DNA of 64,000 nt from Synechococcus sp. JA-3-3Ab (GTDB taxonomy: Bacteria > Cyanobacteriota > Cyanobacteriia > Thermostichales > Thermostichaceae), in the NCBI RefSeq assembly GCF_000013205.1, contig NC_007775.1, forward strand, positions 1,484,501 to 1,548,500. The letters run 5' to 3'. The notes beneath the pieces were generated by a model. It made no database searches, was not told where the DNA came from, and saw nothing but the letters and a program-made list of their open reading frames with translations. Positions within the stretch are counted from its first letter, which is position 1. Each line of letters opens with the position of its first letter. Below, piece by piece: positions 1 to 64,000 of the stretch. The translations under genes were made by a program, and so were the position numbers.

Positions 1-688
1 CCCATTCCACTTGGGGGTAACCATCCACCGCCCAGTTGGCCCGCCGCTGCAACATGTGCAGCGGGAAGAAGGTGGCTAGGGCCAAGACCGGGATCCCTTG
101 CGAGCGAGCTGCTTGAATGCCGGCGTAGGTGGCTTCAAAACTCAAGCACTCCTGAGGGGAAAGCCCCATCCGCTCTAAAAGCAGACGGTGCAACTGCCCC
201 GGTGATAGGGCGGGATCCCCTGCCTCGCCGGTTACGCGGTAGCGAAAGTCATGAGTCAGCCGCGCCAGAGCTGGACAGGGGAAGCGCTCCAAAAAAGCCT
301 CCACCTCAGCAGCGGCGTGGCCGCTCACTAGGCCCACCTTGAGCTGCAGCCGCTCCAGCTTCTCTAGGGCCTCTGCCAAACCGGGGACAAGAAGGGATCC
401 CTTCTGCTCCTGCAGAGCCTGTTGATAGTAAAGGGCCTTGCGGCGCAACAACTCTTCTCGTTGCTTGGGGCTGAGCACCCGTCCCTGGGCTTGCCAAAGC
501 GCCGGCAGGCGCTCCCAATCCGGTCGGCCCAGATAGTGCAGCCGGTAGAGCTCCTTTTGCTCCCGGGATCCCAGATCCCAGGGACGCAGGTTCTCCTCCA
601 GCAGCACTTGGTTGATGGCGTGGAGGTGCAGCCCCTCGTCGTCGGCCACCACACCGCTCCAGCTTAGGATCACCCCTTGCAGCGCCAT
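1..688 (-). CDS. HAD-fold protein of the beta-phosphoglucomutase type, catalytically dead, 3' end beyond the window
   Basis: Reading from an ATG at 688, the frame stays open to the left edge, so the C-terminus is missing. The fold matches small HAD hydrolases of the phosphoglucomutase type: an N-terminal beta strand, a helical cap and a Rossmann core. The nucleophile loop, normally DxD followed by G, reads SWSGVVADDE, so both aspartates are serines. The motif III lysine position reads GDPALSP rather than the usual GKPAPD. Motif IV reads SFEATYAG rather than FEDSPAG. Three catalytic sites are therefore lost, and I infer a non-enzymatic or binding role. The gene lies 28 bases downstream of the aldo/keto reductase on the same strand and may be co-transcribed with it. 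Confidence 0.75.
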   Translation of the reverse strand, partial: MALQGVILSWSGVVADDEGLHLHAINQVLLEENLRPWDLGSREQKELYRLHYLGRPDWERLPALWQAQGRVLSPKQREELLRRKALYYQQALQEQKGSLLVPGLAEALEKLERLQLKVGLVSGHAAAEVEAFLERFPCPALARLTHDFRYRVTGEAGDPALSPGQLHRLLLERMGLSPQECLSFEATYAGIQAARSQGIPVLALATFFPLHMLQRRANWAVDGYPQVEW

Positions 689-716
689 TGGACAGCCTTA
701 CCCCCCACTCCTTGCT

Positions 717-1712
717 CTAGGCAGCACGGGCAGGGGGGGCCATGAAGCTGGGGGGGATGGGTTCGGGGACATGCCTTTGCAGGATCGCGTCGATGGCCTG
801 CATTGCCTCCGCCTCCAGCGACCAGCCCCACACGCCGGCTAGGTCCTCCAACTGCTGGCGCTTGCGCGCTCCCCACAGGATTGCACTTACTCCCGGCTGA
901 TCCAAGAGCCAGCGCACCGCCAACTGGGGCAGGGTTTTGCCGTAGCGCTCTCGCGCCAGCCGGCTCAGCTCTTCCGCTGCTTGCAAGTAGTGGGAGTAGC
1001 GAGGCTCCGCAAACTTGGGATCGATGCCGCCGCGCAGATCTCCAGGCGGAAACTGGGTTTGCGGCGTCAGCCGTCCCCCCAACAGCCCTCGACAGAGGGG
1101 GCTGTAGATCAGCGTGGCAATACCGTTGGCACGACAGTAGGGCAGGACATCTGCTTCGATCTGGCGCTCAAACAGGTTATAGGGCGGCTGGACGGTATGC
1201 AGGGGAGCCACCTGACGGAAACGCTCCATCTGCGGAGGAGAAAAGTTGCTCACCCCAATGGCGCGGATCTTGCCCTGCTGCAGCAAGCGGCCGAAAAAGG
1301 CAGCCGTCTCCTCCAGGGGCTCCAAGGGATCCGGCCAATGCACCTGGTAGATGTCGATCACATCCGTCTGCAGGCGGCGGAGGGAGTTTTCCAGATCCTG
1401 AGCCAGCCAACTTAGGCTGCAGTTGCGCACCACCTTGCTGTTAGTCCACTGCAGGCCGGCCTTGGTGGCAATGACTACGCGATCCCGACAGCCGGCATCC
1501 CGGATGGCCCGTCCCAAGAGCTCTTCCGAAAGGCCGCGGCCATAGGCCGGAGCCGTGTCAAAGAGCGTAATGCCCAGGTCAATAGCCTTGCGGAGGGTGG
1601 CATACGCTTCCTGGGGATCCGCTGGCCCCCACCAATCCCCGGTCATGCTCCAGGTGCCCAGCCCCACGCGGCTAAGTTTTAGCCTCGTCTCGGCAAGCGT
1701 AACAAACTCCAT
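717..1712 (-). CDS. Aldo/keto reductase
   Basis: A 331-residue TIM-barrel oxidoreductase that would reduce aldehydes or ketones with NADPH in the cytosol. The family tetrad is visible: Asp52 and Tyr57 in FDTAPAYG, Lys84 in IATKAGL, and His125 in QVHWPD. The C-terminal cofactor region is present around GVSAILWGARKRQQL. Length and the N-terminal strand (LSRVGLGTW) are normal for the family. The physiological substrate cannot be read from the sequence. It lies upstream of the dead HAD-like gene on the same strand, and divergently from the exported protein at 1898. Confidence 0.9.
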   Translation of the reverse strand: MEFVTLAETRLKLSRVGLGTWSMTGDWWGPADPQEAYATLRKAIDLGITLFDTAPAYGRGLSEELLGRAIRDAGCRDRVVIATKAGLQWTNSKVVRNCSLSWLAQDLENSLRRLQTDVIDIYQVHWPDPLEPLEETAAFFGRLLQQGKIRAIGVSNFSPPQMERFRQVAPLHTVQPPYNLFERQIEADVLPYCRANGIATLIYSPLCRGLLGGRLTPQTQFPPGDLRGGIDPKFAEPRYSHYLQAAEELSRLARERYGKTLPQLAVRWLLDQPGVSAILWGARKRQQLEDLAGVWGWSLEAEAMQAIDAILQRHVPEPIPPSFMAPPARAA

Positions 1713-1897
1713 GGCAACGTCTGCAGACAGGATCCCGTTTCAGGATGCTAACAGGCGCCAGGGGAGGACAAAGCCGGTTGCGCAGACAACCCACGTGCCT
1801 AGCTGCTGGTGGAAAAAGAGTCCGGGCTTTTGCCTCTACTTTCCTAACTAGAGGCTCAGTAGAGTGGGGATTGAAAAATTCACATCGGCATGGCTCT

Positions 1898-2410
1898 ATG
1901 AAGTCCATTTTCCGTCTCTGCCTGGGCGGCGTTGTAATCTGGGGATTCCTGCCTTCTGCCCAGGCGCAGGTGGTCACCCCCCTTTTTCCAGAACCTGCCA
2001 GAACCCCGATTCCAGTCGAGCCGCTGCCCCCTAGCCAGGATATTCCCACTCTGCCGATTGTGCCAGATCCGCGGCCTGTGCCGCCCACACCCCCCCGGCC
2101 AAGGCCGCTGCCGACGGGGACTTTTGAGGAAATCAGCCGCTACTTCCGCGATCTCAACCGGGCCAAGAACTTGGCCCGCCAAGCGGCTGAAATTGCCAAC
2201 GGGGGCTTGCAGCGCTACCGCGCCGAAGCTGCCATGCACGGGGCGGCCATCGACGCGCCCTTTGAAGAGTTGGAAGATGCCTGGATCTTCACCTTCCGCG
2301 GCGGCGAGCCCGGCTTCGTCCAGCCCAGCATCGAAACCCAGGTGCGGGTGGATCGGCGCACCTTCCAGACCACCATCCTCTACAACGGCCCCATCCGCTC
2401 TCGGCCCTAA
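1898..2410 (+). CDS. Exported proline-rich protein of unknown function
   Basis: A 170-residue protein starting at the ATG at 1898. I chose this start because it gives a clean signal peptide (MKSIFRLCLGG, a hydrophobic core, then AQAQ as the cleavage region); the longer open frame from 1745 adds an implausible leader. A proline-rich linker (about residues 25-75) follows, then a compact C-terminal domain of about 95 residues ending in a beta-rich stretch (FTFRGGEPGFVQ to the end). I recognise no catalytic motif. It ends 51 bases before pyrG, but nothing links the two functionally. Probably periplasmic. Confidence 0.7.
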   Translation: MKSIFRLCLGGVVIWGFLPSAQAQVVTPLFPEPARTPIPVEPLPPSQDIPTLPIVPDPRPVPPTPPRPRPLPTGTFEEISRYFRDLNRAKNLARQAAEIANGGLQRYRAEAAMHGAAIDAPFEELEDAWIFTFRGGEPGFVQPSIETQVRVDRRTFQTTILYNGPIRSRP

Positions 2411-4096
<1,686 letters not shown>

Positions 4097-4137
4097 GGCA
4101 TTGGGGTTAATTCAAGAGTTGTCGTTTCTAGCGCGCT

Positions 4138-4305
4138 ATGCCCCGCCACCGAAAAAAGTCGGATTTGCCCAGCAAAATCTGTCTCACCTGCGGCAGGCCC
4201 TTCACCTGGCGCAAGAAGTGGGCCGACTGTTGGTCAGAGGTGAAATACTGTTCTGAGCGGTGTCGCAACCGTCGCCCCAAGGGATCTCTTCCAGCTAACG
4301 GTTAG
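4138..4305 (+). CDS. DUF2256 small zinc-ribbon-like protein
   Basis: A 55-residue basic protein beginning MPRHRKKSDLPSK. It has the DUF2256 pattern: CLTCGRPFTWRKKW followed by WSEVKYCSERCR. The Cys pairs CxxC and CxxxC would form a single zinc site. This family is widespread and of unknown function. The ORF follows pyrG closely, and the next gene starts 42 bases later. Being so short, it is easily missed by automatic gene calling. Confidence 0.85.
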   Translation: MPRHRKKSDLPSKICLTCGRPFTWRKKWADCWSEVKYCSERCRNRRPKGSLPANG

Positions 4306-4347
4306 GGCAGATAATGGGATCCCGGACGCAGGGGGGAAGGGTTGTCG

Positions 4348-4824
4348 ATGCGGTTTCTCAAGTGGCTGTTGCACAATCCTCACGAAACCGAAGAGGAGGA
4401 TCCCTTTTTGCGGGCCATCACCCGCATCGAAAGCCTGATCTCGAAGCTGCTTTCCATCTTGATGATCGGCCTGATTGTGGTGGCCGTGGTGGATTTGGCC
4501 CGCTTCCTGGTGGCCGATCTGCTGCGGGAGCCAACCGGGTTTTTCTCCACTACTTTGATCGAGATTTTCGGCCTTTTTTTGAATATCCTGATCGCGCTGG
4601 AGATTCTGGAGAACATTACCGCCTACTTGCAAAAGCAGGTGGTGCAGGTGGAGCTGGTGATTGTTACCTCTTTGATCGCGGTGGCGCGCAAGATCATTAT
4701 TTTTGATTTTGAGAAGCTGGGGGGTCTAGATCTCATTGGGCTGGCAGCGGCAACGCTAGCCCTCTCCGTTAGCTACTGGCTGGTGCGGCGGGCCAAACCC
4801 CCATTCCGGTCGGGGGATGAGTAA
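4348..4824 (+). CDS. PsiE-like small membrane protein
   Basis: About 158 residues with four predicted membrane helices: LLSILMIGLIVVAVVDLA, IFGLFLNILIALEILENI, VELVIVTSLIAVARKIII and LIGLAAATLALSVSYWLV. This arrangement, with the LEILENI segment and the KIIIFD loop, fits the phosphate-starvation-inducible PsiE family, whose function is unknown. I chose the ATG at 4348, which has GGGGAAGG upstream; a TTG two codons earlier (4342) is an alternative. It is followed by the cyclophilin gene after about 50 bases. Confidence 0.8.
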   Translation: MRFLKWLLHNPHETEEEDPFLRAITRIESLISKLLSILMIGLIVVAVVDLARFLVADLLREPTGFFSTTLIEIFGLFLNILIALEILENITAYLQKQVVQVELVIVTSLIAVARKIIIFDFEKLGGLDLIGLAAATLALSVSYWLVRRAKPPFRSGDE

Positions 4825-4873
4825 GGCCGGACGGATCCTGGTAGGATAGGGGCGGAGCTTTCTGGCAAGAAAC

Positions 4874-5524
4874 GTGCGCGTGCCCTCTGGCATCACCCAC
4901 CTGTTCAAGCTGGCTTTGCTGGCAGTGCTGCTTTGGGTGGGATCCGGCGTTGTTTCGGCTCTGGCCCGCCCGCATTCTTCTTACGATTTGCTCCTGGCAC
5001 AACAGTTGGGCAAAACCGTGAAAACCTACAACAGTCCTCCCCCCATGGTGATCGACCCGGCCAAGTCCTACACGGCCACGCTGGAGACCACCGCCGGCAC
5101 GATGGTTTTGGAGCTGTTCCCGCAGGAAGCTCCCCTTGCCGTCAACAATTTTGTCTTTTTGGCCCGGGATCACTTCTACGATGGCGTCATCTTTCACCGT
5201 GTCATTCGGGGCTTCATGATTCAGGGCGGGGATCCCACCGGCACGGGGCGAGGCGGGCCGGGGTACCGCTTTCCCGATGAGCCGGTGCAGCGCCCCTACA
5301 CGCGAGGAACCTTGGCCATGGCCAATGCCGGCCCCAACACCAACGGCAGCCAGTTTTTTATCATGCATGCCGACTATCCCCTGCCGCCCAACTACACCAT
5401 CTTTGGGCAACTAATCGAGGGGGAGGACGTGTTGGATAAAATTGCTACTGCACCCACCGGCCCGCAGGATCGTCCCCTCAAGCCGGTGGAGATCAAGTCT
5501 GTTCGCATCTCGGAATCGAACTAG
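4874..5524 (+). CDS. Exported cyclophilin-type peptidyl-prolyl isomerase
   Basis: A 216-residue protein with a GTG start. An N-terminal hydrophobic segment (about residues 10-30, ending near SALA) should act as a signal peptide or anchor, so it probably acts in the periplasm or thylakoid lumen. The cyclophilin domain covers about residues 65-210: FHRVIRGFMIQGGDPTGTG contains the catalytic Arg and Phe-Met-Gln of the family, followed by LAMANAGPNTNGSQFFI. It would speed cis/trans isomerisation of proline bonds in exported proteins. A second in-frame GTG at 4880 is an equally possible start. Confidence 0.93.
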   Translation: MRVPSGITHLFKLALLAVLLWVGSGVVSALARPHSSYDLLLAQQLGKTVKTYNSPPPMVIDPAKSYTATLETTAGTMVLELFPQEAPLAVNNFVFLARDHFYDGVIFHRVIRGFMIQGGDPTGTGRGGPGYRFPDEPVQRPYTRGTLAMANAGPNTNGSQFFIMHADYPLPPNYTIFGQLIEGEDVLDKIATAPTGPQDRPLKPVEIKSVRISESN

Positions 5525-5610
5525 GTTGGGCCAATCCGGCAAAACAGTTTGGTTAAATTAACTTGGCCTCTGGCCCCATTTTTGCAACTTGCTCTATGGG
5601 GGACTCAGGT

Positions 5611-6906
5611 ATGGAGTTCGCTAGGCCCCGGCGAATGTCCCCCCGCATTTTGGCTCTGGATTTTGATGGTGTGCTCTGCGACGGGCGGGCGGAGTATTTT
5701 GCCTCTTCCTGTCGGGTCTGCGCCCAGGTGTGGGGCCTTGCTCCTGCCCAGTTGGAGTCGTTGCGCCCTGCCTTCGACCGCCTGCGCCCGCTGATCGAGA
5801 CCGGCTGGGAGATGCCCCTGCTGCTGTGGGGGCTGCAGCAAGGGATCCCCGAAGACGCTTTGCGCCAAGACTGGCCCGGCTGGCGGCAGCGGTTGTTGCA
5901 GGGAGCGGGGATCTCCGAGCAGGCTTTAGCCCAAAGGCTGGATGAGGTGCGGGATCGCTGGATCGAAGAAGATCTGCAGGGCTGGCTGGGGCTGCACCGC
6001 TTTTATCCGGGAGTGGCGGCTTGGATGCGCCAGATCCAGGCTGCTGGCGAGCCCCGCCTGGCCATTCTCAGCACCAAGGAGGGGCGGTTTATCCAGCAGC
6101 TTTTGCTCCGCGAAGGGATCCAGCTGCCGCGCCACCGTATCCTGGGCAAGGAGGTGCGCGCCCCCAAGGCCACCACCCTCCGGCGGCTGCTAGCAGCGAC
6201 CCAGGTAGCGCCTGAGGAACTCTGGTTTGTCGAGGATCGCCTGCAGACGCTGCGCCAGGTGCAAAGGGTGCCGGACCTGGAGCAGGTGCTCTTGTTTTTG
6301 GCTGCCTGGGGCTACAACCTGCCCGAAGAGCGGCAAGAGGCGGCGCGGGATCCCCACCTCCATTTGCTTAGCCTGGAACAGCTCTTCCAGCCCTTTGAGC
6401 AGTGGTTGGCTGCTCCTTCCCCCCGCCTTGCTATCAGCCCGGCCAGCCCGGAAGACTTGAGCCGGGCCCGGCTCACCCCTGGCCGGAAACGCCCGGAAGC
6501 CGGTTTGGCCTCGCTGGTGCTGACCTTGGTGGAGCTGCTGCGGCAGTTGATGGAAGCGCAAGTGGTGCGACAGATGGAGGCCAACCGCCTTTCTGCCGAG
6601 CAAATCGAGCGGGCCGGCAGCAGCCTCCAGGCCCTGCGGCAGCAAATTCGGCAACTCTGCGCCCTGCTGGAGATCGACCCGGCAGAGCTCAACCTAGATC
6701 TGGGGGATCTGGGCTCTCTCTTGCCCCGCCAGGGGGACTACTACCCCGGCCAACCCCACGGCGAGGGATCCCTGCTGGAACTGTTGGATCGGCTGATCAA
6801 CACCGGGATCGTCATCGACGGCGAGATCGACCTGGGCTTGGCCGACTTAAGCCTCATCCACGCTCGCCTACGATTGGTGCTCACCTCCAGCGCCAAGCTT
6901 TCTTGA
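5611..6906 (+). CDS. HAD hydrolase fused to GvpK and GvpJ/GvpA-like gas vesicle domains
   Basis: One uninterrupted 431-residue frame carries three domains. Residues 9-255 are an intact HAD hydrolase: nucleophile loop LDFDGVLCDG, motif II AILSTKEG, a lysine in RAPKATTL, and motif IV WFVEDRLQTL. Residues about 297-372 match gas vesicle protein K, with GLASLVLTLVELLRQL at the start and LNLDLGDLGSLLP at the end. Residues about 385-426 match the GvpA/GvpJ core, with SLLELLDRLINTGIVIDGEI followed by LADLSLIHARLRLVL. A linker rich in Pro and Arg joins HAD to GvpK. I chose the ATG at 5611 because GGGGGA lies about 7 bases upstream; ATGs at 5596 and 5635 are alternatives. No other gvp gene lies in the window. 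The function is unknown; assembly or scaffolding is a guess. Confidence 0.88.
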   Translation: MEFARPRRMSPRILALDFDGVLCDGRAEYFASSCRVCAQVWGLAPAQLESLRPAFDRLRPLIETGWEMPLLLWGLQQGIPEDALRQDWPGWRQRLLQGAGISEQALAQRLDEVRDRWIEEDLQGWLGLHRFYPGVAAWMRQIQAAGEPRLAILSTKEGRFIQQLLLREGIQLPRHRILGKEVRAPKATTLRRLLAATQVAPEELWFVEDRLQTLRQVQRVPDLEQVLLFLAAWGYNLPEERQEAARDPHLHLLSLEQLFQPFEQWLAAPSPRLAISPASPEDLSRARLTPGRKRPEAGLASLVLTLVELLRQLMEAQVVRQMEANRLSAEQIERAGSSLQALRQQIRQLCALLEIDPAELNLDLGDLGSLLPRQGDYYPGQPHGEGSLLELLDRLINTGIVIDGEIDLGLADLSLIHARLRLVLTSSAKLS

Positions 6907-7026
6907 AACCAGGAAGTGTCGATGGAGACAATTGGGAGAAGAAATGCCAGAAGCAAGCTAGGGAGGCCGGAAATCGCGGTATGCTGGCTTTGGATCCCCG
7001 TTAATCTCTCTTCATAGTCTTCCCCT

Positions 7027-8604
7027 ATGGATGTCTTCGCCCCAACCGGAAACCTGCATGCCGGCGCCATTTGGCCGGAGGTGGTGGTTACCCTCACGCT
7101 GTTGATCGTCCTGGTGGTGGATTTGGTGGGTGGGTCGGCGGCGCGCAAAAGTCTTCCGGCCCTCTCCCTCTTTGGTTTGCTTGGGGCCTTGGTGACCTTG
7201 GTGTTGCAATGGCAGCAGCCCCAGTTGGAGAGCTTCTTGGGCAGCTTTGCCGCGGATCCGGTGAGCATTCTCTTCCGCGGCCTGGTGGTGGCGACGGCAG
7301 CCCTGACGGTGATGATGGCGGAGCGCTACTTCCTCCAGGCAGGCGCGCCCACGGGCGAGTTCTATGTGCTGCTCCTCACGGCCACCTTGGGGGGCATGTT
7401 CCTCGCCGGGGCGACGGATCTCATCATGGTGTTCGTCTCCTTGGAAACGCTGGGCATCGCCAGCTACCTGATGGCCGGCTACACCAAGCGGGATCCGCGT
7501 TCTTCCGAGGCGGCCCTGAAGTATCTGTTGACGGGGGCCAGCAGCACCGCTATCTTCCTCTACGGCATGTCGCTGCTTTATGGCCTGTCGGGGGGGCAGA
7601 CCCAGTTGGCGGCTATTGCGCCCTACCTGGCCAATGCCGGGCTGGTGGGGATCCTCGCTTTGGTGTTCTGCCTGGGCGGCATTGGCTTTAAGCTGGCGGC
7701 GGTGCCTTTCCACCAGTGGACTCCTGATGTCTATGAGGGATCCCCAACGCCGGTGGTGGCCTTCTTGTCGGTGGGATCCAAGGCGGCAGGCTTTGCCCTG
7801 GCCATTCGCTTTTTGGCCACCGTCTTTCCGGCGATGACAGAAGAGTGGCGGGCGGTGCTCTCGGTGCTGGCCATTTTGACCATGGTGCTGGGGAATGTGG
7901 TGGCGATTGCCCAAACCCGCCTCAAACGACTGCTGGCCTATTCTTCTATTGGGCAGGCGGGCTTTGTCTTGATCGGTTTGGTGGCGGGCACCGAAGCGGG
8001 CTATGCCAGCTTGATTTTTTACCTGATGGTCTATTTGGCCATGAACCTAGGGGCTTTTCTGTGTGTCACCCTCTTCAGCCTCAAGACTGGCACCGACGAA
8101 ATCAACGAGTACAGCGGCCTCTATCAGAAGGATCCCTTTCTCACCCTTTGCCTGAGCATTTGTCTGCTCTCCCTGGGCGGGTTGCCGCCGCTGGCCGGCT
8201 TTTTCGGCAAGCTCTATCTCTTCTGGGCCGGCTGGCAGGCAGGAGAATACACGCTGGTGCTGGTGGGCCTGGTGACTAGCGTCATCTCCATCTACTACTA
8301 CGTGCGGGTGGTGAAAACCATGGTGGTAAAAGAGCCGCAGGAGATGTCGCTTTCGGTGCAAAACTACCCCCCAACCGACTGGCAGGCCGAGGGCATGCCG
8401 GCTTTGCGGGTGGGCATGGTGGTGACGCTGGTGGCCACCATCTTCGCTGGCATCCTCTCCAATCCTCTATTTACCCTCTCCACTCAGGCGGTGGAGCAAA
8501 GCCCGTTTTTGGGGTTCCCGACAGCCCAGGCTTTTGCTCCAGGGTCGGCCAGCCCTTCTCTGGCCGTTGCAGGATCTGCAGCTTTGCCTAGCCGCGGTTC
8601 CTAG
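7027..8604 (+). CDS. ndhB: NAD(P)H-quinone oxidoreductase subunit 2 (NdhB)
   Basis: A 525-residue polytopic membrane protein, a proton-pumping antiporter-like subunit of the NDH-1 complex of cyanobacterial thylakoids. It serves respiration, cyclic electron flow and CO2 uptake. The family core is clear: [19 protein letters not shown] with its conserved Glu, [37 protein letters not shown], and [16 protein letters not shown]. Length fits cyanobacterial NdhB. It is a stand-alone gene here, as is usual for cyanobacteria. Confidence 0.97.
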
Positions 8605-8770
8605 ACCTTCCTCAAGGGCGCCGCAAGGCACGGGTCCCTTACCCCCAGCCCTTCTCCCTTCGGAAGGGGAAATTTACTGGGACAATTGACCCGATGTTGT
8701 TGAGACGGTTTCTGGGCTATCTCAATTCCTGGGATCCCTGACCAGCAGCCGTCCACAACCAAACAGAATC

Positions 8771-9340
8771 TCAAATACCTTCTAGGCTGACATTGAGAAA
8801 GCGGGCGATCTCAGCGGCTTGGTTTTCGATCTCGGCCAGGGGAGGGGGCTGGCCGACGCCGGTGAGGGGGATGTCGCCGCGTCCTTTTATGCGCAAGTAG
8901 ATGGCGCGGCGAGGGTTGAAGCCCTCTCGCAGCTCCACCCGCAGGCTTTGCACCTCGGCAAAGTCGTATTCTAGGCGCACCTCGCGGTTTTTGCCCGGAA
9001 AGCCCTGCCGCACCAGGGTTATCTTCTGGGTGCGGCGGTCGAACTCGTTGTAGCCGCCCCCCAGGTTCCAGTACAGGCTCAGCCATTGATACAGCCCCGC
9101 CAGGGATCCGAGCACGCCGTAGAAGAGCATGGCAATGCCCTGGGGAATGAACACCAGGCTGGCGGGATCGGAAAAGGGGAGCAAGTTGCGGTGGAAATAG
9201 CTGGAAAGACCCGCCAGGGTAAAGCCCAGCCCACCCCCTGTCAGCGCCACCGCCCAAAAGTAGACGCTGGGCCGCCGCGACCCGATTACGGTGTAGCGCA
9301 GCAGGTTTTCCGAGCGAATTTCGGGAACAGTCGCAGACAC
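8771..9340 (-). CDS. ycf4: Photosystem I assembly protein Ycf4
   Basis: A 189-residue thylakoid membrane protein needed for building photosystem I. Two transmembrane helices lie near the N-terminus (about residues 25-48 and 64-88), followed by the family signature LYWNLGGGYNEFDRRT and a soluble C-terminal domain with VRQGFPGKNREV and EVQSLRVELREG. Length is normal. It is the last gene of the minus-strand run starting with sigG, but the 220-base gap after the SLH gene suggests its own promoter. Confidence 0.96.
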   Translation of the reverse strand: MSATVPEIRSENLLRYTVIGSRRPSVYFWAVALTGGGLGFTLAGLSSYFHRNLLPFSDPASLVFIPQGIAMLFYGVLGSLAGLYQWLSLYWNLGGGYNEFDRRTQKITLVRQGFPGKNREVRLEYDFAEVQSLRVELREGFNPRRAIYLRIKGRGDIPLTGVGQPPPLAEIENQAAEIARFLNVSLEGI

Positions 9341-9497
9341 AGACGGGATCCCTGTCGATTTTCCAAGTTGGCTTCTCCCATTTTATAGGCGGGGAGGAGC
9401 TTGCCCTGTGGAGCAGCAAGAGAGTTAGCATTTTTCCGCCGCCAACAACAAGAGCAGCCAGGGGGTTGGTCCTTTTGCAATCCAGCCTCAGGGGGGC

Positions 9498-9539
9498 GAA
9501 GCAGGAGAGGGGGTTAAGCGCTGCGGCCCTCTCCGCTTC
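9498..9539 (-). terminator. Hairpin after the SLH lipoprotein gene
   Basis: The arms GAAGCAGGAGAGGG (9498-9511) and CCCTCTCCGCTTC (9527-9539) pair along 13 bases with one bulge. The hairpin sits about 20 bases beyond the stop of the minus-strand SLH gene. No T-run follows, so it may end transcription weakly or stabilise the mRNA end. Confidence 0.45.
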
Positions 9540-9560
9540 TACGCTGGGATCGCCCTCAAT

Positions 9561-10682
9561 TTAGGGCTGAGGCTCGCGCGGCGTCACAATTTCCCCTGCC
9601 CCTGGGGTGACGGCTGGAGGTTTAGAGTTGCCAGTGGCGCTGGGAGAGGGGTCGCCCTCAGGGGTGGGAGGAGGGGAAGGGGTCTGGTCTGGCTCGGCAA
9701 CAGGAGGAGAAGGCTCAGGGTCGGGGGGCTCGGCTGCGGGAGTTGGGGTTGGCAAGGCAGCTTCCTGAGCCGTTCGCTCCCCAAAGGCCGAAAGGGCAAT
9801 CGCCGCTTCCCCGCGGCTGACCGGCTCAAAGGGGTTAAACGTGCGGATGGGGCCGAAGGTGCGCAACACCGTGGAGGCATTCTCCAGGCTGCGATCCGCC
9901 ACCAGGGGGGCAACGGCCTCGTCGGGGATCTGGGCCGCATCGGTAAAGCCCCAACGCTCCTCCAGCTCTGCTCGGGATCCCTTGATCTGGCCGGGCGGCA
10001 AATCCAGAGGTGCCTTCATGCGGATCAGCTCTGCCCGCGACAGCAGGCTGTTGGGGCGGAACTCGCGGTTGGCATCGCCGACCACCAGGCCGGCAGCTCC
10101 CAGGGCCTGGATGTAGCGAAAGTTGGGATCCTCCTCCGGCACATCCAAAAACAAGGGGCGCTCGCCAGCGGATCCCAAACGGATTTGGCGGCTGGGCTGG
10201 TCGGCGTGAATGACGTTGTTGGCCAGCACCAACCAGCGGGCAAATTCGCCGCGACGAACGCTACGCTGCGGCTGAAACTCACTGCCAACAATATCGGCAA
10301 AGACACCCAGCCGATCCAGATCAGAGACAGCACGGGCCACCAGGGATCCGGGCTCCAGATCCGTGAAACGGCTGCTGACCTGGCTGGGCGGGGGCGTGAA
10401 GGAAGCAGGGGGGGTGGCAGGAGCAGAGGGGGAGCGGGATCCCGGCAGAGGCGTGGGCGTCTCCGGTCGGTCGGCGGAGAGAGGGGGAGGCAGGCCCACC
10501 GGTCGCACCGCTCTTTGCAGCCGCTCTCCCCACTCGGTTCCCTGACAGGCCGACAACAGCCCCAGCAGCAAGGCAAAACCAGCGGCCCTGAGCCAGGTGC
10601 CGGCTGGAGGCAGCGACCGCCTAGACTGCTTGAGCCGATTGAGCTGATGCTGCAATGCTTTCTCCCCCTCTACTGAGCCCAT
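9561..10682 (-). CDS. SLH-domain envelope lipoprotein
   Basis: A 373-residue protein with a hydrophobic segment ending in the lipobox-like LLSACQG at about residue 46, so it is probably an anchored lipoprotein. After a Pro-rich linker, residues about 108-310 hold SLH-like repeats: SDLDRLGVFADIVGSEFQPQRSV with RGEFARWLV, then QALGAAGLVVGDANREFRPN with SRAELIRM, and a third ending SRGEAAIAL. The last 65 residues are a Pro/Glu/Ser-rich tail. SLH repeats bind cell-wall polymers. Its start overlaps the end of the DUF3181-like gene by 13 bases, so translation is probably coupled. Confidence 0.85.
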   Translation of the reverse strand: MGSVEGEKALQHQLNRLKQSRRSLPPAGTWLRAAGFALLLGLLSACQGTEWGERLQRAVRPVGLPPPLSADRPETPTPLPGSRSPSAPATPPASFTPPPSQVSSRFTDLEPGSLVARAVSDLDRLGVFADIVGSEFQPQRSVRRGEFARWLVLANNVIHADQPSRQIRLGSAGERPLFLDVPEEDPNFRYIQALGAAGLVVGDANREFRPNSLLSRAELIRMKAPLDLPPGQIKGSRAELEERWGFTDAAQIPDEAVAPLVADRSLENASTVLRTFGPIRTFNPFEPVSRGEAAIALSAFGERTAQEAALPTPTPAAEPPDPEPSPPVAEPDQTPSPPPTPEGDPSPSATGNSKPPAVTPGAGEIVTPREPQP

Positions 10683-10984
10683 TTGCGGCTGAACTCCTCC
10701 AGCACATCCAACAAGTTCAGCAGGCTTTGCATCGGCAACAGATCCGCCAGGGGCAATTCTTTGCGCCCACCCCCCACTTTTACCGGGATCCGTTGCAAGA
10801 TCTCCGTGACCGCGTCCTCATCCACCTTGCCTGCCCTCACCTGGGGGGCCAGTTGTTCTGCCAAGAGGGTGTGCAGATGGGCATCCCGCAGGTAGAGGTG
10901 CCAGCGGGCTACATCGATGTAAACTTCCTCGCCAATGGCAGCGGCCAACTGCTCGATCTCTGGGTTGCTGGGCACTTGGGCCAT
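10670..10984 (-). CDS. DUF3181-like cyanobacterial protein
   Basis: A 104-residue soluble protein with no signal peptide or metal motif. The segment IGEEVYIDVARWHLYLRDAH followed by a helical C-terminus resembles the cyanobacterium-specific DUF3181 family, of unknown function. It lies between the Spy-like gene (51 bases away) and the SLH gene (13-base overlap) and is likely part of the same transcript. The family name is from memory of the pattern and is less certain than the gene call. Confidence 0.75.
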   Translation of the reverse strand: MAQVPSNPEIEQLAAAIGEEVYIDVARWHLYLRDAHLHTLLAEQLAPQVRAGKVDEDAVTEILQRIPVKVGGGRKELPLADLLPMQSLLNLLDVLEEFSRKWAQ

Positions 10985-11035
10985 CGCTCAGCTCCGTCAG
11001 TGGTTGCCCTCTGCCGATCATAACTTGGGCCCACC

Positions 11036-11677
11036 TCAGGGAGAGCTGGCGGCAGAGCGGGCCGGTAGAGGCAGGGCGAAGTTCTCTTGCAACTGCCGCA
11101 GCAGCAACAGGTGTTCCAGCGCCAGGCGATCCCGTTCTGTGCGCAACTGGCTCAGTTGGGCCTGAATTTGACGGATATCGGCCTCGTCAGAGTCCCAGGT
11201 TTGCAACAGGCGGTAGAGGCGCTCTTGTTGGTTGGCAATCTGCCGGTTCAGGCGGGCCAAGCGGCGGCTGAACTCCCTATCCATTTCCTCGGCCAGCTCG
11301 AGGTCGGGCAGCAGAGCCAGGCGATCCCAATGGATGCCCAGGTCGGCCAAGGTGGGGAGGGGCGGATCCAACTCCTTAAGGAGGGGGAAATCGGGAAAAG
11401 GCGATAGCTCTATCTCGGGAGAGGCCGGTTGGTTTTGGGCGGGGGTGGAAGCCTGAGAGCCGGCCAGCGGTTGGGTGAGACGGGATCTGGGTGAGGGCAG
11501 GTTGGTGGGCTCCAGGGCATGGGGATAAGGACGTGAGTCCTGCGGCGCTGCGAAATGGCTGCCACTGGGGTCAGCCTGGGCCGACAAGGATCCCAGACTA
11601 ACTAGCCAAAGGCAAACTGCCAAACCGCAAGCTCCGCGAACTGCTTTTTCCACCCTCCACTCCTCAATCTTTCTCAA
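11036..11677 (-). CDS. Periplasmic coiled-coil protein, Spy/CnrX-like
   Basis: A 213-residue protein with a signal peptide (hydrophobic CGLAVCLWLVSLGSL, cleavage near SAQA-D). A low-complexity Pro/Ser linker spans residues 40-100. Residues about 120-205 are two long charged helices around a short turn (LLQTWDSDEADIRQIQAQLS), the pattern of the Spy/CpxP/CnrX and metal-resistance sensors. The family senses metals or misfolded protein in the periplasm. It starts 12 bases after the anti-sigma gene, so it may be the sensor partner of SigG control. I see no obvious cluster of His or Met metal ligands. Confidence 0.7.
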   Translation of the reverse strand: MRKIEEWRVEKAVRGACGLAVCLWLVSLGSLSAQADPSGSHFAAPQDSRPYPHALEPTNLPSPRSRLTQPLAGSQASTPAQNQPASPEIELSPFPDFPLLKELDPPLPTLADLGIHWDRLALLPDLELAEEMDREFSRRLARLNRQIANQQERLYRLLQTWDSDEADIRQIQAQLSQLRTERDRLALEHLLLLRQLQENFALPLPARSAASSP

Positions 11678-11689
11678 GCCTGCTCAGAA

Positions 11690-12256
11690 TCATTCCCAGC
11701 TCACCTCGTCGCCGAGGTTCGGCGTTGTCTCAAACAAAATTGAGTAGGCATCTTGTTTTTGCCCCGGCTCGAACAGATAGCGCTGGGCAACCCGGGCAGA
11801 GGCAGGCACGATGGCCACCCGCACCGGCGGCTCCTCTAGCGACACCAACGGCTGGGGATGCGACCAACGCCAGCCTGCCCAGCCGGCTCCCGCCAAGGCC
11901 ACCCCAGCCGCTGCCACCCGTCCCCAAGGGGTGCCCCTGCACCGCCGCCAGCTCAGATCGAGCGCCGGCCTGCGGTCCAGCTCCTCGAACACGCGGCTGA
12001 TCAGCAGCTCTGTTTGGCCAGGATCCAAAGTTGGGGCCTTGAGGTTGGCCAAGCCGGCCTGCAAGGCTGCCAGTTGGCTGTACAGTTGCCGCGCTTGGGG
12101 ATCGCTGGCCAGCCAGTCTTCCACCTGCCGCGCCTCTTGGGGCGACAATTCCCCATCCAGGTAGGCGCTCAACTGTTCAAAGCGCTCCTCCACCAGCGGC
12201 AGTTCTGGCTGGGAGTCCTCGCGGTCGGGGTTAAGGTTGCCGCGAACCATGGTCAT
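11690..12256 (-). CDS. Membrane anti-sigma factor without zinc ligands
   Basis: A 188-residue single-span protein. The N-terminal cytosolic part has the anti-sigma signature RFEQLSAYLDGELSPQEARQVEDWL (given here as separate parts: residues 26-38 and 39-49). A membrane helix spans about residues 112-130, followed by a C-terminal domain outside. Zinc-binding family members carry H-x3-C-x2-C; here the Cys positions read ASDPQAR, so the fold would not bind zinc. Its ATG overlaps the sigG stop by 4 bases, a typical sigma/anti-sigma arrangement. It should hold SigG inactive until an envelope signal arrives. Confidence 0.85.
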   Translation of the reverse strand: MTMVRGNLNPDREDSQPELPLVEERFEQLSAYLDGELSPQEARQVEDWLASDPQARQLYSQLAALQAGLANLKAPTLDPGQTELLISRVFEELDRRPALDLSWRRCRGTPWGRVAAAGVALAGAGWAGWRWSHPQPLVSLEEPPVRVAIVPASARVAQRYLFEPGQKQDAYSILFETTPNLGDEVSWE

Positions 12257-12915
12257 TCACCATCGAGGTAGGGTTTTAGGGTGGATTGTAAGCGGGCGCG
12301 GGCGCGGGCAATGCGAGACTTAACGGTGCCCAAAGACACTCCTGTGATCTCGGCAATTTCCTCGTAGGCCATCCCCTGAATTTCCCGCAGCAGGATTGTC
12401 TGGCGAAAAACCTGAGGCAGGTCGCGGACGGCTTGGTGCAATTGCTCGTAAAACTCGCAGGTGGTGAGGTGCTCATGGGGGCTAGGGCTCTCGCTGGGCA
12501 GCTCCCATTCCACCTCACTGTCCCGCATCGAAATCGGGGCATCCAAAGAAAGGGGCTGCTGCTGCCGTTTGCGCTTGCGCAGCTCGTCATAGAACAGGTT
12601 GGTGGCAATCCGCCCCAACCAACTGCGAAACTTCGCCGGCTCCTGCAGCCGCTTTAGGTGGCGGTAGGCCCGGATCCAGACTTCCTGGGCCAGGTCGTGC
12701 CGGTCAGGCCAGTCGGGGGCCAGGTGGTAGAGCACCTTGTCCACATAGGCCTGGTGACGGCGTATCAGCTCAGCGAAGGCCTCGCGGTGGGGCCGGGATC
12801 CCTGCTGGCAGAGCAGCACCAGATCCACGTCAGCGAGCTTTTCGGGCCGCACAGGCACGTCCTTCACCCAGACCGACCAGCGCTGGCCACTGATGTCGCT
12901 GAGGGCAGCATCCAT
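12253..12915 (-). CDS. sigG: ECF-type (group 3) RNA polymerase sigma factor, SigG-like
   Basis: A 220-residue sigma factor with region 2 (FAELIRRHQAYVDKVLYHL, then HDLAQEVWIRAYRHL and the DNA-melting stretch FRSWLGRIATNLFYDELR) and region 4 with its helix-turn-helix (MAYEEIAEITGVSLGTVKSR). Together with the overlapping anti-sigma gene it resembles the cyanobacterial SigG locus. I chose the ATG at 12915; the frame is open to 13026 and the true start could lie upstream. Group 3 sigma factors usually respond to stress and often control their own operon. Confidence 0.88.
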   Translation of the reverse strand: MDAALSDISGQRWSVWVKDVPVRPEKLADVDLVLLCQQGSRPHREAFAELIRRHQAYVDKVLYHLAPDWPDRHDLAQEVWIRAYRHLKRLQEPAKFRSWLGRIATNLFYDELRKRKRQQQPLSLDAPISMRDSEVEWELPSESPSPHEHLTTCEFYEQLHQAVRDLPQVFRQTILLREIQGMAYEEIAEITGVSLGTVKSRIARARARLQSTLKPYLDGE

Positions 12916-13183
12916 AGGTACCCATAGATTATCGAAGGACAACGACGGAGGGATCCCCTCCCAAGCAGAACCTCTGTTAGCTAGACGATAATGGCGCAGT
13001 TTGAGTTCCTCCCGCTCGGCCCCCACTCCCCAAACTCAAGGCAGCTGCAAAGGTTCCAGAGGCCGCAGCGGCTACAAGCTCTCGGATTTTGGGGCAGGGG
13101 ACCCGACCTAGGGCGAACACTCTGCAGGATAGCCCTTGAGCCGGCGACTGGGCTACAGTGGGCTTGCGCTAGGGTCAACCGGC

Positions 13184-13891
13184 ATGAATTCTGATGTCTC
13201 TGCTGCCCTCCTCTCCGAGCTCAAGGCGGTGCCGACGCTGGCCCAACTCTCAGCAGCCTCTCTGCAATGGTTGGGATCCCAGGTCAAGCTGCGGGATATC
13301 CCGGCGGGACAGGCCCTCTTTATGCAAGATGCCTGGGGCAGCGTAGTTTATCTGATCCTCGCCGGCTGGGCTAAGGTGCGGCGGGCTTTGCGGGCGCAAG
13401 ACAGCACCAAAACCCTTGCCTTGCTCGGGCCGGGCGCTTGGGTGGGGGAAATGGCGGTGCTGGACGAAGCCCCCCGCTCGCGGGATGTGCTGGCCCTGAC
13501 CCCGCTGCGGGCGGCCGGGATCCCGGCGGCAACCTTCAAAGCGCTGATGTTGCGGGAGCCGCAACTGTGTTACCAGCTGGCCTGCAGCCTCTCCCGTCGC
13601 CTGCGCCTGGCCAATTTGCAGGCCGATCTGGATCGACAAAGCCCCCCGCTGCGGGTGGTGCATGCGCTGGTACAACTGGCAGAGGCCTTTGGCGAGAAAA
13701 CCGAGCAGGGCGTGCGCATTGTTTACCCTCCCCTCCAGGATTTGGCCGATATCAGCCAGGTCAGCCGGGAGGTAGCGGCGGCGGTGCTGGGCCGCCTGCA
13801 ACAGCAAGGGGTGATTCAGGTGTTGCCGGAGCACCAGTCTCTGCTGCTGGTGCAGTACGCCAAACTGGTAGAGGCCACCCGCCTGCTCTAG
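13184..13891 (+). CDS. Crp/Fnr-family transcription regulator
   Basis: A 235-residue regulator. Residues 15-125 form a cyclic-nucleotide-binding-type beta barrel, with GQALFMQDAWGSVVYLILAG and LLGPGAWVGEMAVLDEAPRS. The C-terminal helix-turn-helix is DLADISQVSREVAAAVLGRL followed by QQGVI. The phosphate-binding cassette Arg is present in the form APRSRDV, but its Arg/Ser context differs from classical cAMP binders, so the ligand is uncertain. There are no Fnr-type N-terminal cysteines. I chose the ATG at 13184. It is transcribed divergently from sigG. Confidence 0.9.
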   Translation: MNSDVSAALLSELKAVPTLAQLSAASLQWLGSQVKLRDIPAGQALFMQDAWGSVVYLILAGWAKVRRALRAQDSTKTLALLGPGAWVGEMAVLDEAPRSRDVLALTPLRAAGIPAATFKALMLREPQLCYQLACSLSRRLRLANLQADLDRQSPPLRVVHALVQLAEAFGEKTEQGVRIVYPPLQDLADISQVSREVAAAVLGRLQQQGVIQVLPEHQSLLLVQYAKLVEATRLL

Positions 13892-13920
13892 GTGCATCCG
13901 TCCTGTTTTGGAGACTGCCC

Positions 13921-14415
13921 ATGCGCCCCCGGCCCATCCCGCCCCGGCCCGGACAAGAATCCGTCTGGGACTACCCGCGCCCGCCCCGCCTGGAGCCAAC
14001 CGCCGAGCGGGTGGAAGTTTTCTTTAATGGCGAGCTCATCGCCCACAGCTGCCGCTGCTACCGCATCCTGGAAACCAGCCACCCGCCCACCTACTACATC
14101 CCCCCCGCCGATGTGCGGCTGGAGTATCTCCGCCCCAGCGCCCGCACCTCCTTCTGCGAGTTCAAAGGATCTGCCCGCTACTGGACGGTGCAAGTTGGAT
14201 CCCAGGTGGCCGTGGATGCCGCCTGGAGCTATCCGGATCCCAGCCCGGAGTTTTGGCCCATCCGCGACCACCTCGCTTTTTATGCGGGCCGCGTGCAGGA
14301 GTGCCGGGTGGATGGAGAACGAGTCCGGCCCCAGCCGGGAGATTTCTACGGCGGCTGGATTACCTCCAAGGTCGTAGGCCCCTTCAAGGGGGAGCCGGGG
14401 AGCTGGGACTGGTAG
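13921..14415 (+). CDS. DUF427 domain protein
   Basis: A 164-residue soluble protein. Residues 30-145 match the DUF427 fold: RVEVFFNGELIAHSCRCYRI, then YYIPPADVRLEYL, TSFCEFKGSARYWTV, AAWSYPDPSPEFWPIRDHLAFY, and a C-terminal VDGERVRPQPGDFYGGW. The Glu/Tyr/Trp-rich surface is conserved in the family, but no reaction is established. It begins 29 bases after the Crp gene and may share its transcript. Confidence 0.9.
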   Translation: MRPRPIPPRPGQESVWDYPRPPRLEPTAERVEVFFNGELIAHSCRCYRILETSHPPTYYIPPADVRLEYLRPSARTSFCEFKGSARYWTVQVGSQVAVDAAWSYPDPSPEFWPIRDHLAFYAGRVQECRVDGERVRPQPGDFYGGWITSKVVGPFKGEPGSWDW

Positions 14416-14525
14416 GCTCTAGGCAAGAGGGGATCCCTTTTGCCGAGGAAAAGGACTACAGTTAAGTCGATAGGGGTCAGGTGTCCAAAGACGCCTTGAC
14501 GCGAGCAGGAAAGCGGACAAAAGCC

Positions 14526-16502
14526 ATGACGGTGCGGGTGCCCCTCGACTACTACCGGGTTTTGATGCTGTCACCACGGGCGGACGAGCATCAGATCGAG
14601 CAGGCCTACCGAGAGCGGCTCGATCCCAAGCCGGGCGAGCGCTCTTGGCTGCTGGGGTTTTCGCCGCAGGCCGTGGAAGCTCGCGCTCAGCTTATTCAAG
14701 AGGCAGCCTCGGTGTTGCTTAACCCAGAGGCGCGACAAAACTACGACGAACACCTGACACCGGCGGATCCCACCCTGACGGTGGAAGAGCCCCTCTTGCC
14801 AGGAGTGCTGTGTTTGTATTGCGAAGTCGGAGAGTACCAAGCGGCCTTAGATTTGGCTCAACAGATGCTGGAGCAGGGCCACCCTGCCCGTTCTGACGCC
14901 ATTTTGGCGCGGGCCATCGCCCGGTTGGAGCTGGGCCGGGAAGCCTGGCAACAGGGATCCTACGAAGAGGCGGCGCGCTCTCTGCAGGCGGGCCTGGCGG
15001 AGCTGGAGGAGTATCAGGCTTTTCCGCAGCTGCAAGCAGAGCTCCGCCTTGATCTGGGCAAGCTGCGTCCCTACCGCATTTTGCAGCTCCTCAGCCTTGA
15101 GACTAGCGCCCCCGCCCAAATCGGCAAAGAGGCGCTTGCCGATCCTGTCCTGGCGCGGCAGCAAGGGCTTGCCCTCCTGAAAGCCATGCTGGACGAGCGG
15201 GGTGGCATTGAAGGAAGTGGGCAGGATGGCTCTGGCCTCAGCACAGAAGATTTCTTGCGCTTCATCCAGCGGGTGCGCCGTCACCTTACTCTCCAAGAAC
15301 AGCAGGAGCTGTTTGAGCGAGAGGCCGAGCGTCCCTCGCTGGTGGCCGCCTACTTGGCCGTGCAGGTGTTGCTGGCAGCAGGCTATCTGGAAAAACGTCC
15401 GGCCTTGGTGCGGCGTGCCCGCGGCTACTTGGCCCGCCTGGCCCAGCGGCAGGATGTCCATCTGGAGCAGGCCATCTGCAGCCTGTTGCTGGGGCAGACC
15501 GAGGAGGCGCTTGACCATCTGCGCTCCAGCCAAGAAACAGAGGCCCTGCAGTTTATCGAAGAACACTCCGCCGGCTCCCCTGACCATCTGCCGGGTCTGT
15601 GCCGCTTCACAGAAAGGTGGTTTCAAGAGGAGGTGTTCCCAGAGTTTCGCGGCCTGGAAACTGCCCAAGCAACCTTGCAAGCTTACTTCGACAACCCCCA
15701 GGTTCAGGCTTACCTGGACGAGATGCCCAGTCGCGAGAGCTCGCCGGCGGGGACGCTATCTCCCCCATCTTTCCACCCCGCACCCCATTTGCCTGCTATG
15801 GTGGGTGGCCCACGCCTAACTGAGCAAACACAAGAATCGCCTCGCCCGCCCGCCCCCTTTCCGCGGGGAGGGACAGCGCCTCCTCCAGAGCCCCCGCGTA
15901 TGTCCGATTTGCCCGCCTACCGGCGCGGCGAGGGGCCGGCCAAGCCCCCCTTCGAGGAAGGGATCCCACACGCCCACGAGTGGGGATCGCAGGAGGTGGA
16001 GCGTTACCGCCGCAGCCGCCTGGGATCCCGCCGTGGTCGGGGTGAGCGCCCTGCCATTCCCCTCGGCATCGGCTTGGCCGGAGTGGTCGGCGTGGGCATC
16101 CTCTCCCTGCTGGTGATCTGGCAGATGCTGAGGAGCCTGTTCACGCCGCCAGCGCCGCCGCTGGAGCAGCCCCAGGTGCAACTGGAGCAGCCGCCGGTTG
16201 CCATCGACGCTCCGGGCCAGCCAGAACCCACGCCTGAGCCTGAATTGACCGGCCCTCTGGCCGAGTGGCGGGGTGTGCGACAGGTGCGGGTGATTGCCAA
16301 TGAGGGCATTAACATTCGCCAGCAGCCCAGCCTGACTGGGGCTATCGTCGGGGCCGCCCCGCGCCAAGCTTTGCTGCGGGTGGTAGAGGTGCAGGCTGGC
16401 GAAGGACAGGTGCCTGTCTGGTTGCGCGTTGAGCGAGAGGGGGCCCCAGGGGGATGGGTCGCTGCCCAATCCGGCTCAACCCGTCTGGTGGAGCGACTCT
16501 AA
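14526..16502 (+). CDS. Ftn2/ZipN-like cell division protein with C-terminal SH3b domain
   Basis: A 658-residue protein. The N-terminus is a J-like domain starting MTVRVPLDYYRVL, typical of Ftn2/ZipN (plant ARC6), with ARQNYDEHL closing it; no HPD motif is seen. A long helical repeat region follows, then a Pro-rich stretch (about 415-510). One membrane helix lies near 512-532 (IPLGIGLAGVVGVGILSLLV). The last 75 residues look like a bacterial SH3 domain (INIRQQPSLTGAIVGAAP, VWLRVE, GGWVAAQ). Ftn2 proteins normally end in an ARC6-IMS domain instead. The family anchors FtsZ and organises the divisome. A GTG at 14481 is an alternative start, but homologues begin near the ATG used here. Confidence 0.82.
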   Translation: MTVRVPLDYYRVLMLSPRADEHQIEQAYRERLDPKPGERSWLLGFSPQAVEARAQLIQEAASVLLNPEARQNYDEHLTPADPTLTVEEPLLPGVLCLYCEVGEYQAALDLAQQMLEQGHPARSDAILARAIARLELGREAWQQGSYEEAARSLQAGLAELEEYQAFPQLQAELRLDLGKLRPYRILQLLSLETSAPAQIGKEALADPVLARQQGLALLKAMLDERGGIEGSGQDGSGLSTEDFLRFIQRVRRHLTLQEQQELFEREAERPSLVAAYLAVQVLLAAGYLEKRPALVRRARGYLARLAQRQDVHLEQAICSLLLGQTEEALDHLRSSQETEALQFIEEHSAGSPDHLPGLCRFTERWFQEEVFPEFRGLETAQATLQAYFDNPQVQAYLDEMPSRESSPAGTLSPPSFHPAPHLPAMVGGPRLTEQTQESPRPPAPFPRGGTAPPPEPPRMSDLPAYRRGEGPAKPPFEEGIPHAHEWGSQEVERYRRSRLGSRRGRGERPAIPLGIGLAGVVGVGILSLLVIWQMLRSLFTPPAPPLEQPQVQLEQPPVAIDAPGQPEPTPEPELTGPLAEWRGVRQVRVIANEGINIRQQPSLTGAIVGAAPRQALLRVVEVQAGEGQVPVWLRVEREGAPGGWVAAQSGSTRLVERL

Positions 16503-16565
16503 GCCTTTCCTGCTGCCAGCTTCCGTTCTCCTTTTGGGGGATAACCTGTCTCCCGTTTGCCTGCA

Positions 16566-17528
16566 GTGGATATTCTGCGCAATGCCCCGCTGGGAATCTA
16601 CCTGGAAGAGCCGCGCACCTGGCTGCACCGCCTCGATCCGCGCGTGAAGCTGGCCTGGCTGCTCAGCTTTCTGCTCAGCCCAATTTTGGCTGGCAATGGC
16701 TGGCGCCTGGCCGTGGTGGCGGTTCTGTTGTTCTTGACGGTGGCAGCCCGCCTGCCGCGTCGGGTCTGGTCGGGCCAGCTCTCGCTGGTGTTAGCCCTCA
16801 GCCTGCTCACTTTTGGGATCACCAGCTTCGCTCCCGATGGGTTGGGGGTTTTCCCGCAGCCGCAGCGGCAGGACGCGCAGGTGGTGGGCTATGGGCTCAT
16901 CCCCGGCTATGACGGGGGGGTGGAAGAGGGATCCCGCGCAGCAGCCAAGCGGGCCTGGCGGGAGCAAACCCGTGCCTGGCCGACTCCCTACCGCTACCGC
17001 TTGCTGCAGGTTTCCCTAGGGGAGCGAACCTTTCAGGTGTCCCGCCGTTCCCTGTCGGTGGCTTTGCGGCTGGGCACCCTCATCTTTACGCTGCTCTACG
17101 CCACCAATTTGTTTTTGCTGACCACAGCCCCAGAAGAGATCACAGAGGGGATCGGCCACCTGGTGCAGCCTCTAAAACGCTGGGGATGGCCAGTTGCGGA
17201 GGTGATCCTCACTCTCACCTTGGCGCTGCGCTTTCTGCCGCTGGTGATGGAGGAGGTGCAAAACCTGGTGCGGGCGGTGCGCACCCGCGATGTCCGCTGG
17301 GGATCCCTCAGCTTCCGGGGCGGGATCCAAACCCTGCTGGCTCTGGTGGAGCGCTTTTTTGAAAACCTGCTCCTGCGAGCAGAGCAGACAGCCATGGCCA
17401 TGCAGGCGCGTGGGCTGACCGGCCCCGACCACCCCTTGCGCTGGCACCGCCTACACCTGCGGCAGCTAGATCGCGGGGCGCTGGCCCTGCTGCCCCTGTT
17501 TTGGCTGCTGAGGGCCTTGTCCCCCTGA
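16566..17528 (+). CDS. EcfT-like transmembrane component of an ECF transporter (CbiQ family)
   Basis: About 320 residues. The N-terminus LRNAPLGIYLEEPRTWLHRL leads to the family's LDPRVKL motif. Several membrane helices follow, and the coupling-helix motif AMAMQARG is present near residue 275. A polar stretch of about 65 residues (QRQDAQVV to about RRSLSVAL) is inserted between helices, which is longer than in classical CbiQ. EcfT proteins join two ATPases to a substrate-binding protein; none of those partners is encoded nearby, so the substrate is unknown. I chose the GTG at 16566; a TTG three codons earlier is possible. Confidence 0.82.
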   Translation: MDILRNAPLGIYLEEPRTWLHRLDPRVKLAWLLSFLLSPILAGNGWRLAVVAVLLFLTVAARLPRRVWSGQLSLVLALSLLTFGITSFAPDGLGVFPQPQRQDAQVVGYGLIPGYDGGVEEGSRAAAKRAWREQTRAWPTPYRYRLLQVSLGERTFQVSRRSLSVALRLGTLIFTLLYATNLFLLTTAPEEITEGIGHLVQPLKRWGWPVAEVILTLTLALRFLPLVMEEVQNLVRAVRTRDVRWGSLSFRGGIQTLLALVERFFENLLLRAEQTAMAMQARGLTGPDHPLRWHRLHLRQLDRGALALLPLFWLLRALSP

Positions 17529-20393
17529 GGCTACGGCCGGGGGACGCAGTTCCTTGCCAGCCAGCGGCAGGAGCAGCCGGGCAACGGAGCGCCCATCCCC
17601 AGAGGAATAGAAGGAGAGCTGCCCTCCCATCCGCTGCAGTAGCCGTTGGCACAGGCCAAGTTCCAGGCCGGGGCTCGCCGAGAGCGGCGATTGGAAGAGG
17701 GGATCGGCGTAGATGACCTGTTGCGGATCCCATTGCAAGGCCGTCAGCAGGTGGGGATCGAAGCTGCCCTGATCCACCACCAGCAGCTCTGCATAGCCCT
17801 CTGTGGCTTGGCTCCACAGATCCAGCCGCCCCCCCTCCGGGCTGCGCAAGGCAGCGGCCAGCAGCACTTCCCAGAGGATCATCTCCAATCGCCCGACATC
17901 GCCCTGGACGACGAGGCTGAGGTCGCCGTGGGCGCGCGGCCACAGCTTGCGTTTTTGGGTCAGGCCCTCCACTCGGCGCAGGCTTTTGCGCACCAAGGTT
18001 GCTAGGGGCACCGACAGCAACTGCGGCTGCACCTGCCACGTTTCCGTCTGCAACAGCGGCTCGGCGAAGACGGCCAGATCCCGCAGCTCCCTGCCGATTT
18101 CCACCACCTTTTGCCAGCGGGTGGCCTCATCTCCCCGGATGCCCGGCACTTGGCCAAGGCGGCGCAGGCCGTCCAGCAGGGCATTTTGCAGATCCAGCAG
18201 GCGGCGGTGCTTGTACCAATTCAACTCGCTGAGCACCTCCTGCCGCTCCTGCAAAGTTTGCACCCAAAGCAAGCGCCGCAGCGTCCAGCCACAGGTTTGG
18301 GCCATCAACGTCACAGCCGCCTGCTCCTCTGCCTCCCAGACTCTGTCCGCCTCTGCTCCCAGGATCAAAACCCCCAGGGGCTCCGGCAGCGAGGGATCCG
18401 TCTCCCCCAAGGGCACCAGCAGCCAGGATCCCAGGCCCACCGAGTTTAACCAGGCGCGGCTGGCAGCCGGGATCTGGTCTTGGGCAAGCAGGAGGGGACC
18501 CCTCGCCTGCAGCGCAGCGGCCAGCAAGGGATCCTGCCGATTGATCTCAGTGGGGCCGCTGGGGCAGAACTCGGGGGCAGCGGCAAAGGGCGGCTGCAAG
18601 CAGGCCCGGCTCTCCCCCGGCTGCCAACTGACCACCAGCGCCAAAGGGATCTGGAGGAGTTGGGCCGCCTGTTGGGCGATGGTGGCGTAGAGAGCCTCAG
18701 GGGTGGCCAGGTTTTGCAAAGTCAGACAAGTGGCGATCAGGCCGCTGAGCAAGTGCTCTTGCCGTTCCTGCCGTTGCTGAGACCGAAGTTGCCGCAGGAG
18801 CAATCCCACTTGTTGGGCAGTCCCGCGCAGCAGTTGCCGTTCTTCTCGGCTCCAAGCCCTTGGCCGCGGGTGGAGCACTAGGATCAGCCCTTCGGGGGTG
18901 GCAGTGCCGCTGGCGCCGGTATGAGTCAGCATGAGGGAGCGCACCCCCAAAGGGGCCAGTTCTTGCCGCCAGGAGAGCAGGCGCAGATCCTGGTTGTAGT
19001 TTTCCGCCGCCACCACCTCGCTGCGCAGCAGATCCTGCCAGTCTTGCTCGCTTAAGGAGCTGAACTGCGGCGGCAGAGCCTGCTTGCCCTCGCTGCGGTA
19101 CTCGGAGAAGAGGCGGGGGTTCGGCCTATCGGGATCCACTGTCAGGACGGCCACCGCACTGGCTTGCAGACGCTGGCCCAGGCCGACGACGGCTTGCTGG
19201 AGAGCCTGCGGCAGCTCCGCCGGGTTGTAAAGCGAACGGCCCACCTGCTGCACAAACTCTTGCTCGTCGGCCAACTGGCGGATGCGGCGATCCAGATTTT
19301 CCAGGGGGGCGGCTAAGGCCAGCCCATTGGCGGCGGCGGCCACCAACTGGCGCTCCACAGCTTGCCAGGTGCGGGGCACATCCGATTGCACCCAAATGAA
19401 CCCCAGCAGATCTTTCTCCAGCAAGATGGGGGCGGCCAAGGCCGCCTGGGCCCGCAACTGCTGCATCAGCTTGAGGGGGATCTCGGAGCGGGTCGTCCCT
19501 GTGCCGCCTACCACCACCTGGCCATCGGCGAGGGTGTAGTACATATCTCCCAACTCCCGCAGCGAAAGGCCGCCATCTCCTGGCGACGCTGCTCCTGCTT
19601 TGGCCTCTTTGGACATGGGGGCAGGAGTAGGTGGCTGGCTGGGTCTAGAGGCGCTTCCATGGGGAACAAACCGCCCCCGGCTGCGCTCGTGCCAGTACAC
19701 CTGGATATGGACGGCGCCCAGGCAAGTCTGCAGCTCCTGCCTCACCAGGCTGACCCGTTCCTGCAGGGATCCCGCCTGGCATATCGCCGTTCCCAGCCTC
19801 AGGAGCGAATCCTCAAGGCGTTTTTCGCTCTGCTGCCTCCAGGCATTTTCCAGCTCCTGCAAAGAGGCGGCCAACTGGCCCAGCAAAATCCCCAGGAGCG
19901 CTTTCTCTTCCTCGCGGGTGGTAACCCCCCACATCTGGGATCCCAGCATCAGGATCCCCAGGCAGCGCCGCCGCCCTGCTGCTGAAAAGGGGTAGATGAA
20001 GCAGCCTTGGATCCCGCCCAGGCGCCTGGCTTCCCGCTGCCAAAGGCCCATGCGCGGCTCCTGGGAAAGATCGGGCACGCTGATGGGCCGCTGCTCGATC
20101 ACCACCTGCTCCAAGATCTCCCCCGGCTGCAGGGGATGCACCCCTCGCAAGAGAGTTGGCTCCTCCACAAGGCTAAACCCTCCCTGACCCAGCAACTGGT
20201 GATTTTGATAGTCATAAAAGGCCAGCCAGATCAGCGGCGCCCCAAACACCGCCTTGACATACTCCAGCGTGAGCTGAATGAGGGCATTGGCATCGCTCTG
20301 CTCCCGCATCTGTTGCAAGGTTGCCTGTAGGGCAACTAGGGGAGAGATGGCCCCAGCTCCACTGGAAGAATAGGGGGAAGGAGGTTGAACCAT
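17466..20393 (-). CDS. Multi-GAF signalling protein with a degenerate histidine-kinase core
   Basis: A 975-residue soluble protein. Four GAF-like domains can be traced at about residues 35-180, 195-360, 385-545 and 565-715, with no CxH-type chromophore motif noticed. A helical segment NWYKHRRLLDLQNALLDGL resembles a dimerisation helix, and the tail resembles an HATPase domain: VVDQGSFD for the G1 box and GLELGLCQRLLQRMGGQL for G2. The N box, which needs an Asn, reads ILWEVLLAAAL, so ATP hydrolysis or autophosphorylation is doubtful. Its last 21 codons overlap the end of the convergent EcfT gene by 63 bases. Confidence 0.8.
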   Translation of the reverse strand: MVQPPSPYSSSGAGAISPLVALQATLQQMREQSDANALIQLTLEYVKAVFGAPLIWLAFYDYQNHQLLGQGGFSLVEEPTLLRGVHPLQPGEILEQVVIEQRPISVPDLSQEPRMGLWQREARRLGGIQGCFIYPFSAAGRRRCLGILMLGSQMWGVTTREEEKALLGILLGQLAASLQELENAWRQQSEKRLEDSLLRLGTAICQAGSLQERVSLVRQELQTCLGAVHIQVYWHERSRGRFVPHGSASRPSQPPTPAPMSKEAKAGAASPGDGGLSLRELGDMYYTLADGQVVVGGTGTTRSEIPLKLMQQLRAQAALAAPILLEKDLLGFIWVQSDVPRTWQAVERQLVAAAANGLALAAPLENLDRRIRQLADEQEFVQQVGRSLYNPAELPQALQQAVVGLGQRLQASAVAVLTVDPDRPNPRLFSEYRSEGKQALPPQFSSLSEQDWQDLLRSEVVAAENYNQDLRLLSWRQELAPLGVRSLMLTHTGASGTATPEGLILVLHPRPRAWSREERQLLRGTAQQVGLLLRQLRSQQRQERQEHLLSGLIATCLTLQNLATPEALYATIAQQAAQLLQIPLALVVSWQPGESRACLQPPFAAAPEFCPSGPTEINRQDPLLAAALQARGPLLLAQDQIPAASRAWLNSVGLGSWLLVPLGETDPSLPEPLGVLILGAEADRVWEAEEQAAVTLMAQTCGWTLRRLLWVQTLQERQEVLSELNWYKHRRLLDLQNALLDGLRRLGQVPGIRGDEATRWQKVVEIGRELRDLAVFAEPLLQTETWQVQPQLLSVPLATLVRKSLRRVEGLTQKRKLWPRAHGDLSLVVQGDVGRLEMILWEVLLAAALRSPEGGRLDLWSQATEGYAELLVVDQGSFDPHLLTALQWDPQQVIYADPLFQSPLSASPGLELGLCQRLLQRMGGQLSFYSSGDGRSVARLLLPLAGKELRPPAVASGGQGPQQPKQGQQGQRPAI

Positions 20394-20549
20394 GGCCCGA
20401 CGTGGGTTATGCAGGTTTCTGCAGAGGGAAAGCGGCCGCAGCTTTCTCTTGGCCCACCTTAGCCATGCCGTTACTTGGGCGTCAGCCCCTCTCCCAGGAA
20501 AGGGGAAGCCCCTCTTGAAAATGGGGCTGCTGGGGAACCTAGGCCCTTT

Positions 20550-21170
20550 TCAAGGAGCTGGGAGCCGGGACCCGCGCAGTTTGGAGGTGTTGGTGACCAA
20601 GCTCTGCACAAAGCGTTGCAAGCGCTGGCGTAGGTTTTCGTCCTTGAGGTTGCCCTGCTCATCGAAGGCGCTCCAAGCCCGACCAATGGCAATCTGCTCC
20701 GGGATCGCCCAGCCATGCACCCACCGCACAATTAAACGCATCTGGTTGAGGGTATTGCTGTTGCTCTCACCGCCCAAAACGCTGATCAGCCCGAAGACCT
20801 TGCCCTCTAAGTGTTCAAAGCTCAAGAGATCGAGAGCATTCTTCAGGCTGCCGCTGATGCCGCCGTGGTACTCAGGGCTAGCCAGGATGATCCCATCGGC
20901 CCGCTTCATTGTTGCCCGCAAAACCTCCACGTCGGGATAGTCCGGGTAGGATTCCGAACCATCGGCAAAGGGCAACTTCATTTGCCGCAGGTCGAGGATG
21001 TGCAAGAGAAGCCTCAACCTCTCAAACTCGCGCCGCACCACCTCTAGCGCCTGATAAGTCAAAGAATTGGGCCGCAAGCTGCCGCCGATGGCCACGAAAC
21101 AAGCTCCAGAGGCTTCAGCCATGACGGCTTGCCAATCGACAGTAGGGGCTTGCAGGGTTGAAGGAGACAT
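20550..21170 (-). CDS. NAD(P)H-dependent FMN reductase-type flavoprotein
   Basis: A 206-residue flavodoxin-fold oxidoreductase. The phosphate-binding loop is GGSLRPNSLTYQAL, and the flavin-binding loop is SPEYHGGISGSLKNALDLL. GGESNSNTLNQMRLIVRW follows. The family reduces flavins, quinones or azo compounds with NAD(P)H in the cytosol; the natural substrate is not visible. An internal Met at residue 17 (MAEASGACF) is an alternative start. A 53-base gap separates it from the spermidine-synthase-like gene upstream on the same strand. Confidence 0.9.
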   Translation of the reverse strand: MSPSTLQAPTVDWQAVMAEASGACFVAIGGSLRPNSLTYQALEVVRREFERLRLLLHILDLRQMKLPFADGSESYPDYPDVEVLRATMKRADGIILASPEYHGGISGSLKNALDLLSFEHLEGKVFGLISVLGGESNSNTLNQMRLIVRWVHGWAIPEQIAIGRAWSAFDEQGNLKDENLRQRLQRFVQSLVTNTSKLRGSRLPAP

Positions 21171-21223
21171 AAGCCAGGCTCCTGAGCAGACATTAGTTAT
21201 GCTTCAAACAATCATAACTCATA

Positions 21224-23500
21224 CTAAATCTGCATTGTAAAGATTTCTTTAGCCGTCTTGCTGAATAAGGCTGACGCATTGCCGAAGCGTCGCGCAGCGA
21301 TAACAGCCGGATTCTGCTTCGGAGCTGGGATCTGGATATCTCCCAGCAGGGGAAGCTGGGGCCAGCGGATTACATGTAGCAGGTTGGAAAAATCATCTCG
21401 CCAGAGGGGATCCCCAGCTTGGGGCAAAAGGGGCTGCCAGGGATCCCAGTCTTGCCGGCCACCAGGGCTTTTGGCCATCAGCACCCAGTGGGAAGGGGCT
21501 AGCCCTGCCCGGCGCTGGGCGGCGGTGAGCTCTTCATGGGCTTGCTGCCAGGCGGGAAGCCGCAATGCTCTTGCCAAGGCGGCCAGCACTGGCGCCAAGT
21601 CCAGGTGGCGGTTGGTGATGTTAAAGAGCAGCCAGCCCTGGGGCTTGAGCTTGCGGAGGTAGAGGGTCAGGGCCTCCTGGGTAAGCAGATGCACCGGCAC
21701 GGCGTCGGAGCTGAAGGCATCTATCACCATCAGGTCGTAGCTGCCATCGGGGATCCCTTGCAGGCGGAGGCGGGCATCGCCCAGGATTACCCGCACCTGC
21801 GCCCGCCGGCTGGCCCAATCGAGATAGGGGAAGTAGCGGCCCGCCCAGTCGGCCACGGTGGGATCCAACTCGAAAAACGTCCACTCATCCCCTGGCTCGG
21901 CGTAGGCGGCCAAGGTGCCGATCCCCAGCCCCAGCACCGCCACCTGGGCCGGAGAAGAGGGCGGCTGCGCCCGCCACCGCTGGAACACCTGACCCACCGG
22001 CCCCTCGCGGGAAAAATAGGTGAGCGGCTCCAGGGCCTTTTGGGGATCCAGGTTTTGGCTGCCGTGCAGGGTGGTGCCGTGGAGCAGGCTGCGGAAGGAT
22101 CCGTCCTCAGCGTGGTATTCCACAATCCGGTGGAGGCCAAAGGCGCTGCGCTCCTCGGCCACCACCTGGAGCCCCGGCGGCAGCCAGGTTTGTCCTAGCA
22201 GCAACACTAGACCCATCCCTGTTCCCACCCAGCGCCTTCTGCTGCCTTCTCCTACAGACCCCAGAAGGGCCATCCCCAGAGCCAAGCCCCCAGCGGCTCC
22301 AAGGCGAAAGAGCGCCTGAGGACGAAAGCCCAACAGCAACAAAGGCAAGAGCAACCCCAGCCCTAGCGACAGGCCCAGCCGCCCTCCCCGTGCCGCTAAG
22401 GCCGCCAGCGACACCCCCAAGAGCAGGGGGTACTCCAGTAAGGTCTCAAACATCTGCGGCGCCAGCAAAGCGGAGAACAGCCCTCCCAAGCTGCCTCCCA
22501 CAGCCAGCCACAGGTAAAACTGCGTCAACTGCTGGGCGGGTGGACGGGATCTGGCCAACTGACTGTGACAGGCCCAGCTCACCAGGCCAAAAGCCCCCAG
22601 ATGTAGCGGCAACACCCAAAACCAAGGTCTCGCCCAGCCCAGAACCTGGGCCCCTAGCGCTCCACAGGCCAGCAGAGCCGTTGTCCCTAAAGCCAAGTCA
22701 TTGGGGTAGAGGCCGCCGAAGGCCAGTATGAAGGTCATGAGGTAAAGGCTCAGGGGAACGGCCCACAGCAGGGGCACCGCCGCCACGTCGGTGGTCAAGA
22801 GGGTGGTGGCCGCCACCAACAGGCCCGCCGGCAAAAAGGCCCAGCCGGCCCAGCGCCAACGCTCCCGCCAGGAGACGGGGGGGATCTCCTCCACGGGATC
22901 TCCCCTCGGGAAAGTCACCTCCCGCCCGTTCAGCATGAGCCCCACCCCACCCAGCAGCACCAGCGCTGCGACCAGAGCGTAGGATCCCGTCCACAGGTGG
23001 GTTTGCCCCGACAGAGACAACCGCGGCTCCAAGAGCAGCGGATAGCCCAGCAGCCCCGCTAGGCTGCCGGCATTGCTGGCCACGTAGAGCCCGTAGGGAT
23101 CCCTTTTCGCCTCTCCCAGCGCCCGCTGCAGCAACGGCGTCGTCCCCGACAGGAGAAGCAAGGGTACTCCCGCCCTTGCTGTCAAGTCAGCCAACAGAGC
23201 TAGGGAAGGGAAGACCCCTTCCAGTTGGCCAGGGATCCCAAACTGAAAGGGCAAAAACTTCAGCCCCGCCAGCAGGAGGATCCCGTGCAGCAGCACGCCC
23301 CAGCCGGGAGCGAGCCCTCGCCCCAGCCGGTCTGCCCACAGGTAGCCCAGCAGCAAAGCGAGCTGGAAAAAGACCAGGCAGGTATTCCAAACCAGGGGGG
23401 ATCCCCCCCAGAGCGGCAGCAGCAATTTGCCCACCAACAACTGCCCCCAAAAAAGGCAAAAGGCGCTGCCGAACAACGTGAGGCCAACCAGCAAAACCAC
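21224..23500 (-). CDS. Fused membrane transporter-like/spermidine-synthase-like protein
   Basis: A 758-residue protein. Residues 1-440 contain at least ten hydrophobic segments resembling a major-facilitator-like membrane module, starting FGSAFCLFWGQLLVGK. Residues 460-720 resemble a spermidine synthase methyltransferase-fold domain: VAVLGLGIGTLAAYAEP, FFELDPTVADWA, RVILGDARLRLQ and DLMVIDAFSSDAVPVHL. The DxxE/DA motifs for aminopropyl transfer are in the spermidine-synthase positions. Fused MFS/spermidine-synthase proteins are known in bacteria, mostly without proven function. Confidence 0.85.
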   Translation of the reverse strand: MVLLVGLTLFGSAFCLFWGQLLVGKLLLPLWGGSPLVWNTCLVFFQLALLLGYLWADRLGRGLAPGWGVLLHGILLLAGLKFLPFQFGIPGQLEGVFPSLALLADLTARAGVPLLLLSGTTPLLQRALGEAKRDPYGLYVASNAGSLAGLLGYPLLLEPRLSLSGQTHLWTGSYALVAALVLLGGVGLMLNGREVTFPRGDPVEEIPPVSWRERWRWAGWAFLPAGLLVAATTLLTTDVAAVPLLWAVPLSLYLMTFILAFGGLYPNDLALGTTALLACGALGAQVLGWARPWFWVLPLHLGAFGLVSWACHSQLARSRPPAQQLTQFYLWLAVGGSLGGLFSALLAPQMFETLLEYPLLLGVSLAALAARGGRLGLSLGLGLLLPLLLLGFRPQALFRLGAAGGLALGMALLGSVGEGSRRRWVGTGMGLVLLLGQTWLPPGLQVVAEERSAFGLHRIVEYHAEDGSFRSLLHGTTLHGSQNLDPQKALEPLTYFSREGPVGQVFQRWRAQPPSSPAQVAVLGLGIGTLAAYAEPGDEWTFFELDPTVADWAGRYFPYLDWASRRAQVRVILGDARLRLQGIPDGSYDLMVIDAFSSDAVPVHLLTQEALTLYLRKLKPQGWLLFNITNRHLDLAPVLAALARALRLPAWQQAHEELTAAQRRAGLAPSHWVLMAKSPGGRQDWDPWQPLLPQAGDPLWRDDFSNLLHVIRWPQLPLLGDIQIPAPKQNPAVIAARRFGNASALFSKTAKEIFTMQI

Positions 23501-23619
23501 AGCCGTGCCCCCAACCCCTGGCTGTCAGTTCTAAGAAGCTTGGATGCCGGTGCTGGATTCAGGGGCGGATCCCAGCAGCCGCGAACCTCCGCCCGCCCAA
23601 GGGAAGTTGCAAACCCAGC

Positions 23620-24381
23620 TCAGCGGCTCATCACCTGTAGGGGAAAGCGTTCGGCCAACTCCCCTTCCACCTTGGGTAGCCATTCTTCTTGGAACACCCA
23701 CACCTGGCCCTGCTGCACGCGGCCATCCGGGTTTTGTGTTAGCTCCAGCCAATAGACAAACTGATCCCCCCGCAGCACCACGCCTTGGGTGGCCAGGGCA
23801 AGACTGTAGCCGGGATTGTTGGCCAAGGCTTCAGGGGCCGGGTAGCGGATCACCTCCACCGCCCGATCCAAATCGGCGGCGATCTCCGGCCCGTAGATCT
23901 CGCGAATGGCTTGGAAAAGATCCTCTGCCGTCAGCCCTTGCGGGCGAAAGAAGGTCATGCGCTCCGAGCGAATCGTCTCCCGATCCAGCGGGTTGATGAT
24001 CCGGCCCGGCGGGGCCACCGAGGCCAAAAAGGTAAATCGGGATCCATCCGGCTCCACGCGGTGAATGTTCAAGGTTTCGCCCGGGCGGGGCCGCAGCACA
24101 GGATTATTTCTCACCCAGGCCGCCGCTTGATCCGGCGATTGCCCAGGGATCCCCCATGCCGCCGATGGAAGGCCCACCACTGCCCAGCAGGCTATGGCCA
24201 AACCGATTGCGTCAGCGGGACGGAGTCCTTTCGCGTCGTCGGGACGCAGTCTTCTACCCCGGCCCGACAAAGTCCTTCCCCAGCTCGCGCCCAGGATTGG
24301 CCACGGATTACAATGCACCTTCTCAATCCTCCGGACAAACAAGACAAAATGCAAAACGAAAGGCGAAAATAATGTCCACAA
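23620..24381 (-). CDS. Exported hypothetical protein
   Basis: The frame has 253 codons; the first about 60 look non-coding in style (many Arg/Gly codons and part of a short repeat near 24217-24240). A signal-like stretch IGLAIACWAVVGLPSAAWG follows, with a cleavage region near AAWG, then a 170-residue soluble domain with the conserved-looking RLIN/RTIRSERMTFFRPQGL and RGDQFVYWLELTQNPDGRV. The true start is probably inside the frame, near 24210, but no good ATG is there. I do not recognise the family. Confidence 0.5.
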   Translation of the reverse strand: MWTLFSPFVLHFVLFVRRIEKVHCNPWPILGASWGRTLSGRGRRLRPDDAKGLRPADAIGLAIACWAVVGLPSAAWGIPGQSPDQAAAWVRNNPVLRPRPGETLNIHRVEPDGSRFTFLASVAPPGRIINPLDRETIRSERMTFFRPQGLTAEDLFQAIREIYGPEIAADLDRAVEVIRYPAPEALANNPGYSLALATQGVVLRGDQFVYWLELTQNPDGRVQQGQVWVFQEEWLPKVEGELAERFPLQVMSR

Positions 24382-24641
24382 AAAGCTAGAAGTTAACAGG
24401 CGGGCGTAGACAAGGCGACGTTTACCTCGGAGCGCACCCCGCTCTACCCATGTCTAGTGTATCTGGAGAGCGCAGCGGGATCGTTGCGCCTCAGCGCGAG
24501 CATTGCGGCCAATAGTGGCAAGGAGGCTTTGGCGAAATCCCCAAATCTCCGGGGTCACATCCCGCAAAACGTAAAAGATACCTTAAGATTAACGGTAAGC
24601 AAATCTCACACGCATCAGGTCAGCACCTCAGGAGGTAACCG

Positions 24642-25721
24642 ATGGCTCTCGTTCCCATGCGGATCCTGCTGGATCATGCCGCCGAACATGACTACGGCAT
24701 TCCGGCTTTCAACGTTAACAACATGGAGCAGATTCAAGCAATCATGCAAGCTGCCCATGAAACCAACAGTCCAGTCATCCTGCAAGCCTCTCGAGGGGCG
24801 CGCAAGTATGCGGGCGAGCACTTTTTGCGCCACCTGATCCTGGCGGCAGTGGAAACCTATCCCCACATTCCCGTCGCCATGCACCAAGACCACGGCAACA
24901 GCCCCGCCACCTGCTACTCCGCCATCCGCAACGGCTTCACCAGCGTCATGATGGATGGCTCCCTCAAAGAAGACGCCAAAACGCCGGCCAGCTATGAGTA
25001 CAACGTGGCCGTTACTGCCGAGGTGGTGAAGGTGGCCCACGCTGTCGGCGTGAGCGTGGAAGGAGAACTGGGCTGCCTGGGATCCCTGGAGACAGGCCGC
25101 GGGGAAGCAGAAGATGGCCACGGCGCTGAAGGGGCCCTCAGCCACGACCAACTGCTCACCGATCCGGATCAAGCCGTGGACTTTGTGGAGCAAACCCAAG
25201 TGGATGCGCTGGCTGTGGCCATCGGCACCAGCCACGGCGCCTACAAGTTCTCCCGCAAGCCCACGGGCGACATTCTCGACATGGAGCGCATCGCCGAGAT
25301 CCACCGCCGCCTGCCCAACACCCACCTGGTGATGCACGGTTCCTCGTCGGTGCCCAAGGAGCTCATCGACATCATCAACCAGTACGGCGGCTCCATTCCC
25401 GAAACCTACGGTGTGCCGCTGGAAGAAATTCAGCGGGGCATCAAAAACGGAGTGCGCAAAGTTAACATCGACACCGACAACCGTCTGGCCATCACGGCTG
25501 CGGTGCGCCGCGCCCTGGCCGAGAATCCGAAGGACTTTGATCCCCGCTCTTTCCTCAAGCCTTCTATCAAGGAAATGCAAAAAGTGTGCGCCGAGCGCTA
25601 CATCGCCTTCGGCTGTGCCGGCCACGGCACCAAAGTCCCGGTGGTTACCCTGGACGAGATGGCGGCCAAGTATGCTTCTGGCGCTTTGGCGGCTCAGGTG
25701 AAGAAGACGGTTGCGGTCTAG
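24642..25721 (+). CDS. fba: Class II fructose-1,6-bisphosphate aldolase
   Basis: A 359-residue zinc-dependent aldolase for glycolysis, gluconeogenesis and the Calvin cycle. Zinc ligands are visible in MHQDHGNS and in SHGAYKF and MHGSSSVP. The signature [14 protein letters not shown] and the substrate loop [12 protein letters not shown] are present. Length matches cyanobacterial class II enzymes (FbaA/CbbA). An excellent ribosome-binding site, AGGAGGT (24630-24636), precedes the ATG. A strong terminator follows at 25775. Confidence 0.97.
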
Positions 25722-25774
25722 CCCTCACACCCAGCCGCTGCAGCCCAAAGGTTCTAACTCAATATCGACAGGTG

Positions 25775-25800
25775 AGGGGATCCTTTGTGGATCCCCTTTT
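25775..25800 (+). terminator. Rho-independent terminator of fba
   Basis: The arms AGGGGATCC (25775-25783) and GGATCCCCT (25789-25797) form a perfect 9-base stem with loop TTTGT, followed by a T-rich tail. It lies 54 bases after the aldolase stop. The stem uses the GGGATCCC-type core that is so common in this genome. Confidence 0.85.
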
Positions 25801-25830
25801 GCTTTGGAGGAACTTGATGCGTTTTGCCGG

Positions 25831-26064
25831 TCAGGCAGCTTTTGCTACAGAAGGTTTGTCCGCTTCGACTTGCTGGTTCAGCAACGCCAAAGTCAGGCGA
25901 TCCAGCATTTCCAAGTCGGCCTCAGAGTAGCGCCGCTGAAAGAGCAGCTCGTTGATGAGGTTTTCTTGCTGCAAACTGAGAAAGCCGCTGCGGAAAACTT
26001 GCTCCACGATTGCTTCGATACTAAGGGCCGGAGCAACAGGGAGAGAATTCAAAGAGGCATTCAT
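25831..26064 (-). CDS. Small conserved-type cyanobacterial protein
   Basis: A 77-residue protein with a central helical stretch (EQVFRSGFLSLQQENLINELL, then RRYSEADLEMLDRLTLALL). It has no membrane segment, metal motif or signal peptide. Small proteins of this helical type occur in many cyanobacteria, but their role is unknown. It follows the gene at 26105-26311 on the same strand after 40 bases, so the two are likely co-transcribed. Confidence 0.65.
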   Translation of the reverse strand: MNASLNSLPVAPALSIEAIVEQVFRSGFLSLQQENLINELLFQRRYSEADLEMLDRLTLALLNQQVEADKPSVAKAA

Positions 26065-26104
26065 GGTCGTTTCCGTTTGAGAGGGTTCGTTCGAGAGTTC
26101 CCGA

Positions 26105-26311
26105 TTACTTGTGCCGAGGAACGAGATAGCGCTGCTCGATCTGCTCCCTCCAGGAACGGGCGACCTCAGTCTGCAGCTTGTCTACAGCAGAAGCATCGTC
26201 CTGCCACTTGAGGGAAACCCCCAGTAGCTCCCCCATGGGAAAGTGCTCGCTCAGCAACGCCGCCAAGCGGTAAGTACGGTAATCTAGCGTTAGATCTACA
26301 CCAGCTTGCAT
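26105..26311 (-). CDS. Small hypothetical protein
   Basis: A 68-residue protein starting MQAGVDLTLDYRTYRLAALL. I chose the ATG at 26311 because GGAGGA lies about 7 bases upstream on the minus strand; the longer frame from 26452 adds an unlikely leader. The C-terminal half (DDASAVDKLQTEVARSWREQ) is helical and charged. No known family is recognised. It is probably co-transcribed with the next gene (25831-26064). Confidence 0.6.
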   Translation of the reverse strand: MQAGVDLTLDYRTYRLAALLSEHFPMGELLGVSLKWQDDASAVDKLQTEVARSWREQIEQRYLVPRHK

Positions 26312-26469
26312 CTGTATTTCCTCCGCATTTCCAACGTTTACGTCCCCATCATAGCCCAAATATCCGTAAAAAAACGGAAAACACCGAGAATCCACGTACG
26401 CGATTTCTAGGATTTTTCTACGCCATTTGGCGGATAGCGGCGGGGATCCCACGGAGCTGTGGGGTGAGT

Positions 26470-26640
26470 TCAGGGATCCCAGCTCAGCAGAGCCGCGGTT
26501 GCGGCGGCCAGGGTGGCGGCGTTGAAGGGCTTGCTGGTGAGGTCATTGGCTCCCAGCCGAGCAAAGAGGCAGCCCGGGCATCCCTGATCCCAGGAGTTCT
26601 CTGGATTACAGGGATCCCCTCCATTGCCGCCCGGAGGTCG
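26470..26640 (-). pseudogene. Relic of a response-regulator receiver domain
   Basis: The minus strand encodes AMEGIPVI in one frame, then in another frame ARLGANDLTSKPFNAATL, ending in a TGA at 26470-26472. The pattern of IPVI followed about 25 residues later by LGANDyltKPF is the C-terminal half of CheY-like receivers, including the conserved Lys. A frameshift near 26570 separates the two parts, and the N-terminal half with the phosphorylated Asp is absent. The remnant lies next to sufU and cannot make a working protein. Confidence 0.55.
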
Positions 26641-26644
26641 GAAC

Positions 26645-27133
26645 CTAGTCGGCGTCTTCGTTGCTCACAAAACCTGGGTTGTCCGGGGATCCACTGGGTG
26701 CGGGCGATTCCAGGGCGTGTTTGAGGGCATGCCAGGCCAGGTTGGCGCACTTGATGCGTACCGGGAACTGGGCAACTCCCTTCATGGCATTGAGGGAGCG
26801 GTACTCCCGCGGAAACTCTTCGCCGCCGCGCATCATGGCCTGGAAGCGCTCGACCAACTGCAGCGCTTCGGGGATGGTGCGCCCGCGCACGGCATCGGCC
26901 ATAAGATCGGCAGAAGCCAGGGCAATGGCGCAGCCCTCTCCCTCAAATTTGATATCGGCAATCCGCTCCTGGCCGGGATCCAATTGCAAGGTGAGGTCGA
27001 TGGTGTCGCCACAGGAGGGGTTATGGCCGCGTTGGCGACGATGAACCGGATCGACCCTGCCGAAGTTGCGGGGCTTTCTGTAGCGTTCCAGGATGACTTG
27101 CTGATAAAGTCCGCGCAGGTTGTCGAGAGGCAT
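26645..27133 (-). CDS. sufU: SufU-type iron-sulfur cluster scaffold/sulfur acceptor
   Basis: A 162-residue protein with the conserved three-cysteine arrangement of SufU: Cys41 and Asp43 in NPSCGD, Cys68 in GEGCAI, and Cys129 in RIKCANL. These bind zinc and accept sulfur from SufS in Gram-positive bacteria; cyanobacterial homologues are usually annotated NifU/SufU-like. The loop between Cys68 and Cys129 contains GEEFP rather than the long insertion of IscU, favouring SufU. The role is in Fe-S cluster assembly, with no partner gene nearby. Confidence 0.88.
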   Translation of the reverse strand: MPLDNLRGLYQQVILERYRKPRNFGRVDPVHRRQRGHNPSCGDTIDLTLQLDPGQERIADIKFEGEGCAIALASADLMADAVRGRTIPEALQLVERFQAMMRGGEEFPREYRSLNAMKGVAQFPVRIKCANLAWHALKHALESPAPSGSPDNPGFVSNEDAD

Positions 27134-27498
27134 TGTCGTTCCCGCTTGGTCGCTGCTTGGGCCAGAGCCCTATCCCCACCCTCCAGGGGCTACGGCTCCT
27201 TCCGGCCAATCTGGCTAGGCCCAAGCTAACTAACTTAATCTTAACCCTGTTCTCTGGGCTGCAACGGCGGGGCAAGGCAGGGCCTCCTCATCTCCCAGAT
27301 CAAGCGGGTGGATTTCGACGGCTGCCCCGCCCAGTTCTGCCGGAACCTGCTCCCTCCACCGGCAGCAGGGTAGGTCTTGGGCGGGGGCTGGCGGCCTTTT
27401 TCGCTGACCAGCAGGGCAACACGCCCAGGTGCCCAAAGTAGCTGCGACAGGCCGGGGGCCTCCAAGGCAAGTCCTAAAAAAGCCAGTTGCAGTAGAGT
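27134..27498. other. Gap without a convincing gene
   Basis: A 365-base gap between sufU and cobM. An open stretch continues in the cobM frame after its stop (about 75 codons, with ALLVSEKGRQPPP), but it has no good start and I see no family match. The right part is AT-richer near 27225-27245 (CTAACTTAATCTTAACCC on the plus strand), which might hold the sufU promoter. I see no hairpin or repeat of note. Confidence 0.4.
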
Positions 27499-28293
27499 CT
27501 AACGGTGCCGTTTGGGACGGAAGAGGTGGGCGTGGTCAGGGCTGTAGAGCCGCGAGCGGGCCGAGCCGGCTCCTGCCAAGCCCCGTAGGGCGGGACTGAT
27601 GAGGTAGAGCACGGTGCGCTCTAGGCCGGCTTGCCGGGTGAGGGCCGCCATCTCCGCCAGGGATCCCAGCCAGATCCGCTCGTCCGGCCAGCCCAGACGG
27701 TAGCAGATGGCCACAGGGGTATCGGCGGGATAGTGGGTCATTAGATCCGCCTGGGCCTGTTCCACATGGCGGGCGCTCAGATACAGACACAAAGAGGCGC
27801 GGCAGGCCGCTAGGCTGGCCAGGGCTTCTGCTTCCGGCACGCGCGTCCGACCGCTGGCGCGGGTGAGGATGACCGTCTGCACCAGCTCCGGCACCGTTAG
27901 CTCCACCTGCAAACGGGCGGCTGCCAGTTGAAAGGCGCTCACCCCCGGCACGATCTCAAAGGGGATCCCGGCCTCCGCCAGCCGAATCAGCAACTCGTGC
28001 AGAGCGCCGTAAAGAGACGGATCCCCATCCTGCAGCCGCACCACCCGCCGCCCCGCCTTAACCCGCTCCACCATCTGGGGCAGCAGCGTTTCCAAGGTGA
28101 GGGAGCGCGTGTCGATGGCCTCCACGTCGGGGCGACAATGGGCCAGCAGCCCCTCCGGCACCAAAGAGCCGGTATAGAATACTACATCTGCTTCTGAGAG
28201 TACTCTCTGGCCGCGCAGGGTAATCAGCTCGGGATCCCCAGGGCCGGCGCCGACAATGTGCACCGGCCAGTAGGACGAAGTCGGTTGGCTCAT
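27499..28293 (-). CDS. cobM: Precorrin-4/cobalt-precorrin-4 C11-methyltransferase
   Basis: A 264-residue S-adenosylmethionine-dependent methyltransferase of the corrin pathway, adding a methyl to C11. The family pattern is present: VHIVGAGPGDPELITLRGQ near the start, VVRLQDGDPSLYGALHE, and FEIVPGVSAFQLAAARL. The ATG at 28293 is preferred over one five codons earlier. The neighbours are not cobalamin genes; the MATE promoter lies divergently upstream. Confidence 0.92.
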   Translation of the reverse strand: MSQPTSSYWPVHIVGAGPGDPELITLRGQRVLSEADVVFYTGSLVPEGLLAHCRPDVEAIDTRSLTLETLLPQMVERVKAGRRVVRLQDGDPSLYGALHELLIRLAEAGIPFEIVPGVSAFQLAAARLQVELTVPELVQTVILTRASGRTRVPEAEALASLAACRASLCLYLSARHVEQAQADLMTHYPADTPVAICYRLGWPDERIWLGSLAEMAALTRQAGLERTVLYLISPALRGLAGAGSARSRLYSPDHAHLFRPKRHR

Positions 28294-28361
28294 CGGGTTT
28301 CTTCCCATCCTAGCAGCAGAGGGCTACCCCCGAGGATGGGATCCCCTGCAGGCTCTGTCCC

Positions 28362-28403
28362 TTGACCTGGCCTGTATTATGTGTAGTACAATAGAATACA
28401 GGC
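28362..28403 (+). promoter_or_regulatory. Promoter with flanking inverted repeat upstream of the MATE gene
   Basis: TTGACC (28362-28367) and TACAAT (28387-28392) fit -35 and -10 boxes with a 19-base spacer. The 9-base arms GCCTGTATT (28370-28378) and AATACAGGC (28395-28403) are perfect inverted repeats with a 16-base spacer that encloses the -10 box. The layout suggests a repressor site controlling the transporter. No candidate regulator lies next to it. Confidence 0.55.
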
Positions 28404-28456
28404 TGCCTGGGCAGAGGGTTGCGCGCTTTTGCGTGCCACGGGCGAGCAGGGAGGAC

Positions 28457-29877
28457 ATGGGAGTTGTAGCGCAGCGGCTGGATGCCCGCGGGATCCCAGG
28501 GGTGGATCATGGGGTTGTGCTGAGGTTGGCGATGCCCTTGGCGCTCAGCGCTGGCATTCAGGCGCTGATGGGCATAACCGACACCTGGTTTATCGGCCAG
28601 ATCTCCAGCCAAGCCTTGGCCGGGATGAACGCCGCTTGGTTGCCCACCCAAGTGGCCTTGACCCCTTTCATGAGTCTGGGGCGAGCAGTGCAAACCTTGG
28701 TGGCGCAAACCTACGCCGGCGGAGATCCGAAGGGGGCCTCTCGCTATGCCTGGTCGGGAGTTGAGCTGGGGTTGGGCCTATTGCCCCTTTGTGGCCTCTT
28801 GTCGCTGTTGGGGAGCTTGCTGTATTCAGGGCTGCCCCTGCCGGCGGGGGTGGCGGAGCAAGCGGCAGATTATTGGCAAGTTCGCGTTTGGGGGGGATCC
28901 GCTCTCTTGGGCAGCTTTGCCTTGGCGGGTTTTTTTAACGGCATTGGTTGCACCTGGATCACCCTGTGAGTGGCTGGAGCGTGCTGTTCAACGGCATCCT
29001 CAATGCCCTGTTCATTTTCGGCCTGGGCTGGGGGATTGCCGGAGCCGCCTGGGGCACGATCCTGTCGGAATACGGGGAGCTGGCCCTTTACCTGCTGCTG
29101 TTTCTCTCGGCCTGGATCCAGCGCGACTACGCTACGCGGCAAACCTGGCTTTTGGCTCACAAGTCCCTGCGGCCCTTGCTGCGGCTGGGCCTGCCGATGG
29201 GGATCTACGCTTTGGCGGACATGAGCTCTTTCACGGTGTTTCAGTTGCTGCTGGGCCAGTTGGGGGCTGTGGAGGGGGCAACGGCCCACCTGTGTCTGAT
29301 GTTGTCTCGCTTTGCCTATTTGCCGGCCCTCGGCTTGGAACAGGCGGCAACCGTCCTGGTGGGCCAGGCCGTTGGCGCCGGGCAGCCGGCTTGGGCGATG
29401 CGCTTGGGGAATGCGGTGATAGCCTGGACGGTCGGCTACATGGCCGTGATCGGCGGCGGGCTGGCGCTTTTTAGAGAAGCCTTGCTCGGCCTGTTCGTGG
29501 CCGGGACAGATGCCAACGCCGCGGCGATTGTGGAGTTGGGGGGGAGGCTTTTGCAGATCATCGCGGTTTCGTTTCTCTTCGATGGCATCAACTTCTCTGC
29601 CGCGGGATCCCTGCGCGGCGCGGGAGACGTGCGGGCCCCCATGGCGATCATGCTCGGGATGAGCTGGCTCTTTTTCTTGCCTTTGGCGCAGATGCTGATC
29701 TTTTCCCACAGTTGGATCCCCTTCCTGCCGGGGTTGGGATGGGGGGCTGTGGGGGGCTGGTTGGCCATGCTGATCTATGTCGCCGGCTTGGCCGGCCTGT
29801 TGCTCAGCCGCTGGCGCAGTCGGGTGTGGCAAAAGGCGGCTCTGCGTCAGGGCCATCGCCATAGTGAGTTGAGCTAG
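28457..29877 (+). pseudogene. Frameshifted MATE-family efflux transporter
   Basis: Two overlapping frames together make one MATE protein of about 470 residues. The first (from ATG 28457, preceded by AGGGAGG) covers MPLALSAGIQALMGITDTWF to AGFFNGIGCTWITL, then stops at 28969. The second continues SGWSVLFNGILNALFIFGLG to the end at 29877. Typical MATE proteins run through this point without a break, so a one-base-type frameshift lies near 28955-28970. MATE transporters export drugs or organic cations using Na+ or H+. A sequencing error or a programmed shift cannot be excluded. The stop overlaps the ispD stop in a shared CTAG. Confidence 0.85.
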
Positions 29878-30581
29878 CGCGCCAGCTCAAGGCGCTGCTG
29901 GAGAATTTGCTCGGCCAGCACCAGATCCCAGGGGGTGGTTAACTTCAGGTTAGACTCCTCCCCTTCCACGATGTAAACCGGCCAACCCAGCTTCTCGAAT
30001 AGGGCTGCGTCATCGGTTACCTGCCACCCCTGGGCCAGCGCCTCCCGATGGGCTTGCCACAACAGCGACAGGCGAAACCCCTGCGGCGTTTGGGCTGCCC
30101 ACAGCCGGCTGCGCTCCGGTGTCGATTGGATTTGGATCCCCTTGGGGCCGGTCTCGGTGACCTTGATCGTGTCCTTGACAGGGATCCCCGCGATGAGACC
30201 ATCCACCTGCTGCAAAGCAGCACTACAGCGATCGAATAACTTAGGGGTAGCCAGGCAGCGGGCCCCATCGTGGATCAACACCCGCTCTACTGTTCCCAGG
30301 TTATAGAGATACTCAACCCCCCTGTAAACCGACTCCTGCCGCGTCGCCCCCCCTTGTAAAAGCTGCACCGGCGTGGACAGATCCATTGCCGCCAGGATCT
30401 GCTCGATGGCCGGCCAATCGCCGGGTTGGGAGAGAATGCCGATCCACTCGATGGAGCTGGCTCGATCCGCAGCCTGCAACGTCCAAGCCAAAATTGGCTG
30501 ACCCAAGAGCGGCAGCAACAGCTTATTGACCGCAGCTCCCATTCGCTTGCCGCTGCCAGCCGCCGGGATCAGAAGGTGCAT
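29874..30581 (-). CDS. ispD: 2-C-methyl-D-erythritol 4-phosphate cytidylyltransferase
   Basis: A 235-residue enzyme of the MEP isoprenoid pathway, joining CTP to methylerythritol phosphate. The N-terminal CTP loop is IPAAGSGKRMG, and further conserved stretches are VLIHDGARCL, GIPVKDTIK, RLWAAQTPQGF and VTDDAALFE. I chose the ATG at 30581 because it starts at the conserved strand; the frame from 30734 adds an unlikely leader. It is convergent with the MATE pseudogene, and the stop codons overlap. Confidence 0.95.
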   Translation of the reverse strand: MHLLIPAAGSGKRMGAAVNKLLLPLLGQPILAWTLQAADRASSIEWIGILSQPGDWPAIEQILAAMDLSTPVQLLQGGATRQESVYRGVEYLYNLGTVERVLIHDGARCLATPKLFDRCSAALQQVDGLIAGIPVKDTIKVTETGPKGIQIQSTPERSRLWAAQTPQGFRLSLLWQAHREALAQGWQVTDDAALFEKLGWPVYIVEGEESNLKLTTPWDLVLAEQILQQRLELAR

Positions 30582-30641
30582 GGGATCCAAAAGCGCATTC
30601 AACCGGATCCCAGTGTACTGCTTGAGGTCAACAAGCCACAA

Positions 30642-30671
30642 AAGAGAGGGCCAGACCTGACCCCCTCTCTT
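30642..30671 (-). terminator. Terminator of amt
   Basis: The arms AAGAGAGGG (30642-30650) and CCCTCTCTT (30663-30671) pair perfectly. On the minus strand the stem runs into TTTTGTGG, a short T tail. It sits about 60 bases beyond the amt stop. Confidence 0.65.
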
Positions 30672-30730
30672 GATTTTCAGTCCTGTGTCGCTCAGATCCG
30701 ACAGCCTCCCGTCGAACCGAGCGCAACAGC

Positions 30731-32137
30731 TCAAGCTCCCTCCACCTCGGTGGCAGCAGTAACGAAGTCAGGGTAGGCTATGTTGCCGTGCTCGCCCACA
30801 TCCAAACCGGCAATCTCTTCCTCGGCGCTGACGCGCAAGCCAACAGTTACCTTGAGGATTAAAAACAGGATTAGACAGGTGAAGAAGGGCCAGAAGAAGA
30901 GAACGAGAGCGCCTACCACCTGCACGCCGAACTGTGCCCAGGTAACCTCTGAATTGGCGTGGGCAAACCAAGGGATCCCTGCTGCCAACACCCCCCAGAT
31001 ACCACAGGTGCCATGCACGGAAACCGCGCCCACTGGGTCATCAATTTTCAGCGTCGTATCCAAAATCACCGCGGAGAGCACCACGAGGATTCCGGCCACC
31101 GAGCCAATGATCAAGGCCCCCAGCGGATGAACTGTATTGCAAGGGGCAGTGATGCCCACCAAGCCCGCCAGCACCCCGTTGGCGCCAAAGGTCATGTCTG
31201 GCTTGCCAAAATGCACCCAGCAGGTGATTGTCGCCCCAATGGCCCCCGCTGACGCGGCTAGCAACGTATTCATGGCAACCCAGCCAATGTCTGCATTCGC
31301 AGCAGTGGTCGAGCCAGCGTTGAACCCAATCCAGCCCAAGGCGAGGATAAACACCCCCAACATCCCCAGCGGCAGGTTGTGGCCAGGGATCGCCCGCGGT
31401 TCTCCATTAGGGCCGTACTTGCCAATGCGAGGGCCGAGCACAATGGCGCCTGCCAAGGCCGCAGCGCCGCCTACCAAATGCACCACCCCCGATCCAGCGA
31501 AATCAATGTAGCCCAGATTTTCCAGCCAGCCAACTGTGCCGCCGTTGTAGTCCCCAAACAGGCCGTTCCAAGCCCACCCCCCGGATATGGGGTAGATGAT
31601 GGCGGAGATAAAGAGCGAGTAGATCAAGTAGGCCAAGAACTTGGTGCGCTCTGCCATCGCTCCGGAAACAATGGTGGCGGCGGTAGCGGCAAACACCATC
31701 TGGAAGACAAAGAAAGTAAAGGGCCAGCCATCTGCCTCGTAAGCCTGCTGCCAGCCAAAAGCAAACCAGTCAGTGCCGAAGAAGCCAGTACTTTTGCCGA
31801 ACATGAGGCCAAACCCGATGAACCAGAAGGCGCAACAGCCCATGCAGAAGTCCATCAAGTTCTTCATCATGATGTTGGCGGCGTTCTTGGCGCGGGTAAA
31901 GCCCGTCTCCACCATGGCGAACCCCGCCTGCATGAAGAACACCAAGGCTGCTGCCACGATCGTCCAAACAATGTCAGCGTGTTTCTGAACTGCCTCGGCC
32001 TCTTGAGCAAAGGCAGTTCCCTGGCCGAATAGAAAGACCAGCGCAGCCATTAGAGCAGCAGTCAGACTCCACCTGGCCGGTCGCCAGAGCCACTGGGGCA
32101 CCTGGCTCTTGAGCTTTTGGATCATTGTTGTACTCAT
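30731..32137 (-). CDS. amt: Ammonium transporter Amt
   Basis: A 468-residue membrane protein that takes up ammonium. A hydrophobic leader ending GTAFAQEAEA is followed by eleven predicted helices. The pore's twin histidines are visible in GSGVVHLVGGAAAL and VSVHGTCGIWG; GNADIGW-like and AFWFIGFGLMFG segments also match the family. I chose the ATG at 32137 with AGGTGAG upstream. It lies 151 bases downstream of glnB, and PII proteins are known to block Amt channels, so the pair probably works together. Confidence 0.96.
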   Translation of the reverse strand: MSTTMIQKLKSQVPQWLWRPARWSLTAALMAALVFLFGQGTAFAQEAEAVQKHADIVWTIVAAALVFFMQAGFAMVETGFTRAKNAANIMMKNLMDFCMGCCAFWFIGFGLMFGKSTGFFGTDWFAFGWQQAYEADGWPFTFFVFQMVFAATAATIVSGAMAERTKFLAYLIYSLFISAIIYPISGGWAWNGLFGDYNGGTVGWLENLGYIDFAGSGVVHLVGGAAALAGAIVLGPRIGKYGPNGEPRAIPGHNLPLGMLGVFILALGWIGFNAGSTTAANADIGWVAMNTLLAASAGAIGATITCWVHFGKPDMTFGANGVLAGLVGITAPCNTVHPLGALIIGSVAGILVVLSAVILDTTLKIDDPVGAVSVHGTCGIWGVLAAGIPWFAHANSEVTWAQFGVQVVGALVLFFWPFFTCLILFLILKVTVGLRVSAEEEIAGLDVGEHGNIAYPDFVTAATEVEGA

Positions 32138-32288
32138 GCTTTTGGACTCACCTAAAGGGACAGTACTTCTCAAAAGACGTTACCCGGAAAGTGGGGCAAG
32201 AACACCTCATCAGAGATACAGCAAAAGAGACATGCAGCAAACCCCCACAAGGCTCAGGACGGGTAGCCCAAACCCCAAAGATCCCTCC

Positions 32289-32654
<366 letters not shown>

Positions 32655-32686
32655 CTAATTTCTAACACTACCAACACCTGTGAATT

Positions 32687-32700
32687 GTAAAAACGGATAC
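32687..32700 (-). promoter_or_regulatory. NtcA box upstream of glnB
   Basis: The sequence GTAAAAACGGATAC is a perfect GTA-N8-TAC palindrome, 60 bases upstream of the glnB start. NtcA activator sites usually lie about 20-24 bases before a TA-N3-T -10 box; TAGTGT lies 16 and TAGAAA 22 bases downstream, neither ideal. Nitrogen-dependent activation of glnB and amt is likely. Confidence 0.65.
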
Positions 32701-32778
32701 ATTTTTTATCTCCTACTGAAGATGCTTACCACTCTGGGTTGGCTCCCGTCAAGACTGGAAGGTCAAGCTTAAGCTACC

Positions 32779-34194
32779 CTAACGGGAGGAAGCCTCCGAT
32801 GGGGGCTCACCAACATCCACGGGCGGCTGAGGGCTAAGAGAGGCCAAGCTGGCTGTAATGAGCGCTACCGCAAGCCACCACAGCATTTGTACCTGTGGAC
32901 GATACCAGATGGTATCCACCAAGCCGTGGACCATCATGCCGGTGCAAGCGGCCAAGCCCGCTGCCACCCACAGACCCTGGGGATCCCGCAAGTTGAGCAA
33001 AGTTTTCCAGCATCTCCAGCCGTGATCCCAGAGCACCAAGAGGAACCAGGCGAAAGTTAAGGAGCCGATGAAGCCAGTCTCCACGGTGAGCTGCAGAGGC
33101 ACCGAATAGGCTCCGAGGGCGCTGAAGTTGCCTCGTTGGTAAAGGGGGTAGACGCGGTTAAAGGCGACATTACCGGGGCCGATCCCCAAGATGGGAAAGT
33201 CGCGGATCATGTCCAAGACCGCCGCCCAGACGTTGATCCGAAAGTTGTTGCTGGTGTCTAGCCGCCCCCAAAAAAGGCTCTGCACCCGCAGCCGCAGGGA
33301 GCGTACCGTCAGGATCCCGAGCAACAGAGCAGCCCCCCCTCCGCCCAACAGGGCCGGCAAGGCCCAACGCCGCCAGCGGGCTGGCAAATCGACAGAATGC
33401 CACTGTGCCAACAGCACGGCCATCAGGGTGAGCGTGGCCAGCCCCCCAATCCAGGCGCCACGACTGTAGGTGAGCAACAGGCAAATCAGGTTCACCGCCG
33501 TCGTAAACCCGGCCAGGAGTTTCGCCCCCCAACTGGGCCAAATCCAAGTGGCGGCCAGCCCCAGAGGAATGACCGGGATCAAGTAGCCCCCATACAGATT
33601 TGGATTGCGCAGATAGCTGTACACCCGCGTCAGACCCGCCAAACCCGACTCCGGATCCACCCAGGTGGCCAGCTCGGCAGCCCCGTAAAAGTATTGCCGC
33701 AGGCCATAGACCCCCATCGCCAAGCTGACCAAAAGCAGGGATCCGACGATCCAATCCCGAAACTGCAGTTGGCGAAGCAGACGCTGCAGCAGCAGATAGC
33801 CGGCCAGGTAGAGCGTCAACTTCAGCCAGCCCTCCCGCGCTGCATAGGGAACCGGCGAAAGGATCGTGGCCAGGGTGGCAATTCCCCAAAACAGGCCTAG
33901 GGGCAGATGGACGGGCAGCCAAGTTGGGGTTTCCACCAGCCAGCCCAAGACCACAAGCGCCGCCATGGCCAGCAAAATCAGACCTAGGATGCCGGTGGAG
34001 CTTTGCGCCGAAAAGACCCAATACAGCAGCACCAGGCCCAAACCGATCCAGTCAGAGGTTTGCACCAGTAGGCTGCTTTTGCCCCAACTCCGCAGGGATC
34101 CCGACACTCGGCTTAAAAGGCTGCCCTGCCACCAGGACTCGATAGGAAAATCCCGCAGCAGCAGGCCGCGCCACAGTCGCGTTGCTCGTTCCAT
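32779..34194 (-). CDS. ictB: IctB-like O-antigen ligase family membrane protein
   Basis: About 471 residues with ten or more membrane helices. Conserved family features are AREGWLKLTLYLAGYLLLQ, GLTRVYSYLRNPNLYGGYL and FPILGIGPGNVAFNRVYP. IctB was first proposed as a bicarbonate transporter in cyanobacteria, but it belongs to the O-antigen ligase-like superfamily and its real activity is unsettled. I chose the ATG at 34194; the frame is open to 34362 but the added 56 residues have no family match. Confidence 0.85.
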   Translation of the reverse strand: MERATRLWRGLLLRDFPIESWWQGSLLSRVSGSLRSWGKSSLLVQTSDWIGLGLVLLYWVFSAQSSTGILGLILLAMAALVVLGWLVETPTWLPVHLPLGLFWGIATLATILSPVPYAAREGWLKLTLYLAGYLLLQRLLRQLQFRDWIVGSLLLVSLAMGVYGLRQYFYGAAELATWVDPESGLAGLTRVYSYLRNPNLYGGYLIPVIPLGLAATWIWPSWGAKLLAGFTTAVNLICLLLTYSRGAWIGGLATLTLMAVLLAQWHSVDLPARWRRWALPALLGGGGAALLLGILTVRSLRLRVQSLFWGRLDTSNNFRINVWAAVLDMIRDFPILGIGPGNVAFNRVYPLYQRGNFSALGAYSVPLQLTVETGFIGSLTFAWFLLVLWDHGWRCWKTLLNLRDPQGLWVAAGLAACTGMMVHGLVDTIWYRPQVQMLWWLAVALITASLASLSPQPPVDVGEPPSEASSR

Positions 34195-34354
34195 GGCTCC
34201 TTCCAGCGCCCTGGGCACTTGTGCTTCAGGCCTATCTTCCGAGTTTATCTCCCCAGCGAACAGGGGCAAGGGCGGGAAGGCAAGCGGGATCCCCCTTCTA
34301 GAACTCGCAGACTCATTGCTAGAGTTAGCTGCCTCGCCGACCTCGAAGCGCCCT

Positions 34355-34564
34355 TTAGGCAAACGAGGCTAGCGGGTGGGGCTGGGATTTCCCAACCTCT
34401 TCAGAGTTGAAAGGGGAAACCCCTGCTCCCAACTGGCCTGCATTGAAGACTTGGGGATTACAATAATGAATTTGCACACGAATAGGCCGGCCTAAACCCA
34501 GAGCAGATCCCAGGCAGCGGGCTAAAACCTGCACCTTGAACTCCAGTTCGCCAATGGTGTCCAT
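34355..34564 (-). CDS. Possible small hypothetical protein
   Basis: A 69-residue frame starting MDTIGELEFKVQVLARCLGS. The minus strand has GGAGGGAGGG about 10 bases before the ATG. The first 45 residues look amphipathic and protein-like (FKVQVLARCLGSALGL, RVQIHYCNPQVF). I recognise no family. The gene lies 160 bases upstream of ictB on the same strand. Confidence 0.4.
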   Translation of the reverse strand: MDTIGELEFKVQVLARCLGSALGLGRPIRVQIHYCNPQVFNAGQLGAGVSPFNSEEVGKSQPHPLASFA

Positions 34565-34834
34565 ACGCTTGCAGCCCTCCCTCCAACCCCGTCTCTAAGC
34601 CCAGCTTAGGAGAAGATTGATGATAGTTCTTCAGTGGGAATACAGAATTTGCCAAGCTAGATCATGTAAAGCTGGCGTTTTTTTAGAGAGAAAAGAAGCT
34701 GAAACTTGGCCAGGCTTTCTCCGGAAGATCCCGGATAAAGACCCGGAACCTGCCGCTGATTAACGTAAGCAAAATAACGCCTAGAGAAACTACGGAAAAA
34801 AGCTGGAGACCAAGCTGAGGGGACTTGGGGGAGT

Positions 34835-35812
34835 ATGCCTGTCTACCTTTACTGGGGAGATGACACCTATCGGCTGATGCAGGCGGTGCACCAGTTGCGG
34901 GAGCAAGTGCTGGATCCCGACTGGGCCGCTTTTAACTACGATCGCCTGCCGCCGGAGTCCACACTGGCCGGACTTAACCTGGCCATGACCCCGCCCCTGG
35001 GATCCAACGCTCGCCTGGTTTGGCTGGAAGAGACGACGCTCACCCAGGATTGTCCGGAAGAGTGGGTAAGGGAACTGGAGCGGACGTTAGCCTCTTTACC
35101 CCCCACCACCCATTTGTTGTTGACCACCCGCAACAAGCCCGATGGACGGCTCAAATCCACCAAGCTCCTCAAGCAAGTGGCCCTTGCCCGCGAGTTTCCC
35201 CAACTGGCCCCCTGGGATGAAGAGGGTATCCTGAGGCAGGTATACAGCGAGGCCCGGCAGCGGGATCTCAAGCTCAGCCCAGAGGCAGCCCAGAAGTTGG
35301 CGGAAGCCGTGGGCAACGACTCCCGCCGCTTGGCGATGGAACTGGAAAAGCTGGCTTTGTTTACGGTCAACCAACGGGATCCCATCTCCCCTGAGCAAAT
35401 CGAGGCTTTGGTGCCCGCCAGCGCCTACAACAGCTTTCAACTGGCCGCCTCCCTGCGCCAGGGCAACTTGGATCAGGCCCTGCGCATCCTGGCCCATCTT
35501 TTGGATCACAACGAGCCGGCCCTGAAGATCCTGGCGGTGTTGGTGGGGCAATTTCGCACCTGGCTGTGGGTAAAGCTATTGCTGGAGGAGGGAGAACGGG
35601 ATCCCAAAGTCATCGCCCAAAAAGCAGAGATTGCCAATCCCAACCGGGTTTATTTTCTCCAAAAAGAGGTGGGATCCCTAAAAAGCTCGGCGCTGCTGCA
35701 GGTGATGCAGCAACTTTTACAACTGGAGTATCAGCTCAAGCAAGGTCAACCGGAGCGAGAAGTGTTTCAAGAGGCTCTGATCCAGATTGTGGCCATTCTC
35801 CAGAAATCCTGA
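34835..35812 (+). CDS. holA: DNA polymerase III delta subunit
   Basis: A 325-residue clamp-loader subunit that opens the sliding clamp. It starts MPVYLYWGDDTYRLMQAVHQ, with the degenerate P-loop region typical of HolA, followed by FNYDRLP, LLLTTRNKPDGRLKSTKLL, and EKLALFT. The C-terminal helical collar contains LLDHNEPALKILAVLVGQFRTW. Length matches the family. It is preceded by a 270-base gap that I cannot fill with a gene. Confidence 0.93.
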   Translation: MPVYLYWGDDTYRLMQAVHQLREQVLDPDWAAFNYDRLPPESTLAGLNLAMTPPLGSNARLVWLEETTLTQDCPEEWVRELERTLASLPPTTHLLLTTRNKPDGRLKSTKLLKQVALAREFPQLAPWDEEGILRQVYSEARQRDLKLSPEAAQKLAEAVGNDSRRLAMELEKLALFTVNQRDPISPEQIEALVPASAYNSFQLAASLRQGNLDQALRILAHLLDHNEPALKILAVLVGQFRTWLWVKLLLEEGERDPKVIAQKAEIANPNRVYFLQKEVGSLKSSALLQVMQQLLQLEYQLKQGQPEREVFQEALIQIVAILQKS

Positions 35813-35898
35813 GCCTTTTCGTTCAGGGACAGTTCTAGCAACGGGCAGCCTACCCACCGGGATCAGATCCTTCACCAGGGAGGATCCCTCTTCGGAAC

Positions 35899-36522
35899 TC
35901 AGAGTAGGTAGAGCAGGATAAACAGCACAATCCAAACCCCATCCACAAAGTGCCAGTAGATCTCAGCAGCCTCGACGCCAAAGTAGTGTTGGGCGCTGTA
36001 GTGACCCGGCTTCAGGGATCGCCAAAGCACCGCCAAAATAAACAGCAGCCCCGCCGCCACATGTAGCCCGTGAAACCCGGTCAAGACATAGAAGGTGCTG
36101 GCAAACAAGTTGGTGGTAAGGCCAAACTCCAGGTGGCTGTACTCGTAGAGCTGCCCGGCCAAGAAAATCGCACCCATCAGGGCAGTGAGGGCAAACCACA
36201 GCCGTAGCCCCTTGACGTTATTGGCCTGGATGGCGGGCTTGGCCTGGTGGATAACCAAGCTGCTGGCGAGCAAAATCGCCGTGTTGATCCCAGGCAAGAG
36301 CAATTCCCGCTCCGGCGTCCCTTCCGGCGGCCAGACGGGGGCCGTGAGGCTGTAAGCCAAGTAGGCCATGAACAGGCCCAAGAATAAGCAGCCTTCCGCC
36401 ACCAAGAACATCAGCAGACCAAAAATGCGATGATCTGGGTGCTCAGCGTGAGCGGTGTGGGCCTGAGTGTGGCCCGCTATCAAGGCATCAGCAGCAAGGG
36501 ATCCTTGCATATTCTTCTCCAC
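35899..36522 (-). CDS. ctaE: Cytochrome c oxidase subunit III
   Basis: A 207-residue membrane protein of the terminal oxidase. Predicted helices and conserved stretches are FGLLMFLVAEGCLFLGLFMAY, HLEFGLTTNLFASTFYVLTGFHGLHV, and YWHFVDGVWIVLFILLYLL at the end. The gene follows ctaD after 104 bases on the same strand. The five-helix length is normal for cyanobacteria. Confidence 0.96.
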   Translation of the reverse strand: MEKNMQGSLAADALIAGHTQAHTAHAEHPDHRIFGLLMFLVAEGCLFLGLFMAYLAYSLTAPVWPPEGTPERELLLPGINTAILLASSLVIHQAKPAIQANNVKGLRLWFALTALMGAIFLAGQLYEYSHLEFGLTTNLFASTFYVLTGFHGLHVAAGLLFILAVLWRSLKPGHYSAQHYFGVEAAEIYWHFVDGVWIVLFILLYLL

Positions 36523-36626
36523 TCAAAAAATAAACCAATCGAACCTTAGAATTCCTGAGACGGTGTGGCCAGCCCAGCCGGGATCAAGACTGGAATGCCC
36601 GGTGAGTAGAAGATGGAGACCCCCTG

Positions 36627-38336
36627 CTAAGAAGAAGTCGTAGGCTCTGCTTCCGCCAACGCCAGCTCCCGCAAGCTCTGCAACTGGGCGGCAAAGTAAT
36701 CCAAAGTCTCCTTGCTGTGCAGGCCGTAGTCGTAGGGGCCGGTCAGCAGAATGGGATCCCCGTAGAAGTTGTGGGCAGGCGGCGGGGAAGAAGTCGCCCA
36801 CTCCAGGGTTAGAGCCTGCCAGGGGTTGTCGCCGGCCTTGGGCCCGGCCACCCAGGAGTAGATGGCGTTCACCAAGAAGGGCAGCGTGGAAATGGCTAGA
36901 ACAAAAGCCCCCACGGAGCTAATCCAGTTGAGGTCGGCAAATTGCGGGTCGTACTGGGCCACGCGGCGGGGCATGCCCATCAGGCCCAGCTTGTGCATCG
37001 GCAAAAAGCACATGTTGAAGCCGACAAAGGTCAACACAAAATGCACCCGCCCCCAGAACTCGTTCAGCAGCCGCCCGGTCATCTTGGGGAACCAGTGGTA
37101 GAGGCCGGCATAGATGCCAAAGACGCTGCCGCCAAACAACACGTAGTGTAGGTGGGCCACCACAAAGTAGGTGTCGTGGACGTGGATATCCAACGGCACC
37201 GAAGCAAGGATGATCCCGCTCAAGCCGCCGATGACGAACATGGAGATAAAGCCCATGCCAAACAACATGGCCGAGCGGAAGTGGATCTTGCCGCCCCAGA
37301 GAGTCGCCAGCCAGCTAAACACCTTGATCCCGGTGGGAACGGCAATGGCCATGGTGGCGATCATGAAAAACACCCGCATCCAGTCGGGAGTGCCGCTGGT
37401 AAACATGTGGTGAACCCAGACAATCAAGCCCAAAAAACAGATGGCCAAGCTGGAGTAGGCAATGGCTTTGTAGGCAAAGATGGGCTTGCGGGCGTGCACC
37501 GGCAAGATCTCCGAGATCATGCCGAACACCGGCAAAACCATGATGTACACCGCCGGGTGGGAGTAAAACCAGAACATGTGCTGGTACACCACCGGATCCC
37601 CGCCGCCGCTGGGGTTGAAGAAAGCCGTGCCCGCCAACAGGTCAAAGCTGAGCAGGATCAGCGCCCCCGCCAGAACCGGCGTTGCAATGAGCGTGATGAT
37701 GGAAGCGGCCAGCATCGCCCAGCAGAACAAGGGCATACCCTCCATCTTCATGCCGGGCAGGCGCATCTTGAGGATGGTGGTGATGAAGTTCACGGCCCCC
37801 AGGATCGAAGAGGTTCCGGCCAGCAAAATGCTCAAGATCCAGAGCTCTTCTCCCACCTTGCCACTGATGAGGCTCAGCGGCGGATACGAGGTCCAGCCAG
37901 CTGAGGGGGCCTCGATAAACAAGCTGGCCAGCAGCAAAAGGCCACTGGGTGGAACCAGCCAAAAGGCGACGGCGTTCAGCTTGGGAAAGGCCATGTCCCG
38001 CGCCCCGATCATCAGCGGCACCAGGTAGTTGCCAAAGCCCCCCATCAAAGCCGGCACGATCCACAAAAAGATCATGATCGTGGCGTGCAGGGTAAAGGCC
38101 CCGTTGTAGCGCTCAAAGCCGAGAAAGTCCGCCTCTGGGGTAGCCAGCTCCGCCCGTACCGCTGTGGCCAGCGCTCCCCCCACCAAGTAGAAGAAAAAGG
38201 TGGTCACCAAATACTGGATCCCAATGACCTTGTGATCGGTGGAGAAGGTAAAAAAGCGCCACCAAGGCTCGGCGGGAGGATCCAGGCTGGCTTTGGGGGC
38301 AGCGGCAAGGGTGGGATTGTCCTGTAGCTGGGTCAT
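36627..38336 (-). CDS. ctaD: Cytochrome c oxidase subunit I
   Basis: A 569-residue subunit carrying heme a, heme a3 and CuB. Visible ligands and signatures are FTLHATIMIFLW, HPAVYIMVLPVFG with the cross-linked His-Tyr region, IVWVHHMFTSG, and HDTYFVVAHLHYVLFGG. It reduces O2 with electrons from cytochrome c or plastocyanin. Its ATG overlaps the ctaC stop by 4 bases, so the two are translationally coupled. Confidence 0.98.
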   Translation of the reverse strand: MTQLQDNPTLAAAPKASLDPPAEPWWRFFTFSTDHKVIGIQYLVTTFFFYLVGGALATAVRAELATPEADFLGFERYNGAFTLHATIMIFLWIVPALMGGFGNYLVPLMIGARDMAFPKLNAVAFWLVPPSGLLLLASLFIEAPSAGWTSYPPLSLISGKVGEELWILSILLAGTSSILGAVNFITTILKMRLPGMKMEGMPLFCWAMLAASIITLIATPVLAGALILLSFDLLAGTAFFNPSGGGDPVVYQHMFWFYSHPAVYIMVLPVFGMISEILPVHARKPIFAYKAIAYSSLAICFLGLIVWVHHMFTSGTPDWMRVFFMIATMAIAVPTGIKVFSWLATLWGGKIHFRSAMLFGMGFISMFVIGGLSGIILASVPLDIHVHDTYFVVAHLHYVLFGGSVFGIYAGLYHWFPKMTGRLLNEFWGRVHFVLTFVGFNMCFLPMHKLGLMGMPRRVAQYDPQFADLNWISSVGAFVLAISTLPFLVNAIYSWVAGPKAGDNPWQALTLEWATSSPPPAHNFYGDPILLTGPYDYGLHSKETLDYFAAQLQSLRELALAEAEPTTSS

Positions 38337-39388
38337 GGCAAGAAGCTCCTACTGGCGTCACCAGAATGTGCGTCAAGGGGGAGTTGGAGAGAGGCCAGCT
38401 CAGCCGGCGAGAGGCCCAAACGTTGCCGGTGAACTTGGACAAAGGCAGACTCCGACGGAGAAAATTCCAGACGATGCCCGTGCTGGAGAGGCAGTGACGG
38501 CGAGTCCGCCGCCAGGGCAAGGGCGCCACCCTCTCCACCGGCGGCCAAAACTTGCTCCTGCTGCCAGCGCTCGAACTCTTCCGGCGTCTCCACAATTAGT
38601 TGCCCGGCCATCACCCCATGGTAAGGGCCACACAACTCGGCGCAGACGATGGGGTAAGTTCCCAACTGCGTGGGCACAAACTCCAAGTGGGTTTCTCGGC
38701 CCGGAATGAGATCTTGCTTGAGGCGAAATTGCGGCACCCAGAAGGCGTGGTTGACATCCAGAGCCGTCATATTAAGGCGCACCCGCTTGTTAAGAGGAAG
38801 GTGCAGCTCGCCAGCCACCAAACCCGACTCCGGATAAGTGAATACCCAAGCATATTGCATGCCCTGAACTTGGACAACCAGCTCCGGCTGGCCCATCTCC
38901 TTTCCGGGCAGCAGCGCGGGAGTGTAGGCATAGTCCGGATCCCCTGCTGCTGAGTCTTGGGAGGGCTCCATCGCCATGGCCGTGTGGATGTGACCGCCCA
39001 CATCGGCGCCCCCATACACCGCCTGATAGACATCGAGGCTGGCCAGGCCCAGCCAGAGGATGATCACTGCTGGCACCGCTGTCCAGACGATCTCCAGCAG
39101 CACGTTGCCGTGGTTGGGATCCCCATCCCCACGGTCGCCCCGCCGCTTGCGGTAACGGATGGCACAGTAGAGAAGCACCCCCTCCACCACCAAAAAGATC
39201 CCCGTGGCGATGGTGATCGTGCTGTTGAAGAGGCTATCGAACAGAGGAGCCGAGTTGGCCGCTGCTTCGGGAAGCAGATGGTGATTCTGGCCATACCAGA
39301 GGCTGGCCAGGGTCAGCAGAACCCCAATACCCACCAAAATGATGTTACTGAGCGCACTCACGACTGCTCTTCCCCACTGCAAATGCAA
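38333..39388 (-). CDS. ctaC: Cytochrome c oxidase subunit II
   Basis: A 351-residue subunit with two N-terminal membrane helices and a periplasmic or luminal CuA domain. The CuA site reads PIVCAELCGPYHGVMAG, with Cys, Glu, Cys and His in the usual spacing. The C-terminal 60 residues beyond this domain are polar and unusually long. It leads the minus-strand cluster ctaC-ctaD-ctaE. Confidence 0.97.
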   Translation of the reverse strand: MHLQWGRAVVSALSNIILVGIGVLLTLASLWYGQNHHLLPEAAANSAPLFDSLFNSTITIATGIFLVVEGVLLYCAIRYRKRRGDRGDGDPNHGNVLLEIVWTAVPAVIILWLGLASLDVYQAVYGGADVGGHIHTAMAMEPSQDSAAGDPDYAYTPALLPGKEMGQPELVVQVQGMQYAWVFTYPESGLVAGELHLPLNKRVRLNMTALDVNHAFWVPQFRLKQDLIPGRETHLEFVPTQLGTYPIVCAELCGPYHGVMAGQLIVETPEEFERWQQEQVLAAGGEGGALALAADSPSLPLQHGHRLEFSPSESAFVQVHRQRLGLSPAELASLQLPLDAHSGDASRSFLP

Positions 39389-39844
39389 GGCACGCCCGCC
39401 CTAGACAAAATCTGTTCTGCGAACAGAGCCGAAGCGGGCCACACCCATCCTTCATATCCATTTAGGTCACGGGAGCTGGAGAGGATTGCCCAGGCTTAGG
39501 GATCTCTTCAGAATCTTCATCGCTGGGAATTGGTAGAGGGGAGCGGCTTGATTGGCAGGATCGACAGAGCTTCTGGAAGATGAACGATGCATGCAGAGGA
39601 GGCGTGGCTCAGCACAAAGAAATTCTTAAAAAGCCTTCGCCAGCCGCAAGTCTGCATTTAGGATCCGTTACAGGGGAGTCAGTCTCCTTGTCTGCCTATA
39701 GCTAGATGCTGAGCCAGTTAGACCTCAAAGACCTATTGAATTAAGTTCGCTAACTGAAATGGATAGCTTAAGTATCGATCTCGATTATTTTTTATGCAGA
39801 TTATTCCGAGCTTGGATTGACTTGCAATAACTTTTTCAACGGCG
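39389..39844. promoter_or_regulatory. Divergent regulatory region between ctaC and ctaA
   Basis: A 456-base gap between the oxidase gene cluster and ctaAB, with no gene. A perfect palindrome TCTGTTC-TGC-GAACAGA lies at 39411-39427, 23 bases before the ctaC start. The right end (39770-39840) is AT-rich, with TTGACT at 39818-39823, about 20 bases before the ctaA start. Both transcripts presumably start here. Confidence 0.5.
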
Positions 39845-40843
39845 ATGGACTCTTCGATTTCCCAATCTCACGCTCATCCCTTGCCGTCTAGGGAGCTTTC
39901 CCTGCGCATGGGGCAAGCCTTGCTGGGTTTAGCAGCGGCCACTTGGCTGTTGATGGGACTGGGCAGTGCCACTCGAGTCATGAATGCTGGCTTATCCTGT
40001 CCAGATTGGCCCCTCTGCTATGGAGAGCTTGTCCCCACTGAGCAGATGAACCTGCAGGTGTTTCTGGAGTGGTTTCACCGCCTGGTGGCTGCTGGGGTGG
40101 GCTTGGCCACCCTGCTGCTAACGGGGTTTGCCTGGCTGAAGCGCAAGGCCTTGCCCGCTTGGCTGCCCTGGGGCCTGAGCTGGGCTTTTGTCTTGGTCGT
40201 GGCCCAAGGGATCCTGGGCGGGCTGACGGTAACGGAGCTGTTGCGCTTTGACATTGTGACGGCTCACCTGGGCACGGGCCTGCTGTTTTTTGCCACGCTG
40301 CTCACCTTGGGATTGCTGGCCCTGCCAAGCGTCGCTCCTTCGGAGGAGGGGAGAGCTTCTGTTGGCTACTTGCCCTGGCTCGGCTTGGGGGCAGTGCTGC
40401 TGGTGTACGTCCAGAGCCTTCTCGGAGCTTTGGTGGCTTCCCAATGGGCGTTGCACCAGTGCTTAGCTGCTGGCGAGCTGTGCGGGGTGATGAACGGTCA
40501 CTTGCTGGGGGTGGCTCCGGCCACACTGGCGGTGTTGGTGGTGGCGGTGGCCACAAGTTGGCGACGCCGGCAGCTCCCGCGGATTCTCAAGCTGCTGGGC
40601 CATGGTTCGGTGGGCCTTTTGCTGGCGCAAGTAGGGGTTGGCGTTCTTACCTATCGCTACCGGCTGCAGGTGGAGCCCTTGACGGTAGCCCACCAGATGA
40701 TTGGGGCAGCTTTGCTGGGGTGCTTGCTGGGCTTTACGGTGCTGGCCTGGCGTACGAGCAACAGCCTTGAAAGCCAGGAGGAAGGAAGCTCTCCCCGGAG
40801 CCCTCGGAGGGTAGCCGCGGCCGCAGAAATCAACGGCAAGTAG
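39845..40843 (+). CDS. ctaA: Heme A synthase (Cox15/CtaA)
   Basis: A 332-residue membrane protein that oxidises heme O to heme A. Eight helices are predicted. Conserved pieces are [34 protein letters not shown] with its heme-ligand His, [15 protein letters not shown], and [15 protein letters not shown] with the C-terminal His. It lies just 4 bases before ctaB, so the two are one transcript, opposite to ctaCDE. Confidence 0.95.
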
Positions 40844-40847
40844 TTCC

Positions 40848-41891
40848 ATGGCAGATATCCTTCAAACCTACCGTCCAGATCCTTGTCAGAACACGGTGAC
40901 AGGGATCCCTTTTGGCCATCACCAAAGTCTTGCGCAGGTTTTGCGCAGCTATAGCCAGTTGGTGAAGCCGAAGATCATCGCCCTCTTGCTGATGACCACG
41001 GCTGGAGCCATGTGGATGGCGGGCAATACGGATCCTTTCAAGTTTGGCGTCACCCTCTTGGGGGGGGGGATGGCGGCGGCAGCAGCCAATGTCATCAACA
41101 TGGTGTACGACGCCGATATTGATCGGATGATGGAGCGAACCCGCCATCGTCCTTTGCCTTCTGGCCGCATTCGGGCACGGCATGCCCTGAGGTTTGCCGG
41201 GATCCTGGCTGTGATGTCCTTTGGCTTGCTGGCCTGTTTTACCAATTTGCTGGCTGCCAGCTTGGCCATGGCGGGGATCCTGGTGTATGTAGGGGTCTAT
41301 ACCCACTGGCTGAAGCGTTCCAGCCCCCAGAACATCGTCATCGGCGGAGCAGCGGGGGCGATCCCCCCTTTAGTGGGCTGGGCAGCGGCTACGGGTGAGC
41401 TGAGCTGGGCTGCTTGGGTGATGTTTGCCCTCATCTTTTTGTGGACCCCGCCCCACTTCTGGGCCCTAGCGATTTTAAAGCGAGAAGACTATGCCCGCGC
41501 CGGGGTGCCGATGCTGCCGGTGGTGGCCGGAGAAAGGCCGACTGCCGCCCAGATTCTTCTCTACGCCCTGTTGCTGGTGCCGGTCAGTCTACTGCTGGTT
41601 TACCCTTTGCACGTGCTGGGATCCTTTTACTTGAGCGCGGCGACCCTGCTGGGATCCCTTCTAATTTGGAAGGCGGTGCAGTTGCTCCAGGAGCCGCACA
41701 GCCGGGAGCGGGCAACCTCCCTCTTCACCTTTGCCAACCTCTACTTGCTGCTGTTGTGCGGTGCCATGGGGTTGGACAGGTGGTCGCTGACCCACACCCT
41801 TTGGGATCAAGCCCTTGCCTCTCTCCAGGGTGTCTATGCCAGCCTGGGGGCGCTGGCCAACCACCTTGGGGCAATGGGATCCCTGGGTTGA
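40848..41891 (+). CDS. ctaB: Protoheme IX farnesyltransferase (heme O synthase)
   Basis: A 347-residue UbiA-family membrane prenyltransferase that farnesylates protoheme to heme O, the CtaA substrate. The first Asp-rich motif is [21 protein letters not shown], and the second is [16 protein letters not shown]. The N-terminal [15 protein letters not shown] is typical. Its end lies 11 bases before the decayed IS element. Confidence 0.96.
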
Positions 41892-41902
41892 CGACTTAAC
41901 CA

Positions 41903-42870
41903 ATTGACATCCTCCCCGGCCTGAAGGCGGGGGATTCTTACACGGTCGTCGCAAAGGCGTTGTCAAAGCGCCTCTAGACAGTTCCTGAAGGCAAAGCCCC
42001 AAGGTTCTGCTGACTTTCTTAAGCAGGTTGGCGGCAGCATTCGCCTCAGCGTTGACCAACCACCCCTTTGCCGTTTGGTACAGGCCCCGCTTGACACGCT
42101 TTCCAGAGGGTCTCCACCCGTCGGGTTTTTCACCATAATTAGGTAGCTCATCTCCATCTAGGAAGCTTGCCTGCGAGCTGTACGCTTCCTCTACCTCAAT
42201 AAACTCCATGCCATAATGCCGACATAATTGCGCAATACGCTCCTTGAACCGACCTGTTGGGACGAAAACAAAGTTTTGGTTATTGACCTTCCCTAAACCG
42301 CATTCTTTGTTCCAACCAAAGACTATTCTCCCAATTGAGTGGTGCAAACAGAAGTCAATGACCTTGCCCGCAGCTTTGTAGATTGCATTCTCCGGTTTCC
42401 GTAATTCGACGAAGCTTTTGCAACCAAAACCCCCGCAGCTTGTGAGTCTTGAGCCTAGCCAGCTCCTTGTTGTACCCCTGGTTAAAGGACTTGACTTTGC
42501 GGCCACCAATGATGAAGCTATGTCCTAAGTTGCTAACGCACGTAAGCCAGTTGTTGACTCCGTGGTCAATTGCTAGAGCTTTTCTCGGATCCAGCGATTG
42601 GGGCTGGGCAGGCTTGGCATAGACCCACTCCAGCTACAGACTTACAGGTCTGTTGTACGGCGGAAACATACATCGCGATGAAGTGCGGGTTCTCGCCATC
42701 TCAGCGCAAAGCTCACCATAGCTTGCCCATCGCTTCGTTTTGAAATAGACTTGTCTCGCATAGTACAAAGCACAGTTGTACACCTTATTAGACTGTTGAC
42801 ACAAGTACTCTGATAGGGGGACTAGCTTCCTGTTCCTGACTCGAACCTGCTGACAGCCGTACTCCATCAT
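41903..42870 (-). mobile_element. Decayed IS200/IS605-type element with broken tnpB
   Basis: A hairpin CCTCCCCGGCCTGAAGGCGGGGG (41911-41933, given as its two arms CCCC-GGCC and GGC-GGGG around TGAA) followed by ATTCTTA is the classic right end of these elements. On the minus strand TnpB fragments lie in three frames. The N-terminal EYGCQQVRVRNRKLVPLSEYL starts at about 42867. A frameshift near 42685 leads to NPHFIAMYVSAVQQTCKSVA. About 100 residues are then deleted before YAKPAQPQSLDPRKALAIDHG with the RuvC-I Asp, then another shift before the C-terminal part with VEEAYSSQASF. The third RuvC Asp reads NAEANAA, i.e. Glu. No zinc finger is seen, and no tnpA. Confidence 0.85.
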
Positions 42871-43340
42871 TGTTGGCAAGCGGCATGACAACCGCAGTCT
42901 GACATGGGCAAGCGATAATGCGAGAGGAAAGTCAACGGTACAATCACTACAACCATGGTGTGGGGCTAGCGGTTGTTTATCTCATTTTTTGGCCAAAGAG
43001 AAGGAAAAAGGTCTTGGTAGGAGAAGTCAGGAAGAGGTTGTTTGAGCTATGAAACTATATCAACGACCCCCATCATGGGTAAGCGACCAAAGTCGCTAGC
43101 GGGCTTTTCCGGCGCGCACTCAAGTGCGGGGCTACCAAGCTATCCTTTTGTGTCTCGAGACCTGTTGGGGCTGGTAAAGAGGGGCCCTGATGGCGCAGAA
43201 GATTTTCCTGCGGGCTGTCTGAAGGTTCGGCTTCCTGCCACCGGCCCAAACAGAGCGGCAATCAAGCCTGTGGAAAACCGTCTTATCTTCGTCCCTTCCT
43301 TTGCGATACTGCTAGAGGTGATGTTGAGAGTGATAACGCG
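42871..43340. other. Gap after the IS relic, no gene seen
   Basis: About 470 bases with no credible gene. A 105-codon plus-strand frame starts at 43042, but it has no ribosome-binding site, its composition is irregular and no family matches. The stretch around 42970-43030 is AT-rich and purine-rich. The left end of the IS element may lie here, but I could not fix its boundary. Confidence 0.4.
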
Positions 43341-44891
43341 ATGGCGATGCAGCATCTAGCCAGGGGCCAGCTTCGACGTCCTCAACGACAGCCAAGCTCG
43401 GCGGGATCCCGGTCGTCCCTTAGCCGGTTTGCCCCCTGCGGCCTCCTGTTCAGCCTGCTCTGGGCTGTGCCTGCCTTTGCCCAAGAAACGAAAGCGCCTG
43501 ATCCTGCCGCCTTAGTTCTCCCAGATAGCCGAGCCATCCGCACCCCCAACCTGCCTCCCACCCTGTCGATCCCGCCCGAGGCCCGCCCTGCCACTCCTGC
43601 CCCGGTCTCGCAGGGGGCTGCTAGGGCCGAAGAACTGGTGGTGCCTCAATCCCCTTTGGAGGTGCGCATCGAGCGGACGGAGGGCTTGTCCTTACAAGAA
43701 GCCCTGGAGATTGCTGTTGCCCAAAACCCAGCGGTGCAGCAGGCAAGGCTGGCTGTAGAACGGGCTGAGGCTGGGGTTGCCCTGGCGCAGGCAGCTTTTG
43801 CCCCCACCCTCTCCACTCGAGCCAGTTACCAATACAGCGAACCTCCCTCGCCTGGTGGCAGGCCAAGCCGCGAAGTTCACACTCTCTCAGCTAGCGTGGT
43901 GCGGGTGGACTACACCGCTTTCGACAACGGGATCAGAGAACAAAACCTAAGACTGGCCCAAGAAGCTCTGCGCGTCGCCCAACTGCAACTGGAGCAAACC
44001 CTGCAGACAGTGAAACAAGCTGTGGCCAACGCCTACTACGATCTGCAGAGCGCCGATGCCCGAGTGGCCATCAGCCAGGCTGCCGTTGCAAGTTCTGAAG
44101 CCACCCTGCGGGATGCCCAAGCCCGAGAGCGGGCTGGGGTGGGTACCCGCTTCGAGATTCTCCAGGCGGAGACCGAATTGGCCAACAATCGACAAACCCT
44201 ACTGGTGGCCCAAAACACCCAACAACTGAGCCGCCGCCGCCTGGCCGAGCTGCTGAACTTTCCCAGTCCCACTGATGTGCTGGCCAGGGATCCCATCGAG
44301 CCTGTGGGAGAGTGGGACCTGAGCCTAGAAGAGACTATTGTTGCCGCTTTTGCCCAAAGGCAAGAGCTGGAGCGCCAACGCCGAGAGTTGGAACAAGCCC
44401 AAGCTCGTGTGCGCCTGGCGCAAGCCAGCAACGGTCCCCAGATTGGTTTGTTCGCCACCCTCGATGCGGTTAACGATTTCAAGGCCAGCCGCGACAGCTT
44501 CGATATCGGCTACTCGGTCGGCGCCAATTTCAGTTTGACTTGGCTGGACGGGGGTAAGGCGGCCGCCCAGGCTCGCCAAGCCGAGATCGACGGGCAGGTG
44601 GCCGTAAACAATTTCATCGGCAGCCGTAACGAAATCCGGCGCAGTGTGGAAGAGGCTTTCCTCACGCTCAGCTCCAGCCGCGAACAGATCGACTCAGCCA
44701 AGGTAGCGATTGCCTCGGCAGAGGAGAGCCTGCGCCTGGCGCGGCTGCGCCTTCAGGCCGGGGTGGGCACGCAAACAGAGGTGATCAACGCCGAAACTGC
44801 CCTCACCACCGTCCGTGGCAACCTCTCCAATGCTGTAATCGCCTACAACCGCGCCCTGGTACAACTGCAGCGGGCCGTCGGCAGGCTTTGA
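43341..44891 (+). CDS. TolC-family outer membrane efflux protein
   Basis: A 516-residue protein with a long N-terminus including a hydrophobic export segment (CGLLFSLLWAVPAFA). A Pro-rich linker spans about residues 50-105. Two TolC repeats follow: LSLQEALEIAVAQNPAVQQARL at about 112 and the second starting LSLEETIVAAFAQRQELERQR at about 330, each with long coiled-coil arms. It would form a trimeric exit duct in the outer membrane for efflux or type I secretion. No inner-membrane partner is nearby. Confidence 0.93.
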   Translation: MAMQHLARGQLRRPQRQPSSAGSRSSLSRFAPCGLLFSLLWAVPAFAQETKAPDPAALVLPDSRAIRTPNLPPTLSIPPEARPATPAPVSQGAARAEELVVPQSPLEVRIERTEGLSLQEALEIAVAQNPAVQQARLAVERAEAGVALAQAAFAPTLSTRASYQYSEPPSPGGRPSREVHTLSASVVRVDYTAFDNGIREQNLRLAQEALRVAQLQLEQTLQTVKQAVANAYYDLQSADARVAISQAAVASSEATLRDAQARERAGVGTRFEILQAETELANNRQTLLVAQNTQQLSRRRLAELLNFPSPTDVLARDPIEPVGEWDLSLEETIVAAFAQRQELERQRRELEQAQARVRLAQASNGPQIGLFATLDAVNDFKASRDSFDIGYSVGANFSLTWLDGGKAAAQARQAEIDGQVAVNNFIGSRNEIRRSVEEAFLTLSSSREQIDSAKVAIASAEESLRLARLRLQAGVGTQTEVINAETALTTVRGNLSNAVIAYNRALVQLQRAVGRL

Positions 44892-44923
44892 TCTCTGCTC
44901 GGTTCTTTCTCCCTCACCCCCAA

Positions 44924-44946
44924 CCCCTCTCCCTCTGGGAGAGGGG
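44924..44946. repeat. Dispersed CCCCTCTCCC hairpin repeat, copy A
   Basis: The arms CCCCTCTCCC (44924-44933) and GGGAGAGGGG (44937-44946) form a perfect 10-base stem with loop TCT. The flank TCACCCCCAA precedes it. The same arms recur at 57880-57902. It lies 33 bases after the TolC gene and may stop its transcript, though no T-run follows. Confidence 0.8.
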
Positions 44947-45133
44947 AGCTAGGGCAGCTCGTTCGCGACAGCGTTGCGTAGTAATAAGGATGTGGAGAAA
45001 CGTTTCGAAATAGCCATGGTGCCAAGTACCGCTGGCGCCAGCAGAAGAAACGCGACGAACTGAGAAAAATCGCCCCCTCTGGGCTTAGCCCCTGAGGTTT
45101 CCTCACGATCCGCAATGACGGCAAAAGAGAGGC

Positions 45134-45745
45134 CTAGAGTTTACGGGAATAGAACTCGACAACCAGCAGCTCGTTCACTGGTGCGCAGATCTGCTCTCGG
45201 GGAGGCAGTTCTTTGATACGCCCGCGCAGCTTCTCTTTGTCAAATTCCAGGTAATCGGGCAGGAACAGCCCCGGATACTCAGCGTAGGCGGCCACCAATT
45301 TGCGAGAAGACTCCTTGTTCCTTACCGTGATCACATCCCCAACTTTGCAGCCATAGCTGGGGATGGTGACTTTGCGGCCGTTGACTTCGATGTGGCCGTG
45401 GCTTACCAACTGCCGAGCCGCCGGAATGGTTGGAGCCATGCCGAGGCGAAAGACGATGCAATCCAGCCGCATCTCCAGCATCTGCAGCAAGGCTAGCCCG
45501 GTGGATCCCTTGGAGCGCCGCGCCTTGCGCATGTAGCGGAGCATCTGGCGCTCGCTCACCCCGTAGTTGAGGCGCACCTTCTGCTTCTCTTCTAGGCGGA
45601 TGGCATACTCGGATTTTTTCTTGCGCTCGGCCCCGTGCATACCAGGTGGATTGGTATTTTTGGGGCGCTTGCGCGTCAAACCGGGCAGATCAAGTCCCCC
45701 GAAGCGACGAATGATCTTGAGGCGGGGACCTGTGTAGCGGGACAT
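45134..45745 (-). CDS. rpsD: 30S ribosomal protein S4
   Basis: A 203-residue protein starting [16 protein letters not shown]. The S4 RNA-binding domain has [20 protein letters not shown] and [16 protein letters not shown]. The Cys count is low and the N-terminal part is of the cyanobacterial/chloroplast type ([12 protein letters not shown]). It binds 16S rRNA first in small-subunit assembly. I chose the ATG at 45745, which gives the standard start; the upstream frame is leader. Confidence 0.98.
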
Positions 45746-45835
45746 GCGGGCGTTTCTCCGAAATCGGCAAAGATACTCAGCAGAAGAGCACAGGCGAAAA
45801 CATTGGCCGTGCGCCAAAAGAATTGGCGATCTCCT

Positions 45836-45866
45836 ATATTAAGGTCTTAGCCCGGCCTTTAAGCAA
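45836..45866 (-). promoter_or_regulatory. Probable rpsD promoter
   Basis: On the minus strand TTGCTT (plus 45861-45866) and TAATAT (plus 45836-45841) lie 19 bases apart, about 90 bases before the rpsD start. The -10 box is good, the -35 box moderate. Confidence 0.45.
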
Positions 45867-45909
45867 GGGGTGAGAGCCGTTTTTTAGCTGACTTTGGGGA
45901 GCGGTGCCA

Positions 45910-47046
45910 TTAGTCGTAGCGAACCCCCAGTTGGGTGCGGATGAAGGCGCGATCCTCGCTCAGCAGGCCGTTGAGGGTGCGCCGCTCCCCCAGGATGGGA
46001 TCCGGGTCCAAGCCGATGGCCTCCAGATCCGCCAGCACCATCAGCTCCACCAGTTGGGCAAAGGTCACCTTGGGCTGCCACCCCAGTACCCGCTTGGCCT
46101 TGGAGGCGTCCCCCAAGAGCAGATCCACCTCCGTGGGGCGGTAGTAGCGGGGATCGATCTCGATCAGCACGCGATCTTTGTAGAGTCCCTGTTCTTCCAG
46201 TCCGGATCCCCGCCAGGTAATGGGCATGCCCACCAAAGCAAAAGCGCGTTCGGCAAACTCCCGCACGCTGTGGGTTTCGCCAGTAGCCAGCACGTAGTCG
46301 TCCGGCTGGGGTTGTTGCAGCATCATCCACATCCCCTCGACGTAGTCCTTGGCGTAGCCCCAGTCCCGCTTGGCATCCAGGTTGCCCAGGTAGAGCTTGT
46401 CCTGCTTGCCGGCCACGATGCGGCTGACGGCGCGGGTGATCTTGCGGGTAACAAAGGTTTCTCCTCGCCGTGGGCTCTCGTGGTTGAACAAAATGCCGTT
46501 GCAGGCAAAGAGGTTGTAGGCTTCGCGGTAGTTGACTGTTTGCCAGTAGGCGTACACCTTGGCGCAGGCGTAGGGGCTGCGGGGGTAGAAGGGGGTGGTC
46601 TCCTTTTGCGGGATCTCCTGCACCAGGCCGAACATCTCCGAGGATCCCGCCTGGTAAAACTTCACCCGGATCCCCGTGCGCTGCTGGTAGTCGCGGATGG
46701 CCTCCAGGAGGCGTAGGGTGCCCATAGCCACCGCATCGACGGTGTATTCTGGCGCCTCAAAGCTGACCCGCACGTGGGATTGGGCCCCCAGGTTATACAC
46801 CTCCGTCGGCTGCACCTGTTCCAGGATCTTGCGCAGGGTGGTGCCATCGGTGAGATCCCCATAGTGGAGAAACAGCCGGGCGTTGGGATCGTGGGCATCC
46901 ACATAGATGTGGTCGATGCGGTCGGTATTGAAGGTGCTGGCGCGGCGGACAATGCCGTGGACTTCATAGTTTTTTTGCAACAGCAGCTCGGCCAGGTAAG
47001 AGCCATCCTGGCCGGTGATGCCGGTAATTAAGGCACGTTGGGTCAT
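45910..47046 (-). CDS. gmd: GDP-mannose 4,6-dehydratase
   Basis: A 378-residue short-chain dehydrogenase-type enzyme converting GDP-mannose to GDP-4-keto-6-deoxymannose, the first step to GDP-fucose or GDP-rhamnose for surface sugars. The NADP loop is [16 protein letters not shown], the catalytic pieces are GSSEMFG and [15 protein letters not shown] (YxxxK), and the substrate region includes [16 protein letters not shown] chose the ATG at 47046; upstream codons are leader. No other sugar-nucleotide gene lies nearby. Confidence 0.97.
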
Positions 47047-47150
47047 AGAGCTGGAGGCGAAAACAAGCACTTGTAAGACTTCAGCCAGAGCGGGGACTTC
47101 AGCGCCTTGCCAAGCACAAACTCGCAAAGCTGAAACCCCAAAGCCAGAAT

Positions 47151-47156
47151 ATTATA
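47151..47156 (-). promoter_or_regulatory. Possible -10 box of gmd
   Basis: ATTATA on the plus strand reads TATAAT on the minus strand, 105 bases before the gmd start. No good -35 box is seen 17-18 bases upstream, so an activator may be needed. Confidence 0.35.
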
Positions 47157-47165
47157 GAGCAGCGG

Positions 47166-47185
47166 GAACCCCTTCTCTGGGGTTC
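47166..47185 (-). terminator. Hairpin after pncB
   Basis: The arms GAACCCC (47166-47172) and GGGGTTC (47179-47185) pair perfectly with a 6-base loop, 8 bases beyond the pncB stop. No T-run follows on the minus strand, so it may be a weak terminator. Confidence 0.45.
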
Positions 47186-47192
47186 TGCTTGC

Positions 47193-48554
47193 TTAGGAAG
47201 AGCCCAGGTGACGATCCTTAACCTGCTGCAGGGCAGGGGTCAGGGCCATAGGCCAGGGAGCCGGCTGGCGCAGTTGCCGCACTGCCTGGGGCAGGCGCAG
47301 GACCGAGGCACGGCTGGTGCGGGCAATCGCCTCCAGATCCGGCAGGGGCTCCAACAGCACACCCTTGCGCAGGATCGGGCGCAGCAGCGGCTGGTAGCCA
47401 GGGGGCGGGCTCTCGTCGGCCTGGCCGAGCAAGTCCCCTGTGGGACCGCGGAAGATCTGCTTGCGCCCCGGCAGGGTGGCTTTGGCAAAGGAGGCCTTGG
47501 CCACTGGGATCCCGTTAATCTCCACCAATTTGTACACTCCGTTCACGCCCTCGCCGGTCACCAGCCGCGTCCCCACTCCATAGCCGCTGATAGGGGCTTG
47601 GGAGCGGTGCAGCCGTTCGATCTCGTACTCGTCCAAATCGCCGCTGACAAAGACCGGCGCCCCCTGGGGCAGGATGGCCTTGACCTGGTGGGAGAGGGCC
47701 TCCAGGTCCCCGGAGTCGATGCGCACGCCGCCGATCTCGCCTTGGGATCCCAGTTGATCCGGATGGGTGGCTGCAAAGAGCTGGGCCGCTGTGCGCGCTC
47801 CCTGGATGGGATCGTAGGTATCGATGAGCAGAACCGCCTGGGGAAAGTAGCGCCGGAAGGCTTGAAAAGCGCGGGTCTCATCGCCGGAGAGGGCGGCAAT
47901 GGCCATCACCAGAGAATGGGCCATCGTGCCTGCCGGCTTGCGCCCCAGCTTGAGAGCTGCCAAGACGTTGGAGGTGGCGTTGAACCCCGCCGCCAGCGCT
48001 GCCCGCGCTGCCCACAGGCCCGCCTGGGGGCTAAAGGCTCGCCGCGTGCCGAACTCCAACAAAATGGCCTCATCCCCGGCAGCATCCCGCATGCGGGCCG
48101 CCTTGGTGGCAATCAGGGTTTGGTAGTTGAAGGTGGTCAGCAAGTAGGTTTCCACCAGTTGCGCCTGCCACAGAGGAGCCTCTACCCGCAGCAGCGGCTC
48201 GTTGGCGAAAACGGCCGTTCCTTCCGGCACTGCCCACACATCCCCCTCGAAGCGGCAGCTAGCCAGCAGCTCCCAGAAGCGTTGCGGTGCCTCGGCAAAA
48301 ATGCCCGTCTCCCGCAGCGCCTGCAAGGCTTGCGGCGGAAAGTGCAACTGCTGCAGGTATTCCACCGCTTGGGCCAGCCCCATGGCGATGAGGTAGCCAT
48401 AGTCGCTAGGCAAGCGCCGCACAAACAGCTCAAAGGCCGCCGGCTGATTCTCCAGCCCCTCCCCCACATAGCAGGCAGCCATTGTGAACTGGTAGAGATC
48501 CGTCAACAGGCCGTAGTCCTGGGGCTGCAGGGAGGAGAAGTCTGAATTCACCAT
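47193..48554 (-). CDS. pncB: Nicotinate phosphoribosyltransferase
   Basis: A 453-residue enzyme making nicotinate mononucleotide from nicotinate and PRPP for NAD salvage. Family pieces are YGLLTDLYQFTMAACY at the start, EFGTRRAFSPQAGL, GTMAHSLVMA with the conserved His, GGVRIDSGDLEALS, and SGYGVGTRLVTG. I chose the ATG at 48554 with GAGG just upstream; the ATG six codons earlier is possible. It is divergent from a nicotinamidase-like gene. Confidence 0.95.
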   Translation of the reverse strand: MVNSDFSSLQPQDYGLLTDLYQFTMAACYVGEGLENQPAAFELFVRRLPSDYGYLIAMGLAQAVEYLQQLHFPPQALQALRETGIFAEAPQRFWELLASCRFEGDVWAVPEGTAVFANEPLLRVEAPLWQAQLVETYLLTTFNYQTLIATKAARMRDAAGDEAILLEFGTRRAFSPQAGLWAARAALAAGFNATSNVLAALKLGRKPAGTMAHSLVMAIAALSGDETRAFQAFRRYFPQAVLLIDTYDPIQGARTAAQLFAATHPDQLGSQGEIGGVRIDSGDLEALSHQVKAILPQGAPVFVSGDLDEYEIERLHRSQAPISGYGVGTRLVTGEGVNGVYKLVEINGIPVAKASFAKATLPGRKQIFRGPTGDLLGQADESPPPGYQPLLRPILRKGVLLEPLPDLEAIARTSRASVLRLPQAVRQLRQPAPWPMALTPALQQVKDRHLGSS

Positions 48555-48706
48555 GGAAACCTCAAGGGACAAGCCGCTGAAAAGCTAGGGGAGCGGGCAA
48601 AGAAGTCCTTGCCAAAGTTGGAGCTACTATGGTAACAGGTTTGGCCTGCCAGGGATCCCGGCGAGGTGGCCCCAGCGATAAGAGCTTGACTGCACTCTAA
48701 AAAGCC

Positions 48707-49783
48707 ATGAACACCACTGTCCAGGGAGTAACGACTCAAGCTCCGCCGACACTTCCCTTGCCTGTTCATTTTGATCCCGAGCGGGTGGGGGAGATTTGGC
48801 GGGTGCCCTACCAACAGCGGGCCCTAGAGGCGGAGCAGTGGGCCCAAGAGCACCGCATCCCATCGGCAGAATCCGACCAGGTGCGGGTAGGCTTGTTGCT
48901 CATCGATGTGCAAAATACCTTCTGCATTCCTGGCTTTGAGCTGTTTGTGGGTGGTTCTAGCGGCCTGGGGGCGGTGGAGGATAACCGGCGTCTGTGTCAA
49001 TTTATCTACCGCCACCTCGCCCACATCACCCAGATCGTGGCTACCCTGGACACCCACACCGCCATGCAGATCTTCCACCCCATCTTCTGGGTGGACGCCC
49101 AGGGATCCCATCCCGAGCCAGCTACAGCCATTGCTGCCGCCGAGATCCGCTCCGGGCGCTGGCGGGTCAACCCCGCGGTGGCCGCCAACCTCACCCAAGG
49201 GGATCTGACGCGGCTGCAGGTCTACGCCCTCCACTATGCCGAGCAATTGGAGAAAGGGGGGAAATATCCTCTCATTGTCTGGCCCTACCATTCCATGCTA
49301 GGTGGGATTGGCCATGCCCTGGTGCCGGCGGTGGAGGAGGCGATCTTCTTCCACACCATTGCCCGCTGCAGCCAGCCCAGCTTGCAGCTCAAGGGGGCCA
49401 ACCCCCTGACGGAAAACTACTCCGCCCTCAGCCCGGAAGTCTTGACCGGCCCGGAAGGGGATCCCATCGACGAGAAAAATGAATCCCTTATCGGCCACCT
49501 ACTGGAATTCGATGCCCTGATCGTGGCTGGCCAAGCCAAAAGCCACTGCGTCGCCTGGACGGTAAGCGACCTGCTGCAGGAGATCCAGTCCAGGGATCCC
49601 GCCCTGGCCAAGAAGATTTACCTTCTGGAAGATTGCACCTCGCCGGTGGTGATCCCCGGCGTAGTCGATTTTAGCGAGCAGGCGGAGGCGGCCTTTGCCC
49701 GCTTTGCCGCCGCGGGGATGCACCGGGTGCGCTCCACCGATCCCCTCTGGACGTGGCCTGGCTTTCCGTGGCGGAAGACTTGA
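48707..49783 (+). CDS. Isochorismatase-family cysteine hydrolase, nicotinamidase-like
   Basis: A 358-residue hydrolase, longer than usual (about 200) because of N- and C-terminal extensions. The catalytic Asp67 lies in [11 protein letters not shown], and the Cys nucleophile in [16 protein letters not shown], with a cis-peptide-type context. WPYHSMLGG and a His/Asp site [13 protein letters not shown] resemble the metal site of nicotinamidases. Next to the divergent pncB, a role in NAD salvage (nicotinamide to nicotinate) is plausible but unproven; the substrate could differ. Confidence 0.82.
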
Positions 49784-49836
49784 TCTCCTCTACCCCAGTG
49801 CTAGGATGCGGCAGGACAGGCTGTGGGAGTTTGCCT

Positions 49837-53017
<3,181 letters not shown>

Positions 53018-53156
53018 CTAAACCCAGAGAAATTGACGCCAGAAGCCAGAGATAATCCAAATGCCAAAAACCTGCCCCCATAATAGCACAAAAGGCTAAA
53101 ACGGCCACACAGCCGCTTCTGAGGGCAAACTTTGGCAGGGGATGCAGGGATGGAGA

Positions 53157-53717
53157 TCAGTTTCTTGCCCGATCCTGGCCGAGAAAGCTCTCCACCAATC
53201 CCGGTGGCGGCTGCACCTGCAGCTCACCTTTTTCCAAATCCACAACCGGCACCAGAGCCTTCACAAAGGGGATCAACACCTGCCGCTTGTCGGGGGTGGC
53301 GATCTCCAGCACATCTTGGCCAGCGGCCCAGATGGCCGAGACATGCCCCAGCAGCCGCCCTTGATGGTAAACGGCCAGGCCGATGAGATCGGAGTAGTGG
53401 TACTCCTCCGGCTCGAGGGGCAGGCGCTGGGAAGCCGGCACCAACACCTTAGCTCCCACCCAAGCCTCTGCCGCCGTCCGATCGGGAATTCCTTCCAGCC
53501 GCACCAGGTATAGGCCCTTGGCGGGAAAAAACTGCCCCTCGATCAAAGGATGCAACAGAGGCTCCGGATCGCTATCCCGCTGCAGCCAGCGCGGCCCTGG
53601 CTCGGTAAGGCGCTCCGGAAAATCCGACCAGCACTTAACCCGCAGCCAGCCCCGCAGTCCATGAGCAGCCACCACCTGCCCCACCAGCAGCCAAGCGGTA
53701 TCCCTTGAAGCTACCAT
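53157..53717 (-). CDS. rimM: Ribosome maturation factor RimM
   Basis: A 186-residue protein assisting late 16S rRNA and 30S maturation. The N-terminal domain has LVGQVVAAHGLRGWLRVK, and the PRC-barrel C-terminal domain has YYSDLIGLAVYHQGRLLGHV-type and IPFVKALVPVVDLEKG motifs. It starts 11 bases after the stomatin-like gene on the same strand, so the two share a transcript. Confidence 0.95.
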   Translation of the reverse strand: MVASRDTAWLLVGQVVAAHGLRGWLRVKCWSDFPERLTEPGPRWLQRDSDPEPLLHPLIEGQFFPAKGLYLVRLEGIPDRTAAEAWVGAKVLVPASQRLPLEPEEYHYSDLIGLAVYHQGRLLGHVSAIWAAGQDVLEIATPDKRQVLIPFVKALVPVVDLEKGELQVQPPPGLVESFLGQDRARN

Positions 53718-53728
53718 AGCTGTCGCTG

Positions 53729-54697
53729 CTAGTCGAGCTGAGGAAAGTTCACCTCGGTCGGGAAAGCCGTGGAGCTGCCCAACTTTTGGGAAGCCCCGGA
53801 AGCGCGGGATCCCTGTTCTCCCTTGGCCACATCCACCATAGAGAGCAACCCTTGCAGAGTAGCGGGGATGGAATTGGGATCCATAAAGATCACCTTCGAG
53901 CTGGGGCTACTGCCCACCTTGAGACCCATATCGATGTAGTTTTGCGCCATCAAGTATTGCAGCGCGTTGGCTGCCTCTGGGTTTTCCTGCAAAGTGGCGG
54001 CAATGGTTTTGATGGCCTCAGCCGTGCCCTCGGCTAGGAGCAGCCGCTCGCGCTTCTCAGCTTCTGCTCGCAACAACTGCGCCTTGGCAGCCCCCGCCGC
54101 TTGGTTGATGCTGGCCTGCTGCTCCCCCTCGGATTTGAGAATGGCCGCTCGCTTCTCCCGCTCGGCAGCCATCTGCTTTTCCATCGAGTCCTGCACGGTT
54201 TTGGAGGGCTGAATATCTCGAACTTCCACGCGGGTGATCTTGATCCCCCAGGGATCGGTGGCCTCGTCCAGTTCTGTCAAAAGGCGGGCGTTGATCTCGG
54301 CGCGGGAGGAGAAGGTCTGATCTAGATCCATGCGGCCAATTTCGGCCCGCAGGGCCGTCAGCACCAAGTTCACCAAAGCCCGCTGTACATCCTCTACTGC
54401 ATAGCGAGCCTTGATCATATCCGTAATGCGCCAATAGACCACCGCATCCGCCATCAAAGAAACGTTGTCGCTGGTGATGCACTGCTGCGGCGGCACGTCC
54501 AACACCTTCTCGCGAATGGTTTCCTGGAACACAATCCTGTCGATGGGAGGAAAAATGACGTGCAGCCCGGGTGTTAGCTTGCGGTGAAACCGGCCCAGAC
54601 GTTCTACCAGCGCCTCATAGCCCTGGCTGATGATCTTGACGGAGTTAAACAGGTAACCGAGGAAGATCAGGGCGATTGCCGCTAAGATGCCTGGCAT
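53729..54697 (-). CDS. SPFH/stomatin-like (paraslipin) membrane protein
   Basis: A 322-residue protein with an N-terminal membrane helix ([14 protein letters not shown]), an SPFH domain (about 25-180, with [12 protein letters not shown]-type start and [15 protein letters not shown]) and a coiled coil ([20 protein letters not shown]). The C-terminus is polar. Slipin and paraslipin proteins scaffold membrane microdomains. It leads the short operon with rimM. Confidence 0.93.
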
Positions 54698-54901
54698 AAG
54701 ACGTCTCTCCTGAGTGGAAGCTTTGCCTCTTATCTTAGACGATTGTTCTCTGGGCTTGTCGGCCTTGACCTCGAGGCCCCTGAAGGCGGAGACTCTTTCT
54801 GGCTTTTTCCTAAAATTTTAAGGTTTGATGTCTTGACCCATACCTCATTGACCGGTGGGGGCAACCGGAAAGACTGAAAAGCACCTAAAGGGAGTCTGTC
54901 T

Positions 54902-55894
54902 ATGAAACTAAACAGCAAGAACCTAGAAGTTGGCTTGAACAAAACCTACGACGTCATTGTCGCCGGTGGCGGCGCAGGGGGGCTGTCGGCGGCAATCTAT
55001 CTGGCTCGCTATGGCTTGAGTTGTCTGGTGGTGGAAAAAGGCAAAGGCCGATCTTTTTGGATGCAGGATCTGCGCAATTATCTGGGCCTGCCGCCAAACA
55101 CGCCAGGACGAGAGCTGTTGCGACAGGGAAGGGAGCACGCCCTCAGCTTGGGGGTGGACTATCTATGGGGCTATGTGGAAAATGTGAAGGATGAGGGAGA
55201 CCTTTTTGCCGTCAAGGTCAAGGTGGGAAAAGTCAACAGCCTCTACCCCGTTTTTCGCAGCAAGTATTTGATCGCGGCAACAGGCATCATCGATCATCTG
55301 CCGCAATTGCCGGACATGCAAAATGTTTACGACTATGCCGGCTATTCATTGCATGTCTGTATGATTTGCGATGGCTACGAAATGCGGGATCAAAAGGCAG
55401 TTTTAATCGTCGGCTCAGAGGCTCAAATCAACACTGCCTTTGTCCTCAACTGGTTTACGCCTTATATCTCGGTGTTGACTCACGGCCTCTGCTCGGTCGG
55501 CCCTGAAATGCGCCAAAAACTGGCCGAGCACGGCTATCCCCTTTACGAATCTCCCATCCGCCGCTTTCTGGGCGAGAACCACCAGATGCGCGGTGTAGAG
55601 CTCGCGGATGGCACCTACATCGAGGCAACTACCGGCCTGGTGGCCATGGGAGCCAAGTACCACAACGACTATTTGAAAGGGATCCCCAACTTGCAGTGGC
55701 AGGGCGAAAACCTCGTGACCGACGAGTGGTGCCGCACCACCCATCCGCGGCTGTTCGCGGTAGGAGATTTGAAGCAAGGCCTCAATCAGGTGGCGATTGC
55801 GGTTGCTGACGGAGCGCTGGCGGCCACAGCCATTTGGCGGGACATCCGCCGAGCCTCCCCTGCTCGTCAATGGGAAGAGCGCCTGCGCTCTTAG
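54902..55894 (+). CDS. Thioredoxin-reductase-like FAD/NAD(P) oxidoreductase
   Basis: A 330-residue flavoprotein with an FAD-binding GGGAGGLSAAIYLARYG loop near residue 22. The redox-type cysteines HVCMICDGYE sit where thioredoxin reductases have CATCDG. The NAD(P) domain reads LIVGSEAQINTAF, losing the usual GxGxxG glycines. Cyanobacterial relatives of this kind have been described as deep-branching thioredoxin-reductase-like enzymes, some accepting other electron donors; the partner here is unknown. The C-terminal FAD signature RLFAVGDLKQG is present. Confidence 0.85.
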   Translation: MKLNSKNLEVGLNKTYDVIVAGGGAGGLSAAIYLARYGLSCLVVEKGKGRSFWMQDLRNYLGLPPNTPGRELLRQGREHALSLGVDYLWGYVENVKDEGDLFAVKVKVGKVNSLYPVFRSKYLIAATGIIDHLPQLPDMQNVYDYAGYSLHVCMICDGYEMRDQKAVLIVGSEAQINTAFVLNWFTPYISVLTHGLCSVGPEMRQKLAEHGYPLYESPIRRFLGENHQMRGVELADGTYIEATTGLVAMGAKYHNDYLKGIPNLQWQGENLVTDEWCRTTHPRLFAVGDLKQGLNQVAIAVADGALAATAIWRDIRRASPARQWEERLRS

Positions 55895-55973
55895 TTTGGG
55901 CTCATTCCGCCCTCTTGAGGGAGCTGGGATGGCCCTTTGCCCTATGATTGTTGCGAAGCCCCGAGAAACTCCC

Positions 55974-57059
55974 ATGCGTTCTCTGAAAGCGGCGATCTTT
56001 TTTTTGGTTTTCCTATTGGTGGGGCTGCAGTACTGCGCGGTGGAGGCCCAGTCTTTTGATCTAAAGCTGACTCTAACCTCAGAATACGATCCTGTTCTCC
56101 CGATCGAGAGCGTTCGGGTTGTGCGCGGCAGCCCTCCCCAAGACCTGCTGGTTTACCTATCGGCTCCTTCTGCTGCCTGGGTTTACCAAGAGCGGGTAAA
56201 TGGGCATTACTTGATCGATATTCCCTATGCGGTGATTACGCCCTCGACCGCTGTTGAGGTTCCTAGGGAGCTGCCCTACCGGCTGAGCTGGGGCAACCGA
56301 GACGAACAGACTGGGCGCCTGCTGATCACCCCTGCACCTGCCCAGGTAGAGGTCTTTTTGCAGCATGGCTGGACAGCGGATCCCACTTTGCTCGATCCGC
56401 TGGAAAATAGCCGGCCTTTGCAACTGCCTTTGGAAGAGGCGCTCGGGCCTTTGTTGGAAGTGCCACCTCGCTCTGCCTTTCTCACCATTGACGATGGACC
56501 TTGGCCGCAGTCCACCCCTCGCCTTTTAGAGGTTTTGGATCAGCTACAGATTCCGGCCACCTTCTTTCTCATCGGCAATCACGTTTCTCGCTTTCCAGAG
56601 TTGGCCAAAGCCATTCAAACCCACGACCACACTATAGCCAACCACACGTTTACTCACGACTATCGACGCCTCTATAGCAGCGACGAGATATTCTATGCCG
56701 AGGTGGATCAGACAACCCAACTGCTCAAGACGTTGGGCTTGGATCCCCAACTGGTGGTTCGCCCACCGGGCGGTTTTCGCTTAGACTCTGCTTTGCGTCG
56801 CGCTTTGGAACAGGCAGGGTATCAGGTTCTCTACTGGAACCTTAGTCCTGAGGATGCCTATGCCGGCCAAACAGTAGACCAGCTTTTGCAGCGGGTTCGA
56901 TCCCAGTTGTCGGTGATGAAAGCCTCTGAACAACCCCTGGTTTTGCTGCTGCACGACCGCTGGCCCCATACTGCAGAAGCTTTGCCGGAGATCGTTGCTG
57001 CCGTTGAAGAGGCGGGCTATCGCTTTTTGCCCTGGCCCACTTCTAGAGATTCTGCTTGA
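55974..57059 (+). CDS. Exported polysaccharide deacetylase (NodB domain)
   Basis: About 361 residues starting MRSLKAAIFFLVFLL with a typical signal peptide; cleavage is near AVEAQS. The ATG at 55929 has a better ribosome-binding site (GAGGGAGC) and gives a longer leader. Residues about 170-355 form the deacetylase barrel: TIDDGPWPQST with the metal Asp pair, ANHTFTHDY with the HxxxH metal site, VVRPPGGFRLD, and LLLHDRWP. It would remove acetyl groups from cell-wall or surface glycans. The N-terminal domain (AMIN-like beta-rich) has no clear function. Confidence 0.9.
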   Translation: MRSLKAAIFFLVFLLVGLQYCAVEAQSFDLKLTLTSEYDPVLPIESVRVVRGSPPQDLLVYLSAPSAAWVYQERVNGHYLIDIPYAVITPSTAVEVPRELPYRLSWGNRDEQTGRLLITPAPAQVEVFLQHGWTADPTLLDPLENSRPLQLPLEEALGPLLEVPPRSAFLTIDDGPWPQSTPRLLEVLDQLQIPATFFLIGNHVSRFPELAKAIQTHDHTIANHTFTHDYRRLYSSDEIFYAEVDQTTQLLKTLGLDPQLVVRPPGGFRLDSALRRALEQAGYQVLYWNLSPEDAYAGQTVDQLLQRVRSQLSVMKASEQPLVLLLHDRWPHTAEALPEIVAAVEEAGYRFLPWPTSRDSA

Positions 57060-57131
57060 GGGAACTGCCAACTGTCTCTTAAGCAAAACCGGGCAATCTC
57101 TTAAAATCTTAGGGTCGAGGAGTGGGGAAGT

Positions 57132-57797
57132 ATGCGAAAGCCCTTGGATTTCTGGGGTCGGATAAGTTGGGGAGCAGCCTTGGCTCTGGCGCTACCCCTT
57201 GCTGTTAACTCTGCCCACCCCCAGCCGCTGCTTCCGCTGTTGCCGGCTGTTTCTGAGGGAGGCACCGCGCGCGAGGGAGTAGTTGCCCTCTTTCGTCAAT
57301 CCATCTGGTGGGAGTTCATCCGCGGCAATCGCGGCCAAAACCTGCGCCTGTTTGCGGCCAGCCTCACCGCTTCCGATCGGCAGGATGTGGTGGCCGTGTT
57401 TGAAATCCAGCGGCAGCCGACAGTGGAGCCGGTGGTGCGCGTTCTCAGCTTCGCCCATCAGGGAGGATACGATTTTCGCCTGCTCCATGCGGCTGAGCCG
57501 ATCCCCGGACGGCTGGTGGAGGCGCACCTGCGCACCGACATTACCTCCAGCGCCCAGCCCAAGCTGGTACTGCTCACCGAGCGAGGGGGAATCAGCCTGC
57601 TGCGGTCTGTCTTGATCTTGGAACACCAGCCGGAGGGGTTTGTGCCGCTGCTGAGCGTAACCGATTTAAGCAATGCCAGCTTGCGGGTCAGCTCCCAAGG
57701 GCTCCTGGTCATCTCCAGCGTGCCGGGATCCAACCGCGACTCGCGCGCCACCCTCTACCAGTGGGAGGGAGATGGCTTTGTCCGCCGCGATCTGTAA
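57132..57797 (+). CDS. Exported protein of unknown function
   Basis: A 221-residue protein with a signal peptide (ISWGAALALALPLAVNSAHP). The mature part is beta-rich with repeated VVRVLSFAHQGGYDFRLL and LRTDITSSAQPKLVLLTERG-type strands. No catalytic or metal motif is recognised. It begins 72 bases after the deacetylase gene, so they may share a transcript and a role in the envelope. Confidence 0.75.
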   Translation: MRKPLDFWGRISWGAALALALPLAVNSAHPQPLLPLLPAVSEGGTAREGVVALFRQSIWWEFIRGNRGQNLRLFAASLTASDRQDVVAVFEIQRQPTVEPVVRVLSFAHQGGYDFRLLHAAEPIPGRLVEAHLRTDITSSAQPKLVLLTERGGISLLRSVLILEHQPEGFVPLLSVTDLSNASLRVSSQGLLVISSVPGSNRDSRATLYQWEGDGFVRRDL

Positions 57798-57879
57798 CAT
57801 CCCAAGTCTTCCGATTGGGGACGAGACAATAGACCGCTGGGATTCGTTCCAAATTGCCACAAAGCAGTCCCTTGCAACT

Positions 57880-57902
57880 CCCCTCTCCCACTGGGAGAGG
57901 GG
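57880..57902. repeat. Dispersed CCCCTCTCCC hairpin repeat, copy B
   Basis: The arms CCCCTCTCCC (57880-57889) and GGGAGAGGGG (57893-57902) form the same 10-base stem as copy A, here with loop ACT. It lies between convergent genes at 57797 and 57929. Degenerate relatives occur near 8651 and 20490. Confidence 0.8.
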
Positions 57903-57928
57903 TCGGGGCTGCGGGAAATGTCTCTAGT

Positions 57929-58951
57929 CTATTGAGGAGGGCCAGAGAGCTGTTGAGCCTGCCAGCAGGCGCCTAGGCTGGGCGCTTGGCCCACCTGCCA
58001 GAGAAACAGGCTTTCGGCTCCCAGGGGATGCAGGCTCCAGGGATCCAGGCCAGGCCCAAACCAGCCGTAGGGATCGACGGGGGCGGGTTGGCCGGAGTTG
58101 GTTGGGTTGAGACGGCGCACCTCGAAATGGAGATGGGGCCCGCTGGCACAGCCGCTGTCGCCCGACAGGCCGATCACCTCCCCGGCGGCTACCCTCTGTC
58201 CCTCCTGCACCTGGATTTGGCTGAGGTGGGCGTAGAGGGTTTCCAAGCCAGCTGGCTCGTGCAGAATGCGCACCCGCAACCCCCTGACCGGGCGACCCAA
58301 GGCAGGGCAGAAAAACGCTGGCTCCGGACGCGCTACGGTAACCCGTCCTGGGGCGGCGGCCAGGATGGGGGTGCCCACCGGCATGGCCCAGTCATAGCCG
58401 GCATGGCCATCGCTTTTGCCGCAGGGGTGCAGCGGGCCAGGGATCCAGACTTGGCCTTGCCCACTGACAAACCGTCCGTTGCCATCCTCCTCCCCCAAGG
58501 GCAAGTCGTGGTCGAAGAGGTTGGTGACGGGAAATTCCCCGACAAAGGGCTTGTGCAAAAACGGCCACTGGGGCGGCGGCGGATCCCCATTAGAAGAGCG
58601 ATGGCTCTCCAGCGCCAACCGATAGTGCTCCAGATCCTGACGCTGGGCGGGATCTGGGGACCGCTGCAGCAGAAGATCCACCAGGCGCAAGGCCTGAGCC
58701 CAGTCCCGGCGCTCCACAGCCCGCCTCAACTGAGCGTACACTCCCCTCAGGGATCCCTCTGACCAAGAGGAGCTCTGCGGAAAACCAGGCAGGATGTTTA
58801 CGAATTGATACAATAGGCAGAAAAATATCAGCAGGCCTACCCTGGTCAGGCCAGGCAGTTTGCTTTGGCCATCCGCTTTTCTCCTCAGCCGCTGCTCAAG
58901 CGGTGGGGTAGCGAGGCGGCTCTGATCAACCACCCTACGGGAGCTTCTCAT
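57929..58951 (-). CDS. M23-family metallopeptidase
   Basis: About 340 residues: a cytosolic basic start, one membrane helix (VGLLIFFCLLYQFVNIL, about residues 40-56), and a helical linker. The LytM domain has the zinc site HAGYDWAMP and the second motif HLHFEVRRL. Such enzymes cut peptidoglycan peptides. The ATG at 58951 overlaps the cruF start on the other strand by two bases, so one start is probably wrong; a GTG at 58933 is an alternative. The 19-residue disordered C-terminus is not diagnostic. Confidence 0.85.
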   Translation of the reverse strand: MRSSRRVVDQSRLATPPLEQRLRRKADGQSKLPGLTRVGLLIFFCLLYQFVNILPGFPQSSSWSEGSLRGVYAQLRRAVERRDWAQALRLVDLLLQRSPDPAQRQDLEHYRLALESHRSSNGDPPPPQWPFLHKPFVGEFPVTNLFDHDLPLGEEDGNGRFVSGQGQVWIPGPLHPCGKSDGHAGYDWAMPVGTPILAAAPGRVTVARPEPAFFCPALGRPVRGLRVRILHEPAGLETLYAHLSQIQVQEGQRVAAGEVIGLSGDSGCASGPHLHFEVRRLNPTNSGQPAPVDPYGWFGPGLDPWSLHPLGAESLFLWQVGQAPSLGACWQAQQLSGPPQ

Positions 58952-59942
58952 GCGTTGGCTGTTCTCCTCGTTATCCTCTGGTGTCCTTGTTAGCCTGCCT
59001 TTCCGGTTTTCTGATAGGCGAGGTGTTCTCCTTGGGTTTGGGTCAATCTGGCAGCGGTTGGAGGCTTTGGCGCTGGGCTTACACATTCTCTCCTTGCTCT
59101 TCGGGCTGGTGGGCCTACTGTGGGTAGTACCGCATCCCGAGTGGGTGGCCAGTTTACCCCCCATTGGTCTGCAGGCCTTCTCTTGGAGCATGGGCAATGG
59201 CGGCGTGGCCTACATGGTGTCTGGAGCCCTGGCGGCGGCTTTGATGGGATCCCGGCTGTTGGGGGTGCGGCGCCTGTTGATGTTTTTGATCCCGGCGGTG
59301 GGCATTTCCTTGGCCAGCGAGCTGCTGGGCACCAGCACTGGGATCCCTTTTGGCGACTACGGCTACCTGAGCGGGCTGGGCTACAAGATCGCCGGACTGG
59401 TTCCCTTCACGATCCCTTTGTCTTGGTTTTACGTGGGGCTGTCGTCCTACCTGTTGGCGCGGGTGGCGTTGCAAGCGGGGCGCCATTGGCTGATCCACTG
59501 CGAGGCCATCCTGTTGGGGGCGCTGCTGCTCACCGCCTGGGACTTCGTGCTGGATCCGGCCATGACCCGCGGCCTGATCCCCTTTTGGACGTGGTTCCAG
59601 CCGGGGCCCTTTTTCGGCATGCCGCTGCAAAACTTCGGCGGTTGGATGCTCACCGGAGCTGCCTTTATGACCGCGGCCAACCTCCTTTGGGGGAAAGATC
59701 AGCCGGTCTTGAACCGCCGCCAGTTGCTGGGGCCGCTGCTGCTCTATGTAGCCAATTTTGCCTTTGCCCTGCTGATGAGCGTAGGATCCGGCATTGTCGC
59801 GCCAGCAGGGCTGGGGCTCTTGCTGGGATTGGGGCCAGCTGTGGGGTTGTGGTGGAGCGCTCCGCCGGATCCTGAGGCTCCCTCGCAGCCTGAGTTGGCC
59901 GCGCAAGAAGCTGGGGATCGCCAGTGGGCGGGGGCGAAGTAG
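58950..59942 (+). CDS. cruF: Carotenoid 1',2'-hydratase CruF
   Basis: A 330-residue polytopic membrane enzyme hydroxylating the psi end group of gamma-carotene-type carotenoids on the way to myxol glycosides. Family pieces are GLVGLLWVVPHPEWVASLPP, SELLGTSTGIPFGDYGYLSGL, WDFVLDPAMTRGLIPFWTW, and FFGMPLQNFGGWMLTG. The N-terminal 25 residues extend beyond the usual start near the first helix. No cruG is seen nearby. Confidence 0.93.
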   Translation: MRWLFSSLSSGVLVSLPFRFSDRRGVLLGFGSIWQRLEALALGLHILSLLFGLVGLLWVVPHPEWVASLPPIGLQAFSWSMGNGGVAYMVSGALAAALMGSRLLGVRRLLMFLIPAVGISLASELLGTSTGIPFGDYGYLSGLGYKIAGLVPFTIPLSWFYVGLSSYLLARVALQAGRHWLIHCEAILLGALLLTAWDFVLDPAMTRGLIPFWTWFQPGPFFGMPLQNFGGWMLTGAAFMTAANLLWGKDQPVLNRRQLLGPLLLYVANFAFALLMSVGSGIVAPAGLGLLLGLGPAVGLWWSAPPDPEAPSQPELAAQEAGDRQWAGAK

Positions 59943-59947
59943 GTCGC

Positions 59948-60418
59948 CTAGGGTCTCGGCGCCGTTTTTTTCGGGCTGCCCTGCCACAGGCCAACCAACA
60001 AGCAGGCCACCCCCACGTTGATGGCCACGTCCGCCACGTTAAAGACGGGGAAGCCAATCCAGACGAAGTTGAAAAAATCCACCACATAGCCGTTGAGAAA
60101 GCGGTCGATGCCGTTCCCCATCGCTCCTGCCCAGACCAAGCCGTAGCCCACCTGTTCCCAACGGCCCAGGCTGCTGCCGCGAATCGCCAGCAGCGCCAGC
60201 GCCACCGCTACCCCCAGCGAGACCCACTTGAGGAACTCTGCCGAATCGGCAAATAGGCTCCAAGCGGCGCCGGTATTTTCCACGTAGGTAAGGTGAAACA
60301 CCCCTGGCCACAGCTCGATTTCCGGCCCCGGCAGCAGCCGCTCCACCGCCCAGCGCTTGCTCGCCTGATCCAGGAGCAACCCCAGGATCCCGGCCAGCCA
60401 AAAGCCCGTGTTTTTCAT
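59948..60418 (-). CDS. lspA: Lipoprotein signal peptidase (signal peptidase II)
   Basis: A 156-residue aspartyl protease of the membrane that cleaves prolipoprotein signal peptides before the lipid-bearing Cys. The conserved Asp residues lie in GNGIDRFLNGYVVDFF and FNVADVAINVG; LDQASKRW and LTYVENTGAAW are also typical. Four membrane helices are predicted. It may serve the SLH lipoprotein of this window. It is convergent with cruF, with a 5-base gap. Confidence 0.96.
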   Translation of the reverse strand: MKNTGFWLAGILGLLLDQASKRWAVERLLPGPEIELWPGVFHLTYVENTGAAWSLFADSAEFLKWVSLGVAVALALLAIRGSSLGRWEQVGYGLVWAGAMGNGIDRFLNGYVVDFFNFVWIGFPVFNVADVAINVGVACLLVGLWQGSPKKTAPRP

Positions 60419-60582
60419 GCTTTTTCACCTCACTACGTCCACCGGCAAGAGCGCTCAGAGGAGCACTTTTCCCATCCTGACATCCTCTCTTCTTTTGTGA
60501 GCGGCAAACCGCAGGAGCAAGGTTGGGGAGGGTGGAATAGAAAGCCAGGGAGCCTCAGGCCAGCAATTGTCTGCCTGGAGGG

Positions 60583-60619
60583 CAAAACAAAGAAAAGCGT
60601 CCGGCTAGCTGAGCCGGAC
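60583..60619 (-). terminator. Terminator of the gene at 60656-60880
   Basis: The arms GTCCGGCT (60599-60606) and AGCCGGAC (60612-60619) form an 8-base stem with loop AGCTG. On the minus strand the stem is followed by GCTTTTCTTTGTTTTG, a T-rich tail. It lies 37 bases beyond the small gene's stop. Confidence 0.8.
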
Positions 60620-60655
60620 GGGGATCCTACAGTCTAGAGGAGAGGAAAAGAGCAG

Positions 60656-60880
60656 CTACCGCCCCCGCTGCTCCAGGGATCGGCGCAACTCGCTGGCCAT
60701 CTGTATAAACTCTTGCGGATTGCCCGCCTTGCCGTAGGAGGAGCGATCTTGAACCTTTTTGCCGCTACCTTGGCGGGTGCGGGTGTTGATCAGAGAGCTG
60801 GCCATTTCCAGAAACTTGGCAGGGTTCCCTTCGCTGCTGCCCCGCATCACAAAGGTTCGTCCGGCACGAGTCACTGCCAT
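60656..60880 (-). CDS. Small protein with internal duplication
   Basis: A 74-residue basic protein. Two related segments are seen: NPAKFLEMASSLINTRTRQG (about 19-38) and NPQEFIQMASELRRSLEQRG (about 54-73). A helix in each half would match, suggesting a tandem duplication of a 30-residue unit. No known function, membrane segment or metal motif. The terminator downstream supports a real gene. Confidence 0.65.
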   Translation of the reverse strand: MAVTRAGRTFVMRGSSEGNPAKFLEMASSLINTRTRQGSGKKVQDRSSYGKAGNPQEFIQMASELRRSLEQRGR

Positions 60881-60957
60881 AGCTACCTTGATTCTCAGAA
60901 ACGAAATGCTTGTTCACATCTTCCCACAAGGATCCCAAACCCGCCAGGCCCAGCGCC

Positions 60958-61488
60958 CTATTGGAGATAGCCGTGGCTTCTCAGGCTTTGCATCACCAAG
61001 TCGATACATTCAGAGATGCTTTGCTCGGCGGTTTTGCAGACCACCTCTGGATATTCTGGCGGCTCGTAGGGGTCGTCGATGCCGGTGAAGTGCCGGATGA
61101 GGCCTGCCCGCGCTTTGCGGTAGAGGCCTTTCACATCGCGCTGTTCACAAACTTCCAGGGGGGCGTCCACAAAGACTTCGATGAAGTTGCCGATCTGCTG
61201 CCGCACCTCCTGCCGGGTGGCGCGATAGGGGGAGATGGCCGACACCAGCACGATCACCCCGTGGCGGGTCAGCATCTCTGCCACAAAGCCGATGCGACGA
61301 ACGTTCTCATCCCGATCCGCCCTGCTGAAGCCCAGTTCCTTGCTGAGGTGTTGCCGCACCAGGTCTCCATCGAGCACTTCCACCGGCAACCCCAAAGCCT
61401 GTAACTGCTGGGCGACACCGCAGCTCAGGGTGGTTTTGCCCGCGCCGCTGAGCCCCGTAAACCAGACCGTTACCCCCCGCCGCCCCAT
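60958..61488 (-). CDS. cysC: Adenylyl-sulfate kinase
   Basis: A 176-residue kinase phosphorylating adenylyl sulfate to PAPS for sulfate assimilation. The P-loop is [34 protein letters not shown] and [11 protein letters not shown] are family motifs. Residues 95-130 bind the nucleotide. I chose the ATG at 61488; one at 61566 has GAGGGAGA directly upstream but leaves no room for a divergent argD promoter. No other cys gene is nearby. Confidence 0.93.
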
Positions 61489-61578
61489 GGGTGTAGATCC
61501 CTTCTCCTTGGGCTTTGCCAGAATATCATCCCCCGCCCAGAGTGATACACTCGAGACATTGTCCATTCTCCCTCTGCC

Positions 61579-62835
61579 ATGCCGCCGCTAAGCGCTTCTC
61601 TTATCGACTTGGGCTCCGGGACAACCGCCGAGCTGTTCGACCGGCATGTGATGTCCACCTACGCTCGCTATCCTTTGACCCTGGTGCGGGGGGAAGGCTG
61701 CCGGGTTTGGGACGAAGAAGGGCGCGAGTACCTGGATTTTGTGGCTGGCATTGCCACCTGCACGCTGGGCCATGCCCACCCCGCTTGGATCCAGGCGCTG
61801 ACTCAGCAAGCGCAACAGTTGCACCATGTTTCCAACCTCTACTACAACCGGCCTCAGGCGCAACTGGCCCAATGGCTGACCCAGCACTCCTGTGCCGATA
61901 AGGTTTTTTTCTGCAACTCAGGGGCAGAGGCCAACGAAGGCGCCATCAAGCTGGCCCGCAAATATGCCCATACGGTGCGCGGGATCCAAGCTCCGGTGAT
62001 CCTCACCGCCCAGGCTAGCTTTCATGGACGCACCCTGGCTGCCCTCACCGCTACCGGCCAGCCGAAATACCAAAAAGACTTTGCCCCGCTGGTGCCCGGC
62101 TTCGACTACGTTCCCTACAACGATATCGAGGGTACGGCGGCAGTGCTGGAGCGTTGGGGCGAGCGGGTGTGTGCCGTGCTGCTGGAGCCGCTGCAGGGAG
62201 AAGGAGGGGTTGTGCCCGGGGATCCCGCCTACTTTCAGTGGCTGCGCCGGGTCTGTAGCGAGCGGGGCATCTTGCTGATGTTGGACGAGGTACAGGTGGG
62301 GCTGGGCCGCACCGGCAGGCTCTGGGGCTACTGCAACCTGGGGATAGAGCCGGATGTGTTTACCCTGGCCAAGGGCCTGGCGGGCGGGATCCCAATTGGC
62401 GCCCTCCTGGCCAAAGACTTTTGCGCCGTGTTCCAGCCGGGGGATCACGCCAGCACCTTCGGCGGCAACCCCCTGGCCTGTGCGGTTGGCCTGGCGGTCT
62501 GCCACACCCTGATGGTCGAGAGCCTGGTTTGGAATGCCCAGCAGACAGGAGCCCATCTGCGCCAGGGTCTATCTCGCTTGGCCAAGCAGTTCCCGCAGCT
62601 TGTGCAGGAGGTGCGCGGCTGGGGCCTGATCCAGGGCCTGGTGATGCGGATCCCGGCGGCTGAGGTGGTCAGGGCGGCCCTGGAGCGAGGGCTGTTGCTG
62701 GTGCCGGCGGGATCCCAGGTGGTGCGCTTGGTGCCCCCCTTGATCGTCACGCCTGCGGAAATTGACGAGGCGCTGGCGCGGCTGGAATCGGCTCTGCAGA
62801 GCTTGGCCCTTGGCAATAGCGGGACGGAGTCCTAG
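61579..62835 (+). CDS. argD: Acetylornithine aminotransferase
   Basis: A 418-residue class III PLP-dependent aminotransferase of arginine synthesis. The PLP lysine lies in [17 protein letters not shown], and [36 protein letters not shown] and [14 protein letters not shown] are typical. The N-terminal [17 protein letters not shown] matches ArgD. It runs divergently from cysC and ends overlapping a small convergent gene by 4 bases. Confidence 0.95.
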
Positions 62836-63245
62836 CCCTGGCAGACCTGCTGCAAAAAGGCTTGCAGCCGCTGGCGGGCCTCCTGGGGCAGGGGATCCCC
62901 GGCCTGCTCCAGCAGCGGCAGCACCTCCTCGGCGTAGGCCGGGACAAAGCCGGCAGCCGGCCAGAGCAAATCCGAGGTGGATCGCAGGTTCCAAACTTGG
63001 GATCCCTGCTTGAGCAACAGGGGTCGCACCCAAAGCAGAGCTGGGGATCCCGCCTCAAGATTGTGAAGAGAAACCTGAATCAGCTCCACGTAGAGGGTGG
63101 CCTGCGACCCCGGCAAGGCTAGGATGGGGCGGGGTGAGGTGAGGACACTCCCTACTTCCGTCCTCCCAGCAGGCAGAGGACGTCCCCTAATGGGGAGATC
63201 CTCACCAGAGCCACATTGAGCGGGCAGACAGGGCCACAGAGTCAT
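62832..63245 (-). CDS. Cyanobacterial-type hypothetical protein
   Basis: A 137-residue protein. The C-terminal 95 residues look structured: ALPGSQATLYVELIQVSL, LLWVRPLLLKQGSQVWNLR, SDLLWPAAGFVPAYAEEVL and a helical end. Similar proteins seem to occur in other cyanobacteria, but I know no function. The first 35 residues may be leader, but no better start is seen. It is convergent with argD, with a 4-base overlap. Confidence 0.65.
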   Translation of the reverse strand: MTLWPCLPAQCGSGEDLPIRGRPLPAGRTEVGSVLTSPRPILALPGSQATLYVELIQVSLHNLEAGSPALLWVRPLLLKQGSQVWNLRSTSDLLWPAAGFVPAYAEEVLPLLEQAGDPLPQEARQRLQAFLQQVCQG

Positions 63246-63396
63246 GGAACGGCTGGCTTCCGCTTAGGAAAGTTGAGACCAACTACACCTGATCTTAAGG
63301 GATGCCTTCTCAGGTTCTGCGAGGGGATCCCAGATTGCCCATGGTGCTAGTCTTGCAGGCAAGGCTCCTCCAAATTCCTGGAAACCGGATCCCGCC

Positions 63397-64000
63397 ATGA
63401 TGCACACCTTTATCCCGCCCCACCGTTTCTTTCCCTACCTGACCTGGACGGAGATCCAGGCCATGCCCGACAAAGAGAACGTAGTCATCATCCAGCCGGT
63501 GGCCTCAATCGAGCAGCACGGTCCCCATTTGCCCCTGGTGGTAGATGCCTGCATCGGCACGGCAATCATCGGGCGGGCCATGGAAAAACTAGAGCCGGAG
63601 ATCCCGGCCTATGTCCTGCCCACCCAGTGCTACGGCAAGGCCAACGAGCACTGGCATTTCCCCGGCACCATCACCCTCTCGGCGCAAACCCTGATGGCGG
63701 TGTTGACCGAAGTGGCCGAAAGCATTTACCGGGCTGGGTTTCGCAAGCTGGTGTTCCTCAACTCCCACGGCGGCCAGCCCGAGGTGCTGCAGATTGTGGC
63801 CCGCGACCTGCACCAGAAGTACGAAGATTTCCTGCTCTTCCCGGTGTCCGTCTGGCGCGTTCCCCACCAAGGCCAGGAGCTGATGACCGCAAAAGAGCAG
63901 GAATTGGGCATTCACGCCGGAGACGGCGAGACCAGCATGTTGATGTACCTGTTGCCCGAGACGGTGCGCACCGACCGCTTGGTCTGCGAGTACCCCTCGG
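63397..64000 (+). CDS. Creatininase-family metallohydrolase, 3' end beyond the window
   Basis: A frame of at least 201 residues, cut by the right edge. It starts MMHTFIPPHRFFPYLTWTE. The metal site is VASIEQHGPHLPLVVDACIG with Glu, His and Asp, then GKANEHWHFPGTITL and HAGDGETSMLMYLLPE. The family includes creatininase and amide or formamide hydrolases; the usual HAGEWETS is here HAGDGETS, so the metal-ligand pattern is slightly changed. The substrate is not predictable. Confidence 0.88.
   Translation, partial: MMHTFIPPHRFFPYLTWTEIQAMPDKENVVIIQPVASIEQHGPHLPLVVDACIGTAIIGRAMEKLEPEIPAYVLPTQCYGKANEHWHFPGTITLSAQTLMAVLTEVAESIYRAGFRKLVFLNSHGGQPEVLQIVARDLHQKYEDFLLFPVSVWRVPHQGQELMTAKEQELGIHAGDGETSMLMYLLPETVRTDRLVCEYPS

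Follow-up and report, generated by a model that had tools for sequence, protein, structure and literature searches.

The window is a 64,000-nucleotide stretch of the genome of Synechococcus sp. JA-3-3Ab, a Yellowstone hot-spring strain whose genome forms one contig of 2,932,766 bases. Between a cyclophilin gene and ndhB, the window encodes a single frame that joins a HAD hydrolase to the gas-vesicle protein GvpK. The two neighbouring genes were named from sequence. The features are:

4874 to 5524, plus strand: cyclophilin-type peptidyl-prolyl isomerase gene, upstream neighbour, found at this place in each of the six genomes of the genus
5611 to 6906, plus strand: entire HAD-GvpK fusion open reading frame, 431 amino acids
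5635 to 6408, plus strand: complete HAD hydrolase (residues 9 to 266), supported by the Pfam Hydrolase match, alignment, and a model with pLDDT mostly above 90
6409 to 6501, plus strand: variable linker (residues 267 to 297), pLDDT mostly below 50
6472 to 6723, plus strand: GvpK domain as delimited by Pfam (PF05121; residues 288 to 371), its first ten residues overlapping the variable linker
6769 to 6885, plus strand: GvpA/J-like core (PF00741; residues 387 to 425), the usual C-terminal part of cyanobacterial GvpK
7027 to 8604, plus strand: ndhB, downstream neighbour, likewise at this place in each of the six

Translation of the fusion frame gives 431 codons and a stop, with no interruption. 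Three Pfam families match it, each above its curated cut-off: Hydrolase/HAD (residues 12 to 211, window 5644 to 6243; E = 6.2e-9, 37 bits against 26.4); PF05121 GvpK (E = 2.1e-30, 105 bits against 25); and PF00741 Gas_vesicle (E = 7.4e-13, 48.9 bits against 25). An earlier note on this DNA had described the same order of domains within one uninterrupted 431-codon frame, and had placed the gas-vesicle parts at 6499 to 6726 and 6760 to 6888, near the Pfam boundaries. All of this is borne out, and the frame is open in the six genomes of the genus. (The NCBIfam GvpA cut-off, NF006874, is not reached: the fusion scores 17.1 bits against 100.) The ATG at 5635 may be the true start, as it aligns with the methionine at which the protein begins in the second clade of the genus.

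The earlier note took the K and J/A parts for two accessory proteins, encoded as separate genes in gvp clusters and here tied to a phosphatase-like enzyme. Comparison leads elsewhere: a GvpA-like core follows the K domain in all 31 stand-alone GvpK loci read outside the genus, as it does in the fusions, so K followed by J/A is no new fusion. A novel K-J fusion is rejected; this is the normal architecture of cyanobacterial GvpK. This K-plus-A form may characterise the photosynthetic class, because a distant member of the phylum (G100) has a short GvpK, with a GvpA-like frame apart from it.

Of 386 genomes surveyed across the phylum, 56 have GvpK. Its open frames span 436 to 450 amino acids in the fusion-bearing genus, whereas everywhere else they span 108 to 224. 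A contig scan recovered the fusion in only two of the 80 loci kept, both from this genus. Within the genus, HAD and GvpK share one frame in six of six genomes, the other five proteins being 75 to 88% identical to that of the window; a named relative turned up by the search is Synechococcus sp. M44_DOE_062. As to whether other cyanobacteria share the fusion, a question raised by the earlier note, it proved to be genus-wide, and the HAD-GvpK joint, the sole unusual part of the protein, was found only here. In another cyanobacterium (G291:C1:657932-662220) there are three equal-scoring GvpK matches 2,020 bases apart; they probably mark a section of its gvp cluster repeated in tandem.

Might the joint be an artefact of assembly, or the frame a decaying read-through pseudogene? 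The same frame, with the same cyclophilin and ndhB neighbours, recurs in all six assemblies, two of which are single-contig; since the fusion is the same in each, there is no assembly error of the kind the earlier note had allowed for. Moreover, pairwise dN/dS is low in every part (HAD, 0.10 to 0.17; linker, 0.17 to 0.43; GvpK, 0 to 0.14; A-like core, 0 to 0.14), these values being rough for the most distant pairs because synonymous sites are close to saturation. By this measure, all parts of the fusion are under purifying selection. An artefact or pseudogene is hardly credible, and is rejected. The protein is a true, old, genus-specific domain fusion that ends in an ordinary gas-vesicle protein; it is no new kind of system.

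The HAD part has its motifs complete: the motif I DxD, the motif II T/S, the motif III lysine, and the motif IV acidic pair. No variation occurs at D17, D19, T155, K186, E208, or D209 among 101 aligned sequences; the identification of K186 as the motif III lysine is our own assignment. Stand-alone members of the family end at the equivalents of residues 264 to 271 in all but three of those measured, so the HAD of the fusion is entire. The AlphaFold2 model of this part, searched with Foldseek, matched HAD structures (best E = 1.3e-6), with phosphatases and putative phosphoglycolate phosphatases among the neighbours. The phosphoglycolate phosphatase equivalog (NF009695) is far from reached, at 19.8 bits against a cut-off of 225. 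By our count the family occurs in 53 of 59 genomes searched, and two diatom endosymbionts (L109, L143) have retained it; this distribution points to a housekeeping role.

The linker differs in length among the six genomes, every change being in frame, and AlphaFold2 predicts it to be disordered. For the GvpK half the model gives two helices of moderate confidence; because only three sequences in the alignment covered this half, the model is not interpreted further. A disordered linker would suit a scheme in which free GvpK is released, through proteolysis or from an internal start, and the fusion serves expression only. An ATG occurs within the linker in two of the six genomes and is absent from it in the other four. 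No internal start there is shared by all six; in one genome, the TTG that opens the GvpK core is replaced by TTA. An internal start producing free GvpK is rejected for this reason. The strict keeping of frame through every change of linker length also weighs against release, which overall we consider unlikely.

The earlier note remarked that this stretch lacks other gvp genes. That is true of the immediate surroundings, where none adjoins the fusion, but not of the genome, for which the notion of an absence of gas-vesicle genes is rejected. A cluster at 838 to 841 kb holds gvpA, a GvpC-like gene, gvpN (AAA_5), and gvpJ, the GvpC-like gene being assigned from position and weak similarity with no Pfam match; gvpF lies at 1,241.6 kb and gvpG at 232.5 kb; and a second, weaker GvpL_GvpF protein, encoded at 16.2 kb, is probably GvpW. 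The sole GvpK of the genome is the fusion. A search of the genome for a second GvpK, or a second HAD of the same family, found none. The A-C-N-J cluster, gvpF, the second F/L-type gene, and gvpG are present in all six genomes of the genus, and the 71 to 72 residues of GvpA are identical across them. Such identity indicates strong maintenance of an ordinary shell protein and suggests that it is in use. Literature searches found no report of gas vesicles observed in these organisms.

The gvp genes of the genus occupy no fewer than five separate places on the chromosome: A-C-N-J; F; the probable W; G; and K within the fusion. The dispersed genes adjoin unrelated genes, mostly the same ones across the genus (L054, which is G000:C1:830000-849000; L162; L163; L164). 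In the window's clade, gvpF overlaps an upstream sugar-nucleotide pyrophosphorylase-like gene by 35 bases (L163:1545-3390 in G000; also L066 and L068); in the other clade (L065, L067, L069) a gap of about 130 to 200 bases separates the two. Beside the A-C-N-J cluster (L054:12104-14306), a phycobilisome-like gene lies between two V4R-domain genes.

This inventory bears on the interpretation offered in the earlier note, in which GvpK and its A-like core had been co-opted to oligomerise the HAD enzyme, possibly in another protein shell. The HAD part is indeed conserved and, judged by its residues, catalytically intact. The genome nevertheless has an ordinary gvp set whose only GvpK is the fusion, so nothing calls for a scaffold in another shell; and in every cyanobacterial locus read, the A-like core forms part of GvpK. 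We regard co-option as very improbable.

How did the fusion arise? In the GvpK tree (midpoint rooting), the six fusions form one group (99/96), with the sister genus's stand-alone GvpK adjoining it (99/94); the HAD tree likewise unites the six fusions (100/100). Gene order in the sister genus is geneX (divergent), gvpW, gvpK. In the fusion-bearing genus geneX and gvpW are still adjacent, and gvpK is gone from behind gvpW (five genomes checked). In its second half (PRLSI-PA-PEELSQ...) the linker is similar to the N-terminal end of the stand-alone sister-genus GvpK (G007; MAMQITAAQPQDWGQ...), a resemblance suggesting that GvpK, too, is probably complete in the fusion. As the simplest account, we infer a single relocation in the ancestor of the genus, in which gvpK would have moved once to the 3' end of the HAD gene and the intervening stop would have been lost. 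gvpW and gvpK occur together in the sister genus, which belongs to the window's family (L055:5747-7129), and in a genome of another family (G027; L064:6750-7906); no other gvp genes were found near either pair in the stretches read.

In sum, the gene joins a complete HAD, widely conserved in cyanobacteria, end to end with the genome's sole GvpK, and the product is probably one chain doing both old jobs. Both parts are the sole copies in the genome, which counts for this reading. The protein would be made as one chain; its HAD domain would dephosphorylate a small phosphorylated molecule; and its C-terminal GvpK would act as a soluble assembly factor, needed early in ordinary gas-vesicle formation. 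Precedent comes from Bacillus megaterium, in which GvpK is essential, absent from purified vesicles, and probably soluble, and has been suggested to take part in seeding together with GvpS and GvpJ; most GvpK fusions there still allow vesicle assembly (PMC11445434). In each of the four major gas-vesicle systems studied, GvpK is reported to be essential (PMC11445434). The B. megaterium findings make it plausible that an N-terminal HAD is a harmless addition: the fusion may be tolerated because the protein is soluble, is missing from the finished vesicle, and still functions in B. megaterium with partners attached.

The two activities might instead be functionally coupled, with HAD activity or substrate binding regulating gas-vesicle seeding. 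For example, a phosphatase might be placed at nascent vesicles, or GvpK might respond to a phosphorylated metabolite such as 2-phosphoglycolate. Putative phosphoglycolate phosphatases are among the structural neighbours of the model, and the fusion has been kept in all six genomes with both halves under selection. Coupling of phosphatase to seeding is possible, and the persistence of the fusion is its sole positive support. On the other side, neither the sister genus nor any other gvp locus read has a HAD of the same family next to its gvp genes; the linker varies and is predicted to be disordered; and the HAD and GvpK families occur independently across cyanobacteria. Coupling in general seems decidedly unlikely, and we place slightly less belief in its specific form: a metabolite phosphatase tied to vesicle seeding, such that one protein would make buoyancy responsive to carbon or photorespiratory metabolism.

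The fusion offers a clean opportunity to test whether linking a phosphatase to vesicle assembly is possible. A natural and long-lived fusion also suggests that GvpK tolerates a large N-terminal partner through a flexible linker, a guide for tagging. Finally, gas-vesicle genes can spread over at least five chromosomal sites while apparently still under selection.

A link between GvpK and HAD has been noted before. One sentence in Castillo and Saier (2010; PMC2963123) mentions a GvpK homologue of about 158 amino acids linked to an aspartyl-nucleophile HAD domain. That sentence names no organism, and Synechococcus sp. JA-3-3Ab is listed in the table of ArsA homologues in the same paper (PMC2963123); the homologue is probably the fusion described here. 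The section of that paper in which the sentence stands does not describe the fusion's distribution, its origin, or the dispersed gvp set (PMC2963123), and in the open-licence literature no paper was found on the genus-wide distribution, the relocation of gvpK, or the dispersed set.

Among known proteins, the stand-alone cyanobacterial HAD (about 260 amino acids, with a phosphoglycolate-phosphatase-like fold) matches residues 9 to 266 or thereabouts with catalytic residues kept, at 42 to 52% identity in most cyanobacteria and about 30% in one family (f3); elsewhere it stands alone, whereas here the frame runs on into GvpK. Slr0586, Slr1762, and Sll1349, tested as 2-phosphoglycolate phosphatases in Synechocystis, are likewise described as HAD proteins widespread in cyanobacteria (PMC6278635), and the identity of the fusion's HAD with Slr0586 or another of these candidates is only a lead. 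The stand-alone cyanobacterial GvpK (PF05121 with a C-terminal PF00741-like core) resembles the C-terminal part of the fusion over nearly the full length of that part, A-like core included, at about 52 to 70% identity; the fusion differs in adding an N-terminal complete HAD hydrolase and a linker, and in lying away from other gvp genes. In contrast to the canonical gvp gene cluster, the GvpK of this genus is encoded not among gvp genes but alone, between a cyclophilin gene and ndhB.
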